Positions 1 to 64,000 of a stretch of 64,000 bases of DNA are shown one piece after another (position 1 is the first letter of the stretch; every line of letters begins with the position of its first letter). A model generated the notes under the pieces. That model saw only the letters and a list, made by a program, of their open reading frames with translations, made no database searches and was not told the origin of the DNA. This stretch comes from a virus. A program made the translations under genes and the position numbers. Where the stretch lies: positions 1 to 64,000 of the IMG/VR virus record IMGVR_UViG_3300028840_005768; one strand, written 5' to 3'.

Positions 1-139
<139 letters not shown>

Positions 140-221
140 GGTCCACCCGGTCGTGCGGGTTGTATGACCTAAGATAATAACATCAATCGCCCTATAACCG
201 TAGAAAAGGAGTCGGGGGAAA

Positions 222-1058
222 ATGAGCTATAACCGAACAATAAAGGCCGGGGGAAAACGGGCTTTCAGTCTGTTTGATTGCCTTACACGCCCAACGGGTG
301 ATAGTGGGTGGGGTGATCGTATCTCCACCCCATACGGTAGTCTGTACTACCGTGACAATGGCGCATCGGTTCTCGGAGTCGCTCACCTGGATTCGGTGTT
401 GCGAGCCCCGCCGGAGAAAGAAGGGCCCTTCGTCTATGCCCCGCAGCTCGACGATAGGTTAGGGGTTTGGATTCTGCTTGACGTGCTCCCGCGGCTTGGC
501 GTCAAGGTTGACGTTCTGCTAACCGATTGCGAAGAGATAGGGCAAACAACCGCCCGATTCTTTCGCCCTAACCGTGATTACAATTGGATATTTGAATTCG
601 ATCGGCGCGGTTCTGATGTTGTGATGTATCAGTATGAAAGTGACGCCTACTCCGACCTGTTGCGCGACTATGGATTCCGGCTCGGTCGTGGCTCTTATTC
701 TGATATTGCCGCCCTGGAGCATCTTGGCGTCACCCGGTTCCATAACGATCACAAGCGCCATTGGCTCCCGTTTGATCCGTGGCGGGATGGTTGGCGGGAT
801 GGTTGGCGTGACGATGACTGGGCGGATGATGACTGGGCGGATGGTCCCCTCGATGCAACGGCTAAGCGCCTTGGTAAGGCTAAGCGCAAGGTTGACCGGT
901 CGACGGTTTCGGGGGAGTGGTGGCAAGAGAACCTAACCGTACCGGAAGCGGGCGCGCATCAGGTTGATATCGACACTGTGCGCGAGGTTGCCCGCAACTT
1001 CGGATATCGCGACGTGGCCGAATTCATCCGGGACGGCGGGCTGCAATTCTGCTACTGA
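222..1058 (+). CDS. M28/M42-like zinc metallopeptidase homologue
   Basis: The 278-residue product shows the order of metal ligands of M20/M28/M42 co-catalytic zinc peptidases: HLD at 55-57, DD at 77-78, EE at 104-105, D127, and SD at 160-161 followed by several His residues (174-180) where the last ligand is expected. It has no signal peptide, so a cytoplasmic aminopeptidase-like or amidase-like role is likely; the substrate is unknown. Residues 186-208 are a low-complexity insert of repeated W-R-D-G and D-D-W-A units. The C-terminal 60 residues after the insert do not resemble the peptidase. It is the first gene of the plus-strand block, with a purine-rich ribosome site before the ATG. Confidence 0.7.
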   Translation: MSYNRTIKAGGKRAFSLFDCLTRPTGDSGWGDRISTPYGSLYYRDNGASVLGVAHLDSVLRAPPEKEGPFVYAPQLDDRLGVWILLDVLPRLGVKVDVLLTDCEEIGQTTARFFRPNRDYNWIFEFDRRGSDVVMYQYESDAYSDLLRDYGFRLGRGSYSDIAALEHLGVTRFHNDHKRHWLPFDPWRDGWRDGWRDDDWADDDWADGPLDATAKRLGKAKRKVDRSTVSGEWWQENLTVPEAGAHQVDIDTVREVARNFGYRDVAEFIRDGGLQFCY

Positions 1059-1073
1059 TTTTCGGATTTTGAT

Positions 1074-1102
1074 TTGACACCAGGTTGCCAGTAGTGTAAA
1101 CT
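1074..1102 (+). promoter_or_regulatory. Type I sigma-70 promoter
   Basis: TTGACA (1074-1079), 17-bp spacer, TAAACT (1097-1102). The expected transcript starts near 1109, just before the GGGAGG ribosome site of the gene at 1125. The same architecture recurs on the minus strand at five other places in the window. Confidence 0.8.
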
Positions 1103-1124
1103 TGAATTGGGAGGATTGACAACT

Positions 1125-1280
1125 ATGACGCGCAAGCATTTCCGGGCGATTGCGGAAGCTATCCGCAAGATCGAGTCGTTGCAGCAACGTGACATCGAGG
1201 CGAAGCGCCTTGCCGCTGTCTGCCGTGCTTCTAACCCGCGCTTTGACGATAAGCGCTTCTTTCGGGCTTGTGGCCTTTAA
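1125..1280 (+). CDS. Small conserved phage/plasmid protein, MTRKHF family
   Basis: A 51-residue protein starting M-T-R-K-H-F and ending in an N-P-R-F-D...F..A-C-G segment. This pair of end motifs is characteristic of a very small protein family that I recall from many actinobacterial and other phages and plasmids; its function is unknown. GGGAGGA lies 9 nt before the ATG, and promoter 1074-1102 sits immediately upstream. The length is typical for the family. Confidence 0.8.
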   Translation: MTRKHFRAIAEAIRKIESLQQRDIEAKRLAAVCRASNPRFDDKRFFRACGL

Positions 1281-1293
1281 GGGAGGGTCAACC

Positions 1294-1350
1294 ATGTCAT
1301 ACGCTTGGGAGATTACACCAATCATCCTTGGACGGCTAGAGGGAAAGTGA
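1294..1350 (+). CDS. Possible 18-residue peptide
   Basis: ATG with a good ribosome site (GGGAGG, 7 nt upstream) opens an 18-codon frame ending in TGA. It may be a genuine micro-protein or a leader peptide, because a strong hairpin (1353-1381) follows directly. Nothing in the peptide identifies it. Confidence 0.35.
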   Translation: MSYAWEITPIILGRLEGK

Positions 1351-1352
1351 AA

Positions 1353-1381
1353 CATGCGCCCCGTGTAACCGGGAGCGCATG
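1353..1381 (+). promoter_or_regulatory. Hairpin before the gene at 1415
   Basis: CATGCGC (1353-1359) pairs perfectly with GCGCATG (1375-1381), with an inner CCCG/CGGG helix. It lies between a tiny reading frame and the ribosome site of the next gene. There is no T-tract, so it looks more like an attenuator or processing hairpin than a terminator. Confidence 0.5.
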
Positions 1382-1414
1382 CGGCGGGAAACATCGAATC
1401 CTTGGGAGGATCAA

Positions 1415-1858
1415 ATGAGATACGTTCTGTATGACTTCGACGCGGGTGACCTGGCAACCACGGCCGTTTACACGGACTACCAGGAAGCGGCAACCGATGC
1501 CGACCAGTTTGACAACGTGGTTGTCTTGCCCCTCAGCGTGGATGCCCGGCAGGTTATCGTCGACCTGTTGGATTGTTCCGAGCTAAACCTGGATGACTTG
1601 GAGGATTCGACGCAAGCGGCGATCGATTCGGCGCGTGCGTTCCTCGATGACGTGGTGCAAGCGCCTCTGAAAACCGGTGGGCTGGCCGCCGGCCGCTTTG
1701 TGATTGCCGCCGGCAACGTGTTCGACGGGATGACGATACACGGCACGTTCCCCACGGGTGAAGAGGCCAACGAATGGGCCGATGTCACGATTGACGGGGA
1801 TTGGTGGTGTGTCGCGCTGCAACCCGTCGCGCCCAATCAGGGGCGACTTACGACCTGA
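1415..1858 (+). CDS. Hypothetical protein
   Basis: 147 residues, acidic. The start at 1415 is chosen because GGGAGGA lies 6 nt upstream; a further in-frame ATG at 1379 has no ribosome site. The C-terminal part (about 95-140) contains a G-R-F-V...F-D-G-M segment followed by an E-E-A-N-E-W-A helix and a W-W-C-V strand, a pattern I recall from small phage proteins of unknown function. The gene end overlaps the probable start of the next gene, suggesting coupled translation. Confidence 0.7.
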   Translation: MRYVLYDFDAGDLATTAVYTDYQEAATDADQFDNVVVLPLSVDARQVIVDLLDCSELNLDDLEDSTQAAIDSARAFLDDVVQAPLKTGGLAAGRFVIAAGNVFDGMTIHGTFPTGEEANEWADVTIDGDWWCVALQPVAPNQGRLTT

Positions 1859-2256
1859 AAATCGGCGGACCGGAATTCCGGGCCCAACGTCAATTCCTAT
1901 TGCGCTTGCAGGCTCTCTGCCCGTCCCCGGAGGATACCGAGTTGCTGGAGGGGTTAATCAACCTCACCGATGCAATCGCCGATCAAGCGTTCGACCGATA
2001 CGGCATTGATTGCCTTGCGGACAAAGCCGCGGAGCTTCGGCGCAGGCGTGAAGCGCCGGACACCGGCCCCCTTCCGCTTGCCGCGGAGTACGTTGCGGCG
2101 GGTGGCGGATTCTGCCCTACCTGTCGGTCCGACCAGATCGAGGGCGGTTCGGTCAACTTCGATGGTACACGTTGTGAGCAACGGATGACTTGCTTCGCTT
2201 GTAGCGCCGTGTGGTTTGACAGCTACACACTGGCATCGGTGCAACCGGAGGTCTAA
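1801..2256 (+). CDS. Zinc-ribbon (Lar-like) protein
   Basis: The C-terminal 45 residues form a treble-clef/zinc-ribbon pattern: C-P-T-C, then C-F-A-C about 28 residues later, followed by W-F-D-S-Y. This resembles the Lar restriction-alleviation and Com-type small phage proteins. The N-terminal half is helical. The start is uncertain: only TTG or GTG codons (1801-1809) are available upstream, inside the previous gene, and a later TTG (about 1900) is possible. The zinc ribbon suggests nucleic-acid binding. Confidence 0.65.
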   Translation: MVVCRAATRRAQSGATYDLKIGGPEFRAQRQFLLRLQALCPSPEDTELLEGLINLTDAIADQAFDRYGIDCLADKAAELRRRREAPDTGPLPLAAEYVAAGGGFCPTCRSDQIEGGSVNFDGTRCEQRMTCFACSAVWFDSYTLASVQPEV

Positions 2257-2285
2257 CCGAAACCATCATCCGAGGGAAAACGACC

Positions 2286-2744
2286 GTGCAAACCTACGAC
2301 TACCAGACTCAGGCAATCATCAACACAAGCATCGAGGCGGATTCACAAGCGCGAGCCGATGAATTGTGGGCTCTCTTCTTGAATCGTGTCGAGGGGGATA
2401 TCTGCTACGGTGCGCCGGACACCGGCTTCTACGTGAACGTGGTGAACACGGATGGACAAGCCGCCCTTGCGGCAACTCGCGAGATTGTTCAAGCGCTCTA
2501 TGCCGACCGCGAAACCGGCCAGCTCACTGGGGAAAACACGCTGGCCGGTAAATCGGCTTGCGACTTCCTCGACGCCGTAACCGACTCGCTCGATCGGCAC
2601 GGTTTCACGCCGGAGTTGAAGGAAACTTGCCCGGAGTGTGGCCGAATCGTCAAGAGCTTCGTTCACAATTGCCCCAACAGCGCGAACCAACCGGAGATAC
2701 ACGGGTGCCCTGCTTGTGACGATCGGTGCCCGGAGTGCGAGTGA
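2286..2744 (+). CDS. Cysteine-rich hypothetical protein
   Basis: 152 residues from a GTG start. The C-terminus has three paired-cysteine knuckles (C-P-E-C, C-P-A-C and a final C-P-E-C) likely to bind one or two zinc ions. The N-terminal 110 residues are an unrecognised alpha/beta region. It is followed within 8 nt by the structured leader at 2752. Confidence 0.65.
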   Translation: MQTYDYQTQAIINTSIEADSQARADELWALFLNRVEGDICYGAPDTGFYVNVVNTDGQAALAATREIVQALYADRETGQLTGENTLAGKSACDFLDAVTDSLDRHGFTPELKETCPECGRIVKSFVHNCPNSANQPEIHGCPACDDRCPECE

Positions 2745-2751
2745 GTTTCAA

Positions 2752-2820
2752 GGGCGGGTGGTTCCTACGGTAACGTAGGTTACAGCCCAAAGTGCGCGAA
2801 ACGGCACGCGCCACCCGCCC
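2752..2820 (+). ncRNA. Three-way-junction leader RNA
   Basis: A 10-bp closing helix (GGGCGGGTGG, 2752-2761, with CCACCCGCCC, 2811-2820) encloses two further hairpins: CCTACG/CGTAGG with a GTAA tetraloop (2764-2779) and GTGC/GCAC (2792-2807). CGTTTT follows the closing helix, then the ribosome site of the TTG-initiated gene at 2846. It could be a terminator with inserted helices, or a cis-regulatory RNA controlling that gene. It matches no riboswitch class that I recognise. Confidence 0.6.
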
Positions 2821-2845
2821 CGTTTTCACCTTGGGAGGATCAACC

Positions 2846-3379
2846 TTGAAAACGCGAGAAGTCGAAGTCTACCGCTGTTGGGAGGATCATACTTGGGATA
2901 CCGAATTCGTCGAGGTTCCTGCCGACACCCCGGAAGCGCAGCTTGGCGAAGTCTGCCAGCATGTCGCGCTTGAGAACCTCCGCAATAGCGCCGACCTGCC
3001 GTGTATGGTTGGTGTCTATTCGGTCCCGGAGTGCGAAGAGCCGGAAGCGGCAATCATGCCAACCAACGATCACCAGCGCGATTTGCTGGCCCGTGCCGAA
3101 GCGGCCGGAATCGTGATTGACAAGCACGGCGGAAGCGCCAACGGATTCCTGCTTTCGGTCCAGGACCGACCGACCCGTCTGCTGTACGGAACCACGGCGG
3201 TTTTTCAAGCTCTGGCGGCTTTGCTCTGCAACGTCGAGCTACTTCCCCGCGAAGTGCTGGTCGACATCGTGCAAGCGCTGCAAGGCAGGTTTGACACGAC
3301 CGGCGCCACTGTGGAATGGGACAACCAAGACGTGGCCCGGACGGTCTACGATAAACTGCAAGAGAAGGGGCTGCTGTGA
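2846..3379 (+). CDS. Two-domain hypothetical protein (TTG start)
   Basis: The TTG at 2846 is chosen because GGGAGGA lies 7 nt upstream; the in-frame codon at 2792 lies inside the leader RNA. The first 60 residues (K-T-R-E-V-E-V-Y-R-C-W...W-D-T-E-F-V) match a small stand-alone domain seen in phage proteins; residues 75-177 form a separate alpha/beta domain. Its stop overlaps the next start by 4 nt. Function unknown. Confidence 0.7.
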   Translation: MKTREVEVYRCWEDHTWDTEFVEVPADTPEAQLGEVCQHVALENLRNSADLPCMVGVYSVPECEEPEAAIMPTNDHQRDLLARAEAAGIVIDKHGGSANGFLLSVQDRPTRLLYGTTAVFQALAALLCNVELLPREVLVDIVQALQGRFDTTGATVEWDNQDVARTVYDKLQEKGLL

Positions 3380-4104
3380 ATCGAAACGGTGTTGTTCTGT
3401 ACGACGGGCCAAGCCGAATTGACGGCGAGCGCATTGTGGTCATTCTCACCGGATTGAATGATTCGAGTGAGAATCGCAAAACGGGCATGATGTTGCAAAC
3501 CTGGATTCTTCGCGCGGACCGCAAGCCGACCGAAGCGCGGCAAGCCGGTGTCGACTACTCGGTCTGTGGCGATTGCCCGCACCGGGCCGGCTCTTGCTAT
3601 GTCAACCTCGGGCAGGGCCCCCGTGCCATTTGGACCTGTTGGGCCTACGGCAAGGGATACGCCCCGTATGATCCGGCAAAGCACGACCGGTTGATTGCCG
3701 GCCGCCCGCTCCGGCTTGGCTCTTACGGCGATCCTTCCGCGGTCCCCGTCGAAGTGTTCGCACCCCTCTTAGAGGTTGCAGGCAAATGGACCGGCTACAC
3801 CCATCAATGGGACAAGCCGATTGGTGCGGCGTACAAGCCCTACTGTATGGCCAGCGTCGATACGGATGAAGAGGCGCGGGCCGCTGCCCGGGCGGGTTGG
3901 CGATACTTCCAGGTGGTGCCCAAGAGCGTCGAGCCGGCTGGAGCGCTCCGGTGTCCGGCGTCCGAAGAGGCGGGGAAGCAAACGCAATGCGAGCGCTGCG
4001 GACTCTGCAACGGGCTGTCAGGGTCAAATCGGCCGAGCGTCTTTATCAACGTACACGGGTCAATCGCCCATATCAGCATCTACAACAAGGTCGAATTCGC
4101 TTGA
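3376..4104 (+). CDS. DUF7227-like phage protein
   Basis: 242 residues with the hallmarks of the DUF7227 family as I recall it: an early C-G-D-C-P-H-R...C-Y-V-N cysteine cluster, L-G-S-Y-G-D-P, T-G-Y-T-H-Q-W, C-M-A-S-V-D, and a late C-x2-C-x2-C cluster (C-E-R-C-G-L-C). The family is phage-associated and of unknown activity. The layout of cysteine clusters on alternating strands and helices suggests an iron-sulfur or zinc-binding barrel. It is the last gene of the block and overlaps the previous one by 4 nt. Confidence 0.75.
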   Translation: MNRNGVVLYDGPSRIDGERIVVILTGLNDSSENRKTGMMLQTWILRADRKPTEARQAGVDYSVCGDCPHRAGSCYVNLGQGPRAIWTCWAYGKGYAPYDPAKHDRLIAGRPLRLGSYGDPSAVPVEVFAPLLEVAGKWTGYTHQWDKPIGAAYKPYCMASVDTDEEARAAARAGWRYFQVVPKSVEPAGALRCPASEEAGKQTQCERCGLCNGLSGSNRPSVFINVHGSIAHISIYNKVEFA

Positions 4105-4128
4105 ACATGTCACTCCTCCCAAGTGACC

Positions 4129-4163
4129 GAGGGGGCCCGTTGTGGTGGCGGGCCCCCTCTTCT
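4129..4163 (+). terminator. Rho-independent terminator of the plus-strand block
   Basis: Perfect 11-bp stem GAGGGGGCCCG (4129-4139) / CGGGCCCCCTC (4149-4159), 9-nt loop, then TTCT. It lies 25 bp after the stop at 4104. Confidence 0.9.
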
Positions 4164-4217
4164 ATGCGCCTATCAGGCCCCCTAATGGTGCTGGTGCTGG
4201 CCTGGGGCCCGGCGCTG

Positions 4218-4721
4218 AGCCCGGCTCCCGGTGTCCGGTCGCCCCACTCCGGCCGCTGGCCCGGGGACCCCGCTCGGGCCGCCGGGCGCCCCGCTCGGGC
4301 CGCCCCGCTCTGGCCGCCCCGCTCTGGCCGCCCCGCTCTGGCCGCCCCGCTCTGGCCGCCCCGCTCTGGCCGCCCCGCTCTGGCCGCCCCGCTCTGGCCG
4401 CCCCGCTCTGAGGCCGGTCGCCCGGTCATCTAACCGTGGCGTCGACTGGGGGAATCGGTTCTAACCGTGGATCCCGCCGGGTACGATGGGGTCTTGATCT
4501 AACCGTGGATCCCGCCGGGCGCAATGGCGTCTTTGATCTAACCGGTGAGTTACACGGGCGGATTGGCGCCTGTCGTGCCACCTCGAGTCTGATTGATCTT
4601 GATGTCAGTCTGCTGGTGTCAGTCTGTTGGCGAGGGCGAGAAGGCCTAGAAATGAGTGACCCGGCAACCGAAGGCCGGTTACCGGGCCACGTCACTATGA
4701 ATGACTGAATCTAAGTGCCAC
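4218..4721. repeat. Non-coding repeat region
   Basis: No convincing gene is seen between 4105 and 4721. 4218-4240 carries the CCCGGCTCCCGGTGTCCGG motif, an inverted copy of the repeats at 1-139. At 4305-4412 there are eight copies of a 14-bp unit (CCGCTCTGGCCGCC), with degenerate copies before them. At 4429-4545, CTAACCGTGG occurs three times plus a truncated copy, spaced 31, 38 and 39 bp. At 4604-4633, GTGTCAGTCTG.TG is duplicated. The region separates two convergent transcription units. Confidence 0.85.
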
Positions 4722-5000
4722 TCAATGCGTCTGCTGAATCAAGTACTCAATTACTTCAAGCAGGGTGGACCACGGGAAGATTTGCTCTTGTAGCTGTTCT
4801 TGAGAGAGTTGCTGGAGATTCGCCGGCAATTGCCAGCGTTCTGTTTCAGTCAAGTCTCGCTGTTTTGTTAGACACAGGACTGCTAATTCAGCGGCAACGG
4901 TTTTGCTACGCTGTGCGAGCGCGTACCGTAGCACGGGGAGACTGTGTTCATTGAGCTTGATGTTTCTGATCACTGTCTTATCCTGTGCATTTGACGACAT
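4722..5000 (-). CDS. Small hypothetical protein
   Basis: 92 residues, mostly helical, glutamine-rich near the end (L-S-Q-E-Q-L-Q-E-Q). It overlaps the end of the capsid-homologue gene by 23 bp and is the last gene of the long minus-strand run. Not recognised. Confidence 0.6.
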   Translation of the reverse strand: MSSNAQDKTVIRNIKLNEHSLPVLRYALAQRSKTVAAELAVLCLTKQRDLTETERWQLPANLQQLSQEQLQEQIFPWSTLLEVIEYLIQQTH

Positions 5001-5824
5001 ATCGCGGGTTGTTAATGGTTGCTACTCCCTGCTCGCTCGCCTTGAAGCGCAGGAAGGCACCATTGTCCAATGCCGTGGGAACCACAGTGATTGGCCAAGC
5101 TTCTTTATAGCGAAAGGCCAAGCTGAAGTCACCGAGGAACCAACATTTCCTGGCGTAATCAACAGGTGCCCCAGAGGCAATCATTCGACGGTATGCCAAT
5201 CGGCTTTCTACCACCTGAATGTTGGTATCTTGAAATAGACGGCACGCTAGGTGACGGTTTGCTGGCATTATGAGTGCGGTTGTGGCCACTCCTCTATGAA
5301 ACAGTTGTTCAATAGCTGAGTCGACATTCTCCCAGTTCAGCAATTCATTACACGTTAGACAGTTTTCGGGTCTGATCACCCTGTCCAAGATGCGTTTCTC
5401 TTTGATCAATCCAAGTATCTCGCCTACTTCGGATGCTCGTTCCAGAATCTTCGCTGTGCGATCATATTGAACATCATCTACGGTAGCTGAAATGATCAGT
5501 CCGGCTGTGGTGTGCGGATTCCCATCCGTTTTCACCGGTACCCTGGTCACCAGTTTGGAAACGGTAAAGGCCGCTTGTGAGAAGGACTCCTTGATCTTGA
5601 TCTTGATCATCTCGTGAACGACGGCAGCAAAGCGCCCCCCACGTAACGGGTTTGGGAACATCTTGCAGTTCCATCCACGATGGTCCCATGAACACTTCGG
5701 CCAGGTCTCGAAGACTCAGGTCTTCTGGTTTGATTGTTCCAAAGCCGAGACTTTGAATGAGGTGTCTGACTACTTCAGCTGGACCAATTCGTTTGCATCG
5801 TCGCTGTAGGTGGTGGTAGTTCAT
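4978..5824 (-). pseudogene. Major capsid protein homologue, shortened and frameshifted
   Basis: Two reading frames together encode what I recognise as a planctomycete-phage HK97-type major capsid protein. The first (from ATG 5824) gives the N-terminal arm with P-E-D-L-S-L-R-D-L. The second (readable from about 5661 to 4978) gives F-A-A-V-V...F-T-V-S-K-L-V, then Y-D-R-T-A-K-I-L-E-R, L-I-K-E-K-R-I-L-D, and the typical C-terminus G-D-F-S-L-A-F-R-Y...W-P-I and F-K-A-S-E-Q-G...P-R-Y-V-V-K-C. The frames meet near CGTGGGGGGCG; joining them needs a +1 shift. The product would be only about 280 residues because the mid-region between K-R-I-L-D and the S-R-L-A-Y segment is much shorter than in normal capsids. 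It may be decayed, a programmed frameshift, or a capsid decoy. The true capsid gene should lie outside the window. Confidence 0.65.
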
Positions 5825-6147
5825 GTCGTTAGCGCCTCGCGGATGCGTGTCAATTGTTCCAAGGTCATCTCTTTGAGACGGCGATACTCACAGGCACCGG
5901 CGATCATGTGGCATAGCCTGTTGTGCCGTACCTGCTCTTGAAGCTGTTCGACTTCGCCAGCTACAGGTAAGCGGAGGTAGCCTCTGTTGAACCTGCTACT
6001 TCCGACCTGGAATCCATCTCGCTTGCGATATCGACCGTGACCGATGACGATTTGCGTCTTGGTGACTCGATCAACGGTAACGAGATCCTTTTTGCGGTTC
6101 CAGGTACGGACCAGCTCGTCACCAGCTTGAACATTCTCAAGGCTCAT
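5821..6147 (-). CDS. Small conserved phage protein
   Basis: 108 residues. The N-terminal half is a beta-rich KOW/SH3-like segment (G-D-E-L-V...V-D-R-V-T-K-T-Q-I-V...Y-R-K-R-D-G) found in many small phage proteins; the C-terminal half is helical. Its stop overlaps the capsid-homologue start by 4 nt. Function unknown. Confidence 0.7.
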   Translation of the reverse strand: MSLENVQAGDELVRTWNRKKDLVTVDRVTKTQIVIGHGRYRKRDGFQVGSSRFNRGYLRLPVAGEVEQLQEQVRHNRLCHMIAGACEYRRLKEMTLEQLTRIREALTT

Positions 6148-6844
6148 TCCATCCCTCCAGCACTCTATCTTTGGCCTGTTGTTTGGAATCGCAAACTCCC
6201 TGCCCTATGTTCCATTGATGGTATCGTGATTTCCAACGCCACCAGTTCCATCGGGTATCAGCTCGCAAGGATACTGAGCCAAGACGTTCAATGATGTCGC
6301 CGCCGGCATGGATATCGACGCGGTAGTATCCGTTCTGCCAAATCGCCAAGCGCCGGCACAGCGCGGTGTTCTCTGGCGTCAGCAATGCCGGCCTCTTGTG
6401 AATCGACCAGCGGCTATTGCTCACACGCACAATCGCCTCTTCCATGATGTACTGGAGCCCGTCGCTGATACTCATTTTCGCGAGCCAGTTGTCACGGTCG
6501 AATGGTTTCCCGAAGAGCCGTTTCAACGCCTCATCGATTGTCTCGTGGTCGGGTGAATCAATGTCGTCTTCTTGCCAGAGAACGCCGTAGAGTTCTGGGT
6601 GAGCCTCATAAAAGGCTTGTGCCATAGTGTTCTGTTGAGGATCCCAGGGTGGATCAATCGGTCCATGGTTGCAGCCTGCTACAACCATTGTTCCGCAGAC
6701 TTCACAGCGAAACATTCCAAGCGGAACATCAACGAGCAATTCGGTAGGTATTGGACAGACACCACGCGACAAGGTCATGTGCCACTGGTCGAGCGTCCAC
6801 TCCCGCAGCTGTTCGATCTTTGTGTCATATTCTTCAATGCTCAT
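6137..6844 (-). CDS. Hypothetical protein with cysteine knuckle
   Basis: The ATG at 6844 is preferred: it overlaps the previous stop (ATGA) and has GGAG upstream. 235 residues, with a C-E-V-C-G...C-N-H zinc-like motif near residue 50 and a tryptophan-rich basic C-terminus. Not recognised. Confidence 0.65.
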   Translation of the reverse strand: MSIEEYDTKIEQLREWTLDQWHMTLSRGVCPIPTELLVDVPLGMFRCEVCGTMVVAGCNHGPIDPPWDPQQNTMAQAFYEAHPELYGVLWQEDDIDSPDHETIDEALKRLFGKPFDRDNWLAKMSISDGLQYIMEEAIVRVSNSRWSIHKRPALLTPENTALCRRLAIWQNGYYRVDIHAGGDIIERLGSVSLRADTRWNWWRWKSRYHQWNIGQGVCDSKQQAKDRVLEGWNEP

Positions 6845-7110
6845 TGCTGCTCCAGGTAAAGGCGCCGGCATTCTGCACAAATGTGATCTCGGGCCACATT
6901 GGACGGAGTGATTTCCATTTCAAGATCCCATCCTTGCTTCACAACTCCACAGAGTGACAGTGTGTCGATACCGCCGCCCATCTTACGACCTTGTTCTGTC
7001 AAGGGGCGGATGTGCCACTTTGACCACGGTGTGGCATTGACACGTTCACAGAAGGCGTAGTCGGTCATGTCGGATGTACTTTCGCAGGCGGCGTAGGAGA
7101 CGAAGTTCAC
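6841..7110 (-). CDS. Small zinc-binding phage protein
   Basis: 89 residues. The pattern H-I-R...G-G-G-I-D-T-L-S-L-C-G...G-W-D-L and a final C-A-E-C-R resembles a small His/Cys-rich family frequent in phages and plasmids. It overlaps the next gene by ATGA. Confidence 0.65.
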   Translation of the reverse strand: MNFVSYAACESTSDMTDYAFCERVNATPWSKWHIRPLTEQGRKMGGGIDTLSLCGVVKQGWDLEMEITPSNVARDHICAECRRLYLEQQ

Positions 7111-7136
7111 GGAACCAACGGATCATGGGTTACTCC

Positions 7137-7427
7137 TTAACGGGGTGGTAATCGTGATGCTTGGTAAGCACCTCCGGGTGAGGGCAATGGTCTCTGCTGC
7201 CGCTTCAGCTCGGCAACCTCGGCCTCCAACGCTTTCACGCGTTCGGCGAGGCACCAGCTTTCACGGGTGAGTCGCATCTTGGCGGCGTTGATGTCTTCTT
7301 GACCAACGACGTCCCAAACAAAGCGCTCCTGCACACGGGTGAGTTCACCTTTGAGATGGGCTTCAGCTACCCTCCGTTGGCTGCCGCCGTATGCATCCAA
7401 TAGGTCTCGGGCTCCAATCTTCATCAT
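7137..7427 (-). CDS. Small coiled-coil protein
   Basis: 96 residues. Residues 50-78 form a heptad-like helix (E-R-V-K-A-L-E-A-E-V-A-E-L-K), and the tail is Pro/Arg-rich. Its start overlaps the stop of the Toprim gene (ATGA), so it is translated with it and may be a partner. Confidence 0.65.
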   Translation of the reverse strand: MMKIGARDLLDAYGGSQRRVAEAHLKGELTRVQERFVWDVVGQEDINAAKMRLTRESWCLAERVKALEAEVAELKRQQRPLPSPGGAYQASRLPPR

Positions 7428-8482
7428 TCCTCCACTAGCCAGGTCATGTCATCCATGAGGGTGTCTTCGTCTTCGATGTCTTGTCGGATGGAGTGCAAGT
7501 GCTCATCGAATCCGGTTCGTCCGAAGAATGTCCGCACATAGTTTCGTACCGCTTCCCGACGTGCTGCGAATCGGTCACGCGCGTTCGGGCCGAGGTACTT
7601 CTCGACGGCTTCTCGGCATAGAGTCTCTGCGATTGCTGGGTCGGTCACCAGCACGTTGGATTCACACTTTCGTTCCCCGATTTCTCCAAGGTAGTTTTGC
7701 ACATAGTCGGATTCGTAGTTCCGATGGCTTGGGCTCGCGAGGTTCTTGCCCGACCCGGTGATCAGATTGTCGATCCAAGTGAAGCCATTCTCCTCGATGA
7801 AGTTGAAGTTCAGGCCGAATCGATCGATCTTGAGATCATACGGATCATACCCTTCGGTTCCGTCGGCCCATGCGATATCACGTAGGTCACGAAGGTTCTT
7901 TCGCAAGAATTCGGAGATGCGTAACCCATCAGGGTCGTGGTCTCCACAGTAGAGTAGGACACACTTGAGCCCCTTCTCCTCTGCTTCGAGAAAACGCCGA
8001 GCATACTCTGCTCGTTGGAGCATTGAGGACCAACCCTTGGCGTTGGCGATCGGGATGTGGTACTCGGCACAGATCGGCCGGAAGAGTGTTACCAGGTCGA
8101 TCTTCTCGACGACCATTTGGATGTAGTAGTGTTCTCCATGCCACCAGTTGACTTCGTATTGTTCAGCGGCTTGCTCCAAGCTGTTGAGCCACCCGTGTAG
8201 ATCCTGAACGGGCGAAATGCGGGCAACTTTCTCGACGCCTTGGAATTGTCTGGCGTCTTCTTCGGCAACAAAGTCGATCGGCAGGATGCCTCGACGTCGG
8301 CATCGGTTGACCCATGTCTCGACCTTGTTGAATTCATTCTTGGTAATTGCGTTAGCCTGCTCCAGGATGTAGCACCATCCACGCGCGGAGACGCGAAAAC
8401 CGATCTGCTCGCTCAGACCGAGTAGCAGGGCGGCGAATTCACGTAGGCGGCGACCGTTGCTTGTTTGGTTGAAGTCGAACAT
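7424..8482 (-). CDS. Toprim-domain protein, Topo VI-A/Spo11-like
   Basis: 352 residues. After a helical N-terminal region comes a Toprim fold: acidic V-V-E-K-I-D (E126), the K-G-W-S-S segment near 149, and the C-G-D-H-D-P-D-G motif (179-186) that supplies the metal-binding aspartates. This arrangement resembles the Toprim half of topoisomerase VI subunit A/Spo11 proteins. No clear active-site tyrosine of the WHD half could be assigned, so a Toprim nuclease or primase-like role is equally possible. Start and stop both overlap neighbours. Confidence 0.75.
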   Translation of the reverse strand: MFDFNQTSNGRRLREFAALLLGLSEQIGFRVSARGWCYILEQANAITKNEFNKVETWVNRCRRRGILPIDFVAEEDARQFQGVEKVARISPVQDLHGWLNSLEQAAEQYEVNWWHGEHYYIQMVVEKIDLVTLFRPICAEYHIPIANAKGWSSMLQRAEYARRFLEAEEKGLKCVLLYCGDHDPDGLRISEFLRKNLRDLRDIAWADGTEGYDPYDLKIDRFGLNFNFIEENGFTWIDNLITGSGKNLASPSHRNYESDYVQNYLGEIGERKCESNVLVTDPAIAETLCREAVEKYLGPNARDRFAARREAVRNYVRTFFGRTGFDEHLHSIRQDIEDEDTLMDDMTWLVEE

Positions 8483-8637
8483 CAGGCTGCCGCCTCGCGG
8501 GGACAGGTATCTTCGACGAGCTGGAAGTGCTCGAAGTGCTTACGGCAGAGATTCTGCCCTTCGATCTTCACGTAGCCCGACCTGCCGCACTTGCTGCAGG
8601 GACCGTCTGCTGGGATGATCTTGATGTCAGGTTCCAT
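8482..8637 (-). CDS. Small zinc-ribbon protein
   Basis: 51 residues with C-S-K-C-G and L-C-R-K-H knuckles, a complete CCCH zinc ribbon. The stop TGA overlaps the ATG of the Toprim gene. The size and motif suggest a nucleic-acid-binding adaptor. Confidence 0.7.
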   Translation of the reverse strand: MEPDIKIIPADGPCSKCGRSGYVKIEGQNLCRKHFEHFQLVEDTCPREAAA

Positions 8638-8683
8638 GTTGTTTCTCCCTGGGGGATGCGGGCGAGCGGCCCACTCTCAAAAG

Positions 8684-9094
8684 TTAAACGGATTTGCTCG
8701 GGCTCCGATGTTTCGAGCAGGTACAATGGCTCCCGGTCACGATAAAGTTGTCACGTTCATCCTTGCTGGTGTAGCTATCCTTTTCGGGGATGTAATGAGA
8801 CTCATGTAGCTCGCCGAACACGTTACGATAGATGTCTCGGGCTTCATCTACGTTGGCCACCTCGACCACGGACGTCTCTTTGTGGAAGTGGTCGTTGACG
8901 AATTCGTCTTCGTACCATTCATCGATTGTCAATCGGCCACAGTGACACGGGTAGAGAACAACCTTGGTCAGGTGGCCCCACTTGCGGTGGCATTGGAGGA
9001 TTCGGAGTAGACACTGATACTTCTGCTTCAGAATCTGTGCGACCGACGTACGGGTACTCTTGCCGTCTAACCAGTGGAAGCGGAATCGTTTCAT
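8684..9094 (-). CDS. Hypothetical protein
   Basis: 136 residues, basic N-terminus, with scattered Cys/His (P-C-H-C-G, then G-S-H-C-T-C-S-K-H near the end) that could form a zinc site. The start overlaps the previous stop by ATGA. Not recognised. Confidence 0.65.
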   Translation of the reverse strand: MKRFRFHWLDGKSTRTSVAQILKQKYQCLLRILQCHRKWGHLTKVVLYPCHCGRLTIDEWYEDEFVNDHFHKETSVVEVANVDEARDIYRNVFGELHESHYIPEKDSYTSKDERDNFIVTGSHCTCSKHRSPSKSV

Positions 9095-9354
9095 GCTCTG
9101 ATCTTCATCATCAGTGCATCGACGGCATCCTTGGCCTCTTTCAGTCCGTCACCGGTACGTTGACGCCAGAGTTTGATGGCGTCGAGCTTCCGGCCACTTT
9201 GTGCAATGGCGAGTATTTCTTGCTCCATGGAAGAGGGTCGATTGGCGGCGTCCACGACCACCTTGGGCCGCCGTTTGGCGATCTCGAGGACGAGCGCTCG
9301 GAAGTCAGTTCCGTCCTTGGTGATGATGTCGATGGCTTCGGCGTAGTAGTTCAT
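9091..9354 (-). CDS. Ribosomal protein L7/L12 C-terminal-like protein
   Basis: 87 residues. Residues 53-81 carry the L7/L12 C-terminal-domain signature: K-L-D-A-I-K-L-W-R..T-G-D-G-L-K-E-A-K-D-A-V. In ribosomal L12 this domain recruits translational GTPases. Stand-alone copies occur in planctomycetes, but the rest of L12 is missing here. It could contact translation factors, or simply reuse the fold. Confidence 0.75.
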   Translation of the reverse strand: MNYYAEAIDIITKDGTDFRALVLEIAKRRPKVVVDAANRPSSMEQEILAIAQSGRKLDAIKLWRQRTGDGLKEAKDAVDALMMKIRA

Positions 9355-9827
9355 GAGTCCCTCCAGCTTTCATTGCGTTTGATTCGCCCAATATGTTTGA
9401 CATGGACGCCGTGTCGTTGGGCGAGAATACGATGTGACTCATTGGAAGCACGTATGTCACATACATCTTGTTTGGAGAGCTTCCTTCGTACGCATTGCTC
9501 GCCGCGTGGTTGGTTGTTACGTCCTTTCGCGTGGCAATCATGGATGTTGTCAGTTATTGTCCCTAGCCAAAGATGATGTGGATTAACACATCCGGGTGTA
9601 TCACATGAATGGCAGACCTCAAAAGCGCCGGGGTCTTTATGGTAATGGATGCGGTAGGCAACTCGTGTTGCCATACGCATACATCCATTCAACCAGAATT
9701 GCCCGTATCCACTGCCGTTGTTCGCCCCACGCCATTGCCAACATTCATCGTTTCTTCCTTGTTTCACTTTAGACCAGAATCGTTTCTGGTCGGTTTGGTT
9801 CATCTTGGGGATGGGTTTGTGTTTCAT
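9351..9827 (-). CDS. HNH endonuclease (homing type)
   Basis: Contains R-F-W-S-K-V...C-W-Q-W, the HNH core C-H-S-C-D-T-P-G-C-V-N-P-H-H-L and a C-terminal helix-turn-helix (I-L-A-Q-R-H-G-V). This is the usual layout of free-standing phage homing endonucleases. Several starts are possible (ATG 9827, ATG 9803, TTG 9857). Its 5' end overlaps the coding end of the OB-fold gene, suggesting insertion there. A relative lies at 47424. Confidence 0.85.
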   Translation of the reverse strand: MKHKPIPKMNQTDQKRFWSKVKQGRNDECWQWRGANNGSGYGQFWLNGCMRMATRVAYRIHYHKDPGAFEVCHSCDTPGCVNPHHLWLGTITDNIHDCHAKGRNNQPRGEQCVRRKLSKQDVCDIRASNESHRILAQRHGVHVKHIGRIKRNESWRDS

Positions 9828-11034
9828 GTCTGTTTTCAACGATGACTCGTTGGACAATGGTCTCGGGTATACCGTGGTAGGCGCCGTGTTTCTTTACGGT
9901 AGCCTTGATGGTAAGTACATCGCCCTTCTCGATGTCATCTAATTCCTTGGAGGCAAACCATTTCAAGAGGTTGCCTGCACGATCTTCAAAGATAAGTAAG
10001 GTTGTGGTTCCGTATCGACCGTCGAACCAGTTCATTCCGACGACGGTTAGAGGGCCGAAGACTTCGCGCTTCTTGACAGTGCCGACGTGACCCCGAGTCT
10101 TCTTTTCAAACTCACGTCGTTTGACTTCCAGTTCCTGGTGTTTCAGGTAGGCTTGAATGGCGGAGGCGACGATACCGGTCGTCCGGTACGTGACATAGCC
10201 ACAGCGGCAGGCAACGCCCAGGTTGTACAGATAGTCCGAGACACCGGTCACCGGCTGCGATTGGGCCCAGGCAAGCGCCTCGGCCGCCAGTTTCTCGTCG
10301 CGCTCCTGCCAATACAGGTTGTTCTTCTCGATCCAGCGTGCGTGCTCCCGCTTGTCTTCTGCAGTGCGGCAGTTCGGCTTGAGCAGGTTCCAGGCATCGG
10401 TTGCCGTGCTGGTCTCATCCAGGCGAGCAGCTCGCCGGCTGAGCCATCCGAGTCGCCGGATACAGATCGCCACGGCGTTCAGGTATTCGACCACGTCGAT
10501 GACGTCCGGGCCGCCGCCCCACCCCTTCTCAGCTTGCTCCACGGCTTCATTGATCGAGAAGCCCCACTCAGCTTGCTTGAGCAGCATCTCAGGCGAGGTG
10601 CCGCCGAGGAAGTCGGCGAGACACGACCGACCAACCTGCTTGTGCTCACCGTTCTCATGCCGGAGGACGAATACTTCTTTCCGTCGGCGCTGCGTGCGGC
10701 AGTGGTCACATTCCAGGCCGCGGGTGCGGAATTCCTCGGGACACTCTTCGCCCGGGACGCAGCGGATGAGCCGCTCATCACCCAGGTACTCGATTACAGC
10801 AACCAGGCACCAGTTCGCTAGTTTCGGTGTCTCGCCGGTGACCTGGACATCGATCATGGGCACCTGATACTTGATGACCTTGCCGCCCGGCATCACGCGC
10901 GACCGCTCGACTTGCTCTTCACCCAAGATCGTGATCTCGGCCGGCGGGCAACCTAGCTTGGCCGCCCGCCGGTTGAGCTGCTCCAGCTTGGAGCGAAGGA
11001 TCTTCAGGTTGTGTGGATGAATCAAGTGTCCCAT
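9769..11034 (-). CDS. Zinc-ribbon and OB-fold protein
   Basis: About 421 residues. A central C-D-H-C...R-R-R-K-E-V-F-V-L...V-G-R-S-C-L-A-D-F-L-G segment forms a zinc knuckle with a conserved tail. The C-terminal 90 residues (G-P-L-T-V-V-G-M...F-A-S-K-E...K-G-D-V-L-T-I-K-A-T-V-K-K-H) look like an OB fold for single-stranded nucleic acid. This architecture recurs in large phages with unknown function. Start at ATG 11034: promoter 11043-11071 is so close that the mRNA is practically leaderless. Confidence 0.7.
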   Translation of the reverse strand: MGHLIHPHNLKILRSKLEQLNRRAAKLGCPPAEITILGEEQVERSRVMPGGKVIKYQVPMIDVQVTGETPKLANWCLVAVIEYLGDERLIRCVPGEECPEEFRTRGLECDHCRTQRRRKEVFVLRHENGEHKQVGRSCLADFLGGTSPEMLLKQAEWGFSINEAVEQAEKGWGGGPDVIDVVEYLNAVAICIRRLGWLSRRAARLDETSTATDAWNLLKPNCRTAEDKREHARWIEKNNLYWQERDEKLAAEALAWAQSQPVTGVSDYLYNLGVACRCGYVTYRTTGIVASAIQAYLKHQELEVKRREFEKKTRGHVGTVKKREVFGPLTVVGMNWFDGRYGTTTLLIFEDRAGNLLKWFASKELDDIEKGDVLTIKATVKKHGAYHGIPETIVQRVIVENRHETQTHPQDEPNRPETILV

Positions 11035-11042
11035 ACTATTCA

Positions 11043-11071
11043 AGTATAGGTTGCGAGTGGCGTAATGTCAA
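11043..11071 (-). promoter_or_regulatory. Type I promoter
   Basis: TTGACA (11071-11066), 17-bp spacer containing TTACGCCAC, TATACT (11048-11043). Only 8 nt separate the -10 element from the ATG at 11034. Confidence 0.9.
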
Positions 11072-11085
11072 ATGACAAAGAGAAG

Positions 11086-11451
11086 TTATTCCGCCGGCCT
11101 CTCTACGTACTGGTTCTCCCACAGCTCTTCGCGCTCGACGATCAGTTCTCCAACCTGCTTGTCACCCTGCATCAGGTCGACGGTTGCCCGCTTCTTAGTG
11201 ATTGCCGGGATGGGCCAGTTGTGTCGTAGGAGGGTGGGGATTAAGGTCTCTCTCCAAACGTTCATCCATGGCGTCCGCCGGTAGATTTCCAGAAAGTTGT
11301 CAAGGGTCGGCGGGTAGCCAAACCGAAGCGAGACCGGCCGGTAGAACTGTGGTCCTTCCTCGAAGCCGTAGGTTGGGATGGGGGTGACGTCGGCTTCGGC
11401 CGCCCGTGGCCAGAATCGGATTGTCAGGCACCAGATATCGTGTCGTTTCAT
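11086..11451 (-). CDS. Hypothetical protein
   Basis: 121 residues, Trp/Pro-rich N-terminal half and acidic C-terminus. The start overlaps the previous gene's stop by 4 nt. Not recognised. Confidence 0.6.
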   Translation of the reverse strand: MKRHDIWCLTIRFWPRAAEADVTPIPTYGFEEGPQFYRPVSLRFGYPPTLDNFLEIYRRTPWMNVWRETLIPTLLRHNWPIPAITKKRATVDLMQGDKQVGELIVEREELWENQYVERPAE

Positions 11452-11729
11452 GCTGCATCTGCTCGGTAGCGTGCGAACGCGGGTAGCTTATCGATCAGCT
11501 TGCGCTCAAGCGCTTCTTGGGCGAGTTGCTGCCAGACCCAGTAGTCATCAACAACTCTGTCGCCGGCACACATCAGTGTCATGAGCGCTTGTAGGATGGG
11601 GTGCTCGGAGGAAGGATCATCGAGCCAGAGTTGAAGTGCATCATCGGTAAGGCCGCCAATGAGCTTCTTACCGAGGATGGCGTTATCGCTATGGCGAGGA
11701 TACTGTTGACGATCGTGTTCGGTGATCAT
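11448..11729 (-). CDS. Hypothetical helical protein
   Basis: The start at 11729 is chosen from GGAGAG upstream; the frame remains open into the terminator hairpin at 11744. 93 residues, predicted helical. Not recognised. Confidence 0.6.
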   Translation of the reverse strand: MITEHDRQQYPRHSDNAILGKKLIGGLTDDALQLWLDDPSSEHPILQALMTLMCAGDRVVDDYWVWQQLAQEALERKLIDKLPAFARYRADAA

Positions 11730-11743
11730 GTTCTCTCCAGAGG

Positions 11744-11778
11744 AAAAAGTGGGAGCAGGTCGCCACAACCGGCTCCCA
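11744..11778 (-). terminator. Terminator after the tmRNA
   Basis: TGGGAGC/GCTCCCA stem (11750-11778) followed on the minus strand by ACTTTTTCC. It lies 20 bp past the tmRNA 3' end and just before the ribosome site of the next gene. Confidence 0.75.
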
Positions 11779-11798
11779 TTGCAACAGGGACAGCCAAG

Positions 11799-12150
11799 TG
11801 GACCCGCCGGGAATTGAACCCGGGTCCTGCGACAGTTCCATGCCGCCGTCTACGTGCGTATTCGATCGATCGGATCTTGCTGGGTCAGGCTCGATCGACA
11901 AAGCGATTACCAGCCAGCCGGCGTAATCTTGGCCCCAGTCGTACCGGCATCGTACCGGGGTTGCTTGCCGAGGTGGTCGGCCGACCGGTTGCCCACCTCG
12001 GCGAGGGCTTCCGGCCGGAGCTGCTTACGCAGCCATTGCCAATTCGGTCTTGGCGTCTAAAGGAATGATCGGCTTTTAACGTGGCCCATGCCGATCAACC
12101 ACGGCACGCAGGCAAGTCACTTTCCTGCCCAGTCGATTCCTGTCGGGCCC
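11799..12150 (-). ncRNA. ssrA: tmRNA with tag peptide (A)AKTELAMAA
   Basis: A complete one-piece tmRNA of about 352 nt. The 5' end GGGCCCG (12150-12144) pairs with CGGGTCC (11806-11800) as acceptor stem. It is followed by the D-like segment, a first pseudoknot (CCGTGG/CCACG with a GATCGGC/GCCGATC helix), TTTAGAC, and a resume codon GCC at 12054. The tag frame (12054-12025) reads A-K-T-E-L-A-M-A-A and ends in TAA. The 3' part has CCGGG-TTCAATT-CCCGG as T arm and discriminator A; CCA is not encoded. It rescues stalled ribosomes with SmpB, which is not encoded in the window. Its first 56 nt overlap the 3' end of the gene at 12095-12391. Confidence 0.95.
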
Positions 12151-12391
12151 AGTACTCGGGGTCGACGTGGTAGTACATCCTTCCGCGGAGGCCTGTTCGC
12201 GACAGGATGCCTGCCTCGATCAGATGGTTCAGTGCGCCGGCTACTTGGAGATCCAAGCGGGGATTGTCCAGTTCTGGGTGTTGTTTTCGCAGCATCTGAA
12301 CCATCTTGGACCGGGTGGCAATGCCGAGACCTTGATTCAAGGCCTCGATCAGCACTTCAATCAAGGCTTCGATGAGCGCTTCCGAGATCAT
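12095..12391 (-). CDS. Winged-helix-like hypothetical protein
   Basis: 98 residues. The first 18 residues repeat E-A-L-I-E. Residues 30-75 (M-V-Q-M-L-R...A-G-A-L-N-H-L-I-E-A-G-I-L-S-R-T...M-Y-Y-H-V) look like a winged helix. The last 18 codons lie inside the tmRNA gene in the same orientation, so the C-terminus may be dispensable. It overlaps the upstream gene by ATGA. Confidence 0.6.
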   Translation of the reverse strand: MISEALIEALIEVLIEALNQGLGIATRSKMVQMLRKQHPELDNPRLDLQVAGALNHLIEAGILSRTGLRGRMYYHVDPEYWARQESTGQESDLPACRG

Positions 12392-12555
12392 GCCGTCACC
12401 TTGGCTTCCACTCGCATCAGCTTGTTGGCCAAGTGCTGCAGTCGTAGGGCGGCAGTCGCCACGTCGGACGGCGGCTTCGGTGACTGAAGGTACTCCAGGA
12501 TGCGGTCGGTATCTTGCTTGTACTGAGCGATTTCTGCGACGGAAAGCTTGATCAT
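12388..12555 (-). CDS. Small helical protein
   Basis: 55 residues from ATG 12555, which has GAGGAA upstream; the frame extends further upstream only through a terminator hairpin. Not recognised. Confidence 0.6.
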   Translation of the reverse strand: MIKLSVAEIAQYKQDTDRILEYLQSPKPPSDVATAALRLQHLANKLMRVEAKVTA

Positions 12556-12570
12556 GGGTTCCTCTGTTGG

Positions 12571-12607
12571 AAAAGGGGCTAGCGGCCCCGCCAGTCGGCC
12601 GCTAGCC
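12571..12607 (-). terminator. Rho-independent terminator
   Basis: Perfect 11-bp inverted repeat GGCTAGCGGCC (12577-12587) / GGCCGCTAGCC (12597-12607), followed on the minus strand by CCTTTT. It lies between the genes ending at 12633 and starting at 12555. Confidence 0.8.
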
Positions 12608-12632
12608 ATTGCCGAAGGTAGCCTCGTGCTGG

Positions 12633-12860
12633 CTACACAATCTCGTACGCTTCTGCCTCACGTAGGTATTCCGTGCTGAGTCCTATCTGTTTTCCTTGCA
12701 CGAATACAACGGCATTCTCATCTGGAAACGATGGCTCATGACACTCGGTGACCACATAGAATTTGCCAGATTCCAGCGGGCAACGTGTCGACGTTGGGGT
12801 GACAATCGTACCCGGTGCGAACCAGTTGAATGTTACTGTGAAGGTCTTGGTGCGCTTCAT
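12633..12860 (-). CDS. Small beta-rich hypothetical protein
   Basis: 75 residues, SH3-like strand pattern ([15 protein letters not shown]). It overlaps the recombinase stop by ATGA and is probably co-translated with it. Confidence 0.6.
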
Positions 12861-13732
12861 GCTCGGGGATGATGGGCCGTGTGGATGTCTTGTTTCCGAG
12901 TCGTCGAGACGTGCAAGTAAACTTGCGTCGAGGTAATGGCCTTGTGGCCGAGCAGCTCCTGCACGCTGCGAACGTCCGCACCGCTGTCAAGCAAGTGGGT
13001 GGCGTACGAGTGCCGCAAGGTATGCGGGGTGACGCCGTCCAGGCCGGCTGCTGCCATGATCCGTCGCACCGAGCGGTCGGTCAGCCGGCCACCGCGGAAG
13101 TTGAGGAACAGAGCCCCTGGCTCATCTCCGCGTTCGACGAGGTACCGTTCAAGCGCGGCGACCGCCTTGCTGCCGATCGGGCAGATTCGTTCCCGGCCGC
13201 CTTTGCCCATTACACGGACCGTGTTGAGTCCGACGTCGATCAGATCAAGGCCGACCAGCTCGGAAACACGGAGGCCGCCACCATACATCACTTCCAGTAA
13301 TGCACGGTCGCGAGCATTGTCAACAGACTCCAAGAGCTGGTCGGCCTCGTCGACAGAGAGCACGCGAGGCAAAACTTGGTCACGCCGCGGAAGGTCCAAC
13401 TCCCGCGCCGGGTTGTCTTGAGCCCATCCTTCCCGCTTGCCGAAGCGGAAGAACGAACGGATACAGGCAAGCTTCCGACCGATTGTCGAAGCGGCGTAGC
13501 CACGGGTGTGGAGATTCTCGAGCCAGGCTCGCAGGTCACTCATGGTGATCGCGTTGGCCGGCTTATCGCCGAGGAATTCTGCTAGCTGTTCCAGATCCTG
13601 CTGGTAGGCACGAATCGTGGTCTCAGGGCAGTTTCGTTCCACTACGAGATAGCTGGAGAAGTCCCCGGTCGCCTGGCGAATGGTCAGGTGTCCCGGCTGC
13701 GGCGCGTCGAATAGTCTGAGTGCTGTGCTCAT
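12857..13732 (-). CDS. XerC/XerD-like tyrosine recombinase
   Basis: 291 residues, the size of Xer proteins. An N-terminal SAM-like core-binding domain (residues 15-105) is followed by the catalytic domain with R154 (G-G-L-R-V-S-E-L), K177 (G-K-G-G-R), H237-x-x-R240, H263 (L-L-G-H-K) and nucleophile Y272. All catalytic residues are present. It may resolve multimers of the element or act as a second integrase. The ATG lies 6 nt from the -10 element of promoter 13739-13767, so the mRNA is leaderless. Confidence 0.92.
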
Positions 13733-13738
13733 ATTACA

Positions 13739-13767
13739 AGCATACCATCAAAGGTGGCGTAAGTCAA
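13739..13767 (-). promoter_or_regulatory. Type I promoter of the recombinase
   Basis: TTGACT (13767-13762), 17-bp spacer beginning TACGCCACC, TATGCT (13744-13739). Confidence 0.8.
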
Positions 13768-13768
13768 A

Positions 13769-14089
13769 TCAGCCAAGCAGAATTCTCCAGATGATGTACA
13801 GGAACAGGGCGCCCAGGGCGGCCAGCGTGGCATACAGGTATCGGTTGTCCGCCGCGGGCTCTGACTCCGGCCGCTTCTCGTAGCCGAGTGCCTCGAACCA
13901 GTCATCGGGCACCTCTTCGGCTGGGATCTCGACCCAATCACCACTTGGGCTGAATCCTTGCTCGCAGACGGTTTCTGGCCCGCCACCCTTAGGTCCGCGG
14001 CCGACAAAGACGACGTCCTGGAACCCTGCCGGGCATCGCGTTGTGAGCGCGACGTAACCTTCTGATGTCTTGTAGTAGGTGATCTTCAT
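13769..14089 (-). CDS. Small membrane-anchored protein
   Basis: 106 residues from ATG 14089 (ATGA overlap with the previous gene). The soluble N-terminal part is followed by one C-terminal membrane segment (L-Y-A-T-L-A-A-L-G-A-L-F-L-Y-I-I-W) ending the protein, as in tail-anchored proteins. Function unknown. Confidence 0.65.
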   Translation of the reverse strand: MKITYYKTSEGYVALTTRCPAGFQDVVFVGRGPKGGGPETVCEQGFSPSGDWVEIPAEEVPDDWFEALGYEKRPESEPAADNRYLYATLAALGALFLYIIWRILLG

Positions 14090-14370
14090 TCCAGTGGACA
14101 CCAGCAAAGTAGGCTCTTGTACGGGTAGGATTCGTATAGGGCCAGTCGCTGCTCTTCGGTGGTCTCAACGGCTTCTGGTGCCGGTGGATTGTCGCCAATC
14201 TCGATCAGGTGAGCAGTCTTCAGGTCCAAGGCGACGTGATACAGGTGTGCATGCGACTTGACGCCGGGGAATGACTTCCTTGCTTCACGTTCTGTGGGGA
14301 ACGTGTAAACGTGCCCGTTTGCCTGCACGAACACGAAGCCATCGTCCGTTTGGGAGCCAAAGGCGAACAT
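14086..14370 (-). CDS. Hypothetical protein
   Basis: 94 residues; beta-rich N-terminal half, acidic helical C-terminal half ending C-W-C-P. Overlaps the next gene by ATGA. Confidence 0.6.
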   Translation of the reverse strand: MFAFGSQTDDGFVFVQANGHVYTFPTEREARKSFPGVKSHAHLYHVALDLKTAHLIEIGDNPPAPEAVETTEEQRLALYESYPYKSLLCWCPLE

Positions 14371-14373
14371 GCA

Positions 14374-14553
14374 CTACTTCCTGATACGGGAACGAAGTCG
14401 CCGCGCACTGCGGATGCGCACTTCGCGGCCAGTCACCGTGTTGCGGCCGATCCACCCACCATAGTGACATTCATTGAGGATTTTGACCGGCACCACTTTG
14501 CCGCTGACTTTCACTCTGTAAGTGCCGCCGATTTCGACGTCTTTCTTTTTCAT
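14374..14553 (-). CDS. Small conserved beta-rich phage protein
   Basis: 59 residues from ATG 14553, 5 nt after AGGAGG. The sequence Y-R-V-K-V-S-G-K-V-V-P-V-K-I...G-G-W-I-G-R-N and a basic tail (R-I-R-S-A-R-R-L) match a small phage/plasmid family that I recall. It probably binds nucleic acid. Promoter 14572-14600 is directly upstream. Confidence 0.75.
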   Translation of the reverse strand: MKKKDVEIGGTYRVKVSGKVVPVKILNECHYGGWIGRNTVTGREVRIRSARRLRSRIRK

Positions 14554-14571
14554 GGTCACCTCCTCTATTCA

Positions 14572-14600
14572 AGTATAGGTTGCGAGTGACGTCATGTCAA
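14572..14600 (-). promoter_or_regulatory. Type I promoter
   Basis: TTGACA (14600-14595), 17-bp spacer, TATACT (14577-14572); AGGAGG and the ATG follow directly. Confidence 0.9.
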
Positions 14601-14636
14601 ATGAAAAGAGAGAAGGATTTCGGTGGCACGGGTTCC

Positions 14637-15008
14637 TCAGCCGCTGTAGGTGTTCGGCCCGTCTGGCTCTCGCCGGATGCAGAAGCCACGATCGTCGACC
14701 GCAGTGCTATCGTTGAACGCTTGGGCGACGTCGACCGGCGGGGCCCAGGCGGGGATCTCGCCCTCTTCGGCCGGATCGTAGCCTCGGTTGTACTTGGAGC
14801 CGAAGTGAACAGCCCCGGCTGCAGCGATGTCGAATGCGGCCGGCAATACTCCCTCGGATTCGGTCGTGCGGTTCCGCTCGACGAGGACGTGGTCAAACGG
14901 CCATTCCAATTCCTGGAGAAGGATCCGCCCGCTGAACCGAAGCCGCTCGCCCTCGGCACCATGGAATCGTAGCTCGATTGTTAGATCACCGCAGTATCGT
15001 GTTTCCAT
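14637..15008 (-). CDS. Hypothetical protein
   Basis: 123 residues, acidic, with a mainly beta N-terminal half. Not recognised. It follows the GHKL ATPase gene by 8 bp. Confidence 0.6.
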   Translation of the reverse strand: METRYCGDLTIELRFHGAEGERLRFSGRILLQELEWPFDHVLVERNRTTESEGVLPAAFDIAAAGAVHFGSKYNRGYDPAEEGEIPAWAPPVDVAQAFNDSTAVDDRGFCIRREPDGPNTYSG

Positions 15009-15016
15009 GGGCTGTA

Positions 15017-16447
15017 TTATGCGGCAAAGGCCACGATGATGTCAATGAGGAACTGCTGGAAGTCGCGCGAGTTGTCGGTGGCGCCAGTGATGTAGTGGGC
15101 TACCTCTTCCAGGGCGGTCTTGAGCAGATACTTGCTCATACCACTGGCGATATCGTCGCGGATGTAGACGTGGTCGCCCTGTTGGAATCCAAGCGTCTCG
15201 CTTTCGGCATGCATGATGTCACGGTAACAGGCGACCTGCGGAGGGATCTTGCCCTGCGTCATTTTGAGATTCTCGATCCAGCCCCAGACCGTCGCCACTG
15301 CCTGGTTGGCTGCATCGGTTGCCGGGAGGATCTCTTTGCCGTTCTTCTCGTTTTCGCTCAAAAGTCGGTCCGCGGTTTTGATTCCCGTCTGAGTGGCACC
15401 GACAATCCATGCGCTTGGCTTGATGGATTGCGTCTCGTACCCTTTGCGGGCGACCAGCTCCGCCTGTTTGACGGAGGAGTCACATAGGACGGCGTCACCG
15501 GCCGCCTCCTTCCAGGCCCCTTGCCACGCCGCTTGTTTCTCTTCGGATGGCTGTTGCCATGAGGGGCAGAGGTAATAGGGATCGAGCCCCGACTCGAATG
15601 TCGTCTCGTCATTGAGTAGGCTGCTGAACACGGTCGCCAGAGTCGTGGCGTCAGCGGCCGAGATCAAGCGCGCGCACGCTGCTCGAATCGTGTACTCGCT
15701 GCTGTTGCGTGATTCGTCGATCTCCAATTCGTGCGGCCTGAAGTTGTAGTCGAAGAGGCTCGGGTCCTTGGTTTCGGCGATCTCTCGCACAAAGACGCCA
15801 CAGCGGTACACCATCGGCGTCAGACCATTGCCGAGGTTACGGTCAGCCTTGTGCAGGATCGACTTGTGAACCTGCGAGGGGTCATGGGAGAAGTGCAGGA
15901 ACCGGCGAGGCAGCTCCCCATAGTAGCGCTGCACTTCCTGGCTCAATTCGATGAAGATTCGCGTGTAGTCATCTTTCGCTCGACGACGGCTTTCGTCGAC
16001 CACGGTGACGGTGAGCCGGTCTGCATCCTTGGCGGCAACGAAATCGCCTTCCTGGCGGATGGTACGATCGATGGCGTTGGCGATGAATTCGCGCAATCCC
16101 ATGCCGAGATCCGTCCAGTCAATCGACCCGAAATCGAGGCACCAGCCCAGGTCGAGTAGCTTGGTCGACGTGCCACCCATCTGACACATGACCTTTCGCA
16201 CGCGCTTCTCGGTGAGACCGTCATTGACGGTTTCGTCTTTGGTGAAGAATTCCAGGCGGGTCCGGCCGCAGTAGATGCACACCTTCAACCCGGCACGAAG
16301 CAGTATGTTGATCGCATGCTTCGCGCCGGAGCCGAATTGACCGCTCGTGCCGGCCACGCCACAACCACGCGTGGTCGACATGCCGAGCAGGGTGTAGCCT
16401 TCAACGGGGGCAACGCCGGGGTTTTGAATCATCAAGTACTGCATCAA
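15017..16447 (-). CDS. GHKL-type ATPase with degenerate peptidase-like tail
   Basis: 476 residues. G-Q-F-G-S-G-A-K-H-A-I (36-46) resembles the glycine-rich lid of GHKL (gyrase/Hsp90/kinase/MutL) ATPases, and R-E-F-I-A-N-A-I-D (about 118-126) resembles the N-box. The order of the motifs is permuted compared with MutL. The C-terminal 70 residues (L-E-E-V-A-H-Y-I-T-G-A-T-D...R-D-F-Q-Q-F-L) resemble a zinc-peptidase helix in which the first His of HExxH is replaced. The family occurs in large phages. A chaperone-like or DNA-transaction role is inferred only from the fold. Confidence 0.6.
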   Translation of the reverse strand: MMQYLMIQNPGVAPVEGYTLLGMSTTRGCGVAGTSGQFGSGAKHAINILLRAGLKVCIYCGRTRLEFFTKDETVNDGLTEKRVRKVMCQMGGTSTKLLDLGWCLDFGSIDWTDLGMGLREFIANAIDRTIRQEGDFVAAKDADRLTVTVVDESRRRAKDDYTRIFIELSQEVQRYYGELPRRFLHFSHDPSQVHKSILHKADRNLGNGLTPMVYRCGVFVREIAETKDPSLFDYNFRPHELEIDESRNSSEYTIRAACARLISAADATTLATVFSSLLNDETTFESGLDPYYLCPSWQQPSEEKQAAWQGAWKEAAGDAVLCDSSVKQAELVARKGYETQSIKPSAWIVGATQTGIKTADRLLSENEKNGKEILPATDAANQAVATVWGWIENLKMTQGKIPPQVACYRDIMHAESETLGFQQGDHVYIRDDIASGMSKYLLKTALEEVAHYITGATDNSRDFQQFLIDIIVAFAA

Positions 16448-16668
16448 GCCCTCACAAGTTGGTGGAGTCCGCCTCGGTCAAGCCAAGAGTCGATCAGGGT
16501 GGTAAAGTGTTTGGCGACCGTCTTCCGACCGTGCTTTCGACGAAGACCGTAGTAGGGATTCCCGCGCATCCAAGAGATGAAGGCGACCCGGTATTCCTGG
16601 CCTGATTCCAGGCCGGGGATTTGGGGAAAGCCGATGACACGAAATTTCTGGCCTTCTCGGAGTTTCAT
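16444..16668 (-). CDS. Small beta-rich protein
   Basis: 74 residues from ATG 16668 (ATGA overlap). Begins M-K-L-R-E-G-Q-K-F-R-V-I-G and reads like a small SH3-like domain with a basic middle (Y-G-L-R-R-K-H-G-R-K). Possible nucleic-acid binder. Confidence 0.6.
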   Translation of the reverse strand: MKLREGQKFRVIGFPQIPGLESGQEYRVAFISWMRGNPYYGLRRKHGRKTVAKHFTTLIDSWLDRGGLHQLVRA

Positions 16669-17105
16669 GCTGCCAGCTCCGCTTGGAGTTCCTGCCACTC
16701 GGCGTGCCGTTGGCTGCTGTCGAAGTCGATGTGCGTCTCGCTGCCGTCGTAGTTCCACTGGTCTGCCATCCGTCCCAACGTCTTGAGCAGTTCGGCCGCT
16801 TCCGGCATTAAACGCGGTGTCTCCTCCTGCTCCATCATCAGCCGGCAGAATCGATCGGTTCCCCGCGCATCGTTGATTTCGTGCTCCAGCTCCCAGTACC
16901 GTCGATTGTGGATGGGGTGCGGGTAGTCGCGGATGATGATGTTCAGGGACTGGCCGCCGGAGTAACGCTCAATGCGGACGCTGTATCGGCAGGCCGGTAG
17001 CTGATCGGCGGCGACTGCGGCCTTGATCTCGGCACGCAACCGCTTGGCGATCTTGGCAATGTCCAGGCCTCTTTCGTACTTGTCGCTGTAGGTGATCTCG
17101 TACAT
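16665..17105 (-). CDS. LPD29-domain-like protein
   Basis: 146 residues. The N-terminal 65 residues (D-I-A-K-I-A-K-R-L-R-A-E-I-K-A-A...Y-S-V-R...Y-S-G-G) match the large polyvalent-protein-associated domain LPD29, usually part of giant MGE-encoded polyproteins and here stand-alone. ATG 17105 has AGGAGG upstream and promoter 17122-17150. Confidence 0.7.
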   Translation of the reverse strand: MYEITYSDKYERGLDIAKIAKRLRAEIKAAVAADQLPACRYSVRIERYSGGQSLNIIIRDYPHPIHNRRYWELEHEINDARGTDRFCRLMMEQEETPRLMPEAAELLKTLGRMADQWNYDGSETHIDFDSSQRHAEWQELQAELAA

Positions 17106-17121
17106 GCTCGCCTCCTAATCA

Positions 17122-17150
17122 ATTATAGGTTGCTAGCAACGTAATGTCAA
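17122..17150 (-). promoter_or_regulatory. Type I promoter, perfect consensus
   Basis: TTGACA (17150-17145), 17-bp spacer, TATAAT (17127-17122). It matches the sigma-70 consensus at every position and is likely the strongest of the set. Confidence 0.95.
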
Positions 17151-17151
17151 A

Positions 17152-17796
17152 TCACAAACGACAAGAACCCGGTAGAAACGGGTTGTAGACCAGTGGATTG
17201 AGGGCTCGCTGTTTCATGCTGGCGACTGCATCGGTGAGACTGAGGGTCCGCACCATGGCATCAAACATCCATGGCTCGCAGTCAGCCCATAGCTCGAAGT
17301 CGGCGTGATCAACGCTGAATAGACTGGCAGAGTGGCGCTCGTTGACCGTGCGGACGTGGGCTGTAAAGCCGAGTACCTCCAGCCGATCGACCAGCGGCAG
17401 CAGCTCGCCGCGCGCATACTTCTTGGCGCCATATCCCTGACTGCTGTAAGTGTGGGAGGAGGCGATCTTCAGCCGGTGCATGCAGCCATCTGGCTTGAAC
17501 TCCACCTCAGGCGCCAGTACATCAAGCAAGTTTTCACGGCGTATTTGTAGATTTCCTAACTCGGCATCTAATTGCAGGATTTCCTGGCCGAGTGGACTAT
17601 TGAGAATGTCATTTCGAATCTCGGTCGCCACTTCTTCAGGAAGTGGATTGAAGATTGTTCGAGCTTGGGGCTGACGTTTCTTCTGTCCGGCGTAAACACG
17701 CTCGTCATACTGTGCTTGTGCCTGCTCGCGTAGAGCTTGCAAGTTGGCTCGCATGTCATTATATGACGTTTGATAGATGGCTTGGTAGGTACTCAT
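17152..17796 (-). CDS. Hypothetical protein
   Basis: 214 residues from ATG 17796 (ATGA overlap). Helical N-terminal 100 residues, with a long E-L-G-N-L-Q-I-R-R-E-N-L helix, then a mixed domain. Not recognised. Confidence 0.6.
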   Translation of the reverse strand: MSTYQAIYQTSYNDMRANLQALREQAQAQYDERVYAGQKKRQPQARTIFNPLPEEVATEIRNDILNSPLGQEILQLDAELGNLQIRRENLLDVLAPEVEFKPDGCMHRLKIASSHTYSSQGYGAKKYARGELLPLVDRLEVLGFTAHVRTVNERHSASLFSVDHADFELWADCEPWMFDAMVRTLSLTDAVASMKQRALNPLVYNPFLPGSCRL

Positions 17797-18230
17797 GCAG
17801 GAAGCCCCTTCAGTCGTCTGTTCAACGTGTCCCATTGGTCGATGCCGATCAAACCCAAGTCATGAACACGTTCGAGCCAGTCTTCCAGAAGTGTCACCAT
17901 GCCTTCAATCTCACCACTCCGCACCTGGAGCTGCCGGTCGACGACCTGCTGCAGAAACAAGGTGTTTGCTTCGCGACTGATAACGTCAAAGCGAAGGCCG
18001 ACGCGGTACATGGTCTCCCCGTCGCCTTCATCTGTGGAGAGGTTGCAGTGATCTCTGGGGTCATCGGTGAAGAAACAGCCCAACTCGCCGAGCTTGTGGT
18101 GCAGGTCGTCCAATGCGCTTTCGGCGTCGGTCCCGACGCCTATGATCGCCATTTGGAAAATGACGGGTTCAATGGTCGCCTCTTGGCAGACACCGAAGTC
18201 GACAATCTGGAAGTCATGAATCGGAATCAT
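17793..18230 (-). CDS. Hypothetical protein
   Basis: 145 residues. ATG 18230 is preferred because the upstream extension would run through the end of the neighbouring gene. Acidic, alpha/beta. Not recognised. Confidence 0.6.
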   Translation of the reverse strand: MIPIHDFQIVDFGVCQEATIEPVIFQMAIIGVGTDAESALDDLHHKLGELGCFFTDDPRDHCNLSTDEGDGETMYRVGLRFDVISREANTLFLQQVVDRQLQVRSGEIEGMVTLLEDWLERVHDLGLIGIDQWDTLNRRLKGLPA

Positions 18231-18441
18231 AGGCTTCAATCTCTTTGTGACGTTGACGGCAGGCTTCCCATGCTGTGTCATCATCAACGTCAAAGACATG
18301 CATCATCCATTCCTGAGCAACAGCAAAGTCAAATGCTGCTGCCGTCTCTTCGTGGGTGGATTGCGTCGTCCACACCATGCGAACGATCTTGACCCCTTGC
18401 CGTTGCGTCAGGAAGATTTGTCTCGGGACGTGTTGACTCAT
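18214..18441 (-). CDS. Small hypothetical protein, leaderless
   Basis: 75 residues, acidic C-terminus. The -10 element of promoter 18451-18479 is only 9 nt from the ATG and there is no ribosome site, so the mRNA should be leaderless. Confidence 0.65.
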   Translation of the reverse strand: MSQHVPRQIFLTQRQGVKIVRMVWTTQSTHEETAAAFDFAVAQEWMMHVFDVDDDTAWEACRQRHKEIEAYDSDS

Positions 18442-18450
18442 ACTATTTCA

Positions 18451-18479
18451 AGTATAGGTTGCTGGTGGCGTTATGTCAA
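18451..18479 (-). promoter_or_regulatory. Type I promoter
   Basis: TTGACA (18479-18474), 17-bp spacer beginning TAACGCCACC, TATACT (18456-18451). Confidence 0.9.
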
Positions 18480-18661
18480 GCAGACTCGTCGATGCTCCAC
18501 TCATTTGATTGGAATGCGTGCCAGCCGTGCCCGAGCCCGGTGGCCACATCATCAAATTGAGCGAGAATCTCTGGAGCATCGGAGACCAGGAGCAATGCTG
18601 TCTTTCCCCGCAGTTCCAGACGACCACCAATGTAGGTCCCACGCTTCATTTTGATTGGCAT
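18476..18661 (-). CDS. Small conserved phage protein
   Basis: 61 residues: Y-I-G-G-R-L-E-L-R-G-K-T-A-L-L-L-V-S then A-Q-F-D-D...L-G-H-G-W-H-A-F, a beta-strand/helix pattern of a small phage family as I recall it. GGAGAG lies before the ATG. Confidence 0.7.
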   Translation of the reverse strand: MPIKMKRGTYIGGRLELRGKTALLLVSDAPEILAQFDDVATGLGHGWHAFQSNEWSIDESA

Positions 18662-18709
18662 TTATTCTCTCCTGTGGTGCATAACCGGATCCCGTCCCCC
18701 GGGGGAAAG

Positions 18710-18811
18710 TCAGATCGGCGTCAGTCGCCGTGCGTACTTGCCGTCGATCTCGAAGCCGCTTCTCTCCAGTACTCTGAACCCGATCTCCACGTTGTCGAAG
18801 AAGTTACGCAT
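18710..18811 (-). CDS. 33-residue peptide
   Basis: ATG 18811 overlaps the stop of the upstream gene; the frame gives a 33-residue basic/aromatic peptide (M-R-N-F-F-D-N-V-E...). The tight coupling supports translation. Not recognised. Confidence 0.5.
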   Translation of the reverse strand: MRNFFDNVEIGFRVLERSGFEIDGKYARRLTPI

Positions 18812-19127
18812 TGCCGCTACTCCCTAGCTGGGTGAACACTTGAATCAGCCCATTCAGATGCATCATGCGTGTGCCGAACTTGTCGATGAAGTCGTGAACC
18901 AGCCAGGGGTTCTCGCAGTCGTCCATTTCCTCCGCCGTGTCGGCGACCTCCTCCAGAAGGCTCTGCTGCATCTGGCCGAGGGCTTTGACCACGCCGGCAC
19001 ACCGCTTGGACAGTTGCGGGTTGGCCTTCTTCCATTGTTCCTGCTGCTGTCGCCCGATCATCTTCGCCAGCAGCTCATTCTGCTGTTCTAGCGCGGCAAG
19101 GATCGCTTTCAGAAGTGCTTCAGGCAT
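18804..19127 (-). CDS. Helical hypothetical protein
   Basis: 107 residues from ATG 19127. Almost entirely helical with a Q/K-rich region (R-Q-Q-Q-E-Q-W-K-K) and an L-L-E-E-V-A-D-T-A-E-E segment; likely a small bundle. Not recognised. Confidence 0.6.
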   Translation of the reverse strand: MPEALLKAILAALEQQNELLAKMIGRQQQEQWKKANPQLSKRCAGVVKALGQMQQSLLEEVADTAEEMDDCENPWLVHDFIDKFGTRMMHLNGLIQVFTQLGSSGNA

Positions 19128-19542
19128 CGGCTTGCCTTTCCAAGAACAGAATGAACCCATCCATCAGTTTGTCGGCGAAGCTGGCCGAGACGCCGCGCAG
19201 CCAGAGACTGATGAAAAGCGCGGCCGCCTTGCGGGCGATGGTCTCGGTTGTGTTGCCAACTAAGATACCACCGTGCTTCCAGCCGAAGCTCCAACCGCCG
19301 AGCCATTCGCCGAGCCATTCGACGGTGACCTCGTTCTCGTGCAACACTGCCTCGTAGTCCCAGGCGTCCGGCTTGCCGTCAACCCAGTCATCCAGGAGCG
19401 GCATGTGTTGTCGAGCGAATGCTTGTCCACGAGCGTTCTTCAGGTATTCTGGCAAGCGATGTTCCACTTCCCAGCAGTTGGTACAGCGCTTAGTTCCGGT
19501 GTAGATGGTTGATTGACCGCATATCTCGCACGGTACTCTCAT
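19120..19542 (-). CDS. Zinc-knuckle phage protein
   Basis: 140 residues. N-terminal C-E-I-C-G-Q...T-G-T-K-R-C-T-N-C-W-E-V-E-H is a zinc knuckle of a family seen in several phages and plasmids. The C-terminal two-thirds is helical with many tryptophans. Confidence 0.7.
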   Translation of the reverse strand: MRVPCEICGQSTIYTGTKRCTNCWEVEHRLPEYLKNARGQAFARQHMPLLDDWVDGKPDAWDYEAVLHENEVTVEWLGEWLGGWSFGWKHGGILVGNTTETIARKAAALFISLWLRGVSASFADKLMDGFILFLERQADA

Positions 19543-19787
19543 TTCCCCGCCCTCCGGCGTGCTTCATCCCGCTCACGGCGAGTCGCTTCCAGATCAAACA
19601 TCAGGTACTTCATGTCAAGCCGCAGCTGGCTGAGCGCTTCCTGCACCAGATCCAGGATCCGCCGTCTTCGCCGAAGAGTTCCTACTAGACGTTCCATGAC
19701 TGGCTCGAGATGTTGACGATGAACGAGGGGCAACTGTTGGATCAGTCTGTTGAGTTCCACTGCTTCTTGAGGTAGATCAGAAGTCAT
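19539..19787 (-). CDS. Small coiled-coil protein
   Basis: 82 residues from ATG 19787; the frame remains open upstream only because it runs antiphase through the repetitive acidic gene. Helical, very basic C-terminus (R-R-E-R-D-E-A-R-R-R-A-G-K). It could pair electrostatically with the acidic protein encoded next to it. Confidence 0.6.
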   Translation of the reverse strand: MTSDLPQEAVELNRLIQQLPLVHRQHLEPVMERLVGTLRRRRRILDLVQEALSQLRLDMKYLMFDLEATRRERDEARRRAGK

Positions 19788-20004
19788 ACTCGTCCTCCTC
19801 CTCATCGTCCCAGTCGCCGTCCCAGTCGTCGTCCCAGTCGTCGCCCCAGTCGTCATCGAAGTCGTCATCGAAGACGTCATAGACTTCATCCAGGGGGTCA
19901 GTGTCCCAGTCGTCTTCCCAGTTGTCTTCCCAGTCGTCGTCATTAAGTTCAAATTCGAATTCATATTCGACTTCGAAATTGTCGTCGTCCCAATCGTTAC
20001 TCAT
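19777..20004 (-). CDS. Extremely acidic Asp/Trp repeat protein
   Basis: 75 residues, of which 43 are Asp or Glu and none Lys or Arg; eight Trp residues recur in D-D-W-D-D units. The composition resembles DNA-mimic proteins (anti-restriction or anti-nucleoid factors), but the repetitive sequence could also be disordered. GAGGTGTT precedes the start, and the flanking genes overlap it on both sides, which supports expression. Confidence 0.75.
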   Translation of the reverse strand: MSNDWDDDNFEVEYEFEFELNDDDWEDNWEDDWDTDPLDEVYDVFDDDFDDDWGDDWDDDWDGDWDDEEEDEYDF

Positions 20005-20321
20005 TTGAACACCTCCCTGGTCTTCGTGCGGATGACTCCAATTTGGATGCCGGCAACCGTCACCCTGTGCTCAGGCTTCTGGACGTCGTCGTCTCCAACC
20101 TGTGACAGGATTTCCATTGCAATGTGTAAACGCTCTTGCTGATGGCAACACATTTCGTGATCTTCTTCGTCACCGCCTTTGACGTTTTTCGCAAGCTGGT
20201 GTAGGTCTAGGTCTACTGCTTCAAGGAGATCGGCGACAGTTGGTTTGTTGAGGAACTGGCCAAACCAACTACCGCCGGCCCGTGCGGTGACTTGAACTTC
20301 GTACAGAGGGACTCGTTGCAT
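20001..20321 (-). CDS. Hypothetical protein
   Basis: 106 residues from ATG 20321 (GGAGAAA upstream). Begins with a beta segment V-P-L-Y-E-V-Q-V-T-A-R-A-G-G. Preceded by a type III promoter-like element. Not recognised. Confidence 0.65.
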   Translation of the reverse strand: MQRVPLYEVQVTARAGGSWFGQFLNKPTVADLLEAVDLDLHQLAKNVKGGDEEDHEMCCHQQERLHIAMEILSQVGDDDVQKPEHRVTVAGIQIGVIRTKTREVFK

Positions 20322-20352
20322 GGGTGATTTCTCCAAGAGATGAATCGGGTAA

Positions 20353-20389
20353 CATCTTAGAATCTCCGAAATGCCACCCGATCGGTTGG
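20353..20389 (-). promoter_or_regulatory. Type III conserved element, copy A
   Basis: On the minus strand: CCAACCG, 12 nt, TTCGGAGATTCTAAGATG. Shared with 31482-31517 and 55514-55550. It lies 32 bp before the start at 20321. Confidence 0.7.
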
Positions 20390-20461
20390 AGAAATCTGGA
20401 AGAAATCCAAAAAGAAACCCGCTCAAGGCGGGTGAATGGGCGGTTCGATTTGCCGTGATTG

Positions 20462-21094
20462 TTAGTATTTCACTTGTACCCTATCGCTTTGTCCGCGAGG
20501 CAGGTCCTCGCAGATGCGTCGATGCTGCTGAGGCCATCCCTTACTATAGTGTCGTGCGAGTTGTCGTTGAAGTTGCTTGATGGCGCGGCGCGCATGCCAT
20601 TTTAGGGTACCTAGCGCAATCCCATGATTGGCCGCAATTTCAGCATACGAGTAACCACGATAAAAGTGCTCACGCACATAGAGTTGTTGTACATCAGAAA
20701 GAGTGGCAATTGCTGCTTGTATTTGGTTGGAGAGTTCATACAATTCAGGTGGGTTACCTCGAGTGGTGGGGTCTACAATCCCCCCATTAATGCATAGTTT
20801 TTTTGCGTGGCCACCTCGCTTTTTCGCCGCTGTGTGATCATACCATTTCTTCACTTCCCGGGCGGCAATGCCAAGAAGCCAAGATTGTATAGGGCGCCGT
20901 TCTGGGTCGTACTTTGCCGGGGTTCTAGCCACAGCAAGCCAGAAGTTTTGCAAACAGTCATCAAGATCCTCACGGCAGACGTACCGTGCGAGGAACTTTC
21001 GAACGCAGCGATTGAACTGATCATGAAGTTGGCGAAAGGCTTCAGGATCTCCTGTCTCTTGGTATTGTTGCAGACTCTCAGCGCAGACTGTCAT
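20462..21094 (-). CDS. ECF-type sigma-70 family factor
   Basis: 210 residues from ATG 21094 (GAGG upstream). Region 2 is visible at about 25-90 (E-D-L-D-D-C-L-Q-N-F-W...R-P-I-Q-S-W-L-L-G-I-A), and region 4 at about 140-185 with a clear helix-turn-helix (Y-S-Y-A-E-I-A...L-G-T-L-K-W-H-A-R-R-A). Region 3 is absent, as in ECF factors. It would redirect host RNA polymerase and may read the type II or III promoters found here. It is the last gene before the integration module. Confidence 0.88.
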   Translation of the reverse strand: MTVCAESLQQYQETGDPEAFRQLHDQFNRCVRKFLARYVCREDLDDCLQNFWLAVARTPAKYDPERRPIQSWLLGIAAREVKKWYDHTAAKKRGGHAKKLCINGGIVDPTTRGNPPELYELSNQIQAAIATLSDVQQLYVREHFYRGYSYAEIAANHGIALGTLKWHARRAIKQLQRQLARHYSKGWPQQHRRICEDLPRGQSDRVQVKY

Positions 21095-21793
21095 TAGATG
21101 TACCTCGATGTAAGAAGTGATGAAGGAGAAGCGGTGAGAGGTGGTCAGGGAGGACCACTGTCGAATGGAATTGTGAATTCCAGATGAGCTGCCCGCACTG
21201 CCCGTACCATTTGATCCTGCCTCCATTACAAGCTTACATTACAAGCAACCGATTGTCCAGTTAAAATTGGTAAAATACCTATGTCCGATAACTGAGTTTG
21301 ATTCGGACTTACTACGTGTGACTGATTTGGCTGTGTCGATTCTGCTTACAGCAACTCGCAGCGTTTCCACGCGAACACATTCGGGTATCATAGTGAAATC
21401 TCAATTTCACTTGGCAATTGGTTGGTGGATTCTGGTCGAATTTGGAAGAACTCCGAAGGGCGGCATGGTATATTGGTTGTCACCGTTTGTCACCGTTGTC
21501 ACCGTTTGTCACCTGAAAATTCGTCAAGAATAGGACCTATTTGACACAGATTTCCAGAGGAGCACTTGACGTAAGCCACTACTAGCCCTTACTTTTCAAG
21601 GACTTAGCGGGAATGAAGTAGTGCTAGGATGCCTGCTCGGGCAGCAACTCGTCTGTGGACTGCCGCTTCTTCTAAGCCCTGTTTCGGAAATGACTTACGT
21701 TGTGTGCTTTTCTTGGATTCACGTCTTTGTCACCCCCTTGTCTCCCCAAATAAGGTAAACTGGATAAGAAGGGTAATCTGAGAGGAGCATCCC
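21095..21793. other. Intergenic control region of the integration module
   Basis: No convincing gene. It separates the divergent sigma-factor gene (-) and integrase gene (+) and should hold their promoters. A weak TGGACA...TAAGCT pair lies near 21225-21255 on the minus strand. TTGTCACC occurs four times at 21477-21513. An inverted CACTAC...GTAGTG pair with 40-50 bp spacing is seen near 21577-21630. The attachment site may lie here, but no core can be identified from one sequence. Confidence 0.6.
21477..21513 (+). repeat. Four helically phased TTGTCACC operator-like repeats
   Basis: Copies start at 21477, 21487, 21496 and 21506, spaced 9-10 bp so that all face one side of the helix. A fifth copy is at 21727, 67 bp before the integrase start. 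They could be integrase arm sites, excisionase sites or repressor operators. Confidence 0.75.
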
Positions 21794-22843
21794 ATGCGAC
21801 AACCGAAACCCTACTGGAAAACCAGTCACCGATGCTGGTACGTGAAGATCGACGGGCGCCACCATCGGCTCGACCCGGACGAAAAGAAGGCTTGGGACCA
21901 GTATCACAAATTGATGGCTGGCCGCGTGGAGCTGACTGCAGATAATCGGGTCACGGATCTAATCAACCAGTTCCTTGACTGGTCGGAACGGAACCATGCC
22001 CCGGAGACCTACCGCTGGTATGAGACTTTCCTGCTTGGTTTCGGCAAATCACTGCTTCCCAGGTTGAAGCTCTCCAAACTCAAGCCGTTCCATCTCACCC
22101 GCTGGCTCGATGGCGCCTACCCGGCGGCGACCACCAGCCCGAGCACCCGGCACGGGGCAACCCGCGCGGTCCAAAGGGCTTTCAACTGGGCCGAGGAGCA
22201 GGGGCTGACGGACCGTAACCCCCTCCGCAAGGTGAAGAAGCCTCGGCCCAACCGCCGGGAGAATTATCTCTGGCCCGAGCAGTACGAGCGGTTCCTGGGA
22301 CTGATCAAGGACGAGCCCTTCCGGGACATCGTCGAGATCCTTCGGCATACCGGCTGCCGGCCGGAAGAGGCTCGCGTGCTGACCGCCGCCGAGTTCAACC
22401 GGCGGGATCGTTGCTGGGATCTGCCGGCCGGGTTCACAGCGAAAACCAAGAAGGCCCGAGCCGTCCCCCTGAACGACCGGGCCTTCGAGATTTGCACGAG
22501 AAAGGCGGAGAGGTTCCCTGAGGGGCCGATCTTCCGCAATACCCGTGGTAATCCCTGGTGGAAGAATGCCTTGGTGGAGCGTTGTCGCCGGCTACGGGCC
22601 AAGGTCGATTTCTATATCTCGCCTTATACGATTCGCCACACGTTTGCCACCGATGCGATTATCCGCGGCGTCGACTTGATCACGATCGCGGAGATCATGG
22701 GCCATGCGAGCCTGGAGATGCTCCAGAGGATTTACCAGCACGTCAGCCAGCGGTCGGACCACGTCCGTAAAGGCGTGGAGAAGGCGACTGAGCACCTTAC
22801 AGGCGGCGACCACGCAGCGGCTCCGTTGAAGATTGTTGGATGA
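21794..22843 (+). CDS. int: Phage-type tyrosine integrase
   Basis: 349 residues. An N-terminal arm-binding-like region (W-Y-V-K-I-D-G-R-H-H-R-L) leads to a core-binding domain and the catalytic domain with R189 (G-C-R-P-E-E-A-R), a lysine around 217-220, the box Y-T-I-R-H-T (R281, H282; the first box His is Tyr), H304 (M-G-H-A-S) and nucleophile Y314. It should carry out site-specific integration. The only large gene on this strand after 4104. Its last 47 bp overlap the convergent excisionase-like gene. Confidence 0.92.
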   Translation: MRQPKPYWKTSHRCWYVKIDGRHHRLDPDEKKAWDQYHKLMAGRVELTADNRVTDLINQFLDWSERNHAPETYRWYETFLLGFGKSLLPRLKLSKLKPFHLTRWLDGAYPAATTSPSTRHGATRAVQRAFNWAEEQGLTDRNPLRKVKKPRPNRRENYLWPEQYERFLGLIKDEPFRDIVEILRHTGCRPEEARVLTAAEFNRRDRCWDLPAGFTAKTKKARAVPLNDRAFEICTRKAERFPEGPIFRNTRGNPWWKNALVERCRRLRAKVDFYISPYTIRHTFATDAIIRGVDLITIAEIMGHASLEMLQRIYQHVSQRSDHVRKGVEKATEHLTGGDHAAAPLKIVG

Positions 22844-23096
22844 GGCGGTCGACGTCTTTGGGATGGATGCGGATTTGACCGTCGATGCGGGAGTGTACCA
22901 ACTTGCCCGTACGACACAGTTCATAGATTTTTCGGTCGCTGACTTGCAGGCGACGGGCGACTTCCATCACGTCGAGGAGCTGGTGCGCCTGGTGCCGATT
23001 TTGGAGCATGGCGTGGGTGAGACAGAGGTTGGAGGCGGCGATCGGGTCGCCGGTCTCCCGGTGAAAACGCCGATAGAGTTCGAGGGTACTTTGCAT
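22797..23096 (-). CDS. Excisionase-like MerR-type helix-turn-helix protein
   Basis: 99 residues from ATG 23096. The C-terminal 55 residues (L-L-D-V-M-E-V-A-R-R-L-Q-V-S-D-R-K-I-Y...I-H-P-K-D-V) fit the HTH_17/excisionase fold. The position tail-to-tail with the integrase supports a role as recombination directionality factor. Confidence 0.8.
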   Translation of the reverse strand: MQSTLELYRRFHRETGDPIAASNLCLTHAMLQNRHQAHQLLDVMEVARRLQVSDRKIYELCRTGKLVHSRIDGQIRIHPKDVDRLIQQSSTEPLRGRRL

Positions 23097-23108
23097 AAGG
23101 GGTTTCTG

Positions 23109-23483
23109 ATGTTGGATCGTGTGATTCCGTTGCCCGTGGTGGTCGTGGTTGTTCTTCTTCTGGTCGGTGGCACCGTGGCCTGGATGGCTTGGCCCCAGTC
23201 TGCGCCTGCCACTGCCCGCAAGGACAGTTGGCAGGTTCATGAAAGGGCGGAATGGGGAGAGAAGGAACTCCTCTTTGTCAGCTACACAGAAGACGGCGCA
23301 ACACGGTATGGTGTCGATCTTGCTGAGAATGGAGTCATCAAGTGCGCGGCCGACCTTGATGAAGTGCGGCAGAGCGACAAGTTCTTGGCGGCAATGGCCG
23401 AGGGGTGGATCGAAATGGGACCCGCTTTCTTTCCTTCTGTGCCGGAGGATGAGTTCGAGTTCACGCCGATTCTTGATGAGTGA
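23109..23483 (+). CDS. Small membrane-anchored protein
   Basis: 124 residues from ATG 23109. One N-terminal membrane segment (P-L-P-V-V-V-V-V-V-L-L-L-V-G-G) followed by an exposed acidic domain. Located between integrase and early genes, where superinfection-exclusion proteins are often found, but no family is recognised. The 3' end overlaps the convergent gene by 23 bp. Confidence 0.6.
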   Translation: MLDRVIPLPVVVVVVLLLVGGTVAWMAWPQSAPATARKDSWQVHERAEWGEKELLFVSYTEDGATRYGVDLAENGVIKCAADLDEVRQSDKFLAAMAEGWIEMGPAFFPSVPEDEFEFTPILDE

Positions 23484-23682
23484 CTACCTCTTCGCCTTGA
23501 TTCGCTCGGTGTTTTGCGAGCCGCTGAGTACATGCTTTGCAGTCGTTACGCAGCCCACCAGGATGATCTTCTGCTAATGGTTCGCCGAGAAACATCCACC
23601 TCCCACAAAGGGATCGACCATTGATGAAATAGTGCGATTTGGCGGCGTTATCGGGCCACGCCCAGCCCCGTTTCTGTGTCAT
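23461..23682 (-). CDS. Small His/Cys protein
   Basis: 73 residues from ATG 23682 (GGGAG upstream; ATGA overlap). H-Y-F...S-L-C-G-R and C-K-A-C form a zinc-like knuckle common in small MGE proteins. Confidence 0.65.
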   Translation of the reverse strand: MTQKRGWAWPDNAAKSHYFINGRSLCGRWMFLGEPLAEDHPGGLRNDCKACTQRLAKHRANQGEEVVTHQESA

Positions 23683-23948
23683 ATGTTTACTCCCAGATAG
23701 CGAAGTGTTGGACATTGTCGAGGGATGACAAACGCCTCAAAGCGTTTGCCGAGTCCGGCTAACGGTCGCTGTCTCAATGCTTCACTGAACGAAGTGTTGT
23801 CGAATCCAAGGGGCACGGCTTCCCCGCCGTAGCAGGCATGAAGCCAATCCTTGCAATAATGCCCGTAGCTGCGGCCACACGTACATCGAGTGGTCTCTCG
23901 TTGCAGCTTGCGGATGTCTTCACAATGCGGGCAGAAGATCAGTTTCAT
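23679..23948 (-). CDS. Zinc-ribbon protein of planctomycete phage type
   Basis: 89 residues. C-P-H-C-E-D-I-R-K-L and C-T-C-G-R form the ribbon, followed by a characteristic segment (P-L-G-F-D-N-T-S-F...F-V-I-P) that I recall from many planctomycete phage proteins. Function unknown. Confidence 0.65.
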   Translation of the reverse strand: MKLIFCPHCEDIRKLQRETTRCTCGRSYGHYCKDWLHACYGGEAVPLGFDNTSFSEALRQRPLAGLGKRFEAFVIPRQCPTLRYLGVNI

Positions 23949-24138
23949 CGAAACACTTCTCACAGTAGGCTGCTGTCTTCATCGGTCGTACGCTAATGAC
24001 CACGGCATATCGCACATTGGGACTCCCGCAGCCATGACACTTGCTTGGTGGTCGTGGCTTCTTGGGTTTGGTCGGCGGGGCCACATAGCCGACGCCGGGG
24101 ACCCACTTCTTTCCGCGATTGTGTCCTTCGAATCCCAT
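23920..24138 (-). CDS. Small zinc-finger protein
   Basis: 72 residues with a Pro/Lys-rich linker and C-H-G-C...C-E-K-C knuckles. Overlaps the next gene by 29 bp. Confidence 0.6.
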   Translation of the reverse strand: MGFEGHNRGKKWVPGVGYVAPPTKPKKPRPPSKCHGCGSPNVRYAVVISVRPMKTAAYCEKCFDETDLLPAL

Positions 24139-24145
24139 GGGTCGC

Positions 24146-25633
24146 TCAATGGGTTGCCGCCTGGAGTGCAGTGACTACTTCCAATTGCCAGTAGGGCACG
24201 GGATCGTTGCTGCGCACGAAGCGACGACCCCTATGGATTCGATTGCGGTAATGACGTAACCGATTACCTAATACACAGCTTCTTTCTCCATATCGAGCTG
24301 CCAGAATGGTTGCTAGCCTTGGATTTTCTCCGCGATCGGTTTTCTCGTTAATTGCTGCAATGACTTGAGCAACACGAGCTGGTTCATTACCAACCAACTC
24401 TGACCAGGCTGCCATCATCTCGTCAAGTTCAGTGGTCTCATCATAACAGTGGGCTAAGTCATGCTTGAAGCTCATTGAAGGGCAGGAAGATAGAAGCCAG
24501 TTTCGGTCATCGAATTGTTCGTGCTGGTTCCGGTCATCGGGGCGTTCGTCAAGTCGCCGCCAGTAGAGGCCGCCTATGATATAGGCTGTGTCCAGTGTTT
24601 GGTAGAAGCGTGTGTAGGGCATGCCGAATGCCCGAGCAGCTGCTCTGATACTACTGAATCTTCTCTCAATTGGGCCGCCCCTTAGCCGCGACCCGCCAAC
24701 GGCCACCTTGTTACCCTTAATCGTTGGCTGTTCTTGATTCTCAGATGGTTTCTCCGTCTCAGATGACTCTTCGGGTTGCTTGCTTTGTTTGGCGTCACGC
24801 CAGTAGAGTTTTTTACACAGATGCCCTGATTGAAGAGCCCAACGGATATTTGTATAACCGGCGAGGCGGGCCGCTTTGATACTGGGGAATCGTTTGACAA
24901 TGCGGCCAGTGACTGGATCACAGCCTTCAACAGGTCGGGGTTGATTGGTCCAAGAAGTGGATTTGGTCACAACCGGTTTAGGTTGATCGACTTGAGAAAC
25001 CGGGTTGGTCACAATCGGTTTAGGTTGATCGACTTGAGAAACCGGGTTGGTGTCCACGTTACGCCAGCGGAATCCATAGTACTCTTTGTCGTTGGCAATA
25101 GCGTAAGAGACACTGGGATAACCAGCCCTTCTGGTGGCTGCTAGAGAGGGGAAGAATCTCACTACCTTGCCGGTCACAGGGTCGCAAGCCTGAACGGCTC
25201 GGCCGCCGGAATACGCCCTAGGTTGAGGAGAGGTGGCAGGTTGGGACTGTGATTTGCGTTGTGGTTTCCGTTTGGGTTTTGACACAGGTTTCCATGGTAG
25301 TCGCTCTTCTTCAGGCATGCTCTGCCAGAGGGCAATAGCCTCATGGTGAGTGTCTCGATTGAGCACGCGACCCTTCAAGTAGATGGCATAGGTACCGTCC
25401 GATTGGGTGCGAATATCGCGCTGCATCCTTCGTAACTCAATTGTGCGAAGGGAGGCGGACAGCACGGCCGCCTCGGCTTCCTTGTCGACTTGCGTATCAT
25501 TGGGAGTCTCTTCCTCGACCTCTGCAGCATTCTTGCTCGGCCGGCGTCTTCGACCTTGAATCAGGGCACAGAGACTCAACAACACAGCGATAGAGGTTAG
25601 AGCGACGAGAACCCAGATAGGTGGCAGCATCAT
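24146..25633 (-). CDS. Membrane-anchored protein with NUMOD-like repeats
   Basis: 495 residues. Residues 4-27 are one membrane segment. Three modules follow near 149, 238 and 320, each of the form C-D-P-V-T-G...F-P-S...A-A-R.A-G-Y, resembling the NUMOD1/IENR DNA-binding helices of homing endonucleases and ending in G-x-x-W-R. Between modules one and two, T-N-P-V-S-Q-V-D-Q-P-K-P is duplicated. The last 150 residues are unrecognised and there is no nuclease motif. It may tether DNA to the membrane. Confidence 0.6.
   Translation of the reverse strand: MMLPPIWVLVALTSIAVLLSLCALIQGRRRRPSKNAAEVEEETPNDTQVDKEAEAAVLSASLRTIELRRMQRDIRTQSDGTYAIYLKGRVLNRDTHHEAIALWQSMPEEERLPWKPVSKPKRKPQRKSQSQPATSPQPRAYSGGRAVQACDPVTGKVVRFFPSLAATRRAGYPSVSYAIANDKEYYGFRWRNVDTNPVSQVDQPKPIVTNPVSQVDQPKPVVTKSTSWTNQPRPVEGCDPVTGRIVKRFPSIKAARLAGYTNIRWALQSGHLCKKLYWRDAKQSKQPEESSETEKPSENQEQPTIKGNKVAVGGSRLRGGPIERRFSSIRAAARAFGMPYTRFYQTLDTAYIIGGLYWRRLDERPDDRNQHEQFDDRNWLLSSCPSMSFKHDLAHCYDETTELDEMMAAWSELVGNEPARVAQVIAAINEKTDRGENPRLATILAARYGERSCVLGNRLRHYRNRIHRGRRFVRSNDPVPYWQLEVVTALQAATH
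24968..25049. repeat. In-frame tandem duplication
   Basis: A 42-bp unit (TCACAA.CGGTTTAGGTTG...) is repeated almost perfectly inside the NUMOD-repeat gene, giving the duplicated N-P-V-S-Q-V-D-Q-P-K-P peptide. Confidence 0.8.
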
Positions 25634-25652
25634 TATTCTCAGAGTTGAAGTG

Positions 25653-25853
25653 TCAAATCACAGAAGTCAGAATCACGGAAGGTCGACAAATGGACGCCAT
25701 CGCCAATTGCACAGCGATGCTTCTTTCTGCTTTGCTAGGTAGTCGACAAGCTGGACAGTCGCACGCAAGGTGGCAGCCTCGCTTCTTGGCTTCTTCAACC
25801 TGTCGGTAGACCCATTCAACGGCGGGTCGTTCTTCCTTGGTGAGGACGCTCAT
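25653..25853 (-). CDS. Small cysteine-containing protein
   Basis: 66 residues with a C-H-L-A-C-D-C-P-A-C cluster. The final coding bases TTTGACA resemble a -35 box for the gene at 25633. Not recognised. Confidence 0.55.
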   Translation of the reverse strand: MSVLTKEERPAVEWVYRQVEEAKKRGCHLACDCPACRLPSKAERSIAVQLAMASICRPSVILTSVI

Positions 25854-25912
25854 GCCTCTTCTCCGGGAAAATTGCTGGTCCTGTTAGCAGTTCAGTCATG
25901 TCTTATCCTGTG

Positions 25913-26377
25913 TTATTCTGCCATCAGTTCGTCATAGTCAAACTTTGATGCCAGTGCATCAGTAATCAGGATGTCACAACCATGAAAGCCTTCCAGCGTA
26001 TTGTTGAAGACAACAATATGCGACTTCACAGTCGTTCGTTTTTCAACGAAAGCTCTCCCAAGGTCTGTTAGCCTCCAATAGCCGGAGTCTTTTGGCCGGG
26101 GTTCAATCAAACCCCAGCATTGGAGTTTGCAGAACTCACCACTGATACTGACACCAAAGTCCGCCCCTTCCTTCGCTTGTCGAATGTTGAACCATTCCAG
26201 TTGTGGTTGTTTCTGGAATTGCCGATAAAGGTAGATCAGGAACCGAGCCAAACCAGCATTGAGCTTGCGGCGATAGCGCCTCGCATATTGAGTGCAGCAA
26301 GGGCATGAGATTCCCTTGTCGAGGTTCGCTTCAAGAATTTCCCTTGCTTCTTCAAGAGTCATTGCGGCCATGGTCAT
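25913..26377 (-). CDS. Winged-helix-like phage protein
   Basis: 154 residues. M-T-L-E-E-A-R-E-I-L then C-P-C-C-T-Q...Y-R-R-K-L, then W-G-L-I-E...G-Y-W-R-L-T-D-L-G resembles a phage protein family with a zinc knuckle followed by a winged helix. Probably DNA-binding. Start overlaps the previous stop. Confidence 0.7.
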   Translation of the reverse strand: MTMAAMTLEEAREILEANLDKGISCPCCTQYARRYRRKLNAGLARFLIYLYRQFQKQPQLEWFNIRQAKEGADFGVSISGEFCKLQCWGLIEPRPKDSGYWRLTDLGRAFVEKRTTVKSHIVVFNNTLEGFHGCDILITDALASKFDYDELMAE

Positions 26378-26613
26378 TGTCGGTCAACCTTTCGAAACTG
26401 ACGTTTTCCTCGAAGGAGGGTATGGGTGTGCGTGATCAGATCGGCAAGAGCCTGGTCGCGCTGTTGTTCGGTGGGGTACCATTTCCACGAGACCCATCTC
26501 TTGAACCAGCGACTCCAATACTCGATCCCGAACGTCTTCTTCTTCTTCTTGGCCGCTCGTTTATGGTGCTTCGGAATCTCGTCACCAGTCACGGGGAGTT
26601 TCGGTTTTCTCAT
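26374..26613 (-). CDS. Small basic protein
   Basis: 79 residues from ATG 26613 (GATGGA upstream). Very Lys/Arg-rich (K-R-A-A-K-K-K-K-K) with an aromatic W-S-R-W-F-K-R-W segment; likely nucleic-acid-binding. Confidence 0.6.
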   Translation of the reverse strand: MRKPKLPVTGDEIPKHHKRAAKKKKKTFGIEYWSRWFKRWVSWKWYPTEQQRDQALADLITHTHTLLRGKRQFRKVDRQ

Positions 26614-26767
26614 TGATTCCATCCCGCATGGAGGAGAGCTGCAGGGCATCCAGTAGGTGTTCGGAAAGTTCAGCCCAGGTATGGGCTTCATGCTTGACTG
26701 TGAAGGCGCCCAGCAGCCGGCCTGATGCCTTCAAGCGGACAAGGTAGATGTAGTGGGCTCGAGCCAT
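26582..26767 (-). CDS. Small hypothetical protein
   Basis: 61 residues from ATG 26767, beginning M-A-R-A-H-Y-I-Y-L-V-R-L. Overlaps the next gene by 32 bp. Not recognised. Confidence 0.55.
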   Translation of the reverse strand: MARAHYIYLVRLKASGRLLGAFTVKHEAHTWAELSEHLLDALQLSSMRDGINEKTETPRDW

Positions 26768-26769
26768 GG

Positions 26770-26991
26770 TTAAACCCAATCCAGTTGAATTTCGTCTTGT
26801 CCACCTGTGACATCCAGCCATTGAGCAACGACTTCACGGATGTCATCATCAGGCCAATCACGGGCGCCAGGATCGTCAATGAAATCAGATCCCTGGACAG
26901 TAAGGCCGGTAACCTGGTATGCCAGATCGAGACCATCATGTGTCACAGTCACACGAATCCAGTCGTAGGTGCCATCGGATGCTGTGATCAT
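26770..26991 (-). CDS. Small acidic protein
   Basis: 73 residues, beta-rich then helical, strongly acidic. Start overlaps the previous stop by ATGA. Not recognised. Confidence 0.6.
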   Translation of the reverse strand: MITASDGTYDWIRVTVTHDGLDLAYQVTGLTVQGSDFIDDPGARDWPDDDIREVVAQWLDVTGGQDEIQLDWV

Positions 26992-27377
26992 GGAGAAAAG
27001 GCTCTCTCTTTTTTGACGGTGTCAATGACAACTTGTTGTATATTGCGAAATGCTTCTTCAGATAGGAGGTCGGCATCCGTTGCGTCAATCGTCCCGTTCT
27101 CTGGAGAAAAGCCAATGAGGTGTTTCTCCAGATGTTGACGAACTACTGTCGAGGACACCACGTTGATGAAAGCGGTTCCACAGTCACTTACATTGAAGTC
27201 TGGAATCCTCTCTACATCCCATAGATGCCAGTCTTGAGGTGACAATTTCTGAATGCCCACCCCTGCCGGCCCGCAGCAGTCGTCACAGCCTGGGTAGATC
27301 CCAAACAGCCATGCATTGCCGTCTTTGTCGATGATCTTCCGTTGCCAGGTGATGTCACAGCAGCCACATACTCCCAT
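26988..27377 (-). CDS. Cysteine-rich hypothetical protein
   Basis: 129 residues; two cysteine clusters near the N-terminus (C-G-C-C and C-D-D-C-C-G). Acidic helical C-terminal half. Not recognised. Confidence 0.6.
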   Translation of the reverse strand: MGVCGCCDITWQRKIIDKDGNAWLFGIYPGCDDCCGPAGVGIQKLSPQDWHLWDVERIPDFNVSDCGTAFINVVSSTVVRQHLEKHLIGFSPENGTIDATDADLLSEEAFRNIQQVVIDTVKKERAFSP

Positions 27378-27379
27378 TA

Positions 27380-27760
27380 CTACTGTTCCTCTCCTTGTTC
27401 CGCTTTCACGGCGTCCAGCCGCTTCTTCAATGCGTGAAGTCCTTTGATCTTCCTCACTTGCCCCTGCCGCAGCTCCTCCTCACCACGCGAGACGATGATC
27501 TCCGCAAGCGTTGCACGCAGGGTCTCCTCCAGTTGTTGAAAGGCGGTGAGATCGTCATCAGGCACTTCCACGGCGGTCTCTTCCGCGGCGACCAGGGCAT
27601 CGGCCACAACCACGTACTGTTGACTGACCTCGGTCAGGTGCAGTTGAAGCAACCTTTCGACGTCGGGGTCGTCAATGAGTATGGAGATGATACCTCGAAG
27701 CTTCGCAAACTTGCGGGCTACGTCGACAATCGGGAGATCAGGTAATGCAACGATCTTCAT
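27380..27760 (-). CDS. Helical hypothetical protein
   Basis: 126 residues, long amphipathic helices and an acidic/basic charged C-terminus. Not recognised. Confidence 0.6.
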   Translation of the reverse strand: MKIVALPDLPIVDVARKFAKLRGIISILIDDPDVERLLQLHLTEVSQQYVVVADALVAAEETAVEVPDDDLTAFQQLEETLRATLAEIIVSRGEEELRQGQVRKIKGLHALKKRLDAVKAEQGEEQ

Positions 27761-27947
27761 ATGGTTTCTCCAACGGGAAAAGTAGGAAAGGGACGATTTC
27801 GAGATGGTCGTTGGGTAAGGTGAAGCAGCTCTTAGCGGAGGTCGGACCCTGTTTGGTTGTCCAGATGGATGCCTTCTCTTGCTTCACCCAGTTGCCATGT
27901 GCATACCACTGCCCCGTGCGCTTGTTCTTGAGCATGTAGACGATCAT
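27738..27947 (-). CDS. Small conserved phage protein
   Basis: 69 residues: V-Y-M-L-K-N-K-R-T-G-Q-W-Y...A-S-I-W-T-T-K-Q-G-P-T is a pattern I recall from small phage proteins with a two-strand/helix fold. Overlaps both neighbours slightly. Confidence 0.65.
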   Translation of the reverse strand: MIVYMLKNKRTGQWYAHGNWVKQEKASIWTTKQGPTSAKSCFTLPNDHLEIVPFLLFPLEKPYEDRCIT

Positions 27948-28693
27948 CTGATCCTTACTTCTAAGGCGGCAGCGCGGACGGTTTCGATGACTGTATCCCC
28001 GTGGACAAAGTCATTCCACATTGTGGGAAGAGTTGATTCACATTCGTCGCGTCTTTCGGCGCCAACAGGCATGAACCGAGCAGAGTACTTGGCTCCAGTG
28101 GAATACAGCTCCAGGCAATAGCCTTGCTCGGCTAGTTGATCAACGATGGTGTCAAGTCGTTGTGTCCCAATGCGGATCAGCTCCACAACGGTCTTGGCAT
28201 CCTCGACCGCGGTGTGGGCGACCGGCCCGGTTAGACCGGCACGCTCCATGCAGACTTCAGTACTGGGGACTCCGTTGTCGATCGCCGGGTTCCAGAAGAG
28301 CATCCCCGGGTCGATGGACCGATGACAAATTTCCAGTCGGTCCCATCCTGGCAAGTACTTGAGGAACTGCAGATCGAACTTGGCAAAGTTCTTGCCGGCG
28401 AACGTGTCGGGCCCTTGTTGGAGACCATTCGCACACAGCCAATTCCACAAACAAGAGGCTACTACAGCAACATGTTTTCCCTTCCTCTCGGCGATCGCTC
28501 GGAGGATGTTTGTGTTCATCGCGAGGGCATACGGCTGGCCAACAATCTCACCATTGTCGATGTAGCAATGGAAGACCGGTAGTTCGTCGACAGGTGTCGT
28601 CCAGTCATCGATGACTGCACCAATCTCCAGGATCTGGCATGTATCGGGATCCAACCCCGTGGTTTCAATGTCGATGGAGACGTAAGGCTTCAT
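27944..28693 (-). CDS. DnaQ-like 3'-5' exonuclease
   Basis: 249 residues from ATG 28693. Exo I is S-I-D-I-E-T-T-G-L (D8, E10), Exo II lies around G-K-N-F-A-K-F-D, and Exo III is H-T-A-V-E-D-A. All DEDDh residues appear present. It may proofread the phage polymerase or degrade RNA/DNA ends. A second DEDDh exonuclease is at 58945. Confidence 0.88.
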   Translation of the reverse strand: MKPYVSIDIETTGLDPDTCQILEIGAVIDDWTTPVDELPVFHCYIDNGEIVGQPYALAMNTNILRAIAERKGKHVAVVASCLWNWLCANGLQQGPDTFAGKNFAKFDLQFLKYLPGWDRLEICHRSIDPGMLFWNPAIDNGVPSTEVCMERAGLTGPVAHTAVEDAKTVVELIRIGTQRLDTIVDQLAEQGYCLELYSTGAKYSARFMPVGAERRDECESTLPTMWNDFVHGDTVIETVRAAALEVRIR

Positions 28694-28694
28694 A

Positions 28695-29276
28695 CTAAGT
28701 CCACATATAAGGAATGATGTTGACCAGGCGATGAAGGCGTTCTTCAAGCGCTTTGTTCATGATGCGCTCAAGCTTGTTGCACGCCATCACACAACAGCGG
28801 TAGACTTCCTCATCGTGATCATTGGCAAATTGAGGCTTCCATTCCACCAGATGATCCGATAAGGGAACAAAATCGGAGATTGGTGAGTGCCGAAGAGCTT
28901 CAGTCCAGAGCATGTCTTCTACTTCTTCAACTTCCTTGTTCCAGACTTGATGCCACCAGGCAATGAGATCCTTCATCTCATCTATGACATACTTTTCTGT
29001 ACCCTCGACGGTGATCTTGTGTCCATATTCGCCGTACCACTCTATGTGACCTGGTGAGCATTCTCGCTCAACGAACTGACAGAGCAGCTCGAACATCATG
29101 TGAGGTATCAAGTTCCTTTTATCACACCAAGTGTGACCGAGGTAACGTGGCTTTACGGTGGTGTAACGGTGCCAGAAGAAGCACTTCAGGCGGTACCAGA
29201 TTCGTTCTGGTCTCCAGTCGTATGGAATGAGTTTCCAGTACCAGTTTTGAAGTTTCTCGAACCAGGTCTTATTCAT
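28695..29276 (-). CDS. Conserved phage hypothetical protein
   Basis: 193 residues from ATG 29276; longer readings run into another gene. W-H-R-Y-T-T-V-K-P-R-Y-L-G-H-T-W-C-D-K-R resembles a family found in several large phages. Trp-rich. Function unknown. Confidence 0.65.
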   Translation of the reverse strand: MNKTWFEKLQNWYWKLIPYDWRPERIWYRLKCFFWHRYTTVKPRYLGHTWCDKRNLIPHMMFELLCQFVERECSPGHIEWYGEYGHKITVEGTEKYVIDEMKDLIAWWHQVWNKEVEEVEDMLWTEALRHSPISDFVPLSDHLVEWKPQFANDHDEEVYRCCVMACNKLERIMNKALEERLHRLVNIIPYMWT

Positions 29277-29289
29277 CAACAAAGTGCTT

Positions 29290-29445
29290 TCATACAGGAT
29301 TCTCCGACTCAAAGGGGCGACCGTACGCGAACTCTTCGTCCATGAAGCACTCAATCCAGGCATCCGAGTACTCTCGGACTTCAGCCCAGAAGTCGCCGTT
29401 GAAGTCGTAGACACGGACGATTGACGTCAGATACAGTTCAGGCAT
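29290..29445 (-). CDS. Small acidic protein
   Basis: 51 residues (M-P-E-L-Y-L-T-S...), acidic and aromatic. It fills the gap between two tightly packed genes and overlaps its upstream neighbour. Not recognised. Confidence 0.55.
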   Translation of the reverse strand: MPELYLTSIVRVYDFNGDFWAEVREYSDAWIECFMDEEFAYGRPFESENPV

Positions 29446-29578
29446 GGTTGTTCCTTGCTTGACAGAGTTGACAGAGTAGCCGACCGCGGACGATGGTGAG
29501 TTTGATCCGTCTTCGACCGACCAGTATGCCCTTCTTTCGGCCGCACTGGGCGCATCGCTTTTCAGCCGGGTGATTCAT
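29438..29578 (-). CDS. Small zinc-ribbon protein
   Basis: 46 residues, C-A-Q-C-G-R-K-K...C-Q-L-C, a basic minimal zinc ribbon. ATGA overlap with the preceding stop and GGAGG upstream support it. Confidence 0.65.
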   Translation of the reverse strand: MNHPAEKRCAQCGRKKGILVGRRRIKLTIVRGRLLCQLCQARNNHA

Positions 29579-30123
29579 CCTCCGCAGCCGCACGGCCAAT
29601 GACCGCAGTACGGACAGACTCGCGGCGGAGCCCCGTGGTCCTCCATGCAGTGGATCCCGATGCCCAGCAGCTTGCCGAGCACCTGCAAGGCCGCCTGATC
29701 GCCGGCATTGCGTGTCCAGGCGTTGAAGGCCTGAGTCAGGTAGTCGCCGAACATGACGATGTAGCCGTTGACCGAATGGGCGCGACCATCCGTTCGAGTG
29801 CTGGGGAGCACGTTTTGATAATTACGCTCGGCCCCAGCAAGGGCATACACTAGATCACGACTGAGAGGGCCGGGGTAGAATTGACGAAAGGTCCCGTCGA
29901 GCTTGCGTTCCCAGCCGCCATGGAATTCCAGGCAGGCAGTGCAAAGGGCAGCCAGCTTGCGAAACACGTCCAGGGAGCCTTGCCCTTGCGGCACATGGGC
30001 GGCGATCTGAACCAAGTCGTTGTAGTAGCCGCGAATGTAGACAAGCCAGTCTTCGACGTCCTTCTCTGCGCCCGGGACGCGCTCTGTGTTGATGGCGGCG
30101 AGAACTTCATCACGGGTGGGCAT
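29575..30123 (-). CDS. Hypothetical protein with C-terminal zinc knuckle
   Basis: 182 residues from ATG 30123. Helical main domain; the end C-P-Y-C-G-H-W-P-C-G-C-G-G is a compact cysteine cluster. Not recognised. Confidence 0.65.
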   Translation of the reverse strand: MPTRDEVLAAINTERVPGAEKDVEDWLVYIRGYYNDLVQIAAHVPQGQGSLDVFRKLAALCTACLEFHGGWERKLDGTFRQFYPGPLSRDLVYALAGAERNYQNVLPSTRTDGRAHSVNGYIVMFGDYLTQAFNAWTRNAGDQAALQVLGKLLGIGIHCMEDHGAPPRVCPYCGHWPCGCGG

Positions 30124-30125
30124 GT

Positions 30126-30422
30126 TCAAATTCCCAATTCTCTGAGGGCTTCGATCTCTTTCGTGGTCAGTTTCTTGAGCGCCGACCTCCGCGCCGCTTC
30201 GAGTTCGTTCCACCTTTGCTTTTCGATCTCGTAGAGGGCGATCGCCTTGCGGTACTCCGCGAGGACCGCTTCGCGCGTCCCGTTGCCGGTGCCTTCACAG
30301 TCGGGGCATCCGCGGCCTCGACACTTGAGGCAGGGCCATTGGAGGTCTTCTGGCGCCCCGCACCAGTGGAGCTGGTACCGGAATTCGCTGATGTTTTTGT
30401 ACGGACGGACGGGCTTTTCCAT
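30126..30422 (-). CDS. DnaJ-type zinc-finger protein
   Basis: 98 residues from ATG 30422. C-L-K-C-R-G-R-G-C-P-D-C-E-G-T-G is half of a DnaJ central zinc domain, followed by a charged coiled-coil helix. The whole gene lies inside the 3' part of the frame at 30167-30748. Confidence 0.7.
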   Translation of the reverse strand: MEKPVRPYKNISEFRYQLHWCGAPEDLQWPCLKCRGRGCPDCEGTGNGTREAVLAEYRKAIALYEIEKQRWNELEAARRSALKKLTTKEIEALRELGI

Positions 30423-30748
30423 AGGGGGCCTGCTTGTTTGATCACCCAGCTCGGGTGGCCGCCGGGCGGCACTTGCCCTGTTTCGAGAAATCGCAGCCAG
30501 AGTTTCTGGTTTGCTTCGCACGCCTTTTGAGCAGCGTTGAGAGTGCGGTAAGGCCGGCGACATTCGGCGAAGTCCCAGTATTCCCTGCCGTCAGGCCGCT
30601 GGCATAGAACACAAGCGTGGTAGGCTGGTGTCGTCGCAACTCCGGCTACTTCGCTGCGCCAGGTAATGCGGTACTGCTTGGTTTCGTCGTACCATTCCTT
30701 GTAGACTTTTGCCGAGCGGCCTGTCTTCTGTCTTCGCTTGAAATTCAT
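30167..30748 (-). CDS. Hypothetical protein with overprinted basic tail
   Basis: From ATG 30748. The first 108 residues look like a normal protein with a C-V-L-C knuckle (A-C-V-L-C-Q-R-P-D-G-R-E-Y-W-D). The rest, nearly 85 residues, is Ser/Arg/Lys/Thr low complexity and uses the same DNA as the zinc-finger gene in another frame. Either the tail is a real overprinted extension, or a stop has been lost and the gene should end near 30420. Confidence 0.55.
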   Translation of the reverse strand: MNFKRRQKTGRSAKVYKEWYDETKQYRITWRSEVAGVATTPAYHACVLCQRPDGREYWDFAECRRPYRTLNAAQKACEANQKLWLRFLETGQVPPGGHPSWVIKQAGPLWKSPSVRTKTSANSGTSSTGAGRQKTSNGPASSVEAADAPTVKAPATGRAKRSSRSTARRSPSTRSKSKGGTNSKRRGGRRSRN

Positions 30749-30758
30749 ATTTCCCTCA

Positions 30759-30794
30759 GCTGGCGGGCCGGAATCCCCAAATCGGCCCGCCAGC
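30759..30794 (-). terminator. Strong intergenic hairpin
   Basis: Perfect 12-bp inverted repeat GCTGGCGGGCCG (30759-30770) / CGGCCCGCCAGC (30783-30794). No T-tract follows; GAGGGAAAT and the ATG 30748 do. It could be a terminator, RNase site or translational insulator. Confidence 0.6.
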
Positions 30795-30799
30795 ACAAT

Positions 30800-30997
30800 C
30801 TAGCGACGTTGTCCGCGCATGTGTCGCGGGTGCATGAGTGAGTAACGCATGTGAAGAGTTGGCGGTTTGCTTGGTAGCATGCGAACCAGTCGCATCTTGC
30901 CACAGCTCGGACACTTTCGAGGCTGGGCTGCATGGATACCGTGCATCACTTCCGTTGTCTCTCCGCAACCATTGCACTTGTAGTCGTAGAGCGGCAT
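30800..30997 (-). CDS. FmdB-family zinc-ribbon protein
   Basis: 65 residues. Starts M-P-L-Y-D-Y-K-C-N-G-C-G and has C-P-S-C-G later, the defining pattern of the FmdB/zinc_ribbon_8 family. The tail is basic. Likely nucleic-acid or protein binding; the family function is unclear. Confidence 0.8.
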   Translation of the reverse strand: MPLYDYKCNGCGETTEVMHGIHAAQPRKCPSCGKMRLVRMLPSKPPTLHMRYSLMHPRHMRGQRR

Positions 30998-31236
30998 CAC
31001 TTCCCTTTCACAACGACGCAGCGCTTGAGTTCATGAAGTCGAATCGTCCGACCGTTGTCATTGCGTCCAAGCACCACGGGGCCTTGTGACCCATCTTGGA
31101 TCGACTCGACCGCGATCTTTTTGAGCCACATCGACGAACCTCGCCGGACTGGATAGACGACGGTGTCGCCGACTTCGATGGGGTTGCCCAAGAAATCAGC
31201 AGCCGACGTGGGACGGACTTCAGGAGGATCAGACAT
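30997..31236 (-). CDS. Small KOW/SH3-like protein
   Basis: 79 residues from ATG 31236. F-L-G-N-P-I-E-V-G-D-T-V-V-Y-P-V-R-R-G is typical of a small beta-barrel family in phages. Function unknown. Confidence 0.65.
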   Translation of the reverse strand: MSDPPEVRPTSAADFLGNPIEVGDTVVYPVRRGSSMWLKKIAVESIQDGSQGPVVLGRNDNGRTIRLHELKRCVVVKGK

Positions 31237-31444
31237 TGGCAGCCTCGCGATAGTAGTTCGAGTAGTAGTGAGCAAAGGGTTGTGACAGGATCTCAAGGAT
31301 CTCAGCCAAGCACGCAGCGTAGCTGGTTCGGAGTTTGTCACGCAGGGCGGCTGACGGGCGTTGACCTTGTTCAACCAGTGCGTGCATTTCGGCGTCAAAC
31401 TGTGGATCCACTCGGTGACGGCGGAGGATCTCGGAAAGGTTCAT
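31229..31444 (-). CDS. Small helical protein
   Basis: 71 residues (M-N-L-S-E-I-L-R-R-H-R-V). AGGTGACC precedes the ATG; a type III element lies 38 bp upstream, inside the methyltransferase gene. Not recognised. Confidence 0.65.
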   Translation of the reverse strand: MNLSEILRRHRVDPQFDAEMHALVEQGQRPSAALRDKLRTSYAACLAEILEILSQPFAHYYSNYYREAANV

Positions 31445-31448
31445 TTGG

Positions 31449-32240
31449 TCACCTCTTGTTCCTGTTGCAGTCTTGTGGCTTCATCTTAGAATCTCCGAAT
31501 TGGGTCCAAACGGTTGGCTCAAACTCGCCCAATTCATGTTCTTTTGCGATTTTCTGACAGTAGTCAGCATCAAGATCCATCGTGATGCAGGGACGGTTCA
31601 GGCGTTTACACACCCTCAACGTGGTCCCCGTGCCAGCAAAAGGATCACAAACGGTATCACCCTCACGAGTGGACAGTTTGATACACCGCTCCACGAGCCC
31701 TTCGTGGAGCTGTGTCGGATGCCACCGACGGCGCTGCTTGGAGTTGCCGGTCACTCGGGGGAAGTCAAACGTGTCCGCGGGAACCCGGCCCCGCGTGTCC
31801 GCCCGCTTGTCGCCGTTCAGCTGGCGCCAAGATGGGACGCGAATTTGATCCGGGTAAAGCGGGGCATTCTTCCAACGAAGCCGCCAAAGTGGCCGGTGAT
31901 TGTTTCCAAGATCCGTCTGGCGACATTGACCGAAGGTGAATGTCTGGACGCAAGGTTTCCATTCCAGCTCGGGTGATTCCCGGCGGAGCTGCTTCACGAT
32001 GGCACTCAGATCAAGAGTCCATTTGACATTGAAGCTGATCCAGACCGTCCATGCCGTTTCCACGAAACAGCGCGTCCAGTCTTCGAGCAGCTCGATGTAC
32101 TCCTCATCTGGGATGGAATCCTTGTACGTTCCATAGCCTAGGCCGATGTTGTCCGGCGGATCCGCGAAGATGCATTGGATGTCATCATCCAACCTCGGTA
32201 AGATGTCGAGGCAATCGCCGCAGTAGAGTCGTTGCATCAC
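31449..32240 (-). CDS. DNA adenine/cytosine-N4 methyltransferase, beta class
   Basis: 263 residues. Catalytic motif IV A-D-P-P-D-N (26-31) comes before the SAM-binding motif D-P-F-A-G-T-G-T-T (199-207), the beta-class order. The catalytic motif is DPPD rather than DPPY/W, which is unusual but occurs in phage enzymes with the following N-I-G-L. It likely protects phage DNA or marks it for regulation; no cognate nuclease is adjacent. Confidence 0.85.
   Translation of the reverse strand: MMQRLYCGDCLDILPRLDDDIQCIFADPPDNIGLGYGTYKDSIPDEEYIELLEDWTRCFVETAWTVWISFNVKWTLDLSAIVKQLRRESPELEWKPCVQTFTFGQCRQTDLGNNHRPLWRLRWKNAPLYPDQIRVPSWRQLNGDKRADTRGRVPADTFDFPRVTGNSKQRRRWHPTQLHEGLVERCIKLSTREGDTVCDPFAGTGTTLRVCKRLNRPCITMDLDADYCQKIAKEHELGEFEPTVWTQFGDSKMKPQDCNRNKR
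31482..31517 (-). promoter_or_regulatory. Type III conserved element, copy B
   Basis: Minus strand CCAACCG, 11 nt, TTCGGAGATTCTAAGATG. It lies within the last codons of the methyltransferase gene and 38 bp before the gene starting at 31444. Confidence 0.65.
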
Positions 32241-32404
32241 AGCCTCTCTCCGCAGCTACGGCATCGCTTTACACCTTGGACGACATAGGTGCCATGTTGA
32301 TGCGTACAAGTCTGGAGTCTCTCCCTGACAGCTCGCTCGTCTTCGCGCAGCATTTGTCGACGGTCAGGAGACGTGAAGATGTCGTACGTGAAGTCATAAC
32401 TCAT
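32237..32404 (-). CDS. Small zinc-ribbon-like protein
   Basis: 55 residues from ATG 32404; C-T-H-Q-H...C-R-S-C-G. Helical N-terminus. Overlaps both neighbours by 4 nt. Confidence 0.6.
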   Translation of the reverse strand: MSYDFTYDIFTSPDRRQMLREDERAVRERLQTCTHQHGTYVVQGVKRCRSCGERL

Positions 32405-32808
32405 CGATTGTCTCCATCCCCTTGCAGGGTTCCGACGTTCTGGCGCCGTGCCAAATCTTCCGCATTGGCACGGCAGACATCGCCAAGGTTGAGTCCAAGA
32501 TCCGTGCAGAGGGCCGCCACGTACCACATGACGCCACCTAGCTCTTTGGCAATCTTGGTGAGCCGCTCAGGAGTTACTTCGCAGTCATCATCACGGATGA
32601 TCTTCTTCACCTGGTTGGCAACTTGCCCCGCATGCCCCGCAAGCCGCAGTGTCGAGGGTGCTGCTTCGGGTGCTGCGTCGGCAACTTTCTCAGCCACCTC
32701 GCCAGCCTCGCCTGCTAGGCCGAGGGCGGGGTAAAGGATGACTGCACCTTCTGGATACACGCGAGTTCGTGCGGCAGCCTCTTGGTAGTCGTCGAAAGTA
32801 CGCATCAC
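32401..32808 (-). CDS. MazG-like nucleotide pyrophosphohydrolase
   Basis: 135 residues. G-L-A-G-E-A-G-E-V-A-E-K and K-E-L-G-G-V-M-W-Y-V-A carry the acidic metal-binding helices of the all-alpha NTP-PPase fold. It probably removes non-canonical or excess NTPs/ppGpp. A 30-residue Ala-rich insertion separates the first helix pair from R-D-D-D, longer than usual. Confidence 0.85.
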   Translation of the reverse strand: MMRTFDDYQEAAARTRVYPEGAVILYPALGLAGEAGEVAEKVADAAPEAAPSTLRLAGHAGQVANQVKKIIRDDDCEVTPERLTKIAKELGGVMWYVAALCTDLGLNLGDVCRANAEDLARRQNVGTLQGDGDNR

Positions 32809-33530
32809 TCACCTCTCATTCGCTTCAGGGTTTGCCAGTAGTAGGTTTCACAGTTGCCACAGTCTTTGCAGTACCCAGACCCGAGCGAGCCGCACATCGT
32901 GACCAATCGAGGAATGACAGCCGCGGTGTCACGCACAAGCGCTAGGGCGTACCCCATGAAAGCCGGCGTCGGGCACCAGTAGCTGTTGATGTGTCGTTGT
33001 TTCCAGGTGTATGCCGGCCCCTCGATGTTTTCCGTAACGTGCGGATAGACTGTTGGTTCCCCGGTGTAGTACGCCATGAACGTCAGCACGATTGGCACAC
33101 CAAAAAACGTCCATGCAGAAGCTGCTTTGCGTACCAAGCGAAGATTGGTTCCTGATGTGCGCAAGCGAACAAACATCAGATTGGGTGGGATGGGAGTAGG
33201 TGGCCGATGCCAGTGTTCCTCTTCACGGGGGTTTGCTGTGAACACTACCGGCGCCGGGAAGTCAAATTTCGGAATCGAAGTGTTGAAGAACCGATGCTCA
33301 TACTGCTCAGTATCTGCGATCACCTTCTCCCGCTCGATGTTGGAGTCGTGACCGCTGTTGACGCGCATGATGCCGCCTTCCGGCAGGGGCGGCATATGAG
33401 GAACCTGCGGATCTACATAGAAGGCGCCCAGCCGGTTGTAGAAACATTCGCCGCAACCAATCGGACATGGGCCTGATTGCGGCTTGCAGTCGTAGACGTT
33501 CGAGCCGGCTTGCTTCGGGTTACGAGTCAT
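32805..33530 (-). CDS. Radical-SAM-like iron-sulfur protein
   Basis: 241 residues from ATG 33530 (GGGAGAG upstream). C22-P-I-G-C26-G-E-C29 fits the radical-SAM cluster pattern C-x3-C-x2-C, followed by V-N-S-G-H-D-S-N, and a second cluster near the end (C-G-S-L-G-S-G-Y-C-K-D-C-G-N-C). The cluster assignment is inference from spacing. It lies directly downstream of a cysteine desulfurase gene, which could supply sulfur for its clusters or for its reaction. Confidence 0.55.
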   Translation of the reverse strand: MTRNPKQAGSNVYDCKPQSGPCPIGCGECFYNRLGAFYVDPQVPHMPPLPEGGIMRVNSGHDSNIEREKVIADTEQYEHRFFNTSIPKFDFPAPVVFTANPREEEHWHRPPTPIPPNLMFVRLRTSGTNLRLVRKAASAWTFFGVPIVLTFMAYYTGEPTVYPHVTENIEGPAYTWKQRHINSYWCPTPAFMGYALALVRDTAAVIPRLVTMCGSLGSGYCKDCGNCETYYWQTLKRMRGE

Positions 33531-33550
33531 AGGTCTCTCCCAAGAAAGTC

Positions 33551-33584
33551 GAAAAGCCGCCTCACGGAGAACCATGAGCCGGCT
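33551..33584 (-). terminator. Terminator after the cysteine desulfurase gene
   Basis: 13-bp stem with two mismatches (AGCCGCCTCACGG / CCATGAGCCGGCT), loop AGAA, then TTTT on the minus strand. The ribosome site of the next gene follows immediately. Confidence 0.7.
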
Positions 33585-33602
33585 TGTGGAACACTTGGTT
33601 GA

Positions 33603-34748
33603 CTACCAAGCAGCGAGAATGTGATTGAAGACTTCCATGAATCGATCGATCTCGTCTTCCTGATTGAAGTAGCTCAGGCTGATTCGCGTGGAAGCTGGGA
33701 TCTCCAGTGCCTTGTGTAGCGGGATGGCGCAATGGGTACCCGCACGAACTGCAATCTCGTGCTCAGCAAGTCCATGGGCTAAGTCATGGGGGTGGATTCC
33801 GTCGACCGTGAAGCTGAGGATGGCACACCGTGGGTTAACGGGTCCGAGAATTGTGACACGCTGGTGGGCATGTAGGCGGTTGTAGGCGTAGCGAGTGAGC
33901 CTCTTCACATGCCGATGAATGGCGTGGCAGCCAATACGCTGCCAATAATCACAGGCTGCTCCAAGACCGATTGCTTGGAGAATGGGCGGGGTACCGGCTT
34001 CCAACTTGCGGTGGCCAGGTACATAGTCCTGGATGCTGGCGTCCTGCACTATTCCGCCGCCAAAAATGCAAGGTTCCATTTCTGCCAGGCGATCCTCGCG
34101 AACGTAGAGAACTCCAACGCCGGTTGGCCCATGCATCTTGTGACCACTGAAGGCTAGGAAATCGATGTTCTTGCACTGGTGTGGAATATGCGGGATGCTT
34201 TGGGCAGCATCGACCACGACAACAGCATCGGCGCGGTGCGCCAAGGTAGTGATCAAGCCTACCGGGTTGACACATCCGAGCACGTTGCTGACCGCAGGGA
34301 AGGCGATGATCTTGGTAATGCCATGTCGGATCTGTGCTGCAATGGCTTCCTGTGACAGAGGAATGCTGAATCGACCCGCCTGAAACAGGTGTAAGACGCA
34401 AAGCTTCGCACCGGTCCGCTTGGCGAGCTGCTGCCAGGGGATCAGGTTGCTGTGATGTTCCATCGCGGTGACGAGGATCTCGTCACCTGGACCAACATGC
34501 CGGTCACCCCAACTCCTGGCGACCATGTTGAGGGACGCTGTGGCCCCACTTGTGAAGATCACTTCCTCCGGCTTTGCCTGAATGAAACTGGCGACCTGTC
34601 GGCGGGCCCTTTCGTAACGATCGGTTGTCTTCACTGCGTAGGCATGCAGGCCGCGATGGATGTTGCTGTATTCACGGGCAGCATCCTGCATGGCATCCCA
34701 AGCAGTGTCGAGGCATTGTGTGCTAGCAGCGTTGTCGAGGTAGATCAT
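33603..34748 (-). CDS. SufS/CsdA-type cysteine desulfurase
   Basis: 381 residues, class V PLP enzyme. Visible: substrate-region L-D-N-A-A-S, M-E-H-H-S-N (96-101), D180 in V-V-D-A-A-Q-S, PLP lysine K204 in S-G-H-K-M-H-G-P-T-G, and the persulfide cysteine C340 in R-A-G-T-H-C-A. All catalytic residues are intact. It liberates sulfur from cysteine for Fe-S clusters or thio-modification. It is rare in phages. No SufE-like partner is seen. ATGA overlap with the preceding gene. Confidence 0.92.
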   Translation of the reverse strand: MIYLDNAASTQCLDTAWDAMQDAAREYSNIHRGLHAYAVKTTDRYERARRQVASFIQAKPEEVIFTSGATASLNMVARSWGDRHVGPGDEILVTAMEHHSNLIPWQQLAKRTGAKLCVLHLFQAGRFSIPLSQEAIAAQIRHGITKIIAFPAVSNVLGCVNPVGLITTLAHRADAVVVVDAAQSIPHIPHQCKNIDFLAFSGHKMHGPTGVGVLYVREDRLAEMEPCIFGGGIVQDASIQDYVPGHRKLEAGTPPILQAIGLGAACDYWQRIGCHAIHRHVKRLTRYAYNRLHAHQRVTILGPVNPRCAILSFTVDGIHPHDLAHGLAEHEIAVRAGTHCAIPLHKALEIPASTRISLSYFNQEDEIDRFMEVFNHILAAW

Positions 34749-34963
34749 TCGGTGGTCGCTTGTCGCAGGCCGATTGTGATAACGGGAATCAGGTCACCAG
34801 GTTGCACGTCCATGTCTTTGCCCTGATAGTCCAAGGTGAGCAGGCAATCAGCTGCCCCCGTAGCGTCGAGGACGCCTTCGAATCGTGCCATGATCTCCGC
34901 GACCTTCTCACCTCGAATCTTGGCAGAGCGGACACGTTCAAGTGCTTCTTGGTGGATTGGCAT
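34745..34963 (-). CDS. Small hypothetical protein
   Basis: 72 residues from ATG 34963. Helical start, then a beta region with L-D-Y-Q-G-K-D-M-D-V-Q-P-G-D. It is co-translated with the cysteine desulfurase and could be a partner; it lacks the Gly-Gly end of sulfur carriers. Confidence 0.6.
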   Translation of the reverse strand: MPIHQEALERVRSAKIRGEKVAEIMARFEGVLDATGAADCLLTLDYQGKDMDVQPGDLIPVITIGLRQATTE

Positions 34964-35117
34964 TCTTTCCTCTCTCGATATAGGGGGCATTCAATACAGC
35001 ACCCTGCTTCCAGGATGATGCAATTTGATCTGGTTTCCCATGTTGGCCGCAGATAGGGCATATCCAACCATCTGCCACGAAACGCACACGGGTGTTGCAT
35101 TTCCAACAGAGCGGCAT
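34938..35117 (-). CDS. Small zinc-ribbon protein
   Basis: 59 residues: M-P-L-C-W-K-C-N-T and C-P-I-C-G form a complete ribbon. GAGGTGAACC precedes ATG 35117. Confidence 0.65.
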   Translation of the reverse strand: MPLCWKCNTRVRFVADGWICPICGQHGKPDQIASSWKQGAVLNAPYIERGKNANPPRST

Positions 35118-35120
35118 GGT

Positions 35121-36128
35121 TCACCTCTTGAATTGTGGCCGTGCGCACTCGTTGAAGAACTGTTCTTCTGCAGATCCGTCTGTTGCGAGTCCGATTGCCA
35201 TGGCTTCCAGCGTTTCGATTTGGGCGTCGGACTCCTCGCGAGTCATGTCGAGGAATACATGGCCAGAAGTGATAGCGCTCCAGCATCGCTCGACCCGCCC
35301 CAACAGCGCCTGTTGATGCTCAGGGCTTACGCGTGCCCGGTGGTTGGCCACCCGGAGCAAGGGGTACTGGCCTTCAAGGGCGTTGCCAGTTGGCTTGGAG
35401 ACCAGCTCATCGATGAAGACCACCGTCTCGCCGCCGATTGGTTCGTCCAGAAGCCAACTGTAGAGGGAGCACTGATCGGCGTACTCGTCCTGGCAGTTCT
35501 CCATCCAGTCACGGTTGATCTTCAGACCGCGGTACTGCCACGGCATGAACAGCTTGTGTGCTTTGCCGTGGGATCGACTCGGCTTGCCCCCATACCCGTC
35601 GCGGCAGAGCATATAACCCTTAGCAGGGCTGGCGGAATACTTGGAGCAGAATCCTTTCACCTTCCAGTCGAAGACGACACTGATCCGTCCCTCACCCAGA
35701 TCGAGAACAAAGCGGCAGTCGGGCTTACCGAGAAAGGGGGCCCCACCAATTGTGCCGTCCACCTTGAACTCGAAGCGCGGCGGCTCGATGGAGCTGGCCA
35801 AGAGAGCACATAGCTCATCGTACGCCTTGGTCAGCTTGTAGGCCTCAAAGCAGTACTTGCCGGCTTCCCGGGCGAAGTCGCGGTTCGGCTCGTCGACTTG
35901 ATCCTCGAAGATCGCCTCAAACTCATACTTGGGATTCGAACCGGCTCCAAAGAGAGCAGCGTGCAGTTCCGCCTTGACATAGGCGTCAAAAGCACTGCCC
36001 ACGCACATCGGAGCCGTTTGTGGCAGTCGGCCGGGTCGGTTTTCTGAGAGATATCGGAGGTAGAATTCATCCTGGTCCTTCTCGAATAGGGCCAGGGATG
36101 AGTAACTCAAATACGTTGGCGTTCTCAT
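35121..36128 (-). CDS. RecB/Cas4-like PD-(D/E)XK nuclease
   Basis: 335 residues from ATG 36128. Y-L-S-Y-S-S-L-A-L-F-E is the usual N-terminal helix; G-K-P-D-C-R-F with V-F-D-W-K-V-K-G supplies the D...D-x-K catalytic residues. No four-cysteine Cas4 cluster is evident. Likely a phage recombination exonuclease; a recombinase partner is not identified in the window. Confidence 0.8.
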   Translation of the reverse strand: MRTPTYLSYSSLALFEKDQDEFYLRYLSENRPGRLPQTAPMCVGSAFDAYVKAELHAALFGAGSNPKYEFEAIFEDQVDEPNRDFAREAGKYCFEAYKLTKAYDELCALLASSIEPPRFEFKVDGTIGGAPFLGKPDCRFVLDLGEGRISVVFDWKVKGFCSKYSASPAKGYMLCRDGYGGKPSRSHGKAHKLFMPWQYRGLKINRDWMENCQDEYADQCSLYSWLLDEPIGGETVVFIDELVSKPTGNALEGQYPLLRVANHRARVSPEHQQALLGRVERCWSAITSGHVFLDMTREESDAQIETLEAMAIGLATDGSAEEQFFNECARPQFKR

Positions 36129-36624
36129 CGATTCTCCAGTTGGTTGGATCAATTAGGCGATAGTCAACAGCACACCGTTGAAGGAAGACGGGAAGTGCCT
36201 GATCAATACGATGCGCCTCTTCGACGGTGTGATATCGTCCATGTTGCTGGTACGGTACGCTTCGCTGAATGAGGAAATTGATCGATGGGTATGCCCGCTC
36301 AAAAGCAAGAGCAATCTGTATCAGTTGGTTGGTCACCGGGCTGTCGTAAGCATCTGCATAGAAGCACTGAAGCAGTAGCGGTGAATCAGTGACAATTCGT
36401 TCTACGCCACCACAGAGAAAGAGGCGTTCTACCTCAAACTGGCGGGAGAAGGTTTGGACGTACTGCCAGCCATCCGTGATTCGCCGACCTTCGTAGACCC
36501 AATCCTTGATCAGCTCTGGCACCAATTCGATATTGACGCCCTGGGTCTTGAGATGCGCAAAGAGGTGCGCAGCCAGTGTGCTTTTGCCGACACCCGGACC
36601 ACCATAGAGGTTGATCCGGTTCAC
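36067..36624 (-). CDS. P-loop NTPase, nucleotide-kinase-like
   Basis: 185 residues. Walker A G-G-P-G-V-G-K-S-T (8-16), T-D-S-P near 90 as Walker B/lid region. Resembles AAA_28/NadR-like and thymidylate-kinase-like phage proteins. The start overlaps nothing upstream, and the 3' end overlaps the nuclease gene by 62 bp. Confidence 0.75.
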   Translation of the reverse strand: MNRINLYGGPGVGKSTLAAHLFAHLKTQGVNIELVPELIKDWVYEGRRITDGWQYVQTFSRQFEVERLFLCGGVERIVTDSPLLLQCFYADAYDSPVTNQLIQIALAFERAYPSINFLIQRSVPYQQHGRYHTVEEAHRIDQALPVFLQRCAVDYRLIDPTNWRIDENANVFELLIPGPIREGPG

Positions 36625-36625
36625 T

Positions 36626-37027
36626 TCAAATCACTGCCTCCCAGATACGACCGTCATCAATGTGCCAATGACCAAAGTGCGGTGGATAGTCGTGCATTGC
36701 TTCATGCACGAGAATTGCTGCCCCGTACGTGGTACTCTTATCAAGAACAGAAACGTCAATGCAGACGCCCGGCACCCAGACATAGTTCAATCCATCAGTT
36801 CCCTCAGGAAGTTGGAGCACAGCGACTCGAAAGCGACCGATCCGGTTGTACCGCCGGATGGTGTAGTCGATCACATGCTTCATTCCCGGGTCGTCGCATT
36901 CCACCTGTTCTAAGTGAGCAATGACAGCGTCCAGCCATACCTGCTCTCGGGCTCCACCGCAGGGCGCCAGAGAACAGGCATAAGGCCAGAGGATGAAAAC
37001 GACAATGGCGAGGCGGACGTACTTCAT
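36626..37027 (-). CDS. Exported small HExxH metalloprotease-like protein
   Basis: 133 residues. An N-terminal signal sequence (V-R-L-A-I-V-V-F-I-L-W-P-Y-A-C) with a possible lipobox cysteine is followed by a mature domain containing V-H-E-A-M-H (HExxH zinc motif) and downstream His/Asp residues (H-F-G-H-W-H-I-D-D). It could act on the cell surface or on peptidoglycan-linked protein. Confidence 0.65.
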   Translation of the reverse strand: MKYVRLAIVVFILWPYACSLAPCGGAREQVWLDAVIAHLEQVECDDPGMKHVIDYTIRRYNRIGRFRVAVLQLPEGTDGLNYVWVPGVCIDVSVLDKSTTYGAAILVHEAMHDYPPHFGHWHIDDGRIWEAVI

Positions 37028-37254
37028 TGGACCTTGATTTGACCGTCCTCGACGGCAATACCGGCCGCCTCCAAGGTTTCCTGGTCTTCGTTATCCAGGG
37101 ATGTGGTCACCAAAACACCACAGCTCCCAGAGAAGTAGGCGACCATGATTCGGCGCCCTGGCAACTCCAGGAAGATGTCAACGTCATCATCGCTGTTCTC
37201 GATGGAGACGTGGATCGGGGTGTCTTCATGTGGTTTCGTTGCGAATCTAGCCAT
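37024..37254 (-). CDS. Small beta-rich protein
   Basis: 76 residues, alternating strands and an acidic C-terminal helix. Overlaps neighbours. Not recognised. Confidence 0.55.
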   Translation of the reverse strand: MARFATKPHEDTPIHVSIENSDDDVDIFLELPGRRIMVAYFSGSCGVLVTTSLDNEDQETLEAAGIAVEDGQIKVQ

Positions 37255-38266
37255 TGTCAGTAGCTCCCTTTCGATCGAGGTAATCAGCAGAAACAGACTT
37301 GAGAATCATGCGTCCTTGCAGAACGTCGCTCCATTGCTCCTGCAATGGCGTAATGACGATGCCTTCTCGCCCCTTGAACTTGCAGCGGATCTGACCCGTC
37401 GTTGTCACCGTGGTCGGGCCGTGTGTATACTCTTCGACCAGGTCGGGTGAGAAGGGGCCTTCGTAGAAAAGAGGAACGGTGGGAATCTCTTGACATTCAT
37501 CAACCAGTTCCGCCCAGTCGAGGTACTCGCCACCGATACTGATGTCGAAGATGCGGTAGCCGAGCCCGCCGTAGTCCATGTCTTGGATGCCTGGTCCGAA
37601 GATTTCACCGAACACGACCACCGGCTCCCCGCCTGCGCTCAGCATGCGAATGAGATCCCGAAGCTGATCATCTTCGAGCGGCTTCCAGTAACGGCACACC
37701 CTGCCGCGGGCATCATGCTGCTTCAACTGGATTCGATGGCTACCAGCGACCCATTCTCCGTCGATGAGGCCGATGCGACTATTCGTGCCGTGGATCTTCT
37801 CGGTGATGCGGACCGGCGTCCCCTCGGGAATGGCCTCAGGATACCGCCAGTAGTGTTGGATGCTGGTGTAGCGGTGGAAGAGCGGGTGCTCTGGTATTGA
37901 GTCGCCAGGGATCTCTGGCGGCTCATACTTCTTTGCGCCATACAGTTGAGTCACGTCCCAACCATCAATGTTGACGACAAATCCGTACGACGGGACACCT
38001 CGCAGCCGGCAGGCTGCCACCCGACACTGAGTCTTTTCGCCTTCCCACAAGGCATGCTTGAGATATTGCTGTACCCCGAGCCGAGCAGAGACGTCCGGCG
38101 GCAACAGCATATCGGGCGGGAAGTAGGCGACCTTCTCTCCAGGCCGGTGGGTGTCTTTGGGCACGACAACCTGCGTCCCGAGGATCTTGGCGATCTCCAA
38201 TCGGTCCGCATTCGGGTGCGGATCGATCTCCTGAATCTCCTGGATCGTGATCGCGATGTCGCTCAT
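37247..38266 (-). CDS. RNA ligase, DraRnl/Rnl5-like
   Basis: 339 residues. An N-terminal OB-like domain (H-P-N-A-D-R-L-E-I-A-K-I, about 17-30) precedes the nucleotidyltransferase domain with K157-I-H-G (motif I), F-G-E-I-F-G (219-224), K-G-R-E-G-I-V-I (298-305, motif IV) and L-K-S (motif V, K323). OB domain first is the layout of the Deinococcus RNA ligase family. With two tRNAs and a tmRNA in the element, repair of cleaved tRNA is a natural role. Confidence 0.88.
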   Translation of the reverse strand: MSDIAITIQEIQEIDPHPNADRLEIAKILGTQVVVPKDTHRPGEKVAYFPPDMLLPPDVSARLGVQQYLKHALWEGEKTQCRVAACRLRGVPSYGFVVNIDGWDVTQLYGAKKYEPPEIPGDSIPEHPLFHRYTSIQHYWRYPEAIPEGTPVRITEKIHGTNSRIGLIDGEWVAGSHRIQLKQHDARGRVCRYWKPLEDDQLRDLIRMLSAGGEPVVVFGEIFGPGIQDMDYGGLGYRIFDISIGGEYLDWAELVDECQEIPTVPLFYEGPFSPDLVEEYTHGPTTVTTTGQIRCKFKGREGIVITPLQEQWSDVLQGRMILKSVSADYLDRKGATDNG

Positions 38267-38670
38267 TGGATCTCCAGAACGTCGCCGGAAAGACAGGTGA
38301 TATGGGCGGGAATGTTGACGTGCAGGCGACCACCGCTTCGTGTGAGACGAACAGGCATCTTCTGGAGGGATTCACCGCCACGCCGGTGACACAAGACCGC
38401 TTGCCGCGCTTCTGCTTGGCGAGGGGGCGTATCAAGCCCGGTCACCTCGTAGAGTGACTCTTGTCGATCGACGACCTTGTAGTCACACACACCGTCCAAA
38501 CGCAGTTGACGTAGGATGCGATCTGGCGAGGCAGGGGCAATCTGTGTTCGTTGGAAGATCCAGTCATGCAGCTCACGAATGTGAAATTGCTGCGGCCCGT
38601 CGTGCCAGCGCTGCCGCATGAATTGGGCGACATGGTCACCGATGTTGGTTTGTACTCGCTCTAGGCTCAT
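38263..38670 (-). CDS. Possible winged-helix protein
   Basis: 135 residues. Residues 20-75 (I-R-E-L-H-D-W-I...I-L-R-Q-L-R-L-D-G-V-C-D-Y-K-V) fit a winged helix. ATGA overlap with the RNA ligase start suggests co-expression. Confidence 0.6.
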   Translation of the reverse strand: MSLERVQTNIGDHVAQFMRQRWHDGPQQFHIRELHDWIFQRTQIAPASPDRILRQLRLDGVCDYKVVDRQESLYEVTGLDTPPRQAEARQAVLCHRRGGESLQKMPVRLTRSGGRLHVNIPAHITCLSGDVLEIQ

Positions 38671-38918
38671 TCAGATACTCCGAAGGTTCGTTGAAGGACT
38701 TTGACGGTGAGTGGAGTCACTCGGCCGGCATCCAAAGGAACGGTATGTTTCACCTTTTCTTGCAGGATGCGGGCGGCTTCCACGGTGACCGGGCTGATGC
38801 CGGCATTTGCGGCCTGCTGCAGCTCTTTGATTTGCTGGATGCAGCAGTGCTTGATCTTCTTGCCGCTGCCACAGGGGCAGGGAGCGTTGCGTTTGATTCG
38901 AGTGCTGAGTAGTCTCAT
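38667..38918 (-). CDS. SEC-C motif protein
   Basis: 83 residues. N-A-P-C-P-C-G-S-G-K-K-I-K-H-C-C (11-26) is a full SEC-C zinc motif, as in the SecA tail, followed by a helical region. Such modules bind zinc and contact ribosomes or SecB-like partners. Confidence 0.85.
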   Translation of the reverse strand: MRLLSTRIKRNAPCPCGSGKKIKHCCIQQIKELQQAANAGISPVTVEAARILQEKVKHTVPLDAGRVTPLTVKVLQRTFGVSE

Positions 38919-39283
38919 CCCTGGTACCCCGTACCGGCTGCAATCAGCTCAGCCGCCACCCGCTTCGAGATGGGGAGGAGTTCAGTCTCACCGCCGCGGA
39001 TCACCGACAGTTGGCACTGCTCGAAGCCGGGCGGTAGGCAGACAGAGAGGTCATCAACAGGCGTCAGAATCTCACGGGTGCCCTTTCTGGTAGGCCACTC
39101 GATCGAAGAGGCGATCTTGCATCGTCCACCTTCAAACGAGATACCGGCGGCAATCAGCGCGAGAGCAACCTTCCTGGAGATGCGATGATAATCATGGTGG
39201 CCACGTACAACTTCCAGTGCGTCGGGCAGCAAGACGCAGATGCTGTCAGGTCGTGGCAGTGCTGGTACGCCCTTGGTGATCAT
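38915..39283 (-). CDS. Hypothetical protein with internal repeat
   Basis: 122 residues. The pattern I-S-R-K-V-A-L-A-L-I-A-A-G recurs as I-S-K-R-V-A-A-E-L-I-A-A-G, suggesting two copies of one small domain. Function unknown. Confidence 0.6.
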   Translation of the reverse strand: MITKGVPALPRPDSICVLLPDALEVVRGHHDYHRISRKVALALIAAGISFEGGRCKIASSIEWPTRKGTREILTPVDDLSVCLPPGFEQCQLSVIRGGETELLPISKRVAAELIAAGTGYQG

Positions 39284-39285
39284 TG

Positions 39286-39831
39286 TTAGAATCCTGGTAG
39301 CTGAAGACGAGTTACTTGGGTTACGGGTGATTTGGCAGGTTCAGGCGGGCGGACTATTTCTGGAAGAGCAAATGTCTGTTCTGCGATCTGACGCCCACTA
39401 AATGCCTTAGGTTTATGGAATAGGCTGAGATCAAATCCGACGTCCTGTTTAGTGATGCGTGGCGCTTTACAAGGGCTTTTCCATTGAGTTCGATTACAGG
39501 CCTCCGCCCACAAGGCTTCAGCGTTCTCTGGAAGTTCAAGCTGTGTACCAAGCTGAATCTTCCAGGATGTTCCAAGTAAGACCCATGGCTTATCCCAGCC
39601 AGAGCATTGGATCTTGGCGACATAGGGTTGAAGCTTTTCGATGCTGTAGGCATCGCCTTTTACTTCTGCCAAGAGGCATTGATTGATGATGAAATCGGGG
39701 ATGTAGTAATGGAGGTCGAGTTCCTCATATCTCCATTCCCAGCCGAGCAGATCAAAGAGCGCTGCCCAACGTGCCTCTGCTCGACTGCGGAATTGGATGT
39801 TGTGATAGGTGGTAGGAATGCCGTGTTTCAT
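39286..39831 (-). CDS. PD-(D/E)XK endonuclease-like protein
   Basis: 181 residues. F-R-S-R-A-E-A-R-W-A...L-G-W-E-W-R-Y-E, then Y-I-P-D-F and A-E-V-K-G: the E...D...E-x-K arrangement of restriction-endonuclease/VSR-like phage nucleases. It lies immediately next to the hairpin/pentamer array; the array's terminal partial repeat begins 4 bp upstream of the ATG. Confidence 0.78.
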   Translation of the reverse strand: MKHGIPTTYHNIQFRSRAEARWAALFDLLGWEWRYEELDLHYYIPDFIINQCLLAEVKGDAYSIEKLQPYVAKIQCSGWDKPWVLLGTSWKIQLGTQLELPENAEALWAEACNRTQWKSPCKAPRITKQDVGFDLSLFHKPKAFSGRQIAEQTFALPEIVRPPEPAKSPVTQVTRLQLPGF

Positions 39832-40674
39832 GTGAACCTTGCGTTGACGCGATGGGATTCGATCCGATTAGACGCACTCTGATTTGACGAGCGAAGACAT
39901 AACAAACCGGGATAAGCCTTGTTTCAACCACTCCAGACTCCCAGAGGAACTGGGAGTGGTTGCCTCTCAACGAGAGGTAACCTTGCGTTGTTTGGATTCG
40001 ATTCGACCGGACACAACTAGATTCAATGCGACAAGGTCGGACTTAACTTGACCAAATGCACCATGGATGAGTAATCGTTGTAGTTTTGTTTCAACCACTC
40101 CAGACTCCCAGAGAAATCGGGAGTGGTTGCCTCTTAATGAGAGGTAACCTTGCGTTGACGTGACCAGACGCGACCCAATGAGATTTGACCTGACCAGACA
40201 CGCCTTGACCTGACAAGACCTAACAAGACCTGACGAGCCCTGTTTCAACCACTCCAGGCTCCTAGAGGAGCTGGGAGTGGTTGCCTCTCACCTGGGTGAG
40301 AGGTAACCTTGCGTTGCTAAGATCCAACCGAATATGACAAGACGAAACTGGGTATGATACGACGCGACAAGACACGATATGACCCGATATGACCGGACCA
40401 GTTTCAATCACTCCAGGCTCCCAAGGAGCCGGGAGTGGTTGCCTCTCAATGAGAGGTAACCTTGCGTTGCCACAGTGTGACGGGACACAATGAGACCCGA
40501 CAAGACACAACAAGCACGGACTTAACACGACATGACGGGCTGGGTTCAACCACTCCAGGCTCCCAAAGGAGCCGGGAGTGGTTGCCTCTCACCTGGGTGA
40601 GAGGTAACCTTGCGTTGACAAGATACAACTTGACCGGACCAAACTTGACTTGACCGGACATGATGAGTCCCGCC
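39832..40674. repeat. Array of double-hairpin modules and pentamer-periodic spacers
   Basis: Five modules: 39921-39990, 40088-40157, 40242-40316, 40401-40469, 40543-40617; a partial end (AACCTTGCGTTG) is at 39835-39846. Each reads, on plus, GTTTCAACCACTCC...GGAGTGGTT then GCCTCTC...GAGAGGTAACC and CTTGCGTTG, giving two hairpins that share GGTT. Spacers (39847-39920, 39991-40087, 40158-40241, 40317-40400, 40470-40542, 40618-40674) differ in sequence but consist of 5-nt units GAYNN, 10-17 per spacer, for example GACCAGACGCGACCC. In modules 3 and 5 the second stem is lengthened on both sides (ACC/GGT). No gene fits the region. Function unknown. Confidence 0.92.
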
Positions 40675-41262
40675 TCACGCAGCCTCTGCGGTGGTCCCTT
40701 CCGCCCACTCGAACTTCACCGGGCGGAAGCGACCGTAGTAGCCGTTGTTTCGCGGCCGAAAGCGACCGAGGCCAATGAACTGGCCGGCTTCAGTAAGCAC
40801 CTTCTCGAAGATTTCACGAGTCACTGTGTCATCAAGGATGTAGAAGGTGATCGTACCGGCCCACTTGTCGATTTTGGGGAAGCACTTCTCAACACGGCTT
40901 CCGCCACCACGCTGGCCGTTGCTTGGCACGAAGAGCCATTCACCCGGTACATCGGAGGCCTTGATTCCGAGGTCAATGGGTTCGGTAACCATGACACCGG
41001 CCTCAAAGTGCTTGGTGTAGGTCGCCTTCCCCTTGCCGGGGATTTGAAGCCCAAGGAACTTTGCCGCCTCTGAGAGACAGTTTTTGAGCGCCATGGGCGG
41101 AATGATTACGTTGCCCGCTTCGTTGACATGCATTCGCATACGCCAACAGCGGGTCTCATGGTCCTTCGGCAGCTCACGATCGCGGCGGGGCTCGCTGATG
41201 TACTTGGATTGCGAGTACGGCGAATTCGCAGCCGATTCAAGGGTCACAACACAGGTTTGCAT
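40675..41262 (-). CDS. Phage protein with RAMP-like glycine-rich C-terminus
   Basis: 195 residues. Conserved-looking segments: R-M-R-M-H...G-N-V-I-I-P-P-M-A-L-K-N, G-K-G-K-A-T-Y-T-K-H-F, V-P-S-N-G-Q-R-G-G-G-S-R-V, and G-Q-F-I-G-L-G-R-F-R-P-R-N-N-G near the end. The last resembles the glycine-rich loop of RAMP proteins (Cas5/6/7 fold). This is a similarity by eye only; the family is known to me just as a phage hypothetical. The stop codon borders the double-hairpin array. Confidence 0.6.
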   Translation of the reverse strand: MQTCVVTLESAANSPYSQSKYISEPRRDRELPKDHETRCWRMRMHVNEAGNVIIPPMALKNCLSEAAKFLGLQIPGKGKATYTKHFEAGVMVTEPIDLGIKASDVPGEWLFVPSNGQRGGGSRVEKCFPKIDKWAGTITFYILDDTVTREIFEKVLTEAGQFIGLGRFRPRNNGYYGRFRPVKFEWAEGTTAEAA

Positions 41263-41458
41263 GTTTTCTCCAATAGAAAGTAGAAACAGGAAGGTTCACG
41301 GTAGAAAGTTTGTTACAGTGAGAGTGAGTGTGGGTGTGTTTACATAGGCAATCTCCTTTCTAAATCAGCCTCACTACGCCGTGTCACATCTTGCCCGGCT
41401 TAGACCGGATGAGTGCTGCCAGGTTGAAACGAACCCAGCCATGTCCCGCGAAGCCGAG
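41263..41458. other. Short intergenic region
   Basis: No convincing gene; a 22-residue frame from ATG 41441 on the minus strand is possible but unsupported. On the minus strand AAAGGAG is followed by ATG-TAA (start then stop) near 41345, then a CA-rich stretch (TAAACACACCCACACTC). Confidence 0.5.
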
Positions 41459-42547
41459 TTATTCGATGTCTCTCTTTCTGAAGTACCGTGCCTCTTTTGG
41501 CACCCCACTGTCCGTTAATTCGCGAAACCGAAAGCTCACCGTCTCACCCACGCGGAAATGCTTCCCCTGAAACTCACTCGGCATGTCGACGCCTGGATGC
41601 CTGGTCGCATGTAGCTTCATGGCATCTGTGGTGAACTCTCGCTCGGCATCCGTAAGCCCAGACAGCTCGAGCCGCTTGCCGCGGAAGTCGGTGATCAGCG
41701 CACCAATCTTGCCAAGGTGCTTTGAACCTTTGTCCGTTTTCCGGCCGGAAGTGAAGCCTGTGATCGTGGCCTCAGCGTCCAGGAACGGCTTGTACTTGAG
41801 CAGGGTACTGACACGCTTCGGTGTCCACGTTGCCGTGGGACTTCGAACGATGACGCCTTCTCCACCGTGACTCAGGACTTCGTCGAGGAAGCTTTCCAGA
41901 GCCTGCCGGGCGCCAACCTCTGTGTGCGGGAGCATGATCTGCTCATGGACCCGAACAAACTCCCCGTGTACACACTGTTGGAGAAACTTCAGCTCGCCTG
42001 CAAAGGTGGAGCCACGTTCTACCAGGTCAAACCCAGGCCGCACAGCGATCCGCCGCCGCGCCCATGACATGAACTCTTTGTAGCTCACGGCACAGTGGAA
42101 GTTGGTGTTCTTGATTTCTCCGTCTGCAAACAGACGTTCAGGATGCGGCGATGAGTAGACGGCATACGTGATCTGATCGAACCGCGGATCGGGACTGTCT
42201 CCCGCACAGATCGACCGGCACGTCTGGAAACGGCCCCGTCCAGCCCACAGCTCGCCGTCTAAGAAGCAGGGCGGCAGATCGTCCAGGAACCAGTCAGGAG
42301 CAATGATCGGGTTCCCATAGCGGCTCCAGAGGCCTGTAGCCGTGGGCTTGATCTTGGCCTTCCGGCCGCCCGTCTTGGGATCCGTGACCGACGCCCAGGG
42401 GACTTCGACCGTAGGGAGCCCGCGGGAGAGGCCGCCGTCCCAGAAGCATCTGGTCCCGTCGAGCTTCTCACTCAGGAACCAGCCGGCGATGTTCGATTTC
42501 TCAGGATTGAACGTCTTTGCCAGTTGTAGGAATTCACGTCGTGCCAT
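41459..42547 (-). CDS. ATP-dependent DNA ligase
   Basis: 362 residues from ATG 42547; an upstream extension of the frame runs antiphase through the sigma-factor gene. Motif I is S-E-K28-L-D-G-T-R; motif III/IIIa lies around F-L-D-G-E-L-W; motif IV is G-G-E-G-V-I-V-R; motif V is L-L-K-Y-K-P. A C-terminal OB domain follows (H-L-G-K-I-G-A-L). It seals nicks in phage DNA replication and repair. Confidence 0.9.
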   Translation of the reverse strand: MARREFLQLAKTFNPEKSNIAGWFLSEKLDGTRCFWDGGLSRGLPTVEVPWASVTDPKTGGRKAKIKPTATGLWSRYGNPIIAPDWFLDDLPPCFLDGELWAGRGRFQTCRSICAGDSPDPRFDQITYAVYSSPHPERLFADGEIKNTNFHCAVSYKEFMSWARRRIAVRPGFDLVERGSTFAGELKFLQQCVHGEFVRVHEQIMLPHTEVGARQALESFLDEVLSHGGEGVIVRSPTATWTPKRVSTLLKYKPFLDAEATITGFTSGRKTDKGSKHLGKIGALITDFRGKRLELSGLTDAEREFTTDAMKLHATRHPGVDMPSEFQGKHFRVGETVSFRFRELTDSGVPKEARYFRKRDIE

Positions 42548-42635
42548 GGGTACCCTCGTTTCGAAACATGCAGTTGGCTTGTATCTATGTGTCTCTGAAA
42601 AAGGGTGCTTTTGGTTGGCACAAAACGATATTTTC

Positions 42636-43271
42636 TCATGCGGCCTCTTGGAAACGCTCATAGAGTCGTTTTCGTAGGTGGGAGACGTGTTGTTGAGAAC
42701 ACTGAAGACGTTCGCCAATTTCGTGATCCCGATATCCTTGGAGCCGGAGAGAGATGATCTGTTGGTCCAGTGGATCCTCACAACACCCCTCAATTTTTTC
42801 TAACAAGAAGACCACTTGAAAAGGGTCAGTAAGAGGTGGATCGACAGTGTCTATTGAGACAACATATGGGGGAATACACGTATCGCTATGTCTTTGTGTC
42901 CTTGCGGGAACGGGAATCGTGTTTTCCTCTCTTGCATGGTCATTGATGCTGCAATAGATGCTCTCTCGCAGGAAGCCTGTTGGATTAGGTTCTTCGATGA
43001 CATCGGCTAGCGCCAGTTGATTCACCGCTTTGGTCAAAGCTAAGAAGCCCTCACTGATCAGATCGTCGCGTAGAAAATCTATGTACGGGTGCTCGTGCAA
43101 ATAAGCAGCCATTAAAACAATGACAAGAGCCATGTTCCCTTCGATCATCCGCCTCTTGGCATCAGGGTCACCTTGACGAACGCGCACGTACAGCGCGTCG
43201 TTCTCTTTGCGCGAACAGGGTTGAATCCCGCAGCGAACTGCTTGCTTGGAAATTGGGTTGTGTCGGTTCAT
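42636..43271 (-). CDS. Sigma-70-like RNA polymerase sigma factor
   Basis: 211 residues from ATG 43271. Region 2 (M-I-E-G-N-M-A-L-V...F-L-R-D-D-L-I-S-E-G-F-L-A-L-T-K-A-V) and region 4 (L-D-Q-Q-I-I-S-L-R-L...D-H-E-I-G-E-R-L-Q-C-S-Q-Q-H-V-S-H-L) are clear, joined by a linker of about 70 residues. It is a second transcription factor candidate for element-specific promoters. Confidence 0.85.
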   Translation of the reverse strand: MNRHNPISKQAVRCGIQPCSRKENDALYVRVRQGDPDAKRRMIEGNMALVIVLMAAYLHEHPYIDFLRDDLISEGFLALTKAVNQLALADVIEEPNPTGFLRESIYCSINDHAREENTIPVPARTQRHSDTCIPPYVVSIDTVDPPLTDPFQVVFLLEKIEGCCEDPLDQQIISLRLQGYRDHEIGERLQCSQQHVSHLRKRLYERFQEAA

Positions 43272-43753
43272 TTGATGTCGTTTCTTGTGAAAACCCAAAG
43301 TCGATTGCCATAGAACTTGTCGGCCTCGCACCTTTCTCGCGAGTATTGATAGGTCTCGCCGTCTGGATCGAAGATGTCCCCGTACCGGTAGTGGACCGCA
43401 TGATGACAACGCAGCCCACGGCCTTCGAGTACACCGAATGTGTTCTCGATGAACCAAGTGAAGCGAGCCCAGTTGTCTTCAAACCAGACACGTACTCTGT
43501 CAGCTCCCCTGCTTGCGCGAATGACAGGCGCCACTTCCACAGGTGTGCAAGCAAACCCGTGCTGCCATGCAGCGTGAATCAATTCCTGCGGATGGAACCC
43601 ACGCCGTTGCATCGGTTCCGCCAACTTCGGGAACGCAATCTCGCCGCCGTTATGCCCGATCTCGTCGATGAGTTGTTGCACCGGTATCCCGATCGCCATG
43701 GCGAATGCCGCCACTGAACAGGACCAGCGATTAGGTTTCCTCTGTAGCCTCAC
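43268..43753 (-). CDS. C39-like cysteine peptidase
   Basis: 161 residues. N-R-W-S-C-S-V-A-A-F-A-M-A supplies the Gln/Asn-x-W-x-C nucleophile helix; C-H-H-A-V-H-Y-R-Y-G-D-I-F-D-P supplies the His and Asp. This matches phage peptidase C39-like proteins. No membrane segment, so it acts inside the cell. ATGA overlap with the sigma gene. Confidence 0.72.
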   Translation of the reverse strand: MRLQRKPNRWSCSVAAFAMAIGIPVQQLIDEIGHNGGEIAFPKLAEPMQRRGFHPQELIHAAWQHGFACTPVEVAPVIRASRGADRVRVWFEDNWARFTWFIENTFGVLEGRGLRCHHAVHYRYGDIFDPDGETYQYSRERCEADKFYGNRLWVFTRNDIK

Positions 43754-44141
43754 GATTCAACTCCTCAAGCATGACATCGATGTCGTCAACAGTCGGCAGA
43801 TCCCAGGAGTCCTTCCAGTAATCACGCCAATTCGGCAGAGCGAAGAGCTTGTCGTACTCTTCCTGCGTGGCGGCGGTGAGAATCCAGATGCCGACGCCAA
43901 AATGATCCCAGATGGGCCACTTCCGACGTTGAGCTTTGGTGAAGCTGTAGCTCTCAGGGTTCTTGCAATCGATCCACCGGCCGCCCCACTTGGGGTGGTG
44001 AACCCATAAATCAGGAATGCCTTTCTGGAAGGCGTTCCCGTGCATCACTTCAACCAGCCATCCCCGGGCCTGTAGAAAAGCGATTACGTCTTTCTGAATG
44101 TGCCATTCGGGTCCATGCTTGGCTCGTCGTATCAATCCCAT
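43731..44141 (-). CDS. VRR-NUC-like nuclease
   Basis: 136 residues from ATG 44141. E-W-H-I-Q-K-D-V-I-A-F-L, then G-I-P-D-L-W-V and I-D-C-K-N: the E...PD...D-x-K signature of VRR-NUC/PD-(D/E)XK nucleases found in phages, here with D-C-K. Likely Holliday-junction or replication-linked cleavage. Confidence 0.75.
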   Translation of the reverse strand: MGLIRRAKHGPEWHIQKDVIAFLQARGWLVEVMHGNAFQKGIPDLWVHHPKWGGRWIDCKNPESYSFTKAQRRKWPIWDHFGVGIWILTAATQEEYDKLFALPNWRDYWKDSWDLPTVDDIDVMLEELNREATEET

Positions 44142-44437
44142 AGAAACTGTCCATTCTTCCAAACCAGATGATCACAACCTGGCTTTTGGTAACGTACCCA
44201 CACGCGAGTCTCGCGAGACCGTTGGAATCGCCGTGCGTGGAAGAGCGCTCGATGTCTTGCTTCTTGTGCCGCATCCGTCTCGTTTGTGATGACCCAACGG
44301 CGCGTGGTCCAGGCGAAGCACAGGAAGCAATGTTTCTGGACGTGACGAGTGAACCGATACTTGGGACGGATCGAGAGCGTCAGTTGCCACAGACCGGTGT
44401 CTGGATTCTTGGTTTCAACCTCATAACGCAAAAGCAT
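44132..44437 (-). CDS. Small basic hypothetical protein
   Basis: 101 residues from ATG 44437; Arg/His-rich (R-A-L-F-H-A-R-R-F-Q-R-S-R) with one C-F-L-C. Not recognised. Confidence 0.55.
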   Translation of the reverse strand: MLLRYEVETKNPDTGLWQLTLSIRPKYRFTRHVQKHCFLCFAWTTRRWVITNETDAAQEARHRALFHARRFQRSRETRVWVRYQKPGCDHLVWKNGQFLWD

Positions 44438-44447
44438 GGCTGCCCTT

Positions 44448-44984
44448 TCAGAAGCAGTAATCCAAATCAGCCAACTCTTGCCAAAACTGGGACGCCACCA
44501 GTTCACGCGTTTCATCATCGTAGAACTCACGATAGGGACGTCCTTCACGGAGATGCGAGACGTTCCACTGTTCAATGACGGTGGGCTCAACACCAATCTC
44601 TGCAAGGACTGCATCGAAGTCTGCTTGCAGGTTTTCAAATCGAAGAATTCGATTGGTCCATTGCAACCCACGAAAGGATCCCAAACGGACGTAATCGTTC
44701 GGGTTTTGAAAGAAGAGGGTGATCCAGTCCTTGAATGAACGCACCTGGCCGCCGAGCTTACGCTGGTAGTGGAAGTACCATGACACCATCAGGTCGAATG
44801 GATTGCGGACAGTCGACATGATGATGCCGCCAGACTCGAGGATTGGTCTGCACCATTCTGGCAACTGCTCATGGTGACCACCCAGTTCTGTGGCACCCAA
44901 GCTTTCCAGCGTGCGCTTTGTAGCAATCGAGGCAGTCTTGGGGTGGGCAATGAAACCGAGGTTCTTCTTTTTCCAGACGTACAT
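44448..44984 (-). CDS. Sulfotransferase-family protein
   Basis: 178 residues from ATG 44984, overlapping the polymerase stop. F-I-A-H-P-K-T-A-S-I-A-T-K-R-T-L is the PAPS 5'-phosphosulfate loop region and S-T-V-R-N-P-F-D-L-M-V-S-W-Y the 3'-phosphate loop. This fits cytosolic/heparan-type sulfotransferases reduced to a minimal core. The acceptor is unknown. Confidence 0.78.
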   Translation of the reverse strand: MYVWKKKNLGFIAHPKTASIATKRTLESLGATELGGHHEQLPEWCRPILESGGIIMSTVRNPFDLMVSWYFHYQRKLGGQVRSFKDWITLFFQNPNDYVRLGSFRGLQWTNRILRFENLQADFDAVLAEIGVEPTVIEQWNVSHLREGRPYREFYDDETRELVASQFWQELADLDYCF

Positions 44985-47434
44985 CAAATCATCTCCGGGG
45001 CTCGGATCTTCACAGGGTCCGCACCGCTCTTCTTTCCGGCCCAACTGTCCATCTCTTCGAACCACGTCATGCCAATCAAAGGCACCTGGGGCCGGAAGCT
45101 TTCAACGGTTGTGCGCACTTCTTCTGTGACGCGAGGCACGTAATCAGAGTGCGTGACTGTCATCAATTCGTCGTGGACGTTCATCGGGGCTACCATCAAC
45201 TCATGGACACCGACCGGTTGGAGATCCCAGATGGTACGTTGGACGGCTTTGGTGATCTCGCCGCCAGGTGACTGGATCTCGTGATTGGCGGCAGCTCGCA
45301 TGTTGGCAGCCTGGAGGCCGAAGGCGGCCCCATAGAGCGCACTAGCAGCTGCGCCGCCGGCCGTCTGTACGCGGTTCCGTCGCCATACCTTCACGGGATG
45401 GTTACGCCATCCCTTGGGCGGCTTCTGGGCCAGCTCGAACATGGCTCGGCAGATGCGGTTCTCCAGGGTGAAGTAACGCTGAAAACCGAGGAATGACTGA
45501 ATATAGTCGGCCGGTTCATGCCAGATGACTTGTGTTCCTACGCCGCCTGGCTGCCTCATAGAGCAGAAAGCATCAAACGTCTTCTGGCGTGCGGTGGCTA
45601 CTCCGGGATATGCCGAGTTGAAATTCTCCATGGCGGCTTTGGCGATCTCTTCCGAGACGCCGATGTTCCGCACAAGGGTCTCCCACGTTCCACCATAGAT
45701 CATCCCAAAGACACCACGTTTACCCTGGTAGTACATATCATCCTGTGTCCCAGAGGATGCCAAGACTTCGGCATAGGTGTGGCCCGGGTACAGTGACATG
45801 CCGAACAGCCCGTGAAGCTTTTGACGCACCATGCCGTTCTCGTCACACTCACCGCATGATGCATCCTGGCAGAATGGGCACGGGATCTTCTTCACGAGCC
45901 CGGCACGCAAATGAGGATCGTTGTAGACGGCATCGGCCAAGGTCACCTCGAATGAATCGAAGTCACCGCCACAAAGCATGTAACCAGGCCATGCAAGTGG
46001 AAAGCAGCGACGAACATCCTTTGTCGCCTTGATGCCTTGGGCGTTCAGGCCACCGTCGCCGGACATGCGACTTGATTTCGTCCCAACCACCACGAAGCTT
46101 GCGTGGAAGCGTCCGGCCAAGAGGAGCTTGTTGTACAGCTCCACCTCTTTGGCAGCGATCTTGATGTTGAGAACTTCTTCCGCTCGCAAGGCAGCGGGAT
46201 GCCTACCGGCTCTCAACACGCCCCCGTTGCAGCGCAAACACCCTTCGCCAAAGCACTTGGTACACTCTTCATCTGTTTCAACCTCCCAGTCACGGATCGC
46301 CTGCAACTTCGCTTTCTTGGTAGTCTCTTCGATGGTGAGCACCTCGGTGTCATCCATGACTTCGCTAAGGTACTGACGCACCTCAGAAGGCTTGTTTGTG
46401 TTGATGGGGCTGGCATCAACAATGGCTTTGGCCTTCGCACGCAAATCCTGCATCCCGCCTTTGTCAATGCGAAAGCCACGCCAGCGAATCACAGGAACCA
46501 TAGTGGCCAGAATAGAGTCGTTGTCACCCGGCTCAGGGTATTTGAAGTGTTCGTCCAAGGCACGGGTGTAGACGATGTCGTCCCGTGCGTACTCCCTCGC
46601 GGGCTTGTTGGTACCCCAGTGATCAATGAAGAGCTGAATCTGTGCCGGCCAAGTGTGACCCTCCAGCTTGGGCTCCTGCTTCTTCTTGTCATAGCCCCAG
46701 ACTTCCCACTTTGGTGGCTCAGAGATAGCCATAGCAAAGGGAGCGTAGCCCAGCTCCTTCGGATACCATGCTCGTGGCGGCTCAACATCCTCGTAGTGGT
46801 ACTTAGGCGCGTATCCCATGGCGTACTCGGCCAGGAACTTCAGGCCGCCGGCCGGAGCGAACCTGAGTACGACATCCTTGAAGTCGGGATCGATCGCACC
46901 GTCACGCTCACGGTCATAGACATGCCAACGAGGTGCCTCGGGATCTGCCTTCCGTGCGAAGAAGATGCCATCGATCTCGACCCGCTTCTCTAGCTCTTCC
47001 GCCAGGGCATAGGCCAAGGCAGTGGGCACCTTGCGGATGCGAACATCATCGCGAGCCATCAAGGCTTGATACGGACCCTTTCGACTGTGAAGCATCAGAT
47101 CAAGAGCGCTGGCCGGCTTCACGCAGGGGCCATCCCGCCCCTCCGGCTCCTTCATCGCGATCTCAGGAATATGCTCTTGTGGGATCCAATCCGGGTTACA
47201 AAGGCGGAAGATCGTGTAGAGCTTGGCTACCATAAAATGGTCAAAGGCCAGGTTGAAACCGATGATGGTGTAATTACACCAGCTTTCAATTAGGGCAAGA
47301 GTTTTTCGAATTGGCTCTTTCCAAATGTCATAAAGCACAATGGGCCCATCCCCCTCCGCAAACTGGAAGAGAACAGGCATTGAATGCAGCCCACAAGTTT
47401 CCGAATCAAGGTACAAGCAGTTCTTACGCGACAT
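44984..47434 (-). CDS. Family A DNA polymerase with 3'-5' exonuclease
   Basis: 816 residues. Exonuclease: L-D10-S-E12, N-L-A-F-D-H (61-66) and Y-A-R-D-D-I (282-287), so proofreading looks intact. Polymerase: motif A G-G-D-F-D-S-F-E-V-T (489-498), motif B K-R-G-V-F-G-M-I-Y-G (572-581), motif C N-V-H-D-E-L (752-757). Two four-cysteine clusters (391-402 and 519-530) are insertions, probably zinc sites. It has no 5'-nuclease domain. It is the replicative polymerase of the element. Confidence 0.95.
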   Translation of the reverse strand: MSRKNCLYLDSETCGLHSMPVLFQFAEGDGPIVLYDIWKEPIRKTLALIESWCNYTIIGFNLAFDHFMVAKLYTIFRLCNPDWIPQEHIPEIAMKEPEGRDGPCVKPASALDLMLHSRKGPYQALMARDDVRIRKVPTALAYALAEELEKRVEIDGIFFARKADPEAPRWHVYDRERDGAIDPDFKDVVLRFAPAGGLKFLAEYAMGYAPKYHYEDVEPPRAWYPKELGYAPFAMAISEPPKWEVWGYDKKKQEPKLEGHTWPAQIQLFIDHWGTNKPAREYARDDIVYTRALDEHFKYPEPGDNDSILATMVPVIRWRGFRIDKGGMQDLRAKAKAIVDASPINTNKPSEVRQYLSEVMDDTEVLTIEETTKKAKLQAIRDWEVETDEECTKCFGEGCLRCNGGVLRAGRHPAALRAEEVLNIKIAAKEVELYNKLLLAGRFHASFVVVGTKSSRMSGDGGLNAQGIKATKDVRRCFPLAWPGYMLCGGDFDSFEVTLADAVYNDPHLRAGLVKKIPCPFCQDASCGECDENGMVRQKLHGLFGMSLYPGHTYAEVLASSGTQDDMYYQGKRGVFGMIYGGTWETLVRNIGVSEEIAKAAMENFNSAYPGVATARQKTFDAFCSMRQPGGVGTQVIWHEPADYIQSFLGFQRYFTLENRICRAMFELAQKPPKGWRNHPVKVWRRNRVQTAGGAAASALYGAAFGLQAANMRAAANHEIQSPGGEITKAVQRTIWDLQPVGVHELMVAPMNVHDELMTVTHSDYVPRVTEEVRTTVESFRPQVPLIGMTWFEEMDSWAGKKSGADPVKIRAPEMI

Positions 47435-48068
47435 TCTTCCACGTTCTTCGGTTTACAATCATGCTGATGGTCGACTCAGAGACACCATGGCGTCTTGCCA
47501 ATTCACGACCAGATACACCAACCTCAGATGCTCGACGGATTTGACACACCTGTTGTGCAGTAAGCTGGCGGCGTACCGTCGGAGTACGCACATGCCTCCA
47601 ATTTGTGCCTTGTGCGGCGCTCTTGATTGTGCTGGCTGATACAGAATGCCTCCGTGCCAACTCACGATAGGTCGCATGTGATCGTCGGATTGCTCTGACA
47701 TCTTGCTCAGTTAGAATGGCCCGACTAGCATTCTCGCCGCATGCTTTGTTCTGTCGGCCCTTGCTCACCATATCCCGAGAATTGTCGGCTGCCGTACCCA
47801 GAAACAGATGACGAGGATTGCAGCAAGCCGGGTTGTCACAAGAATGGCAAACGATAAGAGATCCAGGCTGCTGTCTGGTCTTCAGGAAGAAGGATACACG
47901 ATGAGCAAGGAAACTCTCACAGCCTATTCCAATCCGTCCGTACCCTTTGCTCTGTCGGCATCCCAACCATTCCCAGCAATCATCTGGCCCGGCAACATTC
48001 ACCTTGGACCAGAAGCGCTCAATCTGCTTGTCAGTAGGTTCAGGGATCTGCTTCATACACTGCTCCAA
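47424..48068 (-). CDS. HNH endonuclease (homing type)
   Basis: 214 residues (or 210 from ATG 48056). R-F-W-S-K-V...C-W-E-W, core C-H-S-C-D-N-P-A-C-C-N-P-R-H-L, then two helix-turn-helix repeats (R-E-L-A-R-R-H-S-V-S and R-E-L-A-R-R-H-G-V-S). It resembles the enzyme at 9351 with one extra DNA-binding repeat. It sits between the polymerase gene and tRNA-Thr, 4-16 bp from the tRNA. Confidence 0.88.
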   Translation of the reverse strand: MEQCMKQIPEPTDKQIERFWSKVNVAGPDDCWEWLGCRQSKGYGRIGIGCESFLAHRVSFFLKTRQQPGSLIVCHSCDNPACCNPRHLFLGTAADNSRDMVSKGRQNKACGENASRAILTEQDVRAIRRSHATYRELARRHSVSASTIKSAAQGTNWRHVRTPTVRRQLTAQQVCQIRRASEVGVSGRELARRHGVSESTISMIVNRRTWKNVA

Positions 48069-48071
48069 AAG

Positions 48072-48144
48072 AGCCGCCGATAGGAATCGAACCTACAACC
48101 TGCTGATTACAAATCAGCTGCTCTGCCGGTTGAGCTACAGCGGC
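48072..48144 (-). tRNA. tRNA-Thr (anticodon TGT)
   Basis: Complete cloverleaf: acceptor GCCGCTG/CGGCGGC, D arm, anticodon loop TTTGTAA, T arm GTAGG-TTCGATT-CCTAT, discriminator T. No encoded CCA. Its 5' base overlaps the stop codon of the gene at 48144-48425. Confidence 0.93.
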
Positions 48145-48425
48145 TAGCAAGCCTGATAGCGCCAGCCATCTCCATAGATGGTGACACTGACGACGGGCTG
48201 TGTTTCCATCGCACAGTCTTGAAACTGCATTCGCATGGGTTTGGCTTCTTCAATCACTGAAAGCTGGGCGAAGACGTCAGCCGCAAGGCGACGATCCGTT
48301 GTTCGGACATAAACAACGCTGTGCTCGGGTATGGAGTTGATGAATTCGTAGATGACCCCATCACTGGTCTCCACCAGGAATCGAACGCCCTTTTTCTGTT
48401 GTGATACGTCTATTTGCGCGGGCAT
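48144..48425 (-). CDS. Hypothetical protein
   Basis: 93 residues, beta-rich with a helix (R-L-A-A-D-V-F-A-Q-L). Its TAG stop overlaps the tRNA-Thr 5' end by one base. Not recognised. Confidence 0.6.
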   Translation of the reverse strand: MPAQIDVSQQKKGVRFLVETSDGVIYEFINSIPEHSVVYVRTTDRRLAADVFAQLSVIEEAKPMRMQFQDCAMETQPVVSVTIYGDGWRYQAC

Positions 48426-49254
48426 AGCTCTGCTTCCTACGGTGTTTATGCGGTAAGGGGCATGGACGTGGGTTCAAGGTGTGAATTTGAGCGTACTCTT
48501 CGATGTCTGCTTCGATGTCCTTATCCGTGACGTAACCGGCCACCCAAGCAAGGAGCCGTGTTGCCAGTTCTTCTACGCCGAGATCCATCAGACGCATGAT
48601 CATCTGGCTGATCTGCTCTTTCGACCTACGTGCCTGAAATTTTCGTCGATGTGGGAGATGCCGCGTCTTCCCTTTCGCCTTTACTTTGGCGATGGCGTTT
48701 GCCGCCTTACGCTGTTCTACCGGGCTTTCCAGCTTGAGAATGGCTTCGAGATTCACCGCAGAGAGGAGTCCAGCTGCTGCCTTCTTTTGAATGGACTCCG
48801 GCAACTCAAGTAAACGTCGCCGAATATGGATCCACCGTGTAGGACGTTTCAGCTCCCGAGCCGCTTGACGTAACGAGATACCATCCGGGTACAGACTCCG
48901 CAGCGCCAAGGCCTCTTCCAGCATGTTCAGGTCTTTGCGCTCCAGATTCTCAGTGAGATTGAGGATGCGCGCCTGGTGCTCAGTCAGATCGTACCGAACG
49001 GAAGCGGGAATGGTCTCCCATTTGAGGAAGAGCGTACACGCTCGGAATCGTCGGTGGCCGGCAAGCAGGCGCCATGGATGCGAGCCTTGGTATGGCTGCA
49101 CGACGACCGGGAACTGTAACCCGCTCTGCTCGATGGAGTCTGCCAGATCCTTCACGGATTGAGCAGTAAATGCTCCGCGGCAATTGAAGCTGGAGTCATA
49201 AAGAATGTCTTGAACTGGTAGCTCGTAGACATCGTACTGTTCCAGCCGTTTCAT
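48361..49254 (-). CDS. ParB/Srx-domain protein
   Basis: 297 residues from ATG 49254. F-N-C-R-G...D-L-A-D-S-I...G-L-Q-F-P-V-V-V, and A-G-H-R-R-F-R-A match the ParB N-terminal domain (with GHRR in place of GERR); a helix-turn-helix follows (S-L-R-Q-A-A-R-E-L-K-R). A basic tail ends the protein. No ParA gene is present, so partition alone is doubtful; a CTP-dependent clamp or regulator is possible. Confidence 0.85.
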   Translation of the reverse strand: MKRLEQYDVYELPVQDILYDSSFNCRGAFTAQSVKDLADSIEQSGLQFPVVVQPYQGSHPWRLLAGHRRFRACTLFLKWETIPASVRYDLTEHQARILNLTENLERKDLNMLEEALALRSLYPDGISLRQAARELKRPTRWIHIRRRLLELPESIQKKAAAGLLSAVNLEAILKLESPVEQRKAANAIAKVKAKGKTRHLPHRRKFQARRSKEQISQMIMRLMDLGVEELATRLLAWVAGYVTDKDIEADIEEYAQIHTLNPRPCPLPHKHRRKQSYARANRRITTEKGRSIPGGDQ

Positions 49255-49607
49255 TTGCCGTACATCCACAAGTGATCAAAGTTGTCACATGCCATCTCCG
49301 GCGAATCACCGAAAGCAGCAACGCCACTATAGACACATGTCCACTGTTTTCTGTCGTCATCAAAAAAGACCCAGGTATCCAGAAACTGACTTGGTCGACC
49401 TAACTGACGTTGCACTCGATTCATGGTTTGGGATTGTTGAATCTGCTCAACAAACCCCTGCTGCTGTTGCTCATATGCAAGCTGAGCCTGGCGACAGATA
49501 CAAGCAGCAGTTGCCTGTCGTAATTCAGCTTCAGCCTGGTCGGCTTGTACCTTTTTCAGTAAGGCCAGTTGAATCTGTGCTTGAATCTCACGTTCTGCAT
49601 CGTCCAT
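49251..49607 (-). CDS. Coiled-coil hypothetical protein
   Basis: 118 residues. The first 65 form a Gln/Ala-rich coiled coil (L-A-Y-E-Q-Q-Q-Q-G-F-V-E-Q-I-Q-Q); the rest is a small domain with W-V-F-F-D-D-D. Overlaps the ParB-like start. Confidence 0.6.
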   Translation of the reverse strand: MDDAEREIQAQIQLALLKKVQADQAEAELRQATAACICRQAQLAYEQQQQGFVEQIQQSQTMNRVQRQLGRPSQFLDTWVFFDDDRKQWTCVYSGVAAFGDSPEMACDNFDHLWMYGK

Positions 49608-49621
49608 CGTTATCCTCCAAG

Positions 49622-49694
49622 CTGTGGCGGCAGGGTTCGAACCTGCGACCTACGGATTAACAATCCGGCGCTCTACCGGCTGAGCTACGCCACA
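49622..49694 (-). tRNA. tRNA-Asn (anticodon GTT)
   Basis: Complete cloverleaf: acceptor TGTGGCG/CGCCACA, anticodon loop TTGTTAA, T arm GCAGG-TTCGAAC-CCTGC, discriminator G. The base pair at 27-43 is C-T. No encoded CCA. Confidence 0.92.
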
Positions 49695-49702
49695 GGGATG
49701 AG

Positions 49703-49834
49703 TCATTCTTCCTGCAACGACTCCAAATAGGCACGAGCACTGCGTGCTTGCGGTCTGTTGGTTGACTCCTCTTCTCCACTTTCTTCCAACATGGGGCCAT
49801 CCAACAGCTTCTCGGTGGCAGTCTTCTCGCACAT
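49703..49834 (-). CDS. Small acidic peptide
   Basis: 43 residues from ATG 49834; E-E-S-G-E-E-E-S-T-N segment. It occupies the gap between the phosphoesterase gene and tRNA-Asn. Not recognised. Confidence 0.5.
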   Translation of the reverse strand: MCEKTATEKLLDGPMLEESGEEESTNRPQARSARAYLESLQEE

Positions 49835-49837
49835 GGT

Positions 49838-51103
49838 CTACTCCAATTCGATCTGGTATCGCTGGGGACCCCTCGCCTCTCGATCCGGGTCCTTCAATTT
49901 GACATCCATGCGCCACGAGATTCCGTACTTCGGATTGACGCCATGCAGCCACTGGAACGGTTCGGTGTAGCTGGCAAGACCTTCATAAGCGAACGAGTCT
50001 GTTGCCAGCCAAGGGCCGTTCATGATCATCTCGCCGTCCAGCTCGCCGACGCATCCCTTCTGATGAAAGTGACCGACACAGAAGTACTTGATGCGGGGGC
50101 CATTCTGGAGCGGTGCAAGAGCTTGAAGACGCTTCTGCCTCCGTTGCAGCCCATACCAGGGAATTCCCAGATTCGAGCGCACATCGTCTCCATGGGAGAT
50201 AGCGAACCCGACGCCGTTGATGTCGAGATTGACCGAAAAGGAATTCGGGATCAGGAAGCTGACGTTCTCGATATCCTGGCAGTGAAGACGAGCGATTTCA
50301 GCAATCAAGTAGTCCCAATTGTCATGGGCTCCATGATAGTCCTTCCTCTTGGACCGGCGTCCATGGTTGCCGGGGACGTAGACCACGTTCACTTGCCCGA
50401 AGTGGGCAGCCAGATCCCGATACATCAAGGCATGTAGCTGCCCTGTCGCTAGGCAGTTGCGCATCATCTTGCGGAAGTAGCTCCGAGATGCATGCCCATG
50501 AATCTCACCGCTTGTATGGTCCCCGTAACTCAGAACATTGAGTACCGGAAAGAAGAAATTGTTCCCGAGAATCTGCTGAGTCCATTGCAGCGTCGTCTCG
50601 ATGAGACGCTCGGCACGACAGCATGAAATCGGGAAATCGTAGTGCTCAAGCCCACCACTCTCCTCAAGCGTCACGATTTGATCATGATGACCATCACTCA
50701 GATGAAGGCATGCATGCTCCTCGATTCGGCCCTTCCTCATAATGTGATTAGCTGGTGGAAGCGGTCGAACCGGCTTGATTCGATCATCCAGCTCGTCGAC
50801 CATTGCCGTGAACAAACCTTGTGTCTTGGCATTGGCCACAGCCCGCCGGCGCTCGCGGTTCCGCTCATCACGAAGATGAGCTACTTCAGCCTCCAATGCT
50901 TTGACCCGTTCATCGGTGGGGTCATACTCGGCGAGTTTTTTCTGGTATCCTCCCGGCCAAGGAACACTTTTGTGACTGCGCTCACACGCAATATCTGACA
51001 CCAGAGAGCGGCTCACCCCATACTTGGCCGCGATCTCTCGTTGTTTCATCTGGCCGGCAGCGATATCCGCCTTCAATGCAGCAGCAGTCTCAGTTGATAT
51101 CAT
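49838..51103 (-). CDS. Calcineurin-like phosphoesterase with N-terminal helix-turn-helix
   Basis: 421 residues. Residues 18-40 form a Hin-type helix-turn-helix (R-E-I-A-A-K-Y-G-V-S-R-S-L-V), then a coiled coil, then the metallophosphoesterase motifs L-S-D-G-H-H-D, S-Y-G-D-H, P-G-N-H-G-R, S-H-G-D-D and G-H-F-H. The enzyme core is complete (Mre11/SbcD-like fold). The DNA-binding start suggests a nuclease or DNA-end processing role. Confidence 0.85.
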   Translation of the reverse strand: MISTETAAALKADIAAGQMKQREIAAKYGVSRSLVSDIACERSHKSVPWPGGYQKKLAEYDPTDERVKALEAEVAHLRDERNRERRRAVANAKTQGLFTAMVDELDDRIKPVRPLPPANHIMRKGRIEEHACLHLSDGHHDQIVTLEESGGLEHYDFPISCCRAERLIETTLQWTQQILGNNFFFPVLNVLSYGDHTSGEIHGHASRSYFRKMMRNCLATGQLHALMYRDLAAHFGQVNVVYVPGNHGRRSKRKDYHGAHDNWDYLIAEIARLHCQDIENVSFLIPNSFSVNLDINGVGFAISHGDDVRSNLGIPWYGLQRRQKRLQALAPLQNGPRIKYFCVGHFHQKGCVGELDGEMIMNGPWLATDSFAYEGLASYTEPFQWLHGVNPKYGISWRMDVKLKDPDREARGPQRYQIELE

Positions 51104-51993
51104 CAGGAGCCTCCCCAGCGTGCATCCACGTCACTTGTGTCTTGCTCTTCGATTTGGCGATTCAAGAGATCCCCTCGCCAAGGGACACGACTGGCCGGCA
51201 ACAGCACCTTGCGATCAAACGCCCACAGACAATCGTGCTTCTTCGCCCACTCAAAGATTTCGCGTGTTGGGACAATGAACTTGAAACCAGGGGCACGGCT
51301 AATGATGTGGAGACCAATAATCCCGCCCGTTTCGGCATCGGCTAATGGGCCACCGGAACAGCCGGGGTACGCATTGATCGAAACCGAATCAGTGAAGAAC
51401 GGCTTCAACTTGTAACGCACTTTCAAAAGCCGATGCACCCCCGCGATAGTACCAATCGAAAGAAACGGCCCATTCTGTGGTTCATAAGGATAACCGCAAT
51501 GAATCACCTCTTGCCCGACCCGGATCTGATTGAAAGCTCGATAGAAATGAGCCGTCCCATGGAGACCCCCTTCGACCAGCTCCAGCAATGCACAATCAGC
51601 GTCAATCTTCTCATCGCCAGCTCGCAGGACTCTTGCAACTCCAGCGCGACTATTTTGAGTGATAGTGAATTCTGGGAAAGTACCGTCCGGCCGCATGTGT
51701 TTGTTGACCACATGCGCCGCTGTCCAAATGAAGGTGACCCCATTACGGGAAAACACCACACCTGACCCGTGACCGCCGCCATAAGACACCATAGCCGTGT
51801 TCGCGTAGACCTGCTCGATCACTGGAGTCTCACAGGCAACTCCAACCGGAATGGTCTGCACGCTTAACGAAACAGGATTACATACCGACTCAACCCGCTG
51901 CAACATGGTTGGGGCAACCATGCCGATCCCGATCGCACTGATTGCAAACGCAATAGCGAGGGTCCACAAAGCCACCTTCTTCAGAACTTTCAT
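51103..51993 (-). CDS. Membrane-anchored trypsin-like serine protease
   Basis: 296 residues from ATG 51993. An N-terminal membrane segment (A-L-W-T-L-A-I-A-F-A-I-S-A-I-G) precedes an S1 protease domain with T-A-A-H-V-V (His), D-A-D-C-A-L-L-E (Asp) and G-C-S-G-G-P-L (Ser). HtrA/DegP-like without a PDZ domain. It should act outside the cytoplasmic membrane. Confidence 0.85.
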   Translation of the reverse strand: MKVLKKVALWTLAIAFAISAIGIGMVAPTMLQRVESVCNPVSLSVQTIPVGVACETPVIEQVYANTAMVSYGGGHGSGVVFSRNGVTFIWTAAHVVNKHMRPDGTFPEFTITQNSRAGVARVLRAGDEKIDADCALLELVEGGLHGTAHFYRAFNQIRVGQEVIHCGYPYEPQNGPFLSIGTIAGVHRLLKVRYKLKPFFTDSVSINAYPGCSGGPLADAETGGIIGLHIISRAPGFKFIVPTREIFEWAKKHDCLWAFDRKVLLPASRVPWRGDLLNRQIEEQDTSDVDARWGGS

Positions 51994-52005
51994 AAGAGCC
52001 TCCAA

Positions 52006-52299
52006 TCAAATAGCCTCAACCTCGACTTCCGAATCCGACTTGATGAATGGATCGAAACACACGAGTAATGCCCGGTGAATTGCATCACCCAGCGTCTCGG
52101 TGTCGCGGCCACCTTGTAGCACGGTAAACCGCACGCTTCGACCATCGACATGAATGGTTGGATCACGCTCTTGACAATCAGGATGCCACCCGTCACCTTG
52201 ACGAAGACACCCGATCAGCGCATCCTTCAACTGTTGAGGGCTCCCACGAATCACAGCACGAAGTGAGGGCGATAGATGGATGCTGAATTTCAATCTCAT
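52006..52299 (-). CDS. Hypothetical protein
   Basis: 97 residues, alpha/beta (M-R-L-K-F-S-I-H-L-S), overlapping the helicase stop by ATGA. Not recognised. Confidence 0.6.
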   Translation of the reverse strand: MRLKFSIHLSPSLRAVIRGSPQQLKDALIGCLRQGDGWHPDCQERDPTIHVDGRSVRFTVLQGGRDTETLGDAIHRALLVCFDPFIKSDSEVEVEAI

Positions 52300-54248
52300 G
52301 GTTGTTTCGCCCAGTTGATGTTCTGAACCACCTCACCCATCGTCATCAATTCGAGCTTCCGGTTCTCTCGGATGATCTCCAGCACGCGCTCGTCGGTGGG
52401 TAGGTGTATCAAATCGACGATGGTGCAACCGCGATTCTCATCCATGCCGGGACGATGCACTCGTGCTTCCGACTGGATGCGAAATTCCGGCTTGAAACTG
52501 TTGGACCAGAAGACTTCCATACGAGCTTCAACAAGAGTGAAGCTCATTCCACCTGATTCTGGGTGAGCAACGAAGGCAACTCGTAGATTGGCTGCCCGAT
52601 CAGCCCAAAAGTCTAGTGGCTTTGCGTCGGTAAGTCGGCTTCCATCCGGGGCAATCACTTCGAACTGCTTACCGTCACAACGAACCACATGCCATTGCTC
52701 CTCACGACAGATCCGTATGACCCGTTCAAGGGAGCCTGTGAAGCCGGCGAAGATCACGATGCGCCCGGTCTCTTCGTTCTCTTCCAACAAATCGCGGAGC
52801 GCTCGATCCTTTGGGCAAGGAATCTCACGAGCAACCCGCTTTGTCTTCGGCCGCTCACCGGAGCCGCCACAAACCGGGCAAGGAGCCTTGCGCTTCTCGA
52901 GCTTTGCAACCAGCTCCTCATCAAGCATGTCGATCGCTTTGTACACGCGTCCCTCAGGATGAACCCACTCATCCACTTCCCCGCACGCCGCAGGACAGTG
53001 ATTGCACTTAGTCATCCCATCCGGTTCTTCGCGGTACTGGAACCCATCCGACAACTCACGAAGAAGCGTCATTGCCGTCATGGCATTTGGCGCCGAGTCG
53101 GCAATTGCCTTGGCCACACGAAGAACGGACGACGTCGGCTTACAGATCACCTGGCGGTAACGCTTCTCTGGCAAGTCCAAGCAATCCTTCTTGTGTTGAA
53201 TCAGCACTAAGCCTTTGAGACGTTCATACATGAACGCCACTTCATTCTTTGACGGCTTGAACGGGTGATAGTCATCATCCCCGTCTTCTTCCATGAAACT
53301 GTCACGTTGATGGCACGGTGCTGTATCGTATTCTCCGCAGGTGTCACACTTGTGCTCGTCGTCGCGCCAACCGATCCGATTCCAGAAGGTTCCCGAGTCA
53401 AAGCTCTTCTGGACCATGAACGCAAGACGCCGCTCCAAGGCCTTTGCGCTGCCTTCACGAAGAAAACCTGGCCAAGCAATCTCACATTGACTCCACCAGT
53501 CGGTCGGCTTCTTTGGCGACGGGGTGCCTGACATTTCGATGACGTACCCATCGAAGCCATAAGCCCCTCGGATTCGATCAGCCAGTAATTGGGCGGCTTT
53601 CGATCGTTGACTTTCCCAGTGCTTCAAACGCGAGGATTCATCAAAGATCACGCCTTGGGGAAGCGGGTTGCCTGGCTGCCATTCGTCCATGATCCGAACC
53701 AAACGTTCGTAAGTCATGAACTCCACTGTGGCCGCCGTCTCATCGAACTCCCACCTCCTGAATTCACGATCAATGTTTTGAAGGCTCCGTTTAGGACCAA
53801 CCCAGTACCAGTGATCAGCGACAGACTGTTCGATCACTTCTTGAGCAGACAGGGTCTTACCGAGACCCATCTCCGCACCCCAAATCTGATAATGGTACGT
53901 GAGCCCATGATCGGACATCGCTCGCTGATTGAGCATCAAGGGACGCGCATACTCATGCTGAACAAGCGGTCGATCAAACCACTCGTAGACATCCTTGCCC
54001 ATCAAGTAGCCGAGCTGAAACTGATTCCTAAAGCAGTCGAGGACGGACCATATCTTGCGCGGATTCGTTTCTTCGAAGCCGTGCCAGCGACTACCTCGCA
54101 TCGCCTTAATTTCGTCCTTCAGGGCGAAGGGGGATTTCAGGAACCAGATTCGACCATCAGCAAACTGGATACGTGCCGGACTCCTCACCAGAGTTCCGCC
54201 ACGGGTCTCATGGATCAGTTTGACGTCGAGTATCTTTGGATCAGACAT
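52296..54248 (-). CDS. SNF2-family helicase
   Basis: 650 residues. Motif I E-M-G-L-G-K-T (126-132), motif II D-E-S-S (203-206), motif III M-S-G-T-P-S (239-244), and motif VI S-E-A-R-V-H-R-P-G near the C-terminus. Cysteine clusters (C-D-T-C...; C-N-H-C-P-A-A-C; C-P-V-C-G-G-S-G) form zinc inserts. Phage SNF2-like proteins translocate on duplex DNA in replication or late transcription. Confidence 0.92.
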   Translation of the reverse strand: MSDPKILDVKLIHETRGGTLVRSPARIQFADGRIWFLKSPFALKDEIKAMRGSRWHGFEETNPRKIWSVLDCFRNQFQLGYLMGKDVYEWFDRPLVQHEYARPLMLNQRAMSDHGLTYHYQIWGAEMGLGKTLSAQEVIEQSVADHWYWVGPKRSLQNIDREFRRWEFDETAATVEFMTYERLVRIMDEWQPGNPLPQGVIFDESSRLKHWESQRSKAAQLLADRIRGAYGFDGYVIEMSGTPSPKKPTDWWSQCEIAWPGFLREGSAKALERRLAFMVQKSFDSGTFWNRIGWRDDEHKCDTCGEYDTAPCHQRDSFMEEDGDDDYHPFKPSKNEVAFMYERLKGLVLIQHKKDCLDLPEKRYRQVICKPTSSVLRVAKAIADSAPNAMTAMTLLRELSDGFQYREEPDGMTKCNHCPAACGEVDEWVHPEGRVYKAIDMLDEELVAKLEKRKAPCPVCGGSGERPKTKRVAREIPCPKDRALRDLLEENEETGRIVIFAGFTGSLERVIRICREEQWHVVRCDGKQFEVIAPDGSRLTDAKPLDFWADRAANLRVAFVAHPESGGMSFTLVEARMEVFWSNSFKPEFRIQSEARVHRPGMDENRGCTIVDLIHLPTDERVLEIIRENRKLELMTMGEVVQNINWAKQP

Positions 54249-54452
54249 GCTTTCCCCATGAGATTTGATGCCACAGGCGTTCGTGCAAAATGAAGAGGAC
54301 GGTCTTCACCAAGACGCAAGCAACCGAAAGTCCGATACTGACCGCAATGTCTGCAGTGAACAGAAACGTAATCCCGAGCGTGACCCAAACGAAAGCGTCT
54401 CCCAACTAATCGCCTTAGCGACAGAACGGCGCACCTTGCTCGGATCTTTCAT
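54241..54452 (-). pseudogene. DUF2061 membrane protein split by a frameshift
   Basis: ATG 54452 (GGAGG upstream) begins K-D-P-S-K-V-R-R-S-V-A-K-A-I-S-W, the DUF2061 N-terminus. The continuation (V-W-V-T-L-G-I-T-F-L-F...V-L-V-K-T-V-L-F, then I-L-H-E-R-L-W-H) is perfectly conserved-looking but in another frame, ending at 54241 and overlapping the helicase start. The two frames meet near 54395. It is a sequencing indel, a recent inactivation, or programmed frameshifting. The family is a two-helix membrane protein of unknown role. Confidence 0.78.
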
Positions 54453-54970
54453 CGATGATCCTCCAGCAGGAATGTGACCGTGTCCGAGGCCGGTCGACGA
54501 ACACAATCCGACCAGACGTTCAGATTCACAGCTTCAAAGAGACTGAGCACCTTGTTGAACAGAGTGCGCACATTGAGTTCCATGTCTTGTTGACAGCCAG
54601 ATAGCACAGCATCACGCCATTGAGCGAGTGTGCCCGTGACCACAGCTATCTGAATGGGGCGTGAAAGCGTATCCGCGATCACAAATGGCATCCCGGCACA
54701 ACATTCCAAGATGTCTTGCATATCGCGTTCATCAGCCGCAATCAGAACACTGAAAGACACATGCGTTAGTAGGCGGGGTGACAATGCAACGGACGCATGA
54801 GGATCCTTCATTGCCGCCAGGCAACTCAGAAAACGTTCAGCCTCATTCAAGCTTCGATGACTCGCATCGGCAGCCGCCGCGGGACTGTAGCCCAACATCT
54901 GGTGGCTCAGTCCAATGAACGTGCTGAAATCGATCGCCGGTTGTTGGATAAGAATTGCATCAGTCGGCAT
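54449..54970 (-). CDS. Hypothetical protein
   Basis: 173 residues, mainly helical; overlaps the DUF2061 start. Not recognised. A hairpin with a following TCTTTTG (54983-55026) lies just upstream of its start. Confidence 0.6.
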   Translation of the reverse strand: MPTDAILIQQPAIDFSTFIGLSHQMLGYSPAAAADASHRSLNEAERFLSCLAAMKDPHASVALSPRLLTHVSFSVLIAADERDMQDILECCAGMPFVIADTLSRPIQIAVVTGTLAQWRDAVLSGCQQDMELNVRTLFNKVLSLFEAVNLNVWSDCVRRPASDTVTFLLEDHR

Positions 54971-55242
54971 GACACTGCCTCAAAAGACAGCGAGCCGATA
55001 GCAGCAGAATGGCCGCTACCGGCTCGCACGGGATGAGACCGGACAAGGTGGACCAAACAGAACAGCAGTCCACCCTGCATCACTCAGCCGCGGCTAAGCA
55101 ACATGCCTGCGTCCAGACATCCGGGTTGCCAGTTCCTAATCAGCCCTGACGACGGTTTGGTCTCCGGGCCTTTCGCCATAATCATCCGGCCACTTCCCCA
55201 CTGGCAGGCGTGTACCGGGCCCTAGCCTACACCGTAACTCGA
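54971..55242 (-). other. Structured non-coding stretch
   Basis: No convincing gene; a 33-residue frame at about 55185-55084 is unsupported. Inverted repeats: GGTGGAC/GTCCACC (55047-55074, followed by TTGTCC on minus), and GAGCC...GGCTC with an inner GTAGC/GCTA pairing (54992-55025, followed by GCTGTCTTTTG). These may be tandem terminators or an uncharacterised small RNA. Confidence 0.5.
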
Positions 55243-55383
55243 CTAGGGGCTTCCTCCGCCGATCAACTGAAGGATCATCTGCGTCACCTGGTCCGCATAG
55301 ACACCACCACTCGCCAGTGCCACTGCGGCCAGCAGGATGACGTAGGTCCACTTGTTCTTCAGAAGCTTCTTCGCAGTTTCCAT
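55243..55383 (-). CDS. Small single-pass membrane peptide
   Basis: 46 residues from ATG 55383 (GAGGAG upstream): basic start M-E-T-A-K-K-L-L-K-N-K, one membrane segment (Y-V-I-L-L-A-A-V-A-L-A), and a short polar tail ending G-G-G-S-P. Could be a holin-like or regulatory membrane peptide. It has its own type III promoter-like element and a structured leader. Confidence 0.65.
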   Translation of the reverse strand: METAKKLLKNKWTYVILLAAVALASGGVYADQVTQMILQLIGGGSP

Positions 55384-55416
55384 AGGCTCCTCATCGGGTT
55401 AGAGATAGAGTTACCC

Positions 55417-55468
55417 CTTGGGGTCCCCTTCACCTGAACGGTTGAGGCCGAGGCACACCTACCCCAAG
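55417..55468 (-). promoter_or_regulatory. Leader hairpin of the membrane-peptide gene
   Basis: CTTGGGGT (minus, 55468-55461) pairs with ACCCCAAG (55424-55417) around a 36-nt loop. It lies in the transcript expected from element 55514-55550 and ends 33 nt before the ATG. Confidence 0.55.
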
Positions 55469-55470
55469 TT

Positions 55471-55504
55471 CCCTCGGTCAGAATCGACCCTCGGTCAGAA
55501 TCGA
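55471..55504. repeat. Perfect 17-bp tandem repeat
   Basis: CCCTCGGTCAGAATCGA occurs twice in direct succession (55471-55487, 55488-55504), immediately downstream of the type III element. Possible regulator site. Confidence 0.85.
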
Positions 55505-55513
55505 TTCGGGTAA

Positions 55514-55550
55514 CATCTTAGTATCTCCGAAACAACGCCCAAACGGTTGG
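55514..55550 (-). promoter_or_regulatory. Type III conserved element, copy C
   Basis: Minus strand CCAACCG, 12 nt, TTCGGAGATACTAAGATG, followed by TTACCCGA as in copy A. It precedes the membrane-peptide gene. Confidence 0.7.
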
Positions 55551-55557
55551 CGCCTTT

Positions 55558-56280
55558 TCAGCGAGCCCGCCGTTTTCCGGCATCTTTCTCGTCGACTTTC
55601 TCGACGGTCGGCTCCTTCGGGTTGATGAAGTCCTGAACCTGCTTGACGATCACAGCAGGCATCGGGAGCTGCTGGAACGGCGTAGAGCACTTGATGACCA
55701 CCGGAGCATGCCAGGAGAACTTCTTCTTGATATACTTGACCCGCAACGTGACCGGCAGGGGACCATGCGGGTCCACACCATCAAGACCGCGGGCTTCAAT
55801 GTCGCCCGGCGTCAGCGGGAGGAAGGGGTAAATCTTCTTCGCCTCGCTCCGCGTCGACTTCGTCCCGCAGAAGTACTCCAAGAAGCGACCGGTCGACCGC
55901 TCGATAACCAGGAAGCTCGGACCATACATGCAGCCGCTGTCCTTCCCTTGAGCGGCAGCCATGATCCGCTTGAACTCATCGGACTCCATATCGTAGGCCG
56001 CGATCACAGCATCCCGGTCATTCATGTCCAAAGCCTTCGGCCGGCGTGCCAACGGCAGGACGTCAATTGACTCACCCAGATCGGTGATGTCTTCAGCAGA
56101 CTCAGGAATCCCCCAATGACCAGGTGCAATCAACTGCTGATCCACAGCAGAGCCCTTCGAATAGAGCTGCAACCGTGCCAAGAAATCGCCGCCCTTGGCC
56201 AGATCGGCAAAGGCATCGTCCGAACCAAGCTGTGTCGAAGGAAGTTGTGACAGATCGACCGGGACCAATTCGTTACTCAT
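55558..56280 (-). CDS. Conserved phage hypothetical protein
   Basis: 240 residues. Central segment G-C-M-Y-G-P-S-F-L-V-I-E-R-S-T-G and an acidic N-terminus, basic C-terminus (K-R-R-A-R). The organisation and neighbourhood (parB, helicase) suggest a DNA-binding replication protein, but the family is not recognised. Confidence 0.6.
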   Translation of the reverse strand: MSNELVPVDLSQLPSTQLGSDDAFADLAKGGDFLARLQLYSKGSAVDQQLIAPGHWGIPESAEDITDLGESIDVLPLARRPKALDMNDRDAVIAAYDMESDEFKRIMAAAQGKDSGCMYGPSFLVIERSTGRFLEYFCGTKSTRSEAKKIYPFLPLTPGDIEARGLDGVDPHGPLPVTLRVKYIKKKFSWHAPVVIKCSTPFQQLPMPAVIVKQVQDFINPKEPTVEKVDEKDAGKRRAR

Positions 56281-56351
56281 GTGTTGTGAACCTCATTTGA
56301 AATCAGACAGAAGAAACAGGACAGAGCACTCTCAGACAGACATCACTTCAT

Positions 56352-57239
56352 TCACACACCTCCTCTTTGCGACCAGCGTTTACGGGCTCTCCCTCGAACG
56401 GCTTCCTCTTGCTCTCTCACGCTGTTTTCATCAAGATGCATTGCCCACTTCAACGCCGCCATCCAACCGTCTAACGGTGTCTGGCAGCCTTCCGCCGAAA
56501 GAATCAGCGGTCCTTCGCATGGGCGTTGAACTTCAGCTTCAACCGCTTTCACCGGACGCAAATACGCTTGTGGCTGAAATTCCTCAGTGAAGATTGCATC
56601 CAACCGTCCCTGTCGCACCGCTTCGCGATATTGCTTAATGAACGCTGCGACTAATGCCTTGAAGTCCTTTGACGGCATTGTCTTGGCACGTTGGACATAA
56701 TCCCCTCGGAAACGGGTTGGCAGCTTGCTCAGCATGTAACCATTGCTCAAGCAAATCTCACCACGGTCAATCGCCTTCTGAGTCCGCGGATCAAGTTTCA
56801 GTAACCCCAATTGATGCTGGATCCACTGCGGGCTCTTGCTGACCATCACCGCCAGTTCTGCCAAGGTCATATCCGACTTGGTTTTCTGGATGCGCTGCAG
56901 TTGTTTGGCAAACTCGCAAGGCTTCGTATCCGGCCGAATAGCGTTTGCCTGAATCTGTAGCGCAAGCACATCATCATCACTGATGCCGTGCTTGATGATG
57001 GTCGGGATACTTGGCAATCCCAATTCCTTGGCGCACGTCCAGCGCCACATGCCATCAATGACTTCGTACGATTCAAGCCGCCGGGGGCTCGGGCGAGCAG
57101 CAATTGAATTGAGGAATCCTTTGGCCTCAATCGAGTCGCGCATCTCCAGATACACGACGGAATCTCGAAGAACCGGCCTCAGAAGAACCCAGGGTTCAGT
57201 GAGTTGGTCGATAGGTAGATCGCGAAATTGATCATCCAT
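56352..57239 (-). CDS. ParB-like partition/regulatory protein
   Basis: 295 residues from ATG 57239. The ParB N-terminal domain is visible as I-D-Q-L...M-R-D-S-I-E-A-K-G-F, V-I-D-G-M-W-R-W, plus a central helix-turn-helix (T-L-A-E-L-A-V-M-V-S-K-S-P-Q-W). The start at 57239 is chosen because the GTG at 57278 lies upstream of the expected transcription start of promoter 57281-57309. Confidence 0.83.
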   Translation of the reverse strand: MDDQFRDLPIDQLTEPWVLLRPVLRDSVVYLEMRDSIEAKGFLNSIAARPSPRRLESYEVIDGMWRWTCAKELGLPSIPTIIKHGISDDDVLALQIQANAIRPDTKPCEFAKQLQRIQKTKSDMTLAELAVMVSKSPQWIQHQLGLLKLDPRTQKAIDRGEICLSNGYMLSKLPTRFRGDYVQRAKTMPSKDFKALVAAFIKQYREAVRQGRLDAIFTEEFQPQAYLRPVKAVEAEVQRPCEGPLILSAEGCQTPLDGWMAALKWAMHLDENSVREQEEAVRGRARKRWSQRGGV

Positions 57240-57280
57240 CTCACCGCCGGAGAAGAGATTTGCCTGCTCGATACACACAT

Positions 57281-57309
57281 ACTATAGGCGAATCGGTAGA
57301 TTTTACGCC
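57281..57309 (-). promoter_or_regulatory. Type II promoter, copy 1
   Basis: GGCGTAAAA (57309-57301), 14 bp, TATAGT (57286-57281). Identical spacing to 63115-63143. Drives the parB-like gene. Confidence 0.75.
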
Positions 57310-57334
57310 AAACAACGGGGATTTCTTTTAGGGC

Positions 57335-57763
57335 CTATTCAACAGGGACGCGCTGCTCACAGGAGTCGCACTTCTCGCTTGTAACCATCTTCTGTGACCT
57401 CATACAGAAGGCGATCACATCGATGCATTGGCAGCTCTCATGGAGAACGGTTGAATGCATCCGCAACGCGCATGGTGTCCAGACCGGGCGGAAGAGCCAT
57501 GAGTTCTCGCCATCCAGCACGTATCCATCAATCGGCCGGGGTGGCTCCCAGTCATCTGGTCCCCTCTGGTATTCAATCGAACCATCATCGTGAAAGGTTA
57601 CGCGCCCATACCCTGGAGGCAAGGTGAACCGCATCATGGCGAGATGGTTCTCGTGGCTCCCGCCGGAGTAAACGACCCAGCCAGGACCGTTTGGCCTGGG
57701 GCCTGATTCTGCCGTGGGTTGAGATATCGTGGCAGGATGCTGTAGGCAGTCTTTGCATGTCAT
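57335..57763 (-). CDS. Cysteine-rich protein, paralogue of the next gene
   Basis: 142 residues. M-T-C-K-D-C near the start and C-D-S-C-E-Q at the end, with D-D-G-S-I-E-Y-Q-R-G...W-E-P-P-R-P-I-D-G-Y in the middle. The same scheme (pairs of cysteines around W-E-P-P-P-V-P-D-G-Y) occurs in the gene at 57760. Family of unknown function. Confidence 0.65.
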   Translation of the reverse strand: MTCKDCLQHPATISQPTAESGPRPNGPGWVVYSGGSHENHLAMMRFTLPPGYGRVTFHDDGSIEYQRGPDDWEPPRPIDGYVLDGENSWLFRPVWTPCALRMHSTVLHESCQCIDVIAFCMRSQKMVTSEKCDSCEQRVPVE

Positions 57764-58227
57764 GAGTCAATCTCCCGGCAGCTCTGACAGCGTTGACCTT
57801 GAATCTCGCCATGTTGCTTACACTGATAAGTAATCTGAGCTGCGCCGCAGGCTGAGTAAGTGATGTTGCGTATTCGTTGATCACAGACAGGGAGAATGGG
57901 GATGAAGACCCATGCATCCGGGCTTTGCAGATTCTGAGATTTGCGTTGGTATCCATCAGGTACCGGCGGCGGTTCCCAACCTCGCTTTGGAAAAGCAATG
58001 ACTCCATCATCAAGGAGGCGGGGTCGAGCGTGAGTTGTTGGTGGGTTCACAGTTCGCATCTCTACGGTCGTGGAGCCATCACGCACAGAACATTGAGCGC
58101 ACGTCTCTGGCTCGACTCGTTTCTTGTAGGAAGCCGCCCGCTCATTGTGGCAAATGAAGATAATCGTGTGTCCACCTTTGCGGGCCTCCAGCCGTCGTGC
58201 GCAAGGAAGAATCTCGATCTCATTCAT
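57760..58227 (-). CDS. Cysteine-rich protein, paralogue
   Basis: 155 residues from ATG 58227. C-A-Q-C, W-E-P-P-P-V-P-D-G-Y, C-G-A-A-Q-I...C and a final C-Q-S-C. A tandem duplication with 57335 is likely. ATGA overlap between the two. Confidence 0.65.
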   Translation of the reverse strand: MNEIEILPCARRLEARKGGHTIIFICHNERAASYKKRVEPETCAQCSVRDGSTTVEMRTVNPPTTHARPRLLDDGVIAFPKRGWEPPPVPDGYQRKSQNLQSPDAWVFIPILPVCDQRIRNITYSACGAAQITYQCKQHGEIQGQRCQSCREIDS

Positions 58228-58942
58228 TTGGCGTACAACAGTCAGCAAAAGTTGTACTGATTCGGATGATCCAATCACATGATCCCCAATCGGCAATCCT
58301 TGCTTCTGCCCTGGCAATGGCTGCTTCGCAGTAGTTGTCGCATGAAGAGCAGTGGACATGGGCTCCCCAGTAGGGATAAAACATATCGTCGCCCGTGTAG
58401 ATGATGGTTCCTTCACAGGAAATCAGACCGCTGGCCTTGACATAGGAATTGGGCGAGTAGTTTTCGACAGGCAATCGAACCAGACTCCACCGACGATCCT
58501 CGACACCGGGTTTCCCGATTTCCATTCCGTGGATCATGTCGGCCAGGGGGATTGGATCCGGGCTTTGACGTCCGAAGCAATTGGAGTAGACAATAGCTGG
58601 GTAGCTGGCCAATTCGATCTCGACCCCATCTTCCTCATGGAGGAACTCCTCGTCGCAACAGTTGCACCAGGCCTCCGACATGGCCGCTTCGATCTGATCG
58701 ATGGGGCCGGGCGCCCAGAGCCTCAGTTCTTCACTGAAGCTGATGTCGGGGCAGGTCTCGATCAGTTTGTCGCGCACGGCTTGGATATCATCGACTGACC
58801 ATCGATGTGGATCGGACACCTCGTCGAGAGGGTCAATGGGGTCACAGCCATCATCAGGATTCTGGAGGATGTCATTGACATCCCGGATCAGCTGATTCCA
58901 GTCGTCGATAGAGAACGGACGATTGAGGTCGTAGTATGCCAT
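58220..58942 (-). CDS. Hypothetical protein
   Basis: 240 residues, strongly acidic, Cys-rich (C-N-C-C-D, C-S-S-C, A-D-C-C). Not recognised. Confidence 0.6.
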   Translation of the reverse strand: MAYYDLNRPFSIDDWNQLIRDVNDILQNPDDGCDPIDPLDEVSDPHRWSVDDIQAVRDKLIETCPDISFSEELRLWAPGPIDQIEAAMSEAWCNCCDEEFLHEEDGVEIELASYPAIVYSNCFGRQSPDPIPLADMIHGMEIGKPGVEDRRWSLVRLPVENYSPNSYVKASGLISCEGTIIYTGDDMFYPYWGAHVHCSSCDNYCEAAIARAEARIADWGSCDWIIRISTTFADCCTPNE

Positions 58943-58944
58943 GA

Positions 58945-59559
58945 TTACAGGTCGTACTTGATCAAGGCACGATACACCTCCGCTTCAGCCATGGCGTCGT
59001 GGAGCGCGTCGTGCGGTTTGTCGTTGGTGATCCCGAGCTTCTTGCAGAGCGCCCCCAAGCCGACTCGCGGGAAGGGGATCTTCTCGCTGGCGAAGAGTGC
59101 CCTGTCGTTGAGCGCAAGGGCATATCGCATGCCGTCTCTTGCATGCCCGTGGAAGAGATGCTCGAAGAGATCGTCGCCCAACCAGGCCCGGCCGAAAGAC
59201 CGTTCGAATTCCCAGTTGTGGGCGAGCGGCATGAGCTTCTTTGCTTGGGGCAGATCGATCTGCTCAAACCATTCGATGAGGAGATCCGAGACCCGCATGG
59301 CGGAGGGAGCATTGAGCATCAAGTCTTCGAGGTTGAGCCCATGCACCTGTTGAGCACCATGGGCGGCTCGCTCAGGATGCTCGGGCGCCACGTTATGGTA
59401 GAAGACAGGCAGCTCTGGGTGCGGCCTCAAGTCGGAATTCAGCGGGACGAGGGCCACTTGGATGATCTCGTGCCAACCAGCACGGAGGCCAGTTGTCTCA
59501 AAATCGATGGAGACCAGGAGGTGACCATTGAGATGCATCATGCCGGGATGGGTTTTCAT
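58945..59559 (-). CDS. DnaQ-like DEDDh exonuclease
   Basis: 204 residues. S-I-D-F-E-T-T-G-L (Exo I), A-H-N-W-E-F-E (Exo II) and H-D-A-L-H-D-A (Exo III) are complete. It lies between dNMP kinase and unknown genes of the replication cluster; likely DNA proofreading or RNA/DNA end trimming. Confidence 0.9.
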   Translation of the reverse strand: MKTHPGMMHLNGHLLVSIDFETTGLRAGWHEIIQVALVPLNSDLRPHPELPVFYHNVAPEHPERAAHGAQQVHGLNLEDLMLNAPSAMRVSDLLIEWFEQIDLPQAKKLMPLAHNWEFERSFGRAWLGDDLFEHLFHGHARDGMRYALALNDRALFASEKIPFPRVGLGALCKKLGITNDKPHDALHDAMAEAEVYRALIKYDL

Positions 59560-60281
59560 GCGGCATTCTCCGTAGAGGTGAGGCCGGCTTGAGCAAAGAT
59601 ACGCTGGATGGCTGCTTTGTCAGGTAGCTCCTGAACTGCTAGAGCGGCTTGAATTTCGACCGGCTCACGCTGCAGGAGATGCAAACCTTGACCTTGCACA
59701 ATATGCTGAGCGTACTGATCAGCCCATTGCTTGAGATTCTCGATCCCGTCAACCCCTTCGGGTCGATCGCCGATCACGTTATCCCAGCTGGTGCAATGGA
59801 TGAGCGCCAAGTCGGCGACAGTCATCTTAGGCCCATAGCCATTGCGCACAATCTTGATCAGGTGGCCACCGACCTGGTGAATGGCTTCCATCTCGTTGGG
59901 AAAGCGCACATCAGAAATCACCATGACATCAAGATCAAAGTCTGTCTTCAGCAGGTAGTCCACCCAGGTCCCACTGTAGACTTGGTTGCGCACCGCTTTC
60001 GTGCCGAAATCGACCCACACTTCAACGGGTGTCTTACCAAGGACTGGCAGCACAACATCACGTTCGTGCTCATGGGCAGGATCATTGTAGTAGGCCTCAT
60101 TTCCTAGCCCAGCCCAACCATAGAGTTCATGTGTGATCTCTTTGAGCTTCGTAGCAAAGCTCTTTCGTGCAACCCTGAGTTCAGGGTTAAATCGGTAGAG
60201 ACTTTGCAGAAGCGCATTGGCGAAGGTGTCCTTGCCAGTCCGCGAATAGTGGCCTAGTCCAATGATGATGGGTTGACTCAT
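59556..60281 (-). CDS. Deoxynucleoside-monophosphate kinase-like protein
   Basis: 241 residues. P-loop G-H-Y-S-R-T-G-K-D-T-F (10-20), V-I-S-D-V-R-F-P-N-E as the acidic strand, and W-V-D-F-G-T-K, matching T4 gp1-type dNMP kinases. It provides dNDPs for phage DNA synthesis. Confidence 0.85.
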   Translation of the reverse strand: MSQPIIIGLGHYSRTGKDTFANALLQSLYRFNPELRVARKSFATKLKEITHELYGWAGLGNEAYYNDPAHEHERDVVLPVLGKTPVEVWVDFGTKAVRNQVYSGTWVDYLLKTDFDLDVMVISDVRFPNEMEAIHQVGGHLIKIVRNGYGPKMTVADLALIHCTSWDNVIGDRPEGVDGIENLKQWADQYAQHIVQGQGLHLLQREPVEIQAALAVQELPDKAAIQRIFAQAGLTSTENAA

Positions 60282-60330
60282 GCAGTGTGCCTTTCAAAGG
60301 TCAAAGGTGTCGTAACATCAGGGCACAAGA

Positions 60331-63051
60331 TCAGGGCTCTTCTTGGCGTAGTCTCCCGTCGATGCAGATATAGGGTATGGCCCTTTTCGAGACAGTGACC
60401 GGTTCCAAAGAGATGTTGCCAATGAACTTCTTATTGTCGGTACCTGCCCCTGACGGTAAATCAGAAGGCAGTTCTCGGGAGACTTTGATCTTACTCCACC
60501 GACTCTTCTCGTCATTATCGAGCCACCTATGAAAGCGTTCGAAGAATTCGGTGAAAAGGACCTTATGCCCCGGTGCCAAATGACACTCGTCACGAAGGAA
60601 TATCTCAAGAGCTGACCGACTCAAATCTTCCGATCGTTTCTTCTTGTGTGTATCCACCACGGGTAACCGTAATCGACCGTGAACTTGCGGCAACTCCATG
60701 TTCATGAGGGTGTACATGAAGTGAGGCGCCTCCTCCTCAAGACGTGCTGTTAGGATTGACTTCGGAATATCTTCGATGAGGTCAGGTACCTCAACGACAG
60801 TGATTCGTGTATCCCCTGGGAATATGGGGCAGGCACCTTGCTCATTTGCACACATGATGAAGTGCAAACTGTTAGGTTGCTTGTAGGCATCCGTTCGCAT
60901 GCGCCGGATCCAAATATCGCGGCTTGTTACCCAATCCTTGATGCGGTTGTATGCTTGCGGGTCCTGAGAAATTGTCTTCTCTTCAATGACGGCGAGGACA
61001 CCGTTAGCCAATTCGCCATTGAAGTCATTGTTGTTTGTGAGGGCTCGATCAGCGCGAACAACACCCCCAGTCACCAGGAGACTGATTGCCTCGTGCAGGA
61101 TCGATTTCCCGCAATTCTGAGAGCCGAAGAGAAAAAGGAAAGGCAATGGTTCGAATGGATCACGTAGGCAGCATGCAATCCAGGCTAAACCATACTGTGC
61201 GCCAGTACGGATGTTCGCCTTTTGTGCCCATTCCAGATCCTTCAGCGCGTTCGTCAAGTCACAGAAGCAATGCTGGAGGATACGATCCCAATGCGGATGC
61301 TTTACGTTTGCTTCGTCCAACTGTTGTGGCGGTTTATGGCGAAACTGCGGACTGTTGAAATTCCATCGCCGGCCACCAGGTTCTTCAGATTGAAAAGGCA
61401 TGCTGACAAGTTCCCACGGTTTACCGACGCAATCGCCGAGGATCATTTCTGCTTCGGTTTTCGGGTGCCCACACTGTTGCAACCAGTTCTTACATTCGGT
61501 AAGCCCGCACCGAGTCCATGGCCCCTTGCTCGAACGAATGAACCATCCAGCCAAGTCTCCTGTCGTAGTGACCAAACGACGGAGATCATTGTCATATTCA
61601 GCGGCTCCCTGCGTATCTTCTGTCGCATCCGTGCGAATGCTAAAAACCTTTTCCCACCAACCACCGCGGATTTCCGCCCAACCAGAATCTGGTTTTGCGT
61701 CACTATCCTCACGCTTAATACGCATGACTAACCGACCATCCTTTTGAGTTCGGACAGTGGTTTGGCGTTCAAGGAATTTGCCATCGAGGTCGATCTTTTC
61801 GCCAAGCGCTTCGGCGACCTTGAGTGCGGGTTCAGCACCTTCGAACTGAAAGCCTTTATTGTCGGCCAATTCTGCGCCGCCCATGACGCGGGCAGCCATC
61901 TTTAGGTCCGGGTCATGGTTGAAGTAGCATGTCGTCCATCCTTCGCCGTCCTGCTCCCATGTTTCTGCTTCCGAGATGCCAGGACTGAAGCGGTAAACTT
62001 TCCAAGCTCCATCTGGCAAGGGGAACATGAAACAGTTTGGTGTTGCTGGATCTGAACCGGGTGAGTTGGTTTTGAAGAAGCCGCGAAGGGCCAACGCATC
62101 ACGAGATTCATCCATCAACCTCTGCAGGGCGACGGTATGCGTTTGGACCAGGTGATGGTCTGAGACCCAGACCGTAGAGAAACCGCTACCGGCCAGCTCG
62201 TCGATGATCGCCTTGTGGGTAGCATCAAGTGGGACGTTGAGGCGCGCAGCCGCAAGGATGTCGAAAGGATCCTGGGCCTCGTCGCCGAGCCCGGGAAGTC
62301 GGACTTTATGGCGGCGACGAGTAACGACCTCGATGTGATCCTTCCAGTTGGCGGGAAGAAGCTCCGCAGTGAGAATCTGCTCCGCTGGCTTGAGAAGCTC
62401 CAACCCGCGATTGTCCAGGGTCATCTTGCGGTGCCAGATCCACATGACCCCACCGCAGCAATCGATCTGGGAGGCGAAGTCGAACCCCGTCTCTGAAGAC
62501 ATCATTCCCAGAATGCATCGCGCCAGGGCGGCATGCTCGGTGTGATTGGCGGTCGGAATGGCATCGAGATGCACGTAGAGGTGGATTCCCTTCCCACCAG
62601 TCGACCGGCGCACCTCAACGTAGGGGCGCCCCTCTGCAGCTCGGCGGACTTCCTTGAGCTTCTCTTCGTCAATTCCGACACCAACGGCATGAGTGGTAAG
62701 AGCGTCAAAATCGAACCCAAGCCACCGACTGCACTGATTCTTCCAATCCCACCCTGTGGTCCCAATCCCCTCCGCGTGCTTCTCAAGGGGCCAGGAGAGC
62801 TTGTAGTCCTTGAATTCAGGTTTATCCCAGGCCTTCTTGGGGATGCGTAGATTCCACCACTGCTGAACCCCATCGGTCCAGGTAGCTCGCTTCCCAGCCA
62901 CAGGTTCACCATCTCCAGCCGCCACATTGACTTGGGTCTCCAGTGCGGTCCCGTAAGCCAGGTACCGGTCCAGCAAGTCTTGCCCCGGGTGCTGCTCGCG
63001 GTGGGCGGCAAGGAAATCGACAATGGCAGCCGTCACAAGCTTCTTGGCCAT
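60331..63051 (-). CDS. AEP-type primase fused to SF3 (D5) helicase
   Basis: 906 residues. The N-terminal primase-polymerase domain shows L-G-F-D114-F-D116 and the S-T-G-G-K-G-I-H motif (150-157). After about 450 residues of linker, the SF3 helicase has Walker A G-S-Q-N-C-G-K-S (643-650), Walker B L-A-V-I-E-E-K (686-692), and a D5_N-like region. It starts replication by priming and unwinding. GAGGAG precedes ATG 63051; promoter 63115-63143. Confidence 0.9.
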   Translation of the reverse strand: MAKKLVTAAIVDFLAAHREQHPGQDLLDRYLAYGTALETQVNVAAGDGEPVAGKRATWTDGVQQWWNLRIPKKAWDKPEFKDYKLSWPLEKHAEGIGTTGWDWKNQCSRWLGFDFDALTTHAVGVGIDEEKLKEVRRAAEGRPYVEVRRSTGGKGIHLYVHLDAIPTANHTEHAALARCILGMMSSETGFDFASQIDCCGGVMWIWHRKMTLDNRGLELLKPAEQILTAELLPANWKDHIEVVTRRRHKVRLPGLGDEAQDPFDILAAARLNVPLDATHKAIIDELAGSGFSTVWVSDHHLVQTHTVALQRLMDESRDALALRGFFKTNSPGSDPATPNCFMFPLPDGAWKVYRFSPGISEAETWEQDGEGWTTCYFNHDPDLKMAARVMGGAELADNKGFQFEGAEPALKVAEALGEKIDLDGKFLERQTTVRTQKDGRLVMRIKREDSDAKPDSGWAEIRGGWWEKVFSIRTDATEDTQGAAEYDNDLRRLVTTTGDLAGWFIRSSKGPWTRCGLTECKNWLQQCGHPKTEAEMILGDCVGKPWELVSMPFQSEEPGGRRWNFNSPQFRHKPPQQLDEANVKHPHWDRILQHCFCDLTNALKDLEWAQKANIRTGAQYGLAWIACCLRDPFEPLPFLFLFGSQNCGKSILHEAISLLVTGGVVRADRALTNNNDFNGELANGVLAVIEEKTISQDPQAYNRIKDWVTSRDIWIRRMRTDAYKQPNSLHFIMCANEQGACPIFPGDTRITVVEVPDLIEDIPKSILTARLEEEAPHFMYTLMNMELPQVHGRLRLPVVDTHKKKRSEDLSRSALEIFLRDECHLAPGHKVLFTEFFERFHRWLDNDEKSRWSKIKVSRELPSDLPSGAGTDNKKFIGNISLEPVTVSKRAIPYICIDGRLRQEEP

Positions 63052-63114
63052 AGGTACTCCTCAGGGAATGCCAGACGCAGAAAGCGTCAGAAGAGGCATG
63101 GTCGATACGTCCAT

Positions 63115-63143
63115 ACTATAGGCAAGCTGGCAGGTTTTACGCC
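63115..63143 (-). promoter_or_regulatory. Type II promoter, copy 2
   Basis: GGCGTAAAA (63143-63135), 14 bp, TATAGT (63120-63115). Drives the primase-helicase gene with a leader of about 60 nt. Confidence 0.75.
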
Positions 63144-63159
63144 GTTCTTTTGGATTTAT

Positions 63160-63202
63160 GAACAAAACACCCGACCCGGCCCTTGAGGACGGATCGGGTG
63201 TT
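63160..63202 (-). terminator. Terminator of the virion operon
   Basis: AACACCCGA (63202-63194 on minus) / TCGGGTGTT (63174-63166) stem, then TTGTT. It separates the virion gene from the early replication operon. Confidence 0.88.
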
Positions 63203-63207
63203 CTCGT

Positions 63208-64000
63208 TTACGAACCCTTCAAGAACGCAGTTCCTGCCCCCATCTTCCCGCCGTCGCCATCGTAGCGGAAGTCGAACTCCTTCCCGTCAGGCTGCTCCGA
63301 ATTGCCGAACTGGGCATTGTCTCCATCCACCACAAGTTTCTTCGCCTGGTTCACCTTCTTGAAGAAACTAGCCAGTGGCGCACTGGCATCATTGTTCTGG
63401 GAATCCACGACCATGGTGTCATGTAAATCGATCGTGAACGGCTTTCCAGCGGGCAATCCCAGCAACTCCGGCGGCTCGAGCGGATCAACATAGTTGAGCG
63501 TCAAGTCCGGGTCAGGCGCCTCAGCGACCACCAGCTCCGCGTAGGTCGACGTGAGAATGACGTTCTGAGGCGTGAAGTCCAAGTCGCTTGGTGAACGATC
63601 GCCCCAGTCGGCGTGGCCTTTGAACAAGACATTCGGCCCGCCGACCCAGACGACGCCACTGCCCCAATCCGACAAGTCCGTGAACCCGATTGGCAGCTGA
63701 CCTGTGGCATTCTGGCCGATACCGTCGCCCCCTGCCAACCCTGCTTCCTGCTCCTCCGTTGTCGGAAACTCCCAATCCGCGCTCACCTGGCTCGGCCAGA
63801 AGAACTTATACGCCTCCATGGTCCCCGCCTTCACTGGTGTCCGCACGATGAAGTCGATCGTCTGATTCGCCGAATTGTAGTTTGCCTGCTCGACGATGGT
63901 CTTGACCGAACTGGTCGCCACGTACGCCTGGGACCCGAAATCCAGAGTCACCGTGTCGAACGTCTCAAGATTCAGCTTCTGGAGGAACGTCGTGAAGCGA
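63208..64000 (-). CDS. Virion structural protein, 5' end beyond the window
   Basis: The frame is open to the window edge (F-L-Q-K-L-N-L-E-T-F-D-T precedes residue V-T-L-D-F-G), so the gene starts to the right. About 264 residues are visible. Beta-rich, Gly/Asn/Asp-rich, no enzyme motifs; the composition resembles phage head/tail or decoration proteins. Confidence in the virion assignment is moderate. Confidence 0.5.
   Translation of the reverse strand, partial: RFTTFLQKLNLETFDTVTLDFGSQAYVATSSVKTIVEQANYNSANQTIDFIVRTPVKAGTMEAYKFFWPSQVSADWEFPTTEEQEAGLAGGDGIGQNATGQLPIGFTDLSDWGSGVVWVGGPNVLFKGHADWGDRSPSDLDFTPQNVILTSTYAELVVAEAPDPDLTLNYVDPLEPPELLGLPAGKPFTIDLHDTMVVDSQNNDASAPLASFFKKVNQAKKLVVDGDNAQFGNSEQPDGKEFDFRYDGDGGKMGAGTAFLKGS

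Follow-up and report, generated by a model that had tools for sequence, protein, structure and literature searches.

The closest described counterpart of the locus reported here is VIPR (Viral Interference Programmable Repeat), which was presented in a 2026 preprint (PMC13142463) and is exemplified by the system of Escherichia phage SUSP1 (PDB 36pp). As set out in the main text of that preprint, VIPR combines a phage RAMP protein, Vipr, with vrRNAs composed of 9–16 repeats of GGY/NN "or a related consensus", each vrRNA ending in an invariable 3' tail, which is structured in SUSP1. The NN bases are described there as pairing with dsDNA read as NNxNNx, that is with a 1-nt skip, and the natural targets, which are repressed, as competing phages, prophages and satellites; some of the arrays carry hammerhead ribozymes between their guides. 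VIPR has been proposed to be older than CRISPR. The locus that we describe is very probably a phage VIPR, with a vipr gene followed on the minus strand by six vrRNA guides, and the Vipr homology, the number of pentamers, the variability of the NN bases, the constant tail, the phage context and the strand all fit this identification. It thereby offers an example, found from raw sequence, of this newly reported RNA-guided DNA recognition system, together with its close relatives.

The locus lies in the first 64,000 nucleotides of the IMG/VR virus record IMGVR_UViG_3300028840_005768, and this whole stretch is referred to as the window. Six tracts of 5-nt repeats and five double-hairpin modules were found within positions 39837–40674, and the array occupies the whole gap between two minus-strand genes (Table 1). 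Pooled over the spacers, identity at lag 5 was 0.45, as against 0.26 +/- 0.02 in dinucleotide shuffles (z=8.6), with further peaks at lags 10, 15 and 20 (0.46–0.50) and values of about 0.2 at the remaining lags. Likewise, 56 GAY triplets were in phase, compared with 17 +/- 2 in shuffled spacers (maximum 25 in 2000 shuffles). The strict 5-nt periodicity and the five double-hairpin modules that a first-pass annotation had pointed out were thus both recovered; its figure of 10–17 pentamers per spacer narrows to 11–16 in the regular tracts, the 5' portion of the fifth tract being irregular. The periodicity also withstood the two checks proposed against it, as the lag-5 peak did not vanish against shuffles and the spacers of homologues did not prove to be coding or unrelated sequence. 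A blind array scan of the 64 kb window detected this locus only, and in 50 kb of phage SUSP1 it returned just three arrays, all at the VIPR locus; a lag-5 scan of the other 42 kb of the record, which is 106 kb long, found no second array. Searches with a 19-mer of the module in IMG/VR and with the entire array in GenBank phages gave no match.

Table 1. Predicted features of the locus in minus-strand order (window coordinates).
Feature	Position	Strand	Remarks
vipr	40675..41262	-	195-aa RAMP (Cas7-like) with C-terminal glycine-rich loop GLGRFRPRNNGYYGRF; from AF2, Foldseek, profile and hhalign
vrRNA guide 1	40620..40674	-	11 pentamers; starts immediately after the vipr stop codon
Tail CAACGCAAGG + double-hairpin module 1	40544..40617	-	
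vrRNA guide 2	40472..40541	-	14 pentamers
Tail + double-hairpin module 2	40402..40469	-	
vrRNA guide 3	40319..40398	-	16 pentamers
Tail + double-hairpin module 3	40243..40316	-	
vrRNA guide 4	40160..40239	-	16 pentamers
Tail + double-hairpin module 4	40089..40157	-	
vrRNA guide 5	39993..40062	-	about 14 pentamers; 5' flank 40063–40088 irregular
Tail + double-hairpin module 5	39922..39990	-	
vrRNA guide 6	39849..39918	-	14 pentamers
Guide 6 tail CAACGCAAGG	39837..39846	-	no hairpins; 5 nt lie between its end and the next start codon
Candidate accessory (vap) or ordinary phage gene	39286..39831	-	nuclease-like with PD...EVK motif; resembles resolvase/endonuclease I of phages

The repeat had been read as GAYNN, of which the period stands and the strand and unit do not: the sense strand of the array is the minus strand, and the repeat is therefore RTY-NN, with R, T and Y fixed and NN free. 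Among the 85 pentamers, position 1 is G in 57 and A in 26, position 2 is T in 71 and G in 10 and position 3 is C in 66 and T in 19, whereas positions 4 and 5 are near-uniform. The earlier suggestion that a trinucleotide is read every 5 nt was correct in this sense, with the fixed triplet as the scaffold and the free bases as the informative part. A constant tail, CAACGCAAGG, is present at all six guides and opens each module, so that the full layout on the minus strand is [RTY NN]n + CAACGCAAGG + two hairpins. The pentamer phase is locked to this tail, with the final triplet running into it at 6/6 guides. The number of pentamers agrees with that of the described vrRNAs, and the unit falls under the "related consensus" rather than under strict GGY, with intermediates seen in relatives. 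It should be noted that GGY, the main published motif, accounts for just 6/85 triplets, which we counted against the VIPR reading.

One tract contains a recognisable tandem unit of 10 nt, and slippage could give 5-nt runs; hence the array might be thought to consist of decayed pentanucleotide microsatellites, or of DNA spacing elements with no function as RNA. We consider this highly improbable, given that near-uniform NN bases beside a fixed triplet are the reverse of what decaying repeats display, that the phase is tied to the constant tail, and that the arrays of the relatives stay on one strand with respect to vipr.

The gene of the 195-aa protein ends exactly where guide 1 starts. The protein had no match in Pfam or NCBIfam, and its one match in PHROG was to a PHROG of unknown function. 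An alignment of 19 sequences, A1, was the basis of an AF2 model (pLDDT 88) and of a profile search of PDB sequences. In Foldseek comparisons of the model with solved structures, the best matches were subunits of the Cas7 type from type VII and type III CRISPR complexes (TM about 0.5), and the predicted fold is accordingly that of a Cas7/Csm3-type RAMP. The sole significant match of the A1 profile in PDB sequences was the SUSP1 Vipr (36pp, E=6e-8). Comparisons by hhalign linked the protein with the SUSP1 gene product (probability 97, E=3e-11) and with a Pseudomonas phage protein flanked by GGC/NN arrays (E=7e-14). A single-RRM RAMP architecture, a glycine-rich loop and homology to known Viprs are thus combined in it, and by profile similarity and modelled fold the protein is a Vipr homologue. 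This overturns the earlier statement that the pattern fits no protein recognised at the locus, as the very gene that abuts the array encodes one.

TRAP had been named as the closest known logic, and it does share with the present array triplets placed every 5 nt; it differs in its protein and its triplet, and the free bases carry information here. In TRAP-like attenuation, a ring protein bound to triplets spaced by 2 nt on a leader RNA would control the downstream gene, and the last tract does lie just upstream of a start codon. No TRAP-family protein was found among the ten neighbouring proteins scanned, the sense triplets are RTY and not NAG, and the triplet varies between relatives as the RAMP gene stays beside the array, all of which makes such attenuation extremely improbable; the reader protein is instead most probably the predicted Cas7-like RAMP, Vipr. 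Class 1 CRISPR-Cas resembles the locus in the RAMP fold of its Cas7/Csm3 backbone and in having an array built from variable and constant segments of RNA. In contrast to it, the information here is carried by NN dinucleotides at 5-nt intervals, and the locus repeats part pentamer tracts and not contiguous unique spacers. Moreover, the scan of the neighbouring proteins brought up no Cas family, nor was there a CRISPR array of repeats and spacers. The likeness to SUSP1-type VIPR is more extensive: both have a phage-encoded RAMP of about 195 aa, 9–16 pentamers with a fixed triplet and free NN bases, a constant 3' tail, and guides that are intergenic, beside vipr and on its strand. Of the earlier proposal of an undescribed RNA- or DNA-scaffold system, the RNA scaffold holds, and "undescribed" fails because VIPR was reported in the 2026 preprint.

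A scan of IMG/VR gave 24 relatives, of which 23 have same-strand 5-nt arrays near the gene; the exception, L024, has none in the stretch examined. Array calls on the opposite strand were obtained only at GAC/GTC arrays, because this pattern is self-complementary. The dominant triplet is GGC in most relatives, GAC in L022 and L025, GRC in L008, RGY in L007, GTC in L006, GTT in L028 and AGC in L023, with mixtures in L013, L027 and L029. In the alignment, related Viprs that are 47–71% identical to the 195-aa protein go with GGY, GAC, GTC, GTT and RGY scaffolds. Comparison of scaffold triplets with protein residues revealed no clear determinant, the sequences being too few for this. At least five kinds of triplet occur with proteins of this degree of identity, and the determinant of scaffold recognition is therefore directly testable. 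The tail 10-mer CAACGCAAGG is also found on the vipr strand in L006, L009, L010 and L029; two further matches, in L037, are inside an apparent Chloroflexi dispersed repeat.

The five modules span 68–74 nt with two hairpins each, and their fold z-scores against shuffles range from -3.2 to -6.4. In the syntenic relative L006 the two-hairpin layout is kept with a different sequence, and two neighbouring pairs in the outer stem of its hairpin 2 carry substitutions on either side (A-T to G-C and C-G to T-A) that preserve the pairing. These compensatory changes, from a comparison of two phages, are evidence for the structure of the module. Structured RNA elements between successive guides are also a feature of the hammerhead-interspersed VIPR arrays described in PMC13142463; the present elements differ from these in being two plain hairpins, and an Rfam search of 39000–41600 recovered neither a hammerhead nor any other family at E up to 5. 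Rfam ribozymes were likewise absent from 14 relatives at gathering cut-offs. A role of the array hairpins as terminators was ruled out, as they have no T tract.

The double hairpins are probably linkers that separate the guides in one transcript, and not a part of the guides, because they are missing from guide 6 and from some relatives, L010 and L021 among them. The main alternative, within the same VIPR locus, is that the hairpins belong to the mature vrRNA as an extended 3' tail and are not processed off. Two features favour it, namely the structured tail that PMC13142463 describes for SUSP1 vrRNAs and the position of the hairpins directly after CAACGCAAGG at 5/6 guides. Yet guide 6 has the tail and no hairpins, and the tandem guides of L010 and L021 are parted by short AAGG-ended tails alone, so we regard an extended tail as rather unlikely. 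As linkers, the double hairpins hint at a means of keeping guides apart other than the hammerhead ribozyme. Several guides in L016 (4100–4900) are separated by near-identical linkers with inverted repeats (GGGAAGCGAC...GCGCTTCCC and GGTGGAAACACC), which had no match in Rfam and are perhaps another type of structured linker.

In comparison with the main text of PMC13142463, the dominance of RTY over GGY and the double-hairpin modules between guides set this locus apart, and the combination of RTY scaffold and double-hairpin linkers appears to be new relative to that text. The 3' tail sequence also differs from that of SUSP1, as does the candidate accessory, which is nuclease-like and located after the array. 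We tentatively raise the possibility, to which we give slightly less than even weight, that this is a distinct VIPR type, in which RTY has replaced GGY as the scaffold triplet and a new, non-hammerhead double-hairpin processing element separates the guides. If so, the relatives would show a drift of the protein-RNA code as the NN targeting code stays.

By analogy with the account in PMC13142463, each vrRNA would be lined with Vipr subunits that grip the fixed triplets and leave the NN dinucleotides exposed. These would pair with dsDNA read as NNxNNx, one base being skipped, and the resulting complex would keep a competing phage, prophage or satellite from being transcribed. We infer that the six guides and vipr would be made as one transcript. 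A search for a promoter of the sigma-70 type found none; this result, the lack of a supported target for guides 2–6 and the array-less relative L024 were weighed, together with the scarcity of GGY, against the VIPR reading. The double hairpins may then part the guides by providing processing points or by protecting ends, a role that would resemble the one suggested for the hammerhead ribozymes of some other VIPR arrays.

Targets were sought with exact partial patterns of 9–10 dinucleotides under the 1-nt skip rule for guides 2–6. In viral_contigs, the patterns of guides 2, 3, 5 and 6 had no match, and that of guide 4 had one, which agreed only over the searched part. In genome_contigs, guide 3 gave four matches, the best of which extends to 12/16 dinucleotides; we took it as a chance match because it lies in an apparent Chloroflexi dispersed-repeat region and outside the expected codon frame. 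None of the extended matches of guides 2–6 was clearly beyond chance, and a comparison of the guides with other phage loci revealed no excess at any skip length.

The product of the gene after the array has a weak PHROG endonuclease match and relatives among phage resolvases/endonucleases I. The gene is kept in place only in L006, and may therefore be either an accessory of VIPR or one of the phage's ordinary genes; a search of IMG/VR for relatives of vap yielded none. The source record, a virus contig of 106,101 bases, also encodes DNA polymerase, helicase, primase, ligases, topoisomerase and an integrase; vipr and the array abutting it are thus phage-encoded. The integrase (21794–22843, plus strand; phrog_1, E=3e-57) suggests a temperate or integrated past of the phage. 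Elsewhere in the window we noted a tmRNA (11798–12150, minus strand) with the tag peptide AKTELAMAA, a tRNA-Thr (48071–48144) and a tRNA-Asn (49621–49694), and a protein that by sequence is probably cysteine-desulfurase-like (33603–34748, minus strand; aminotransferase class V type). Perfect short tandem repeats of 7-nt units are present at 29–141, and the region 4261–4410 holds another perfect tandem repeat, in which a unit of 14 nt occurs about 9 times (4287–4410).
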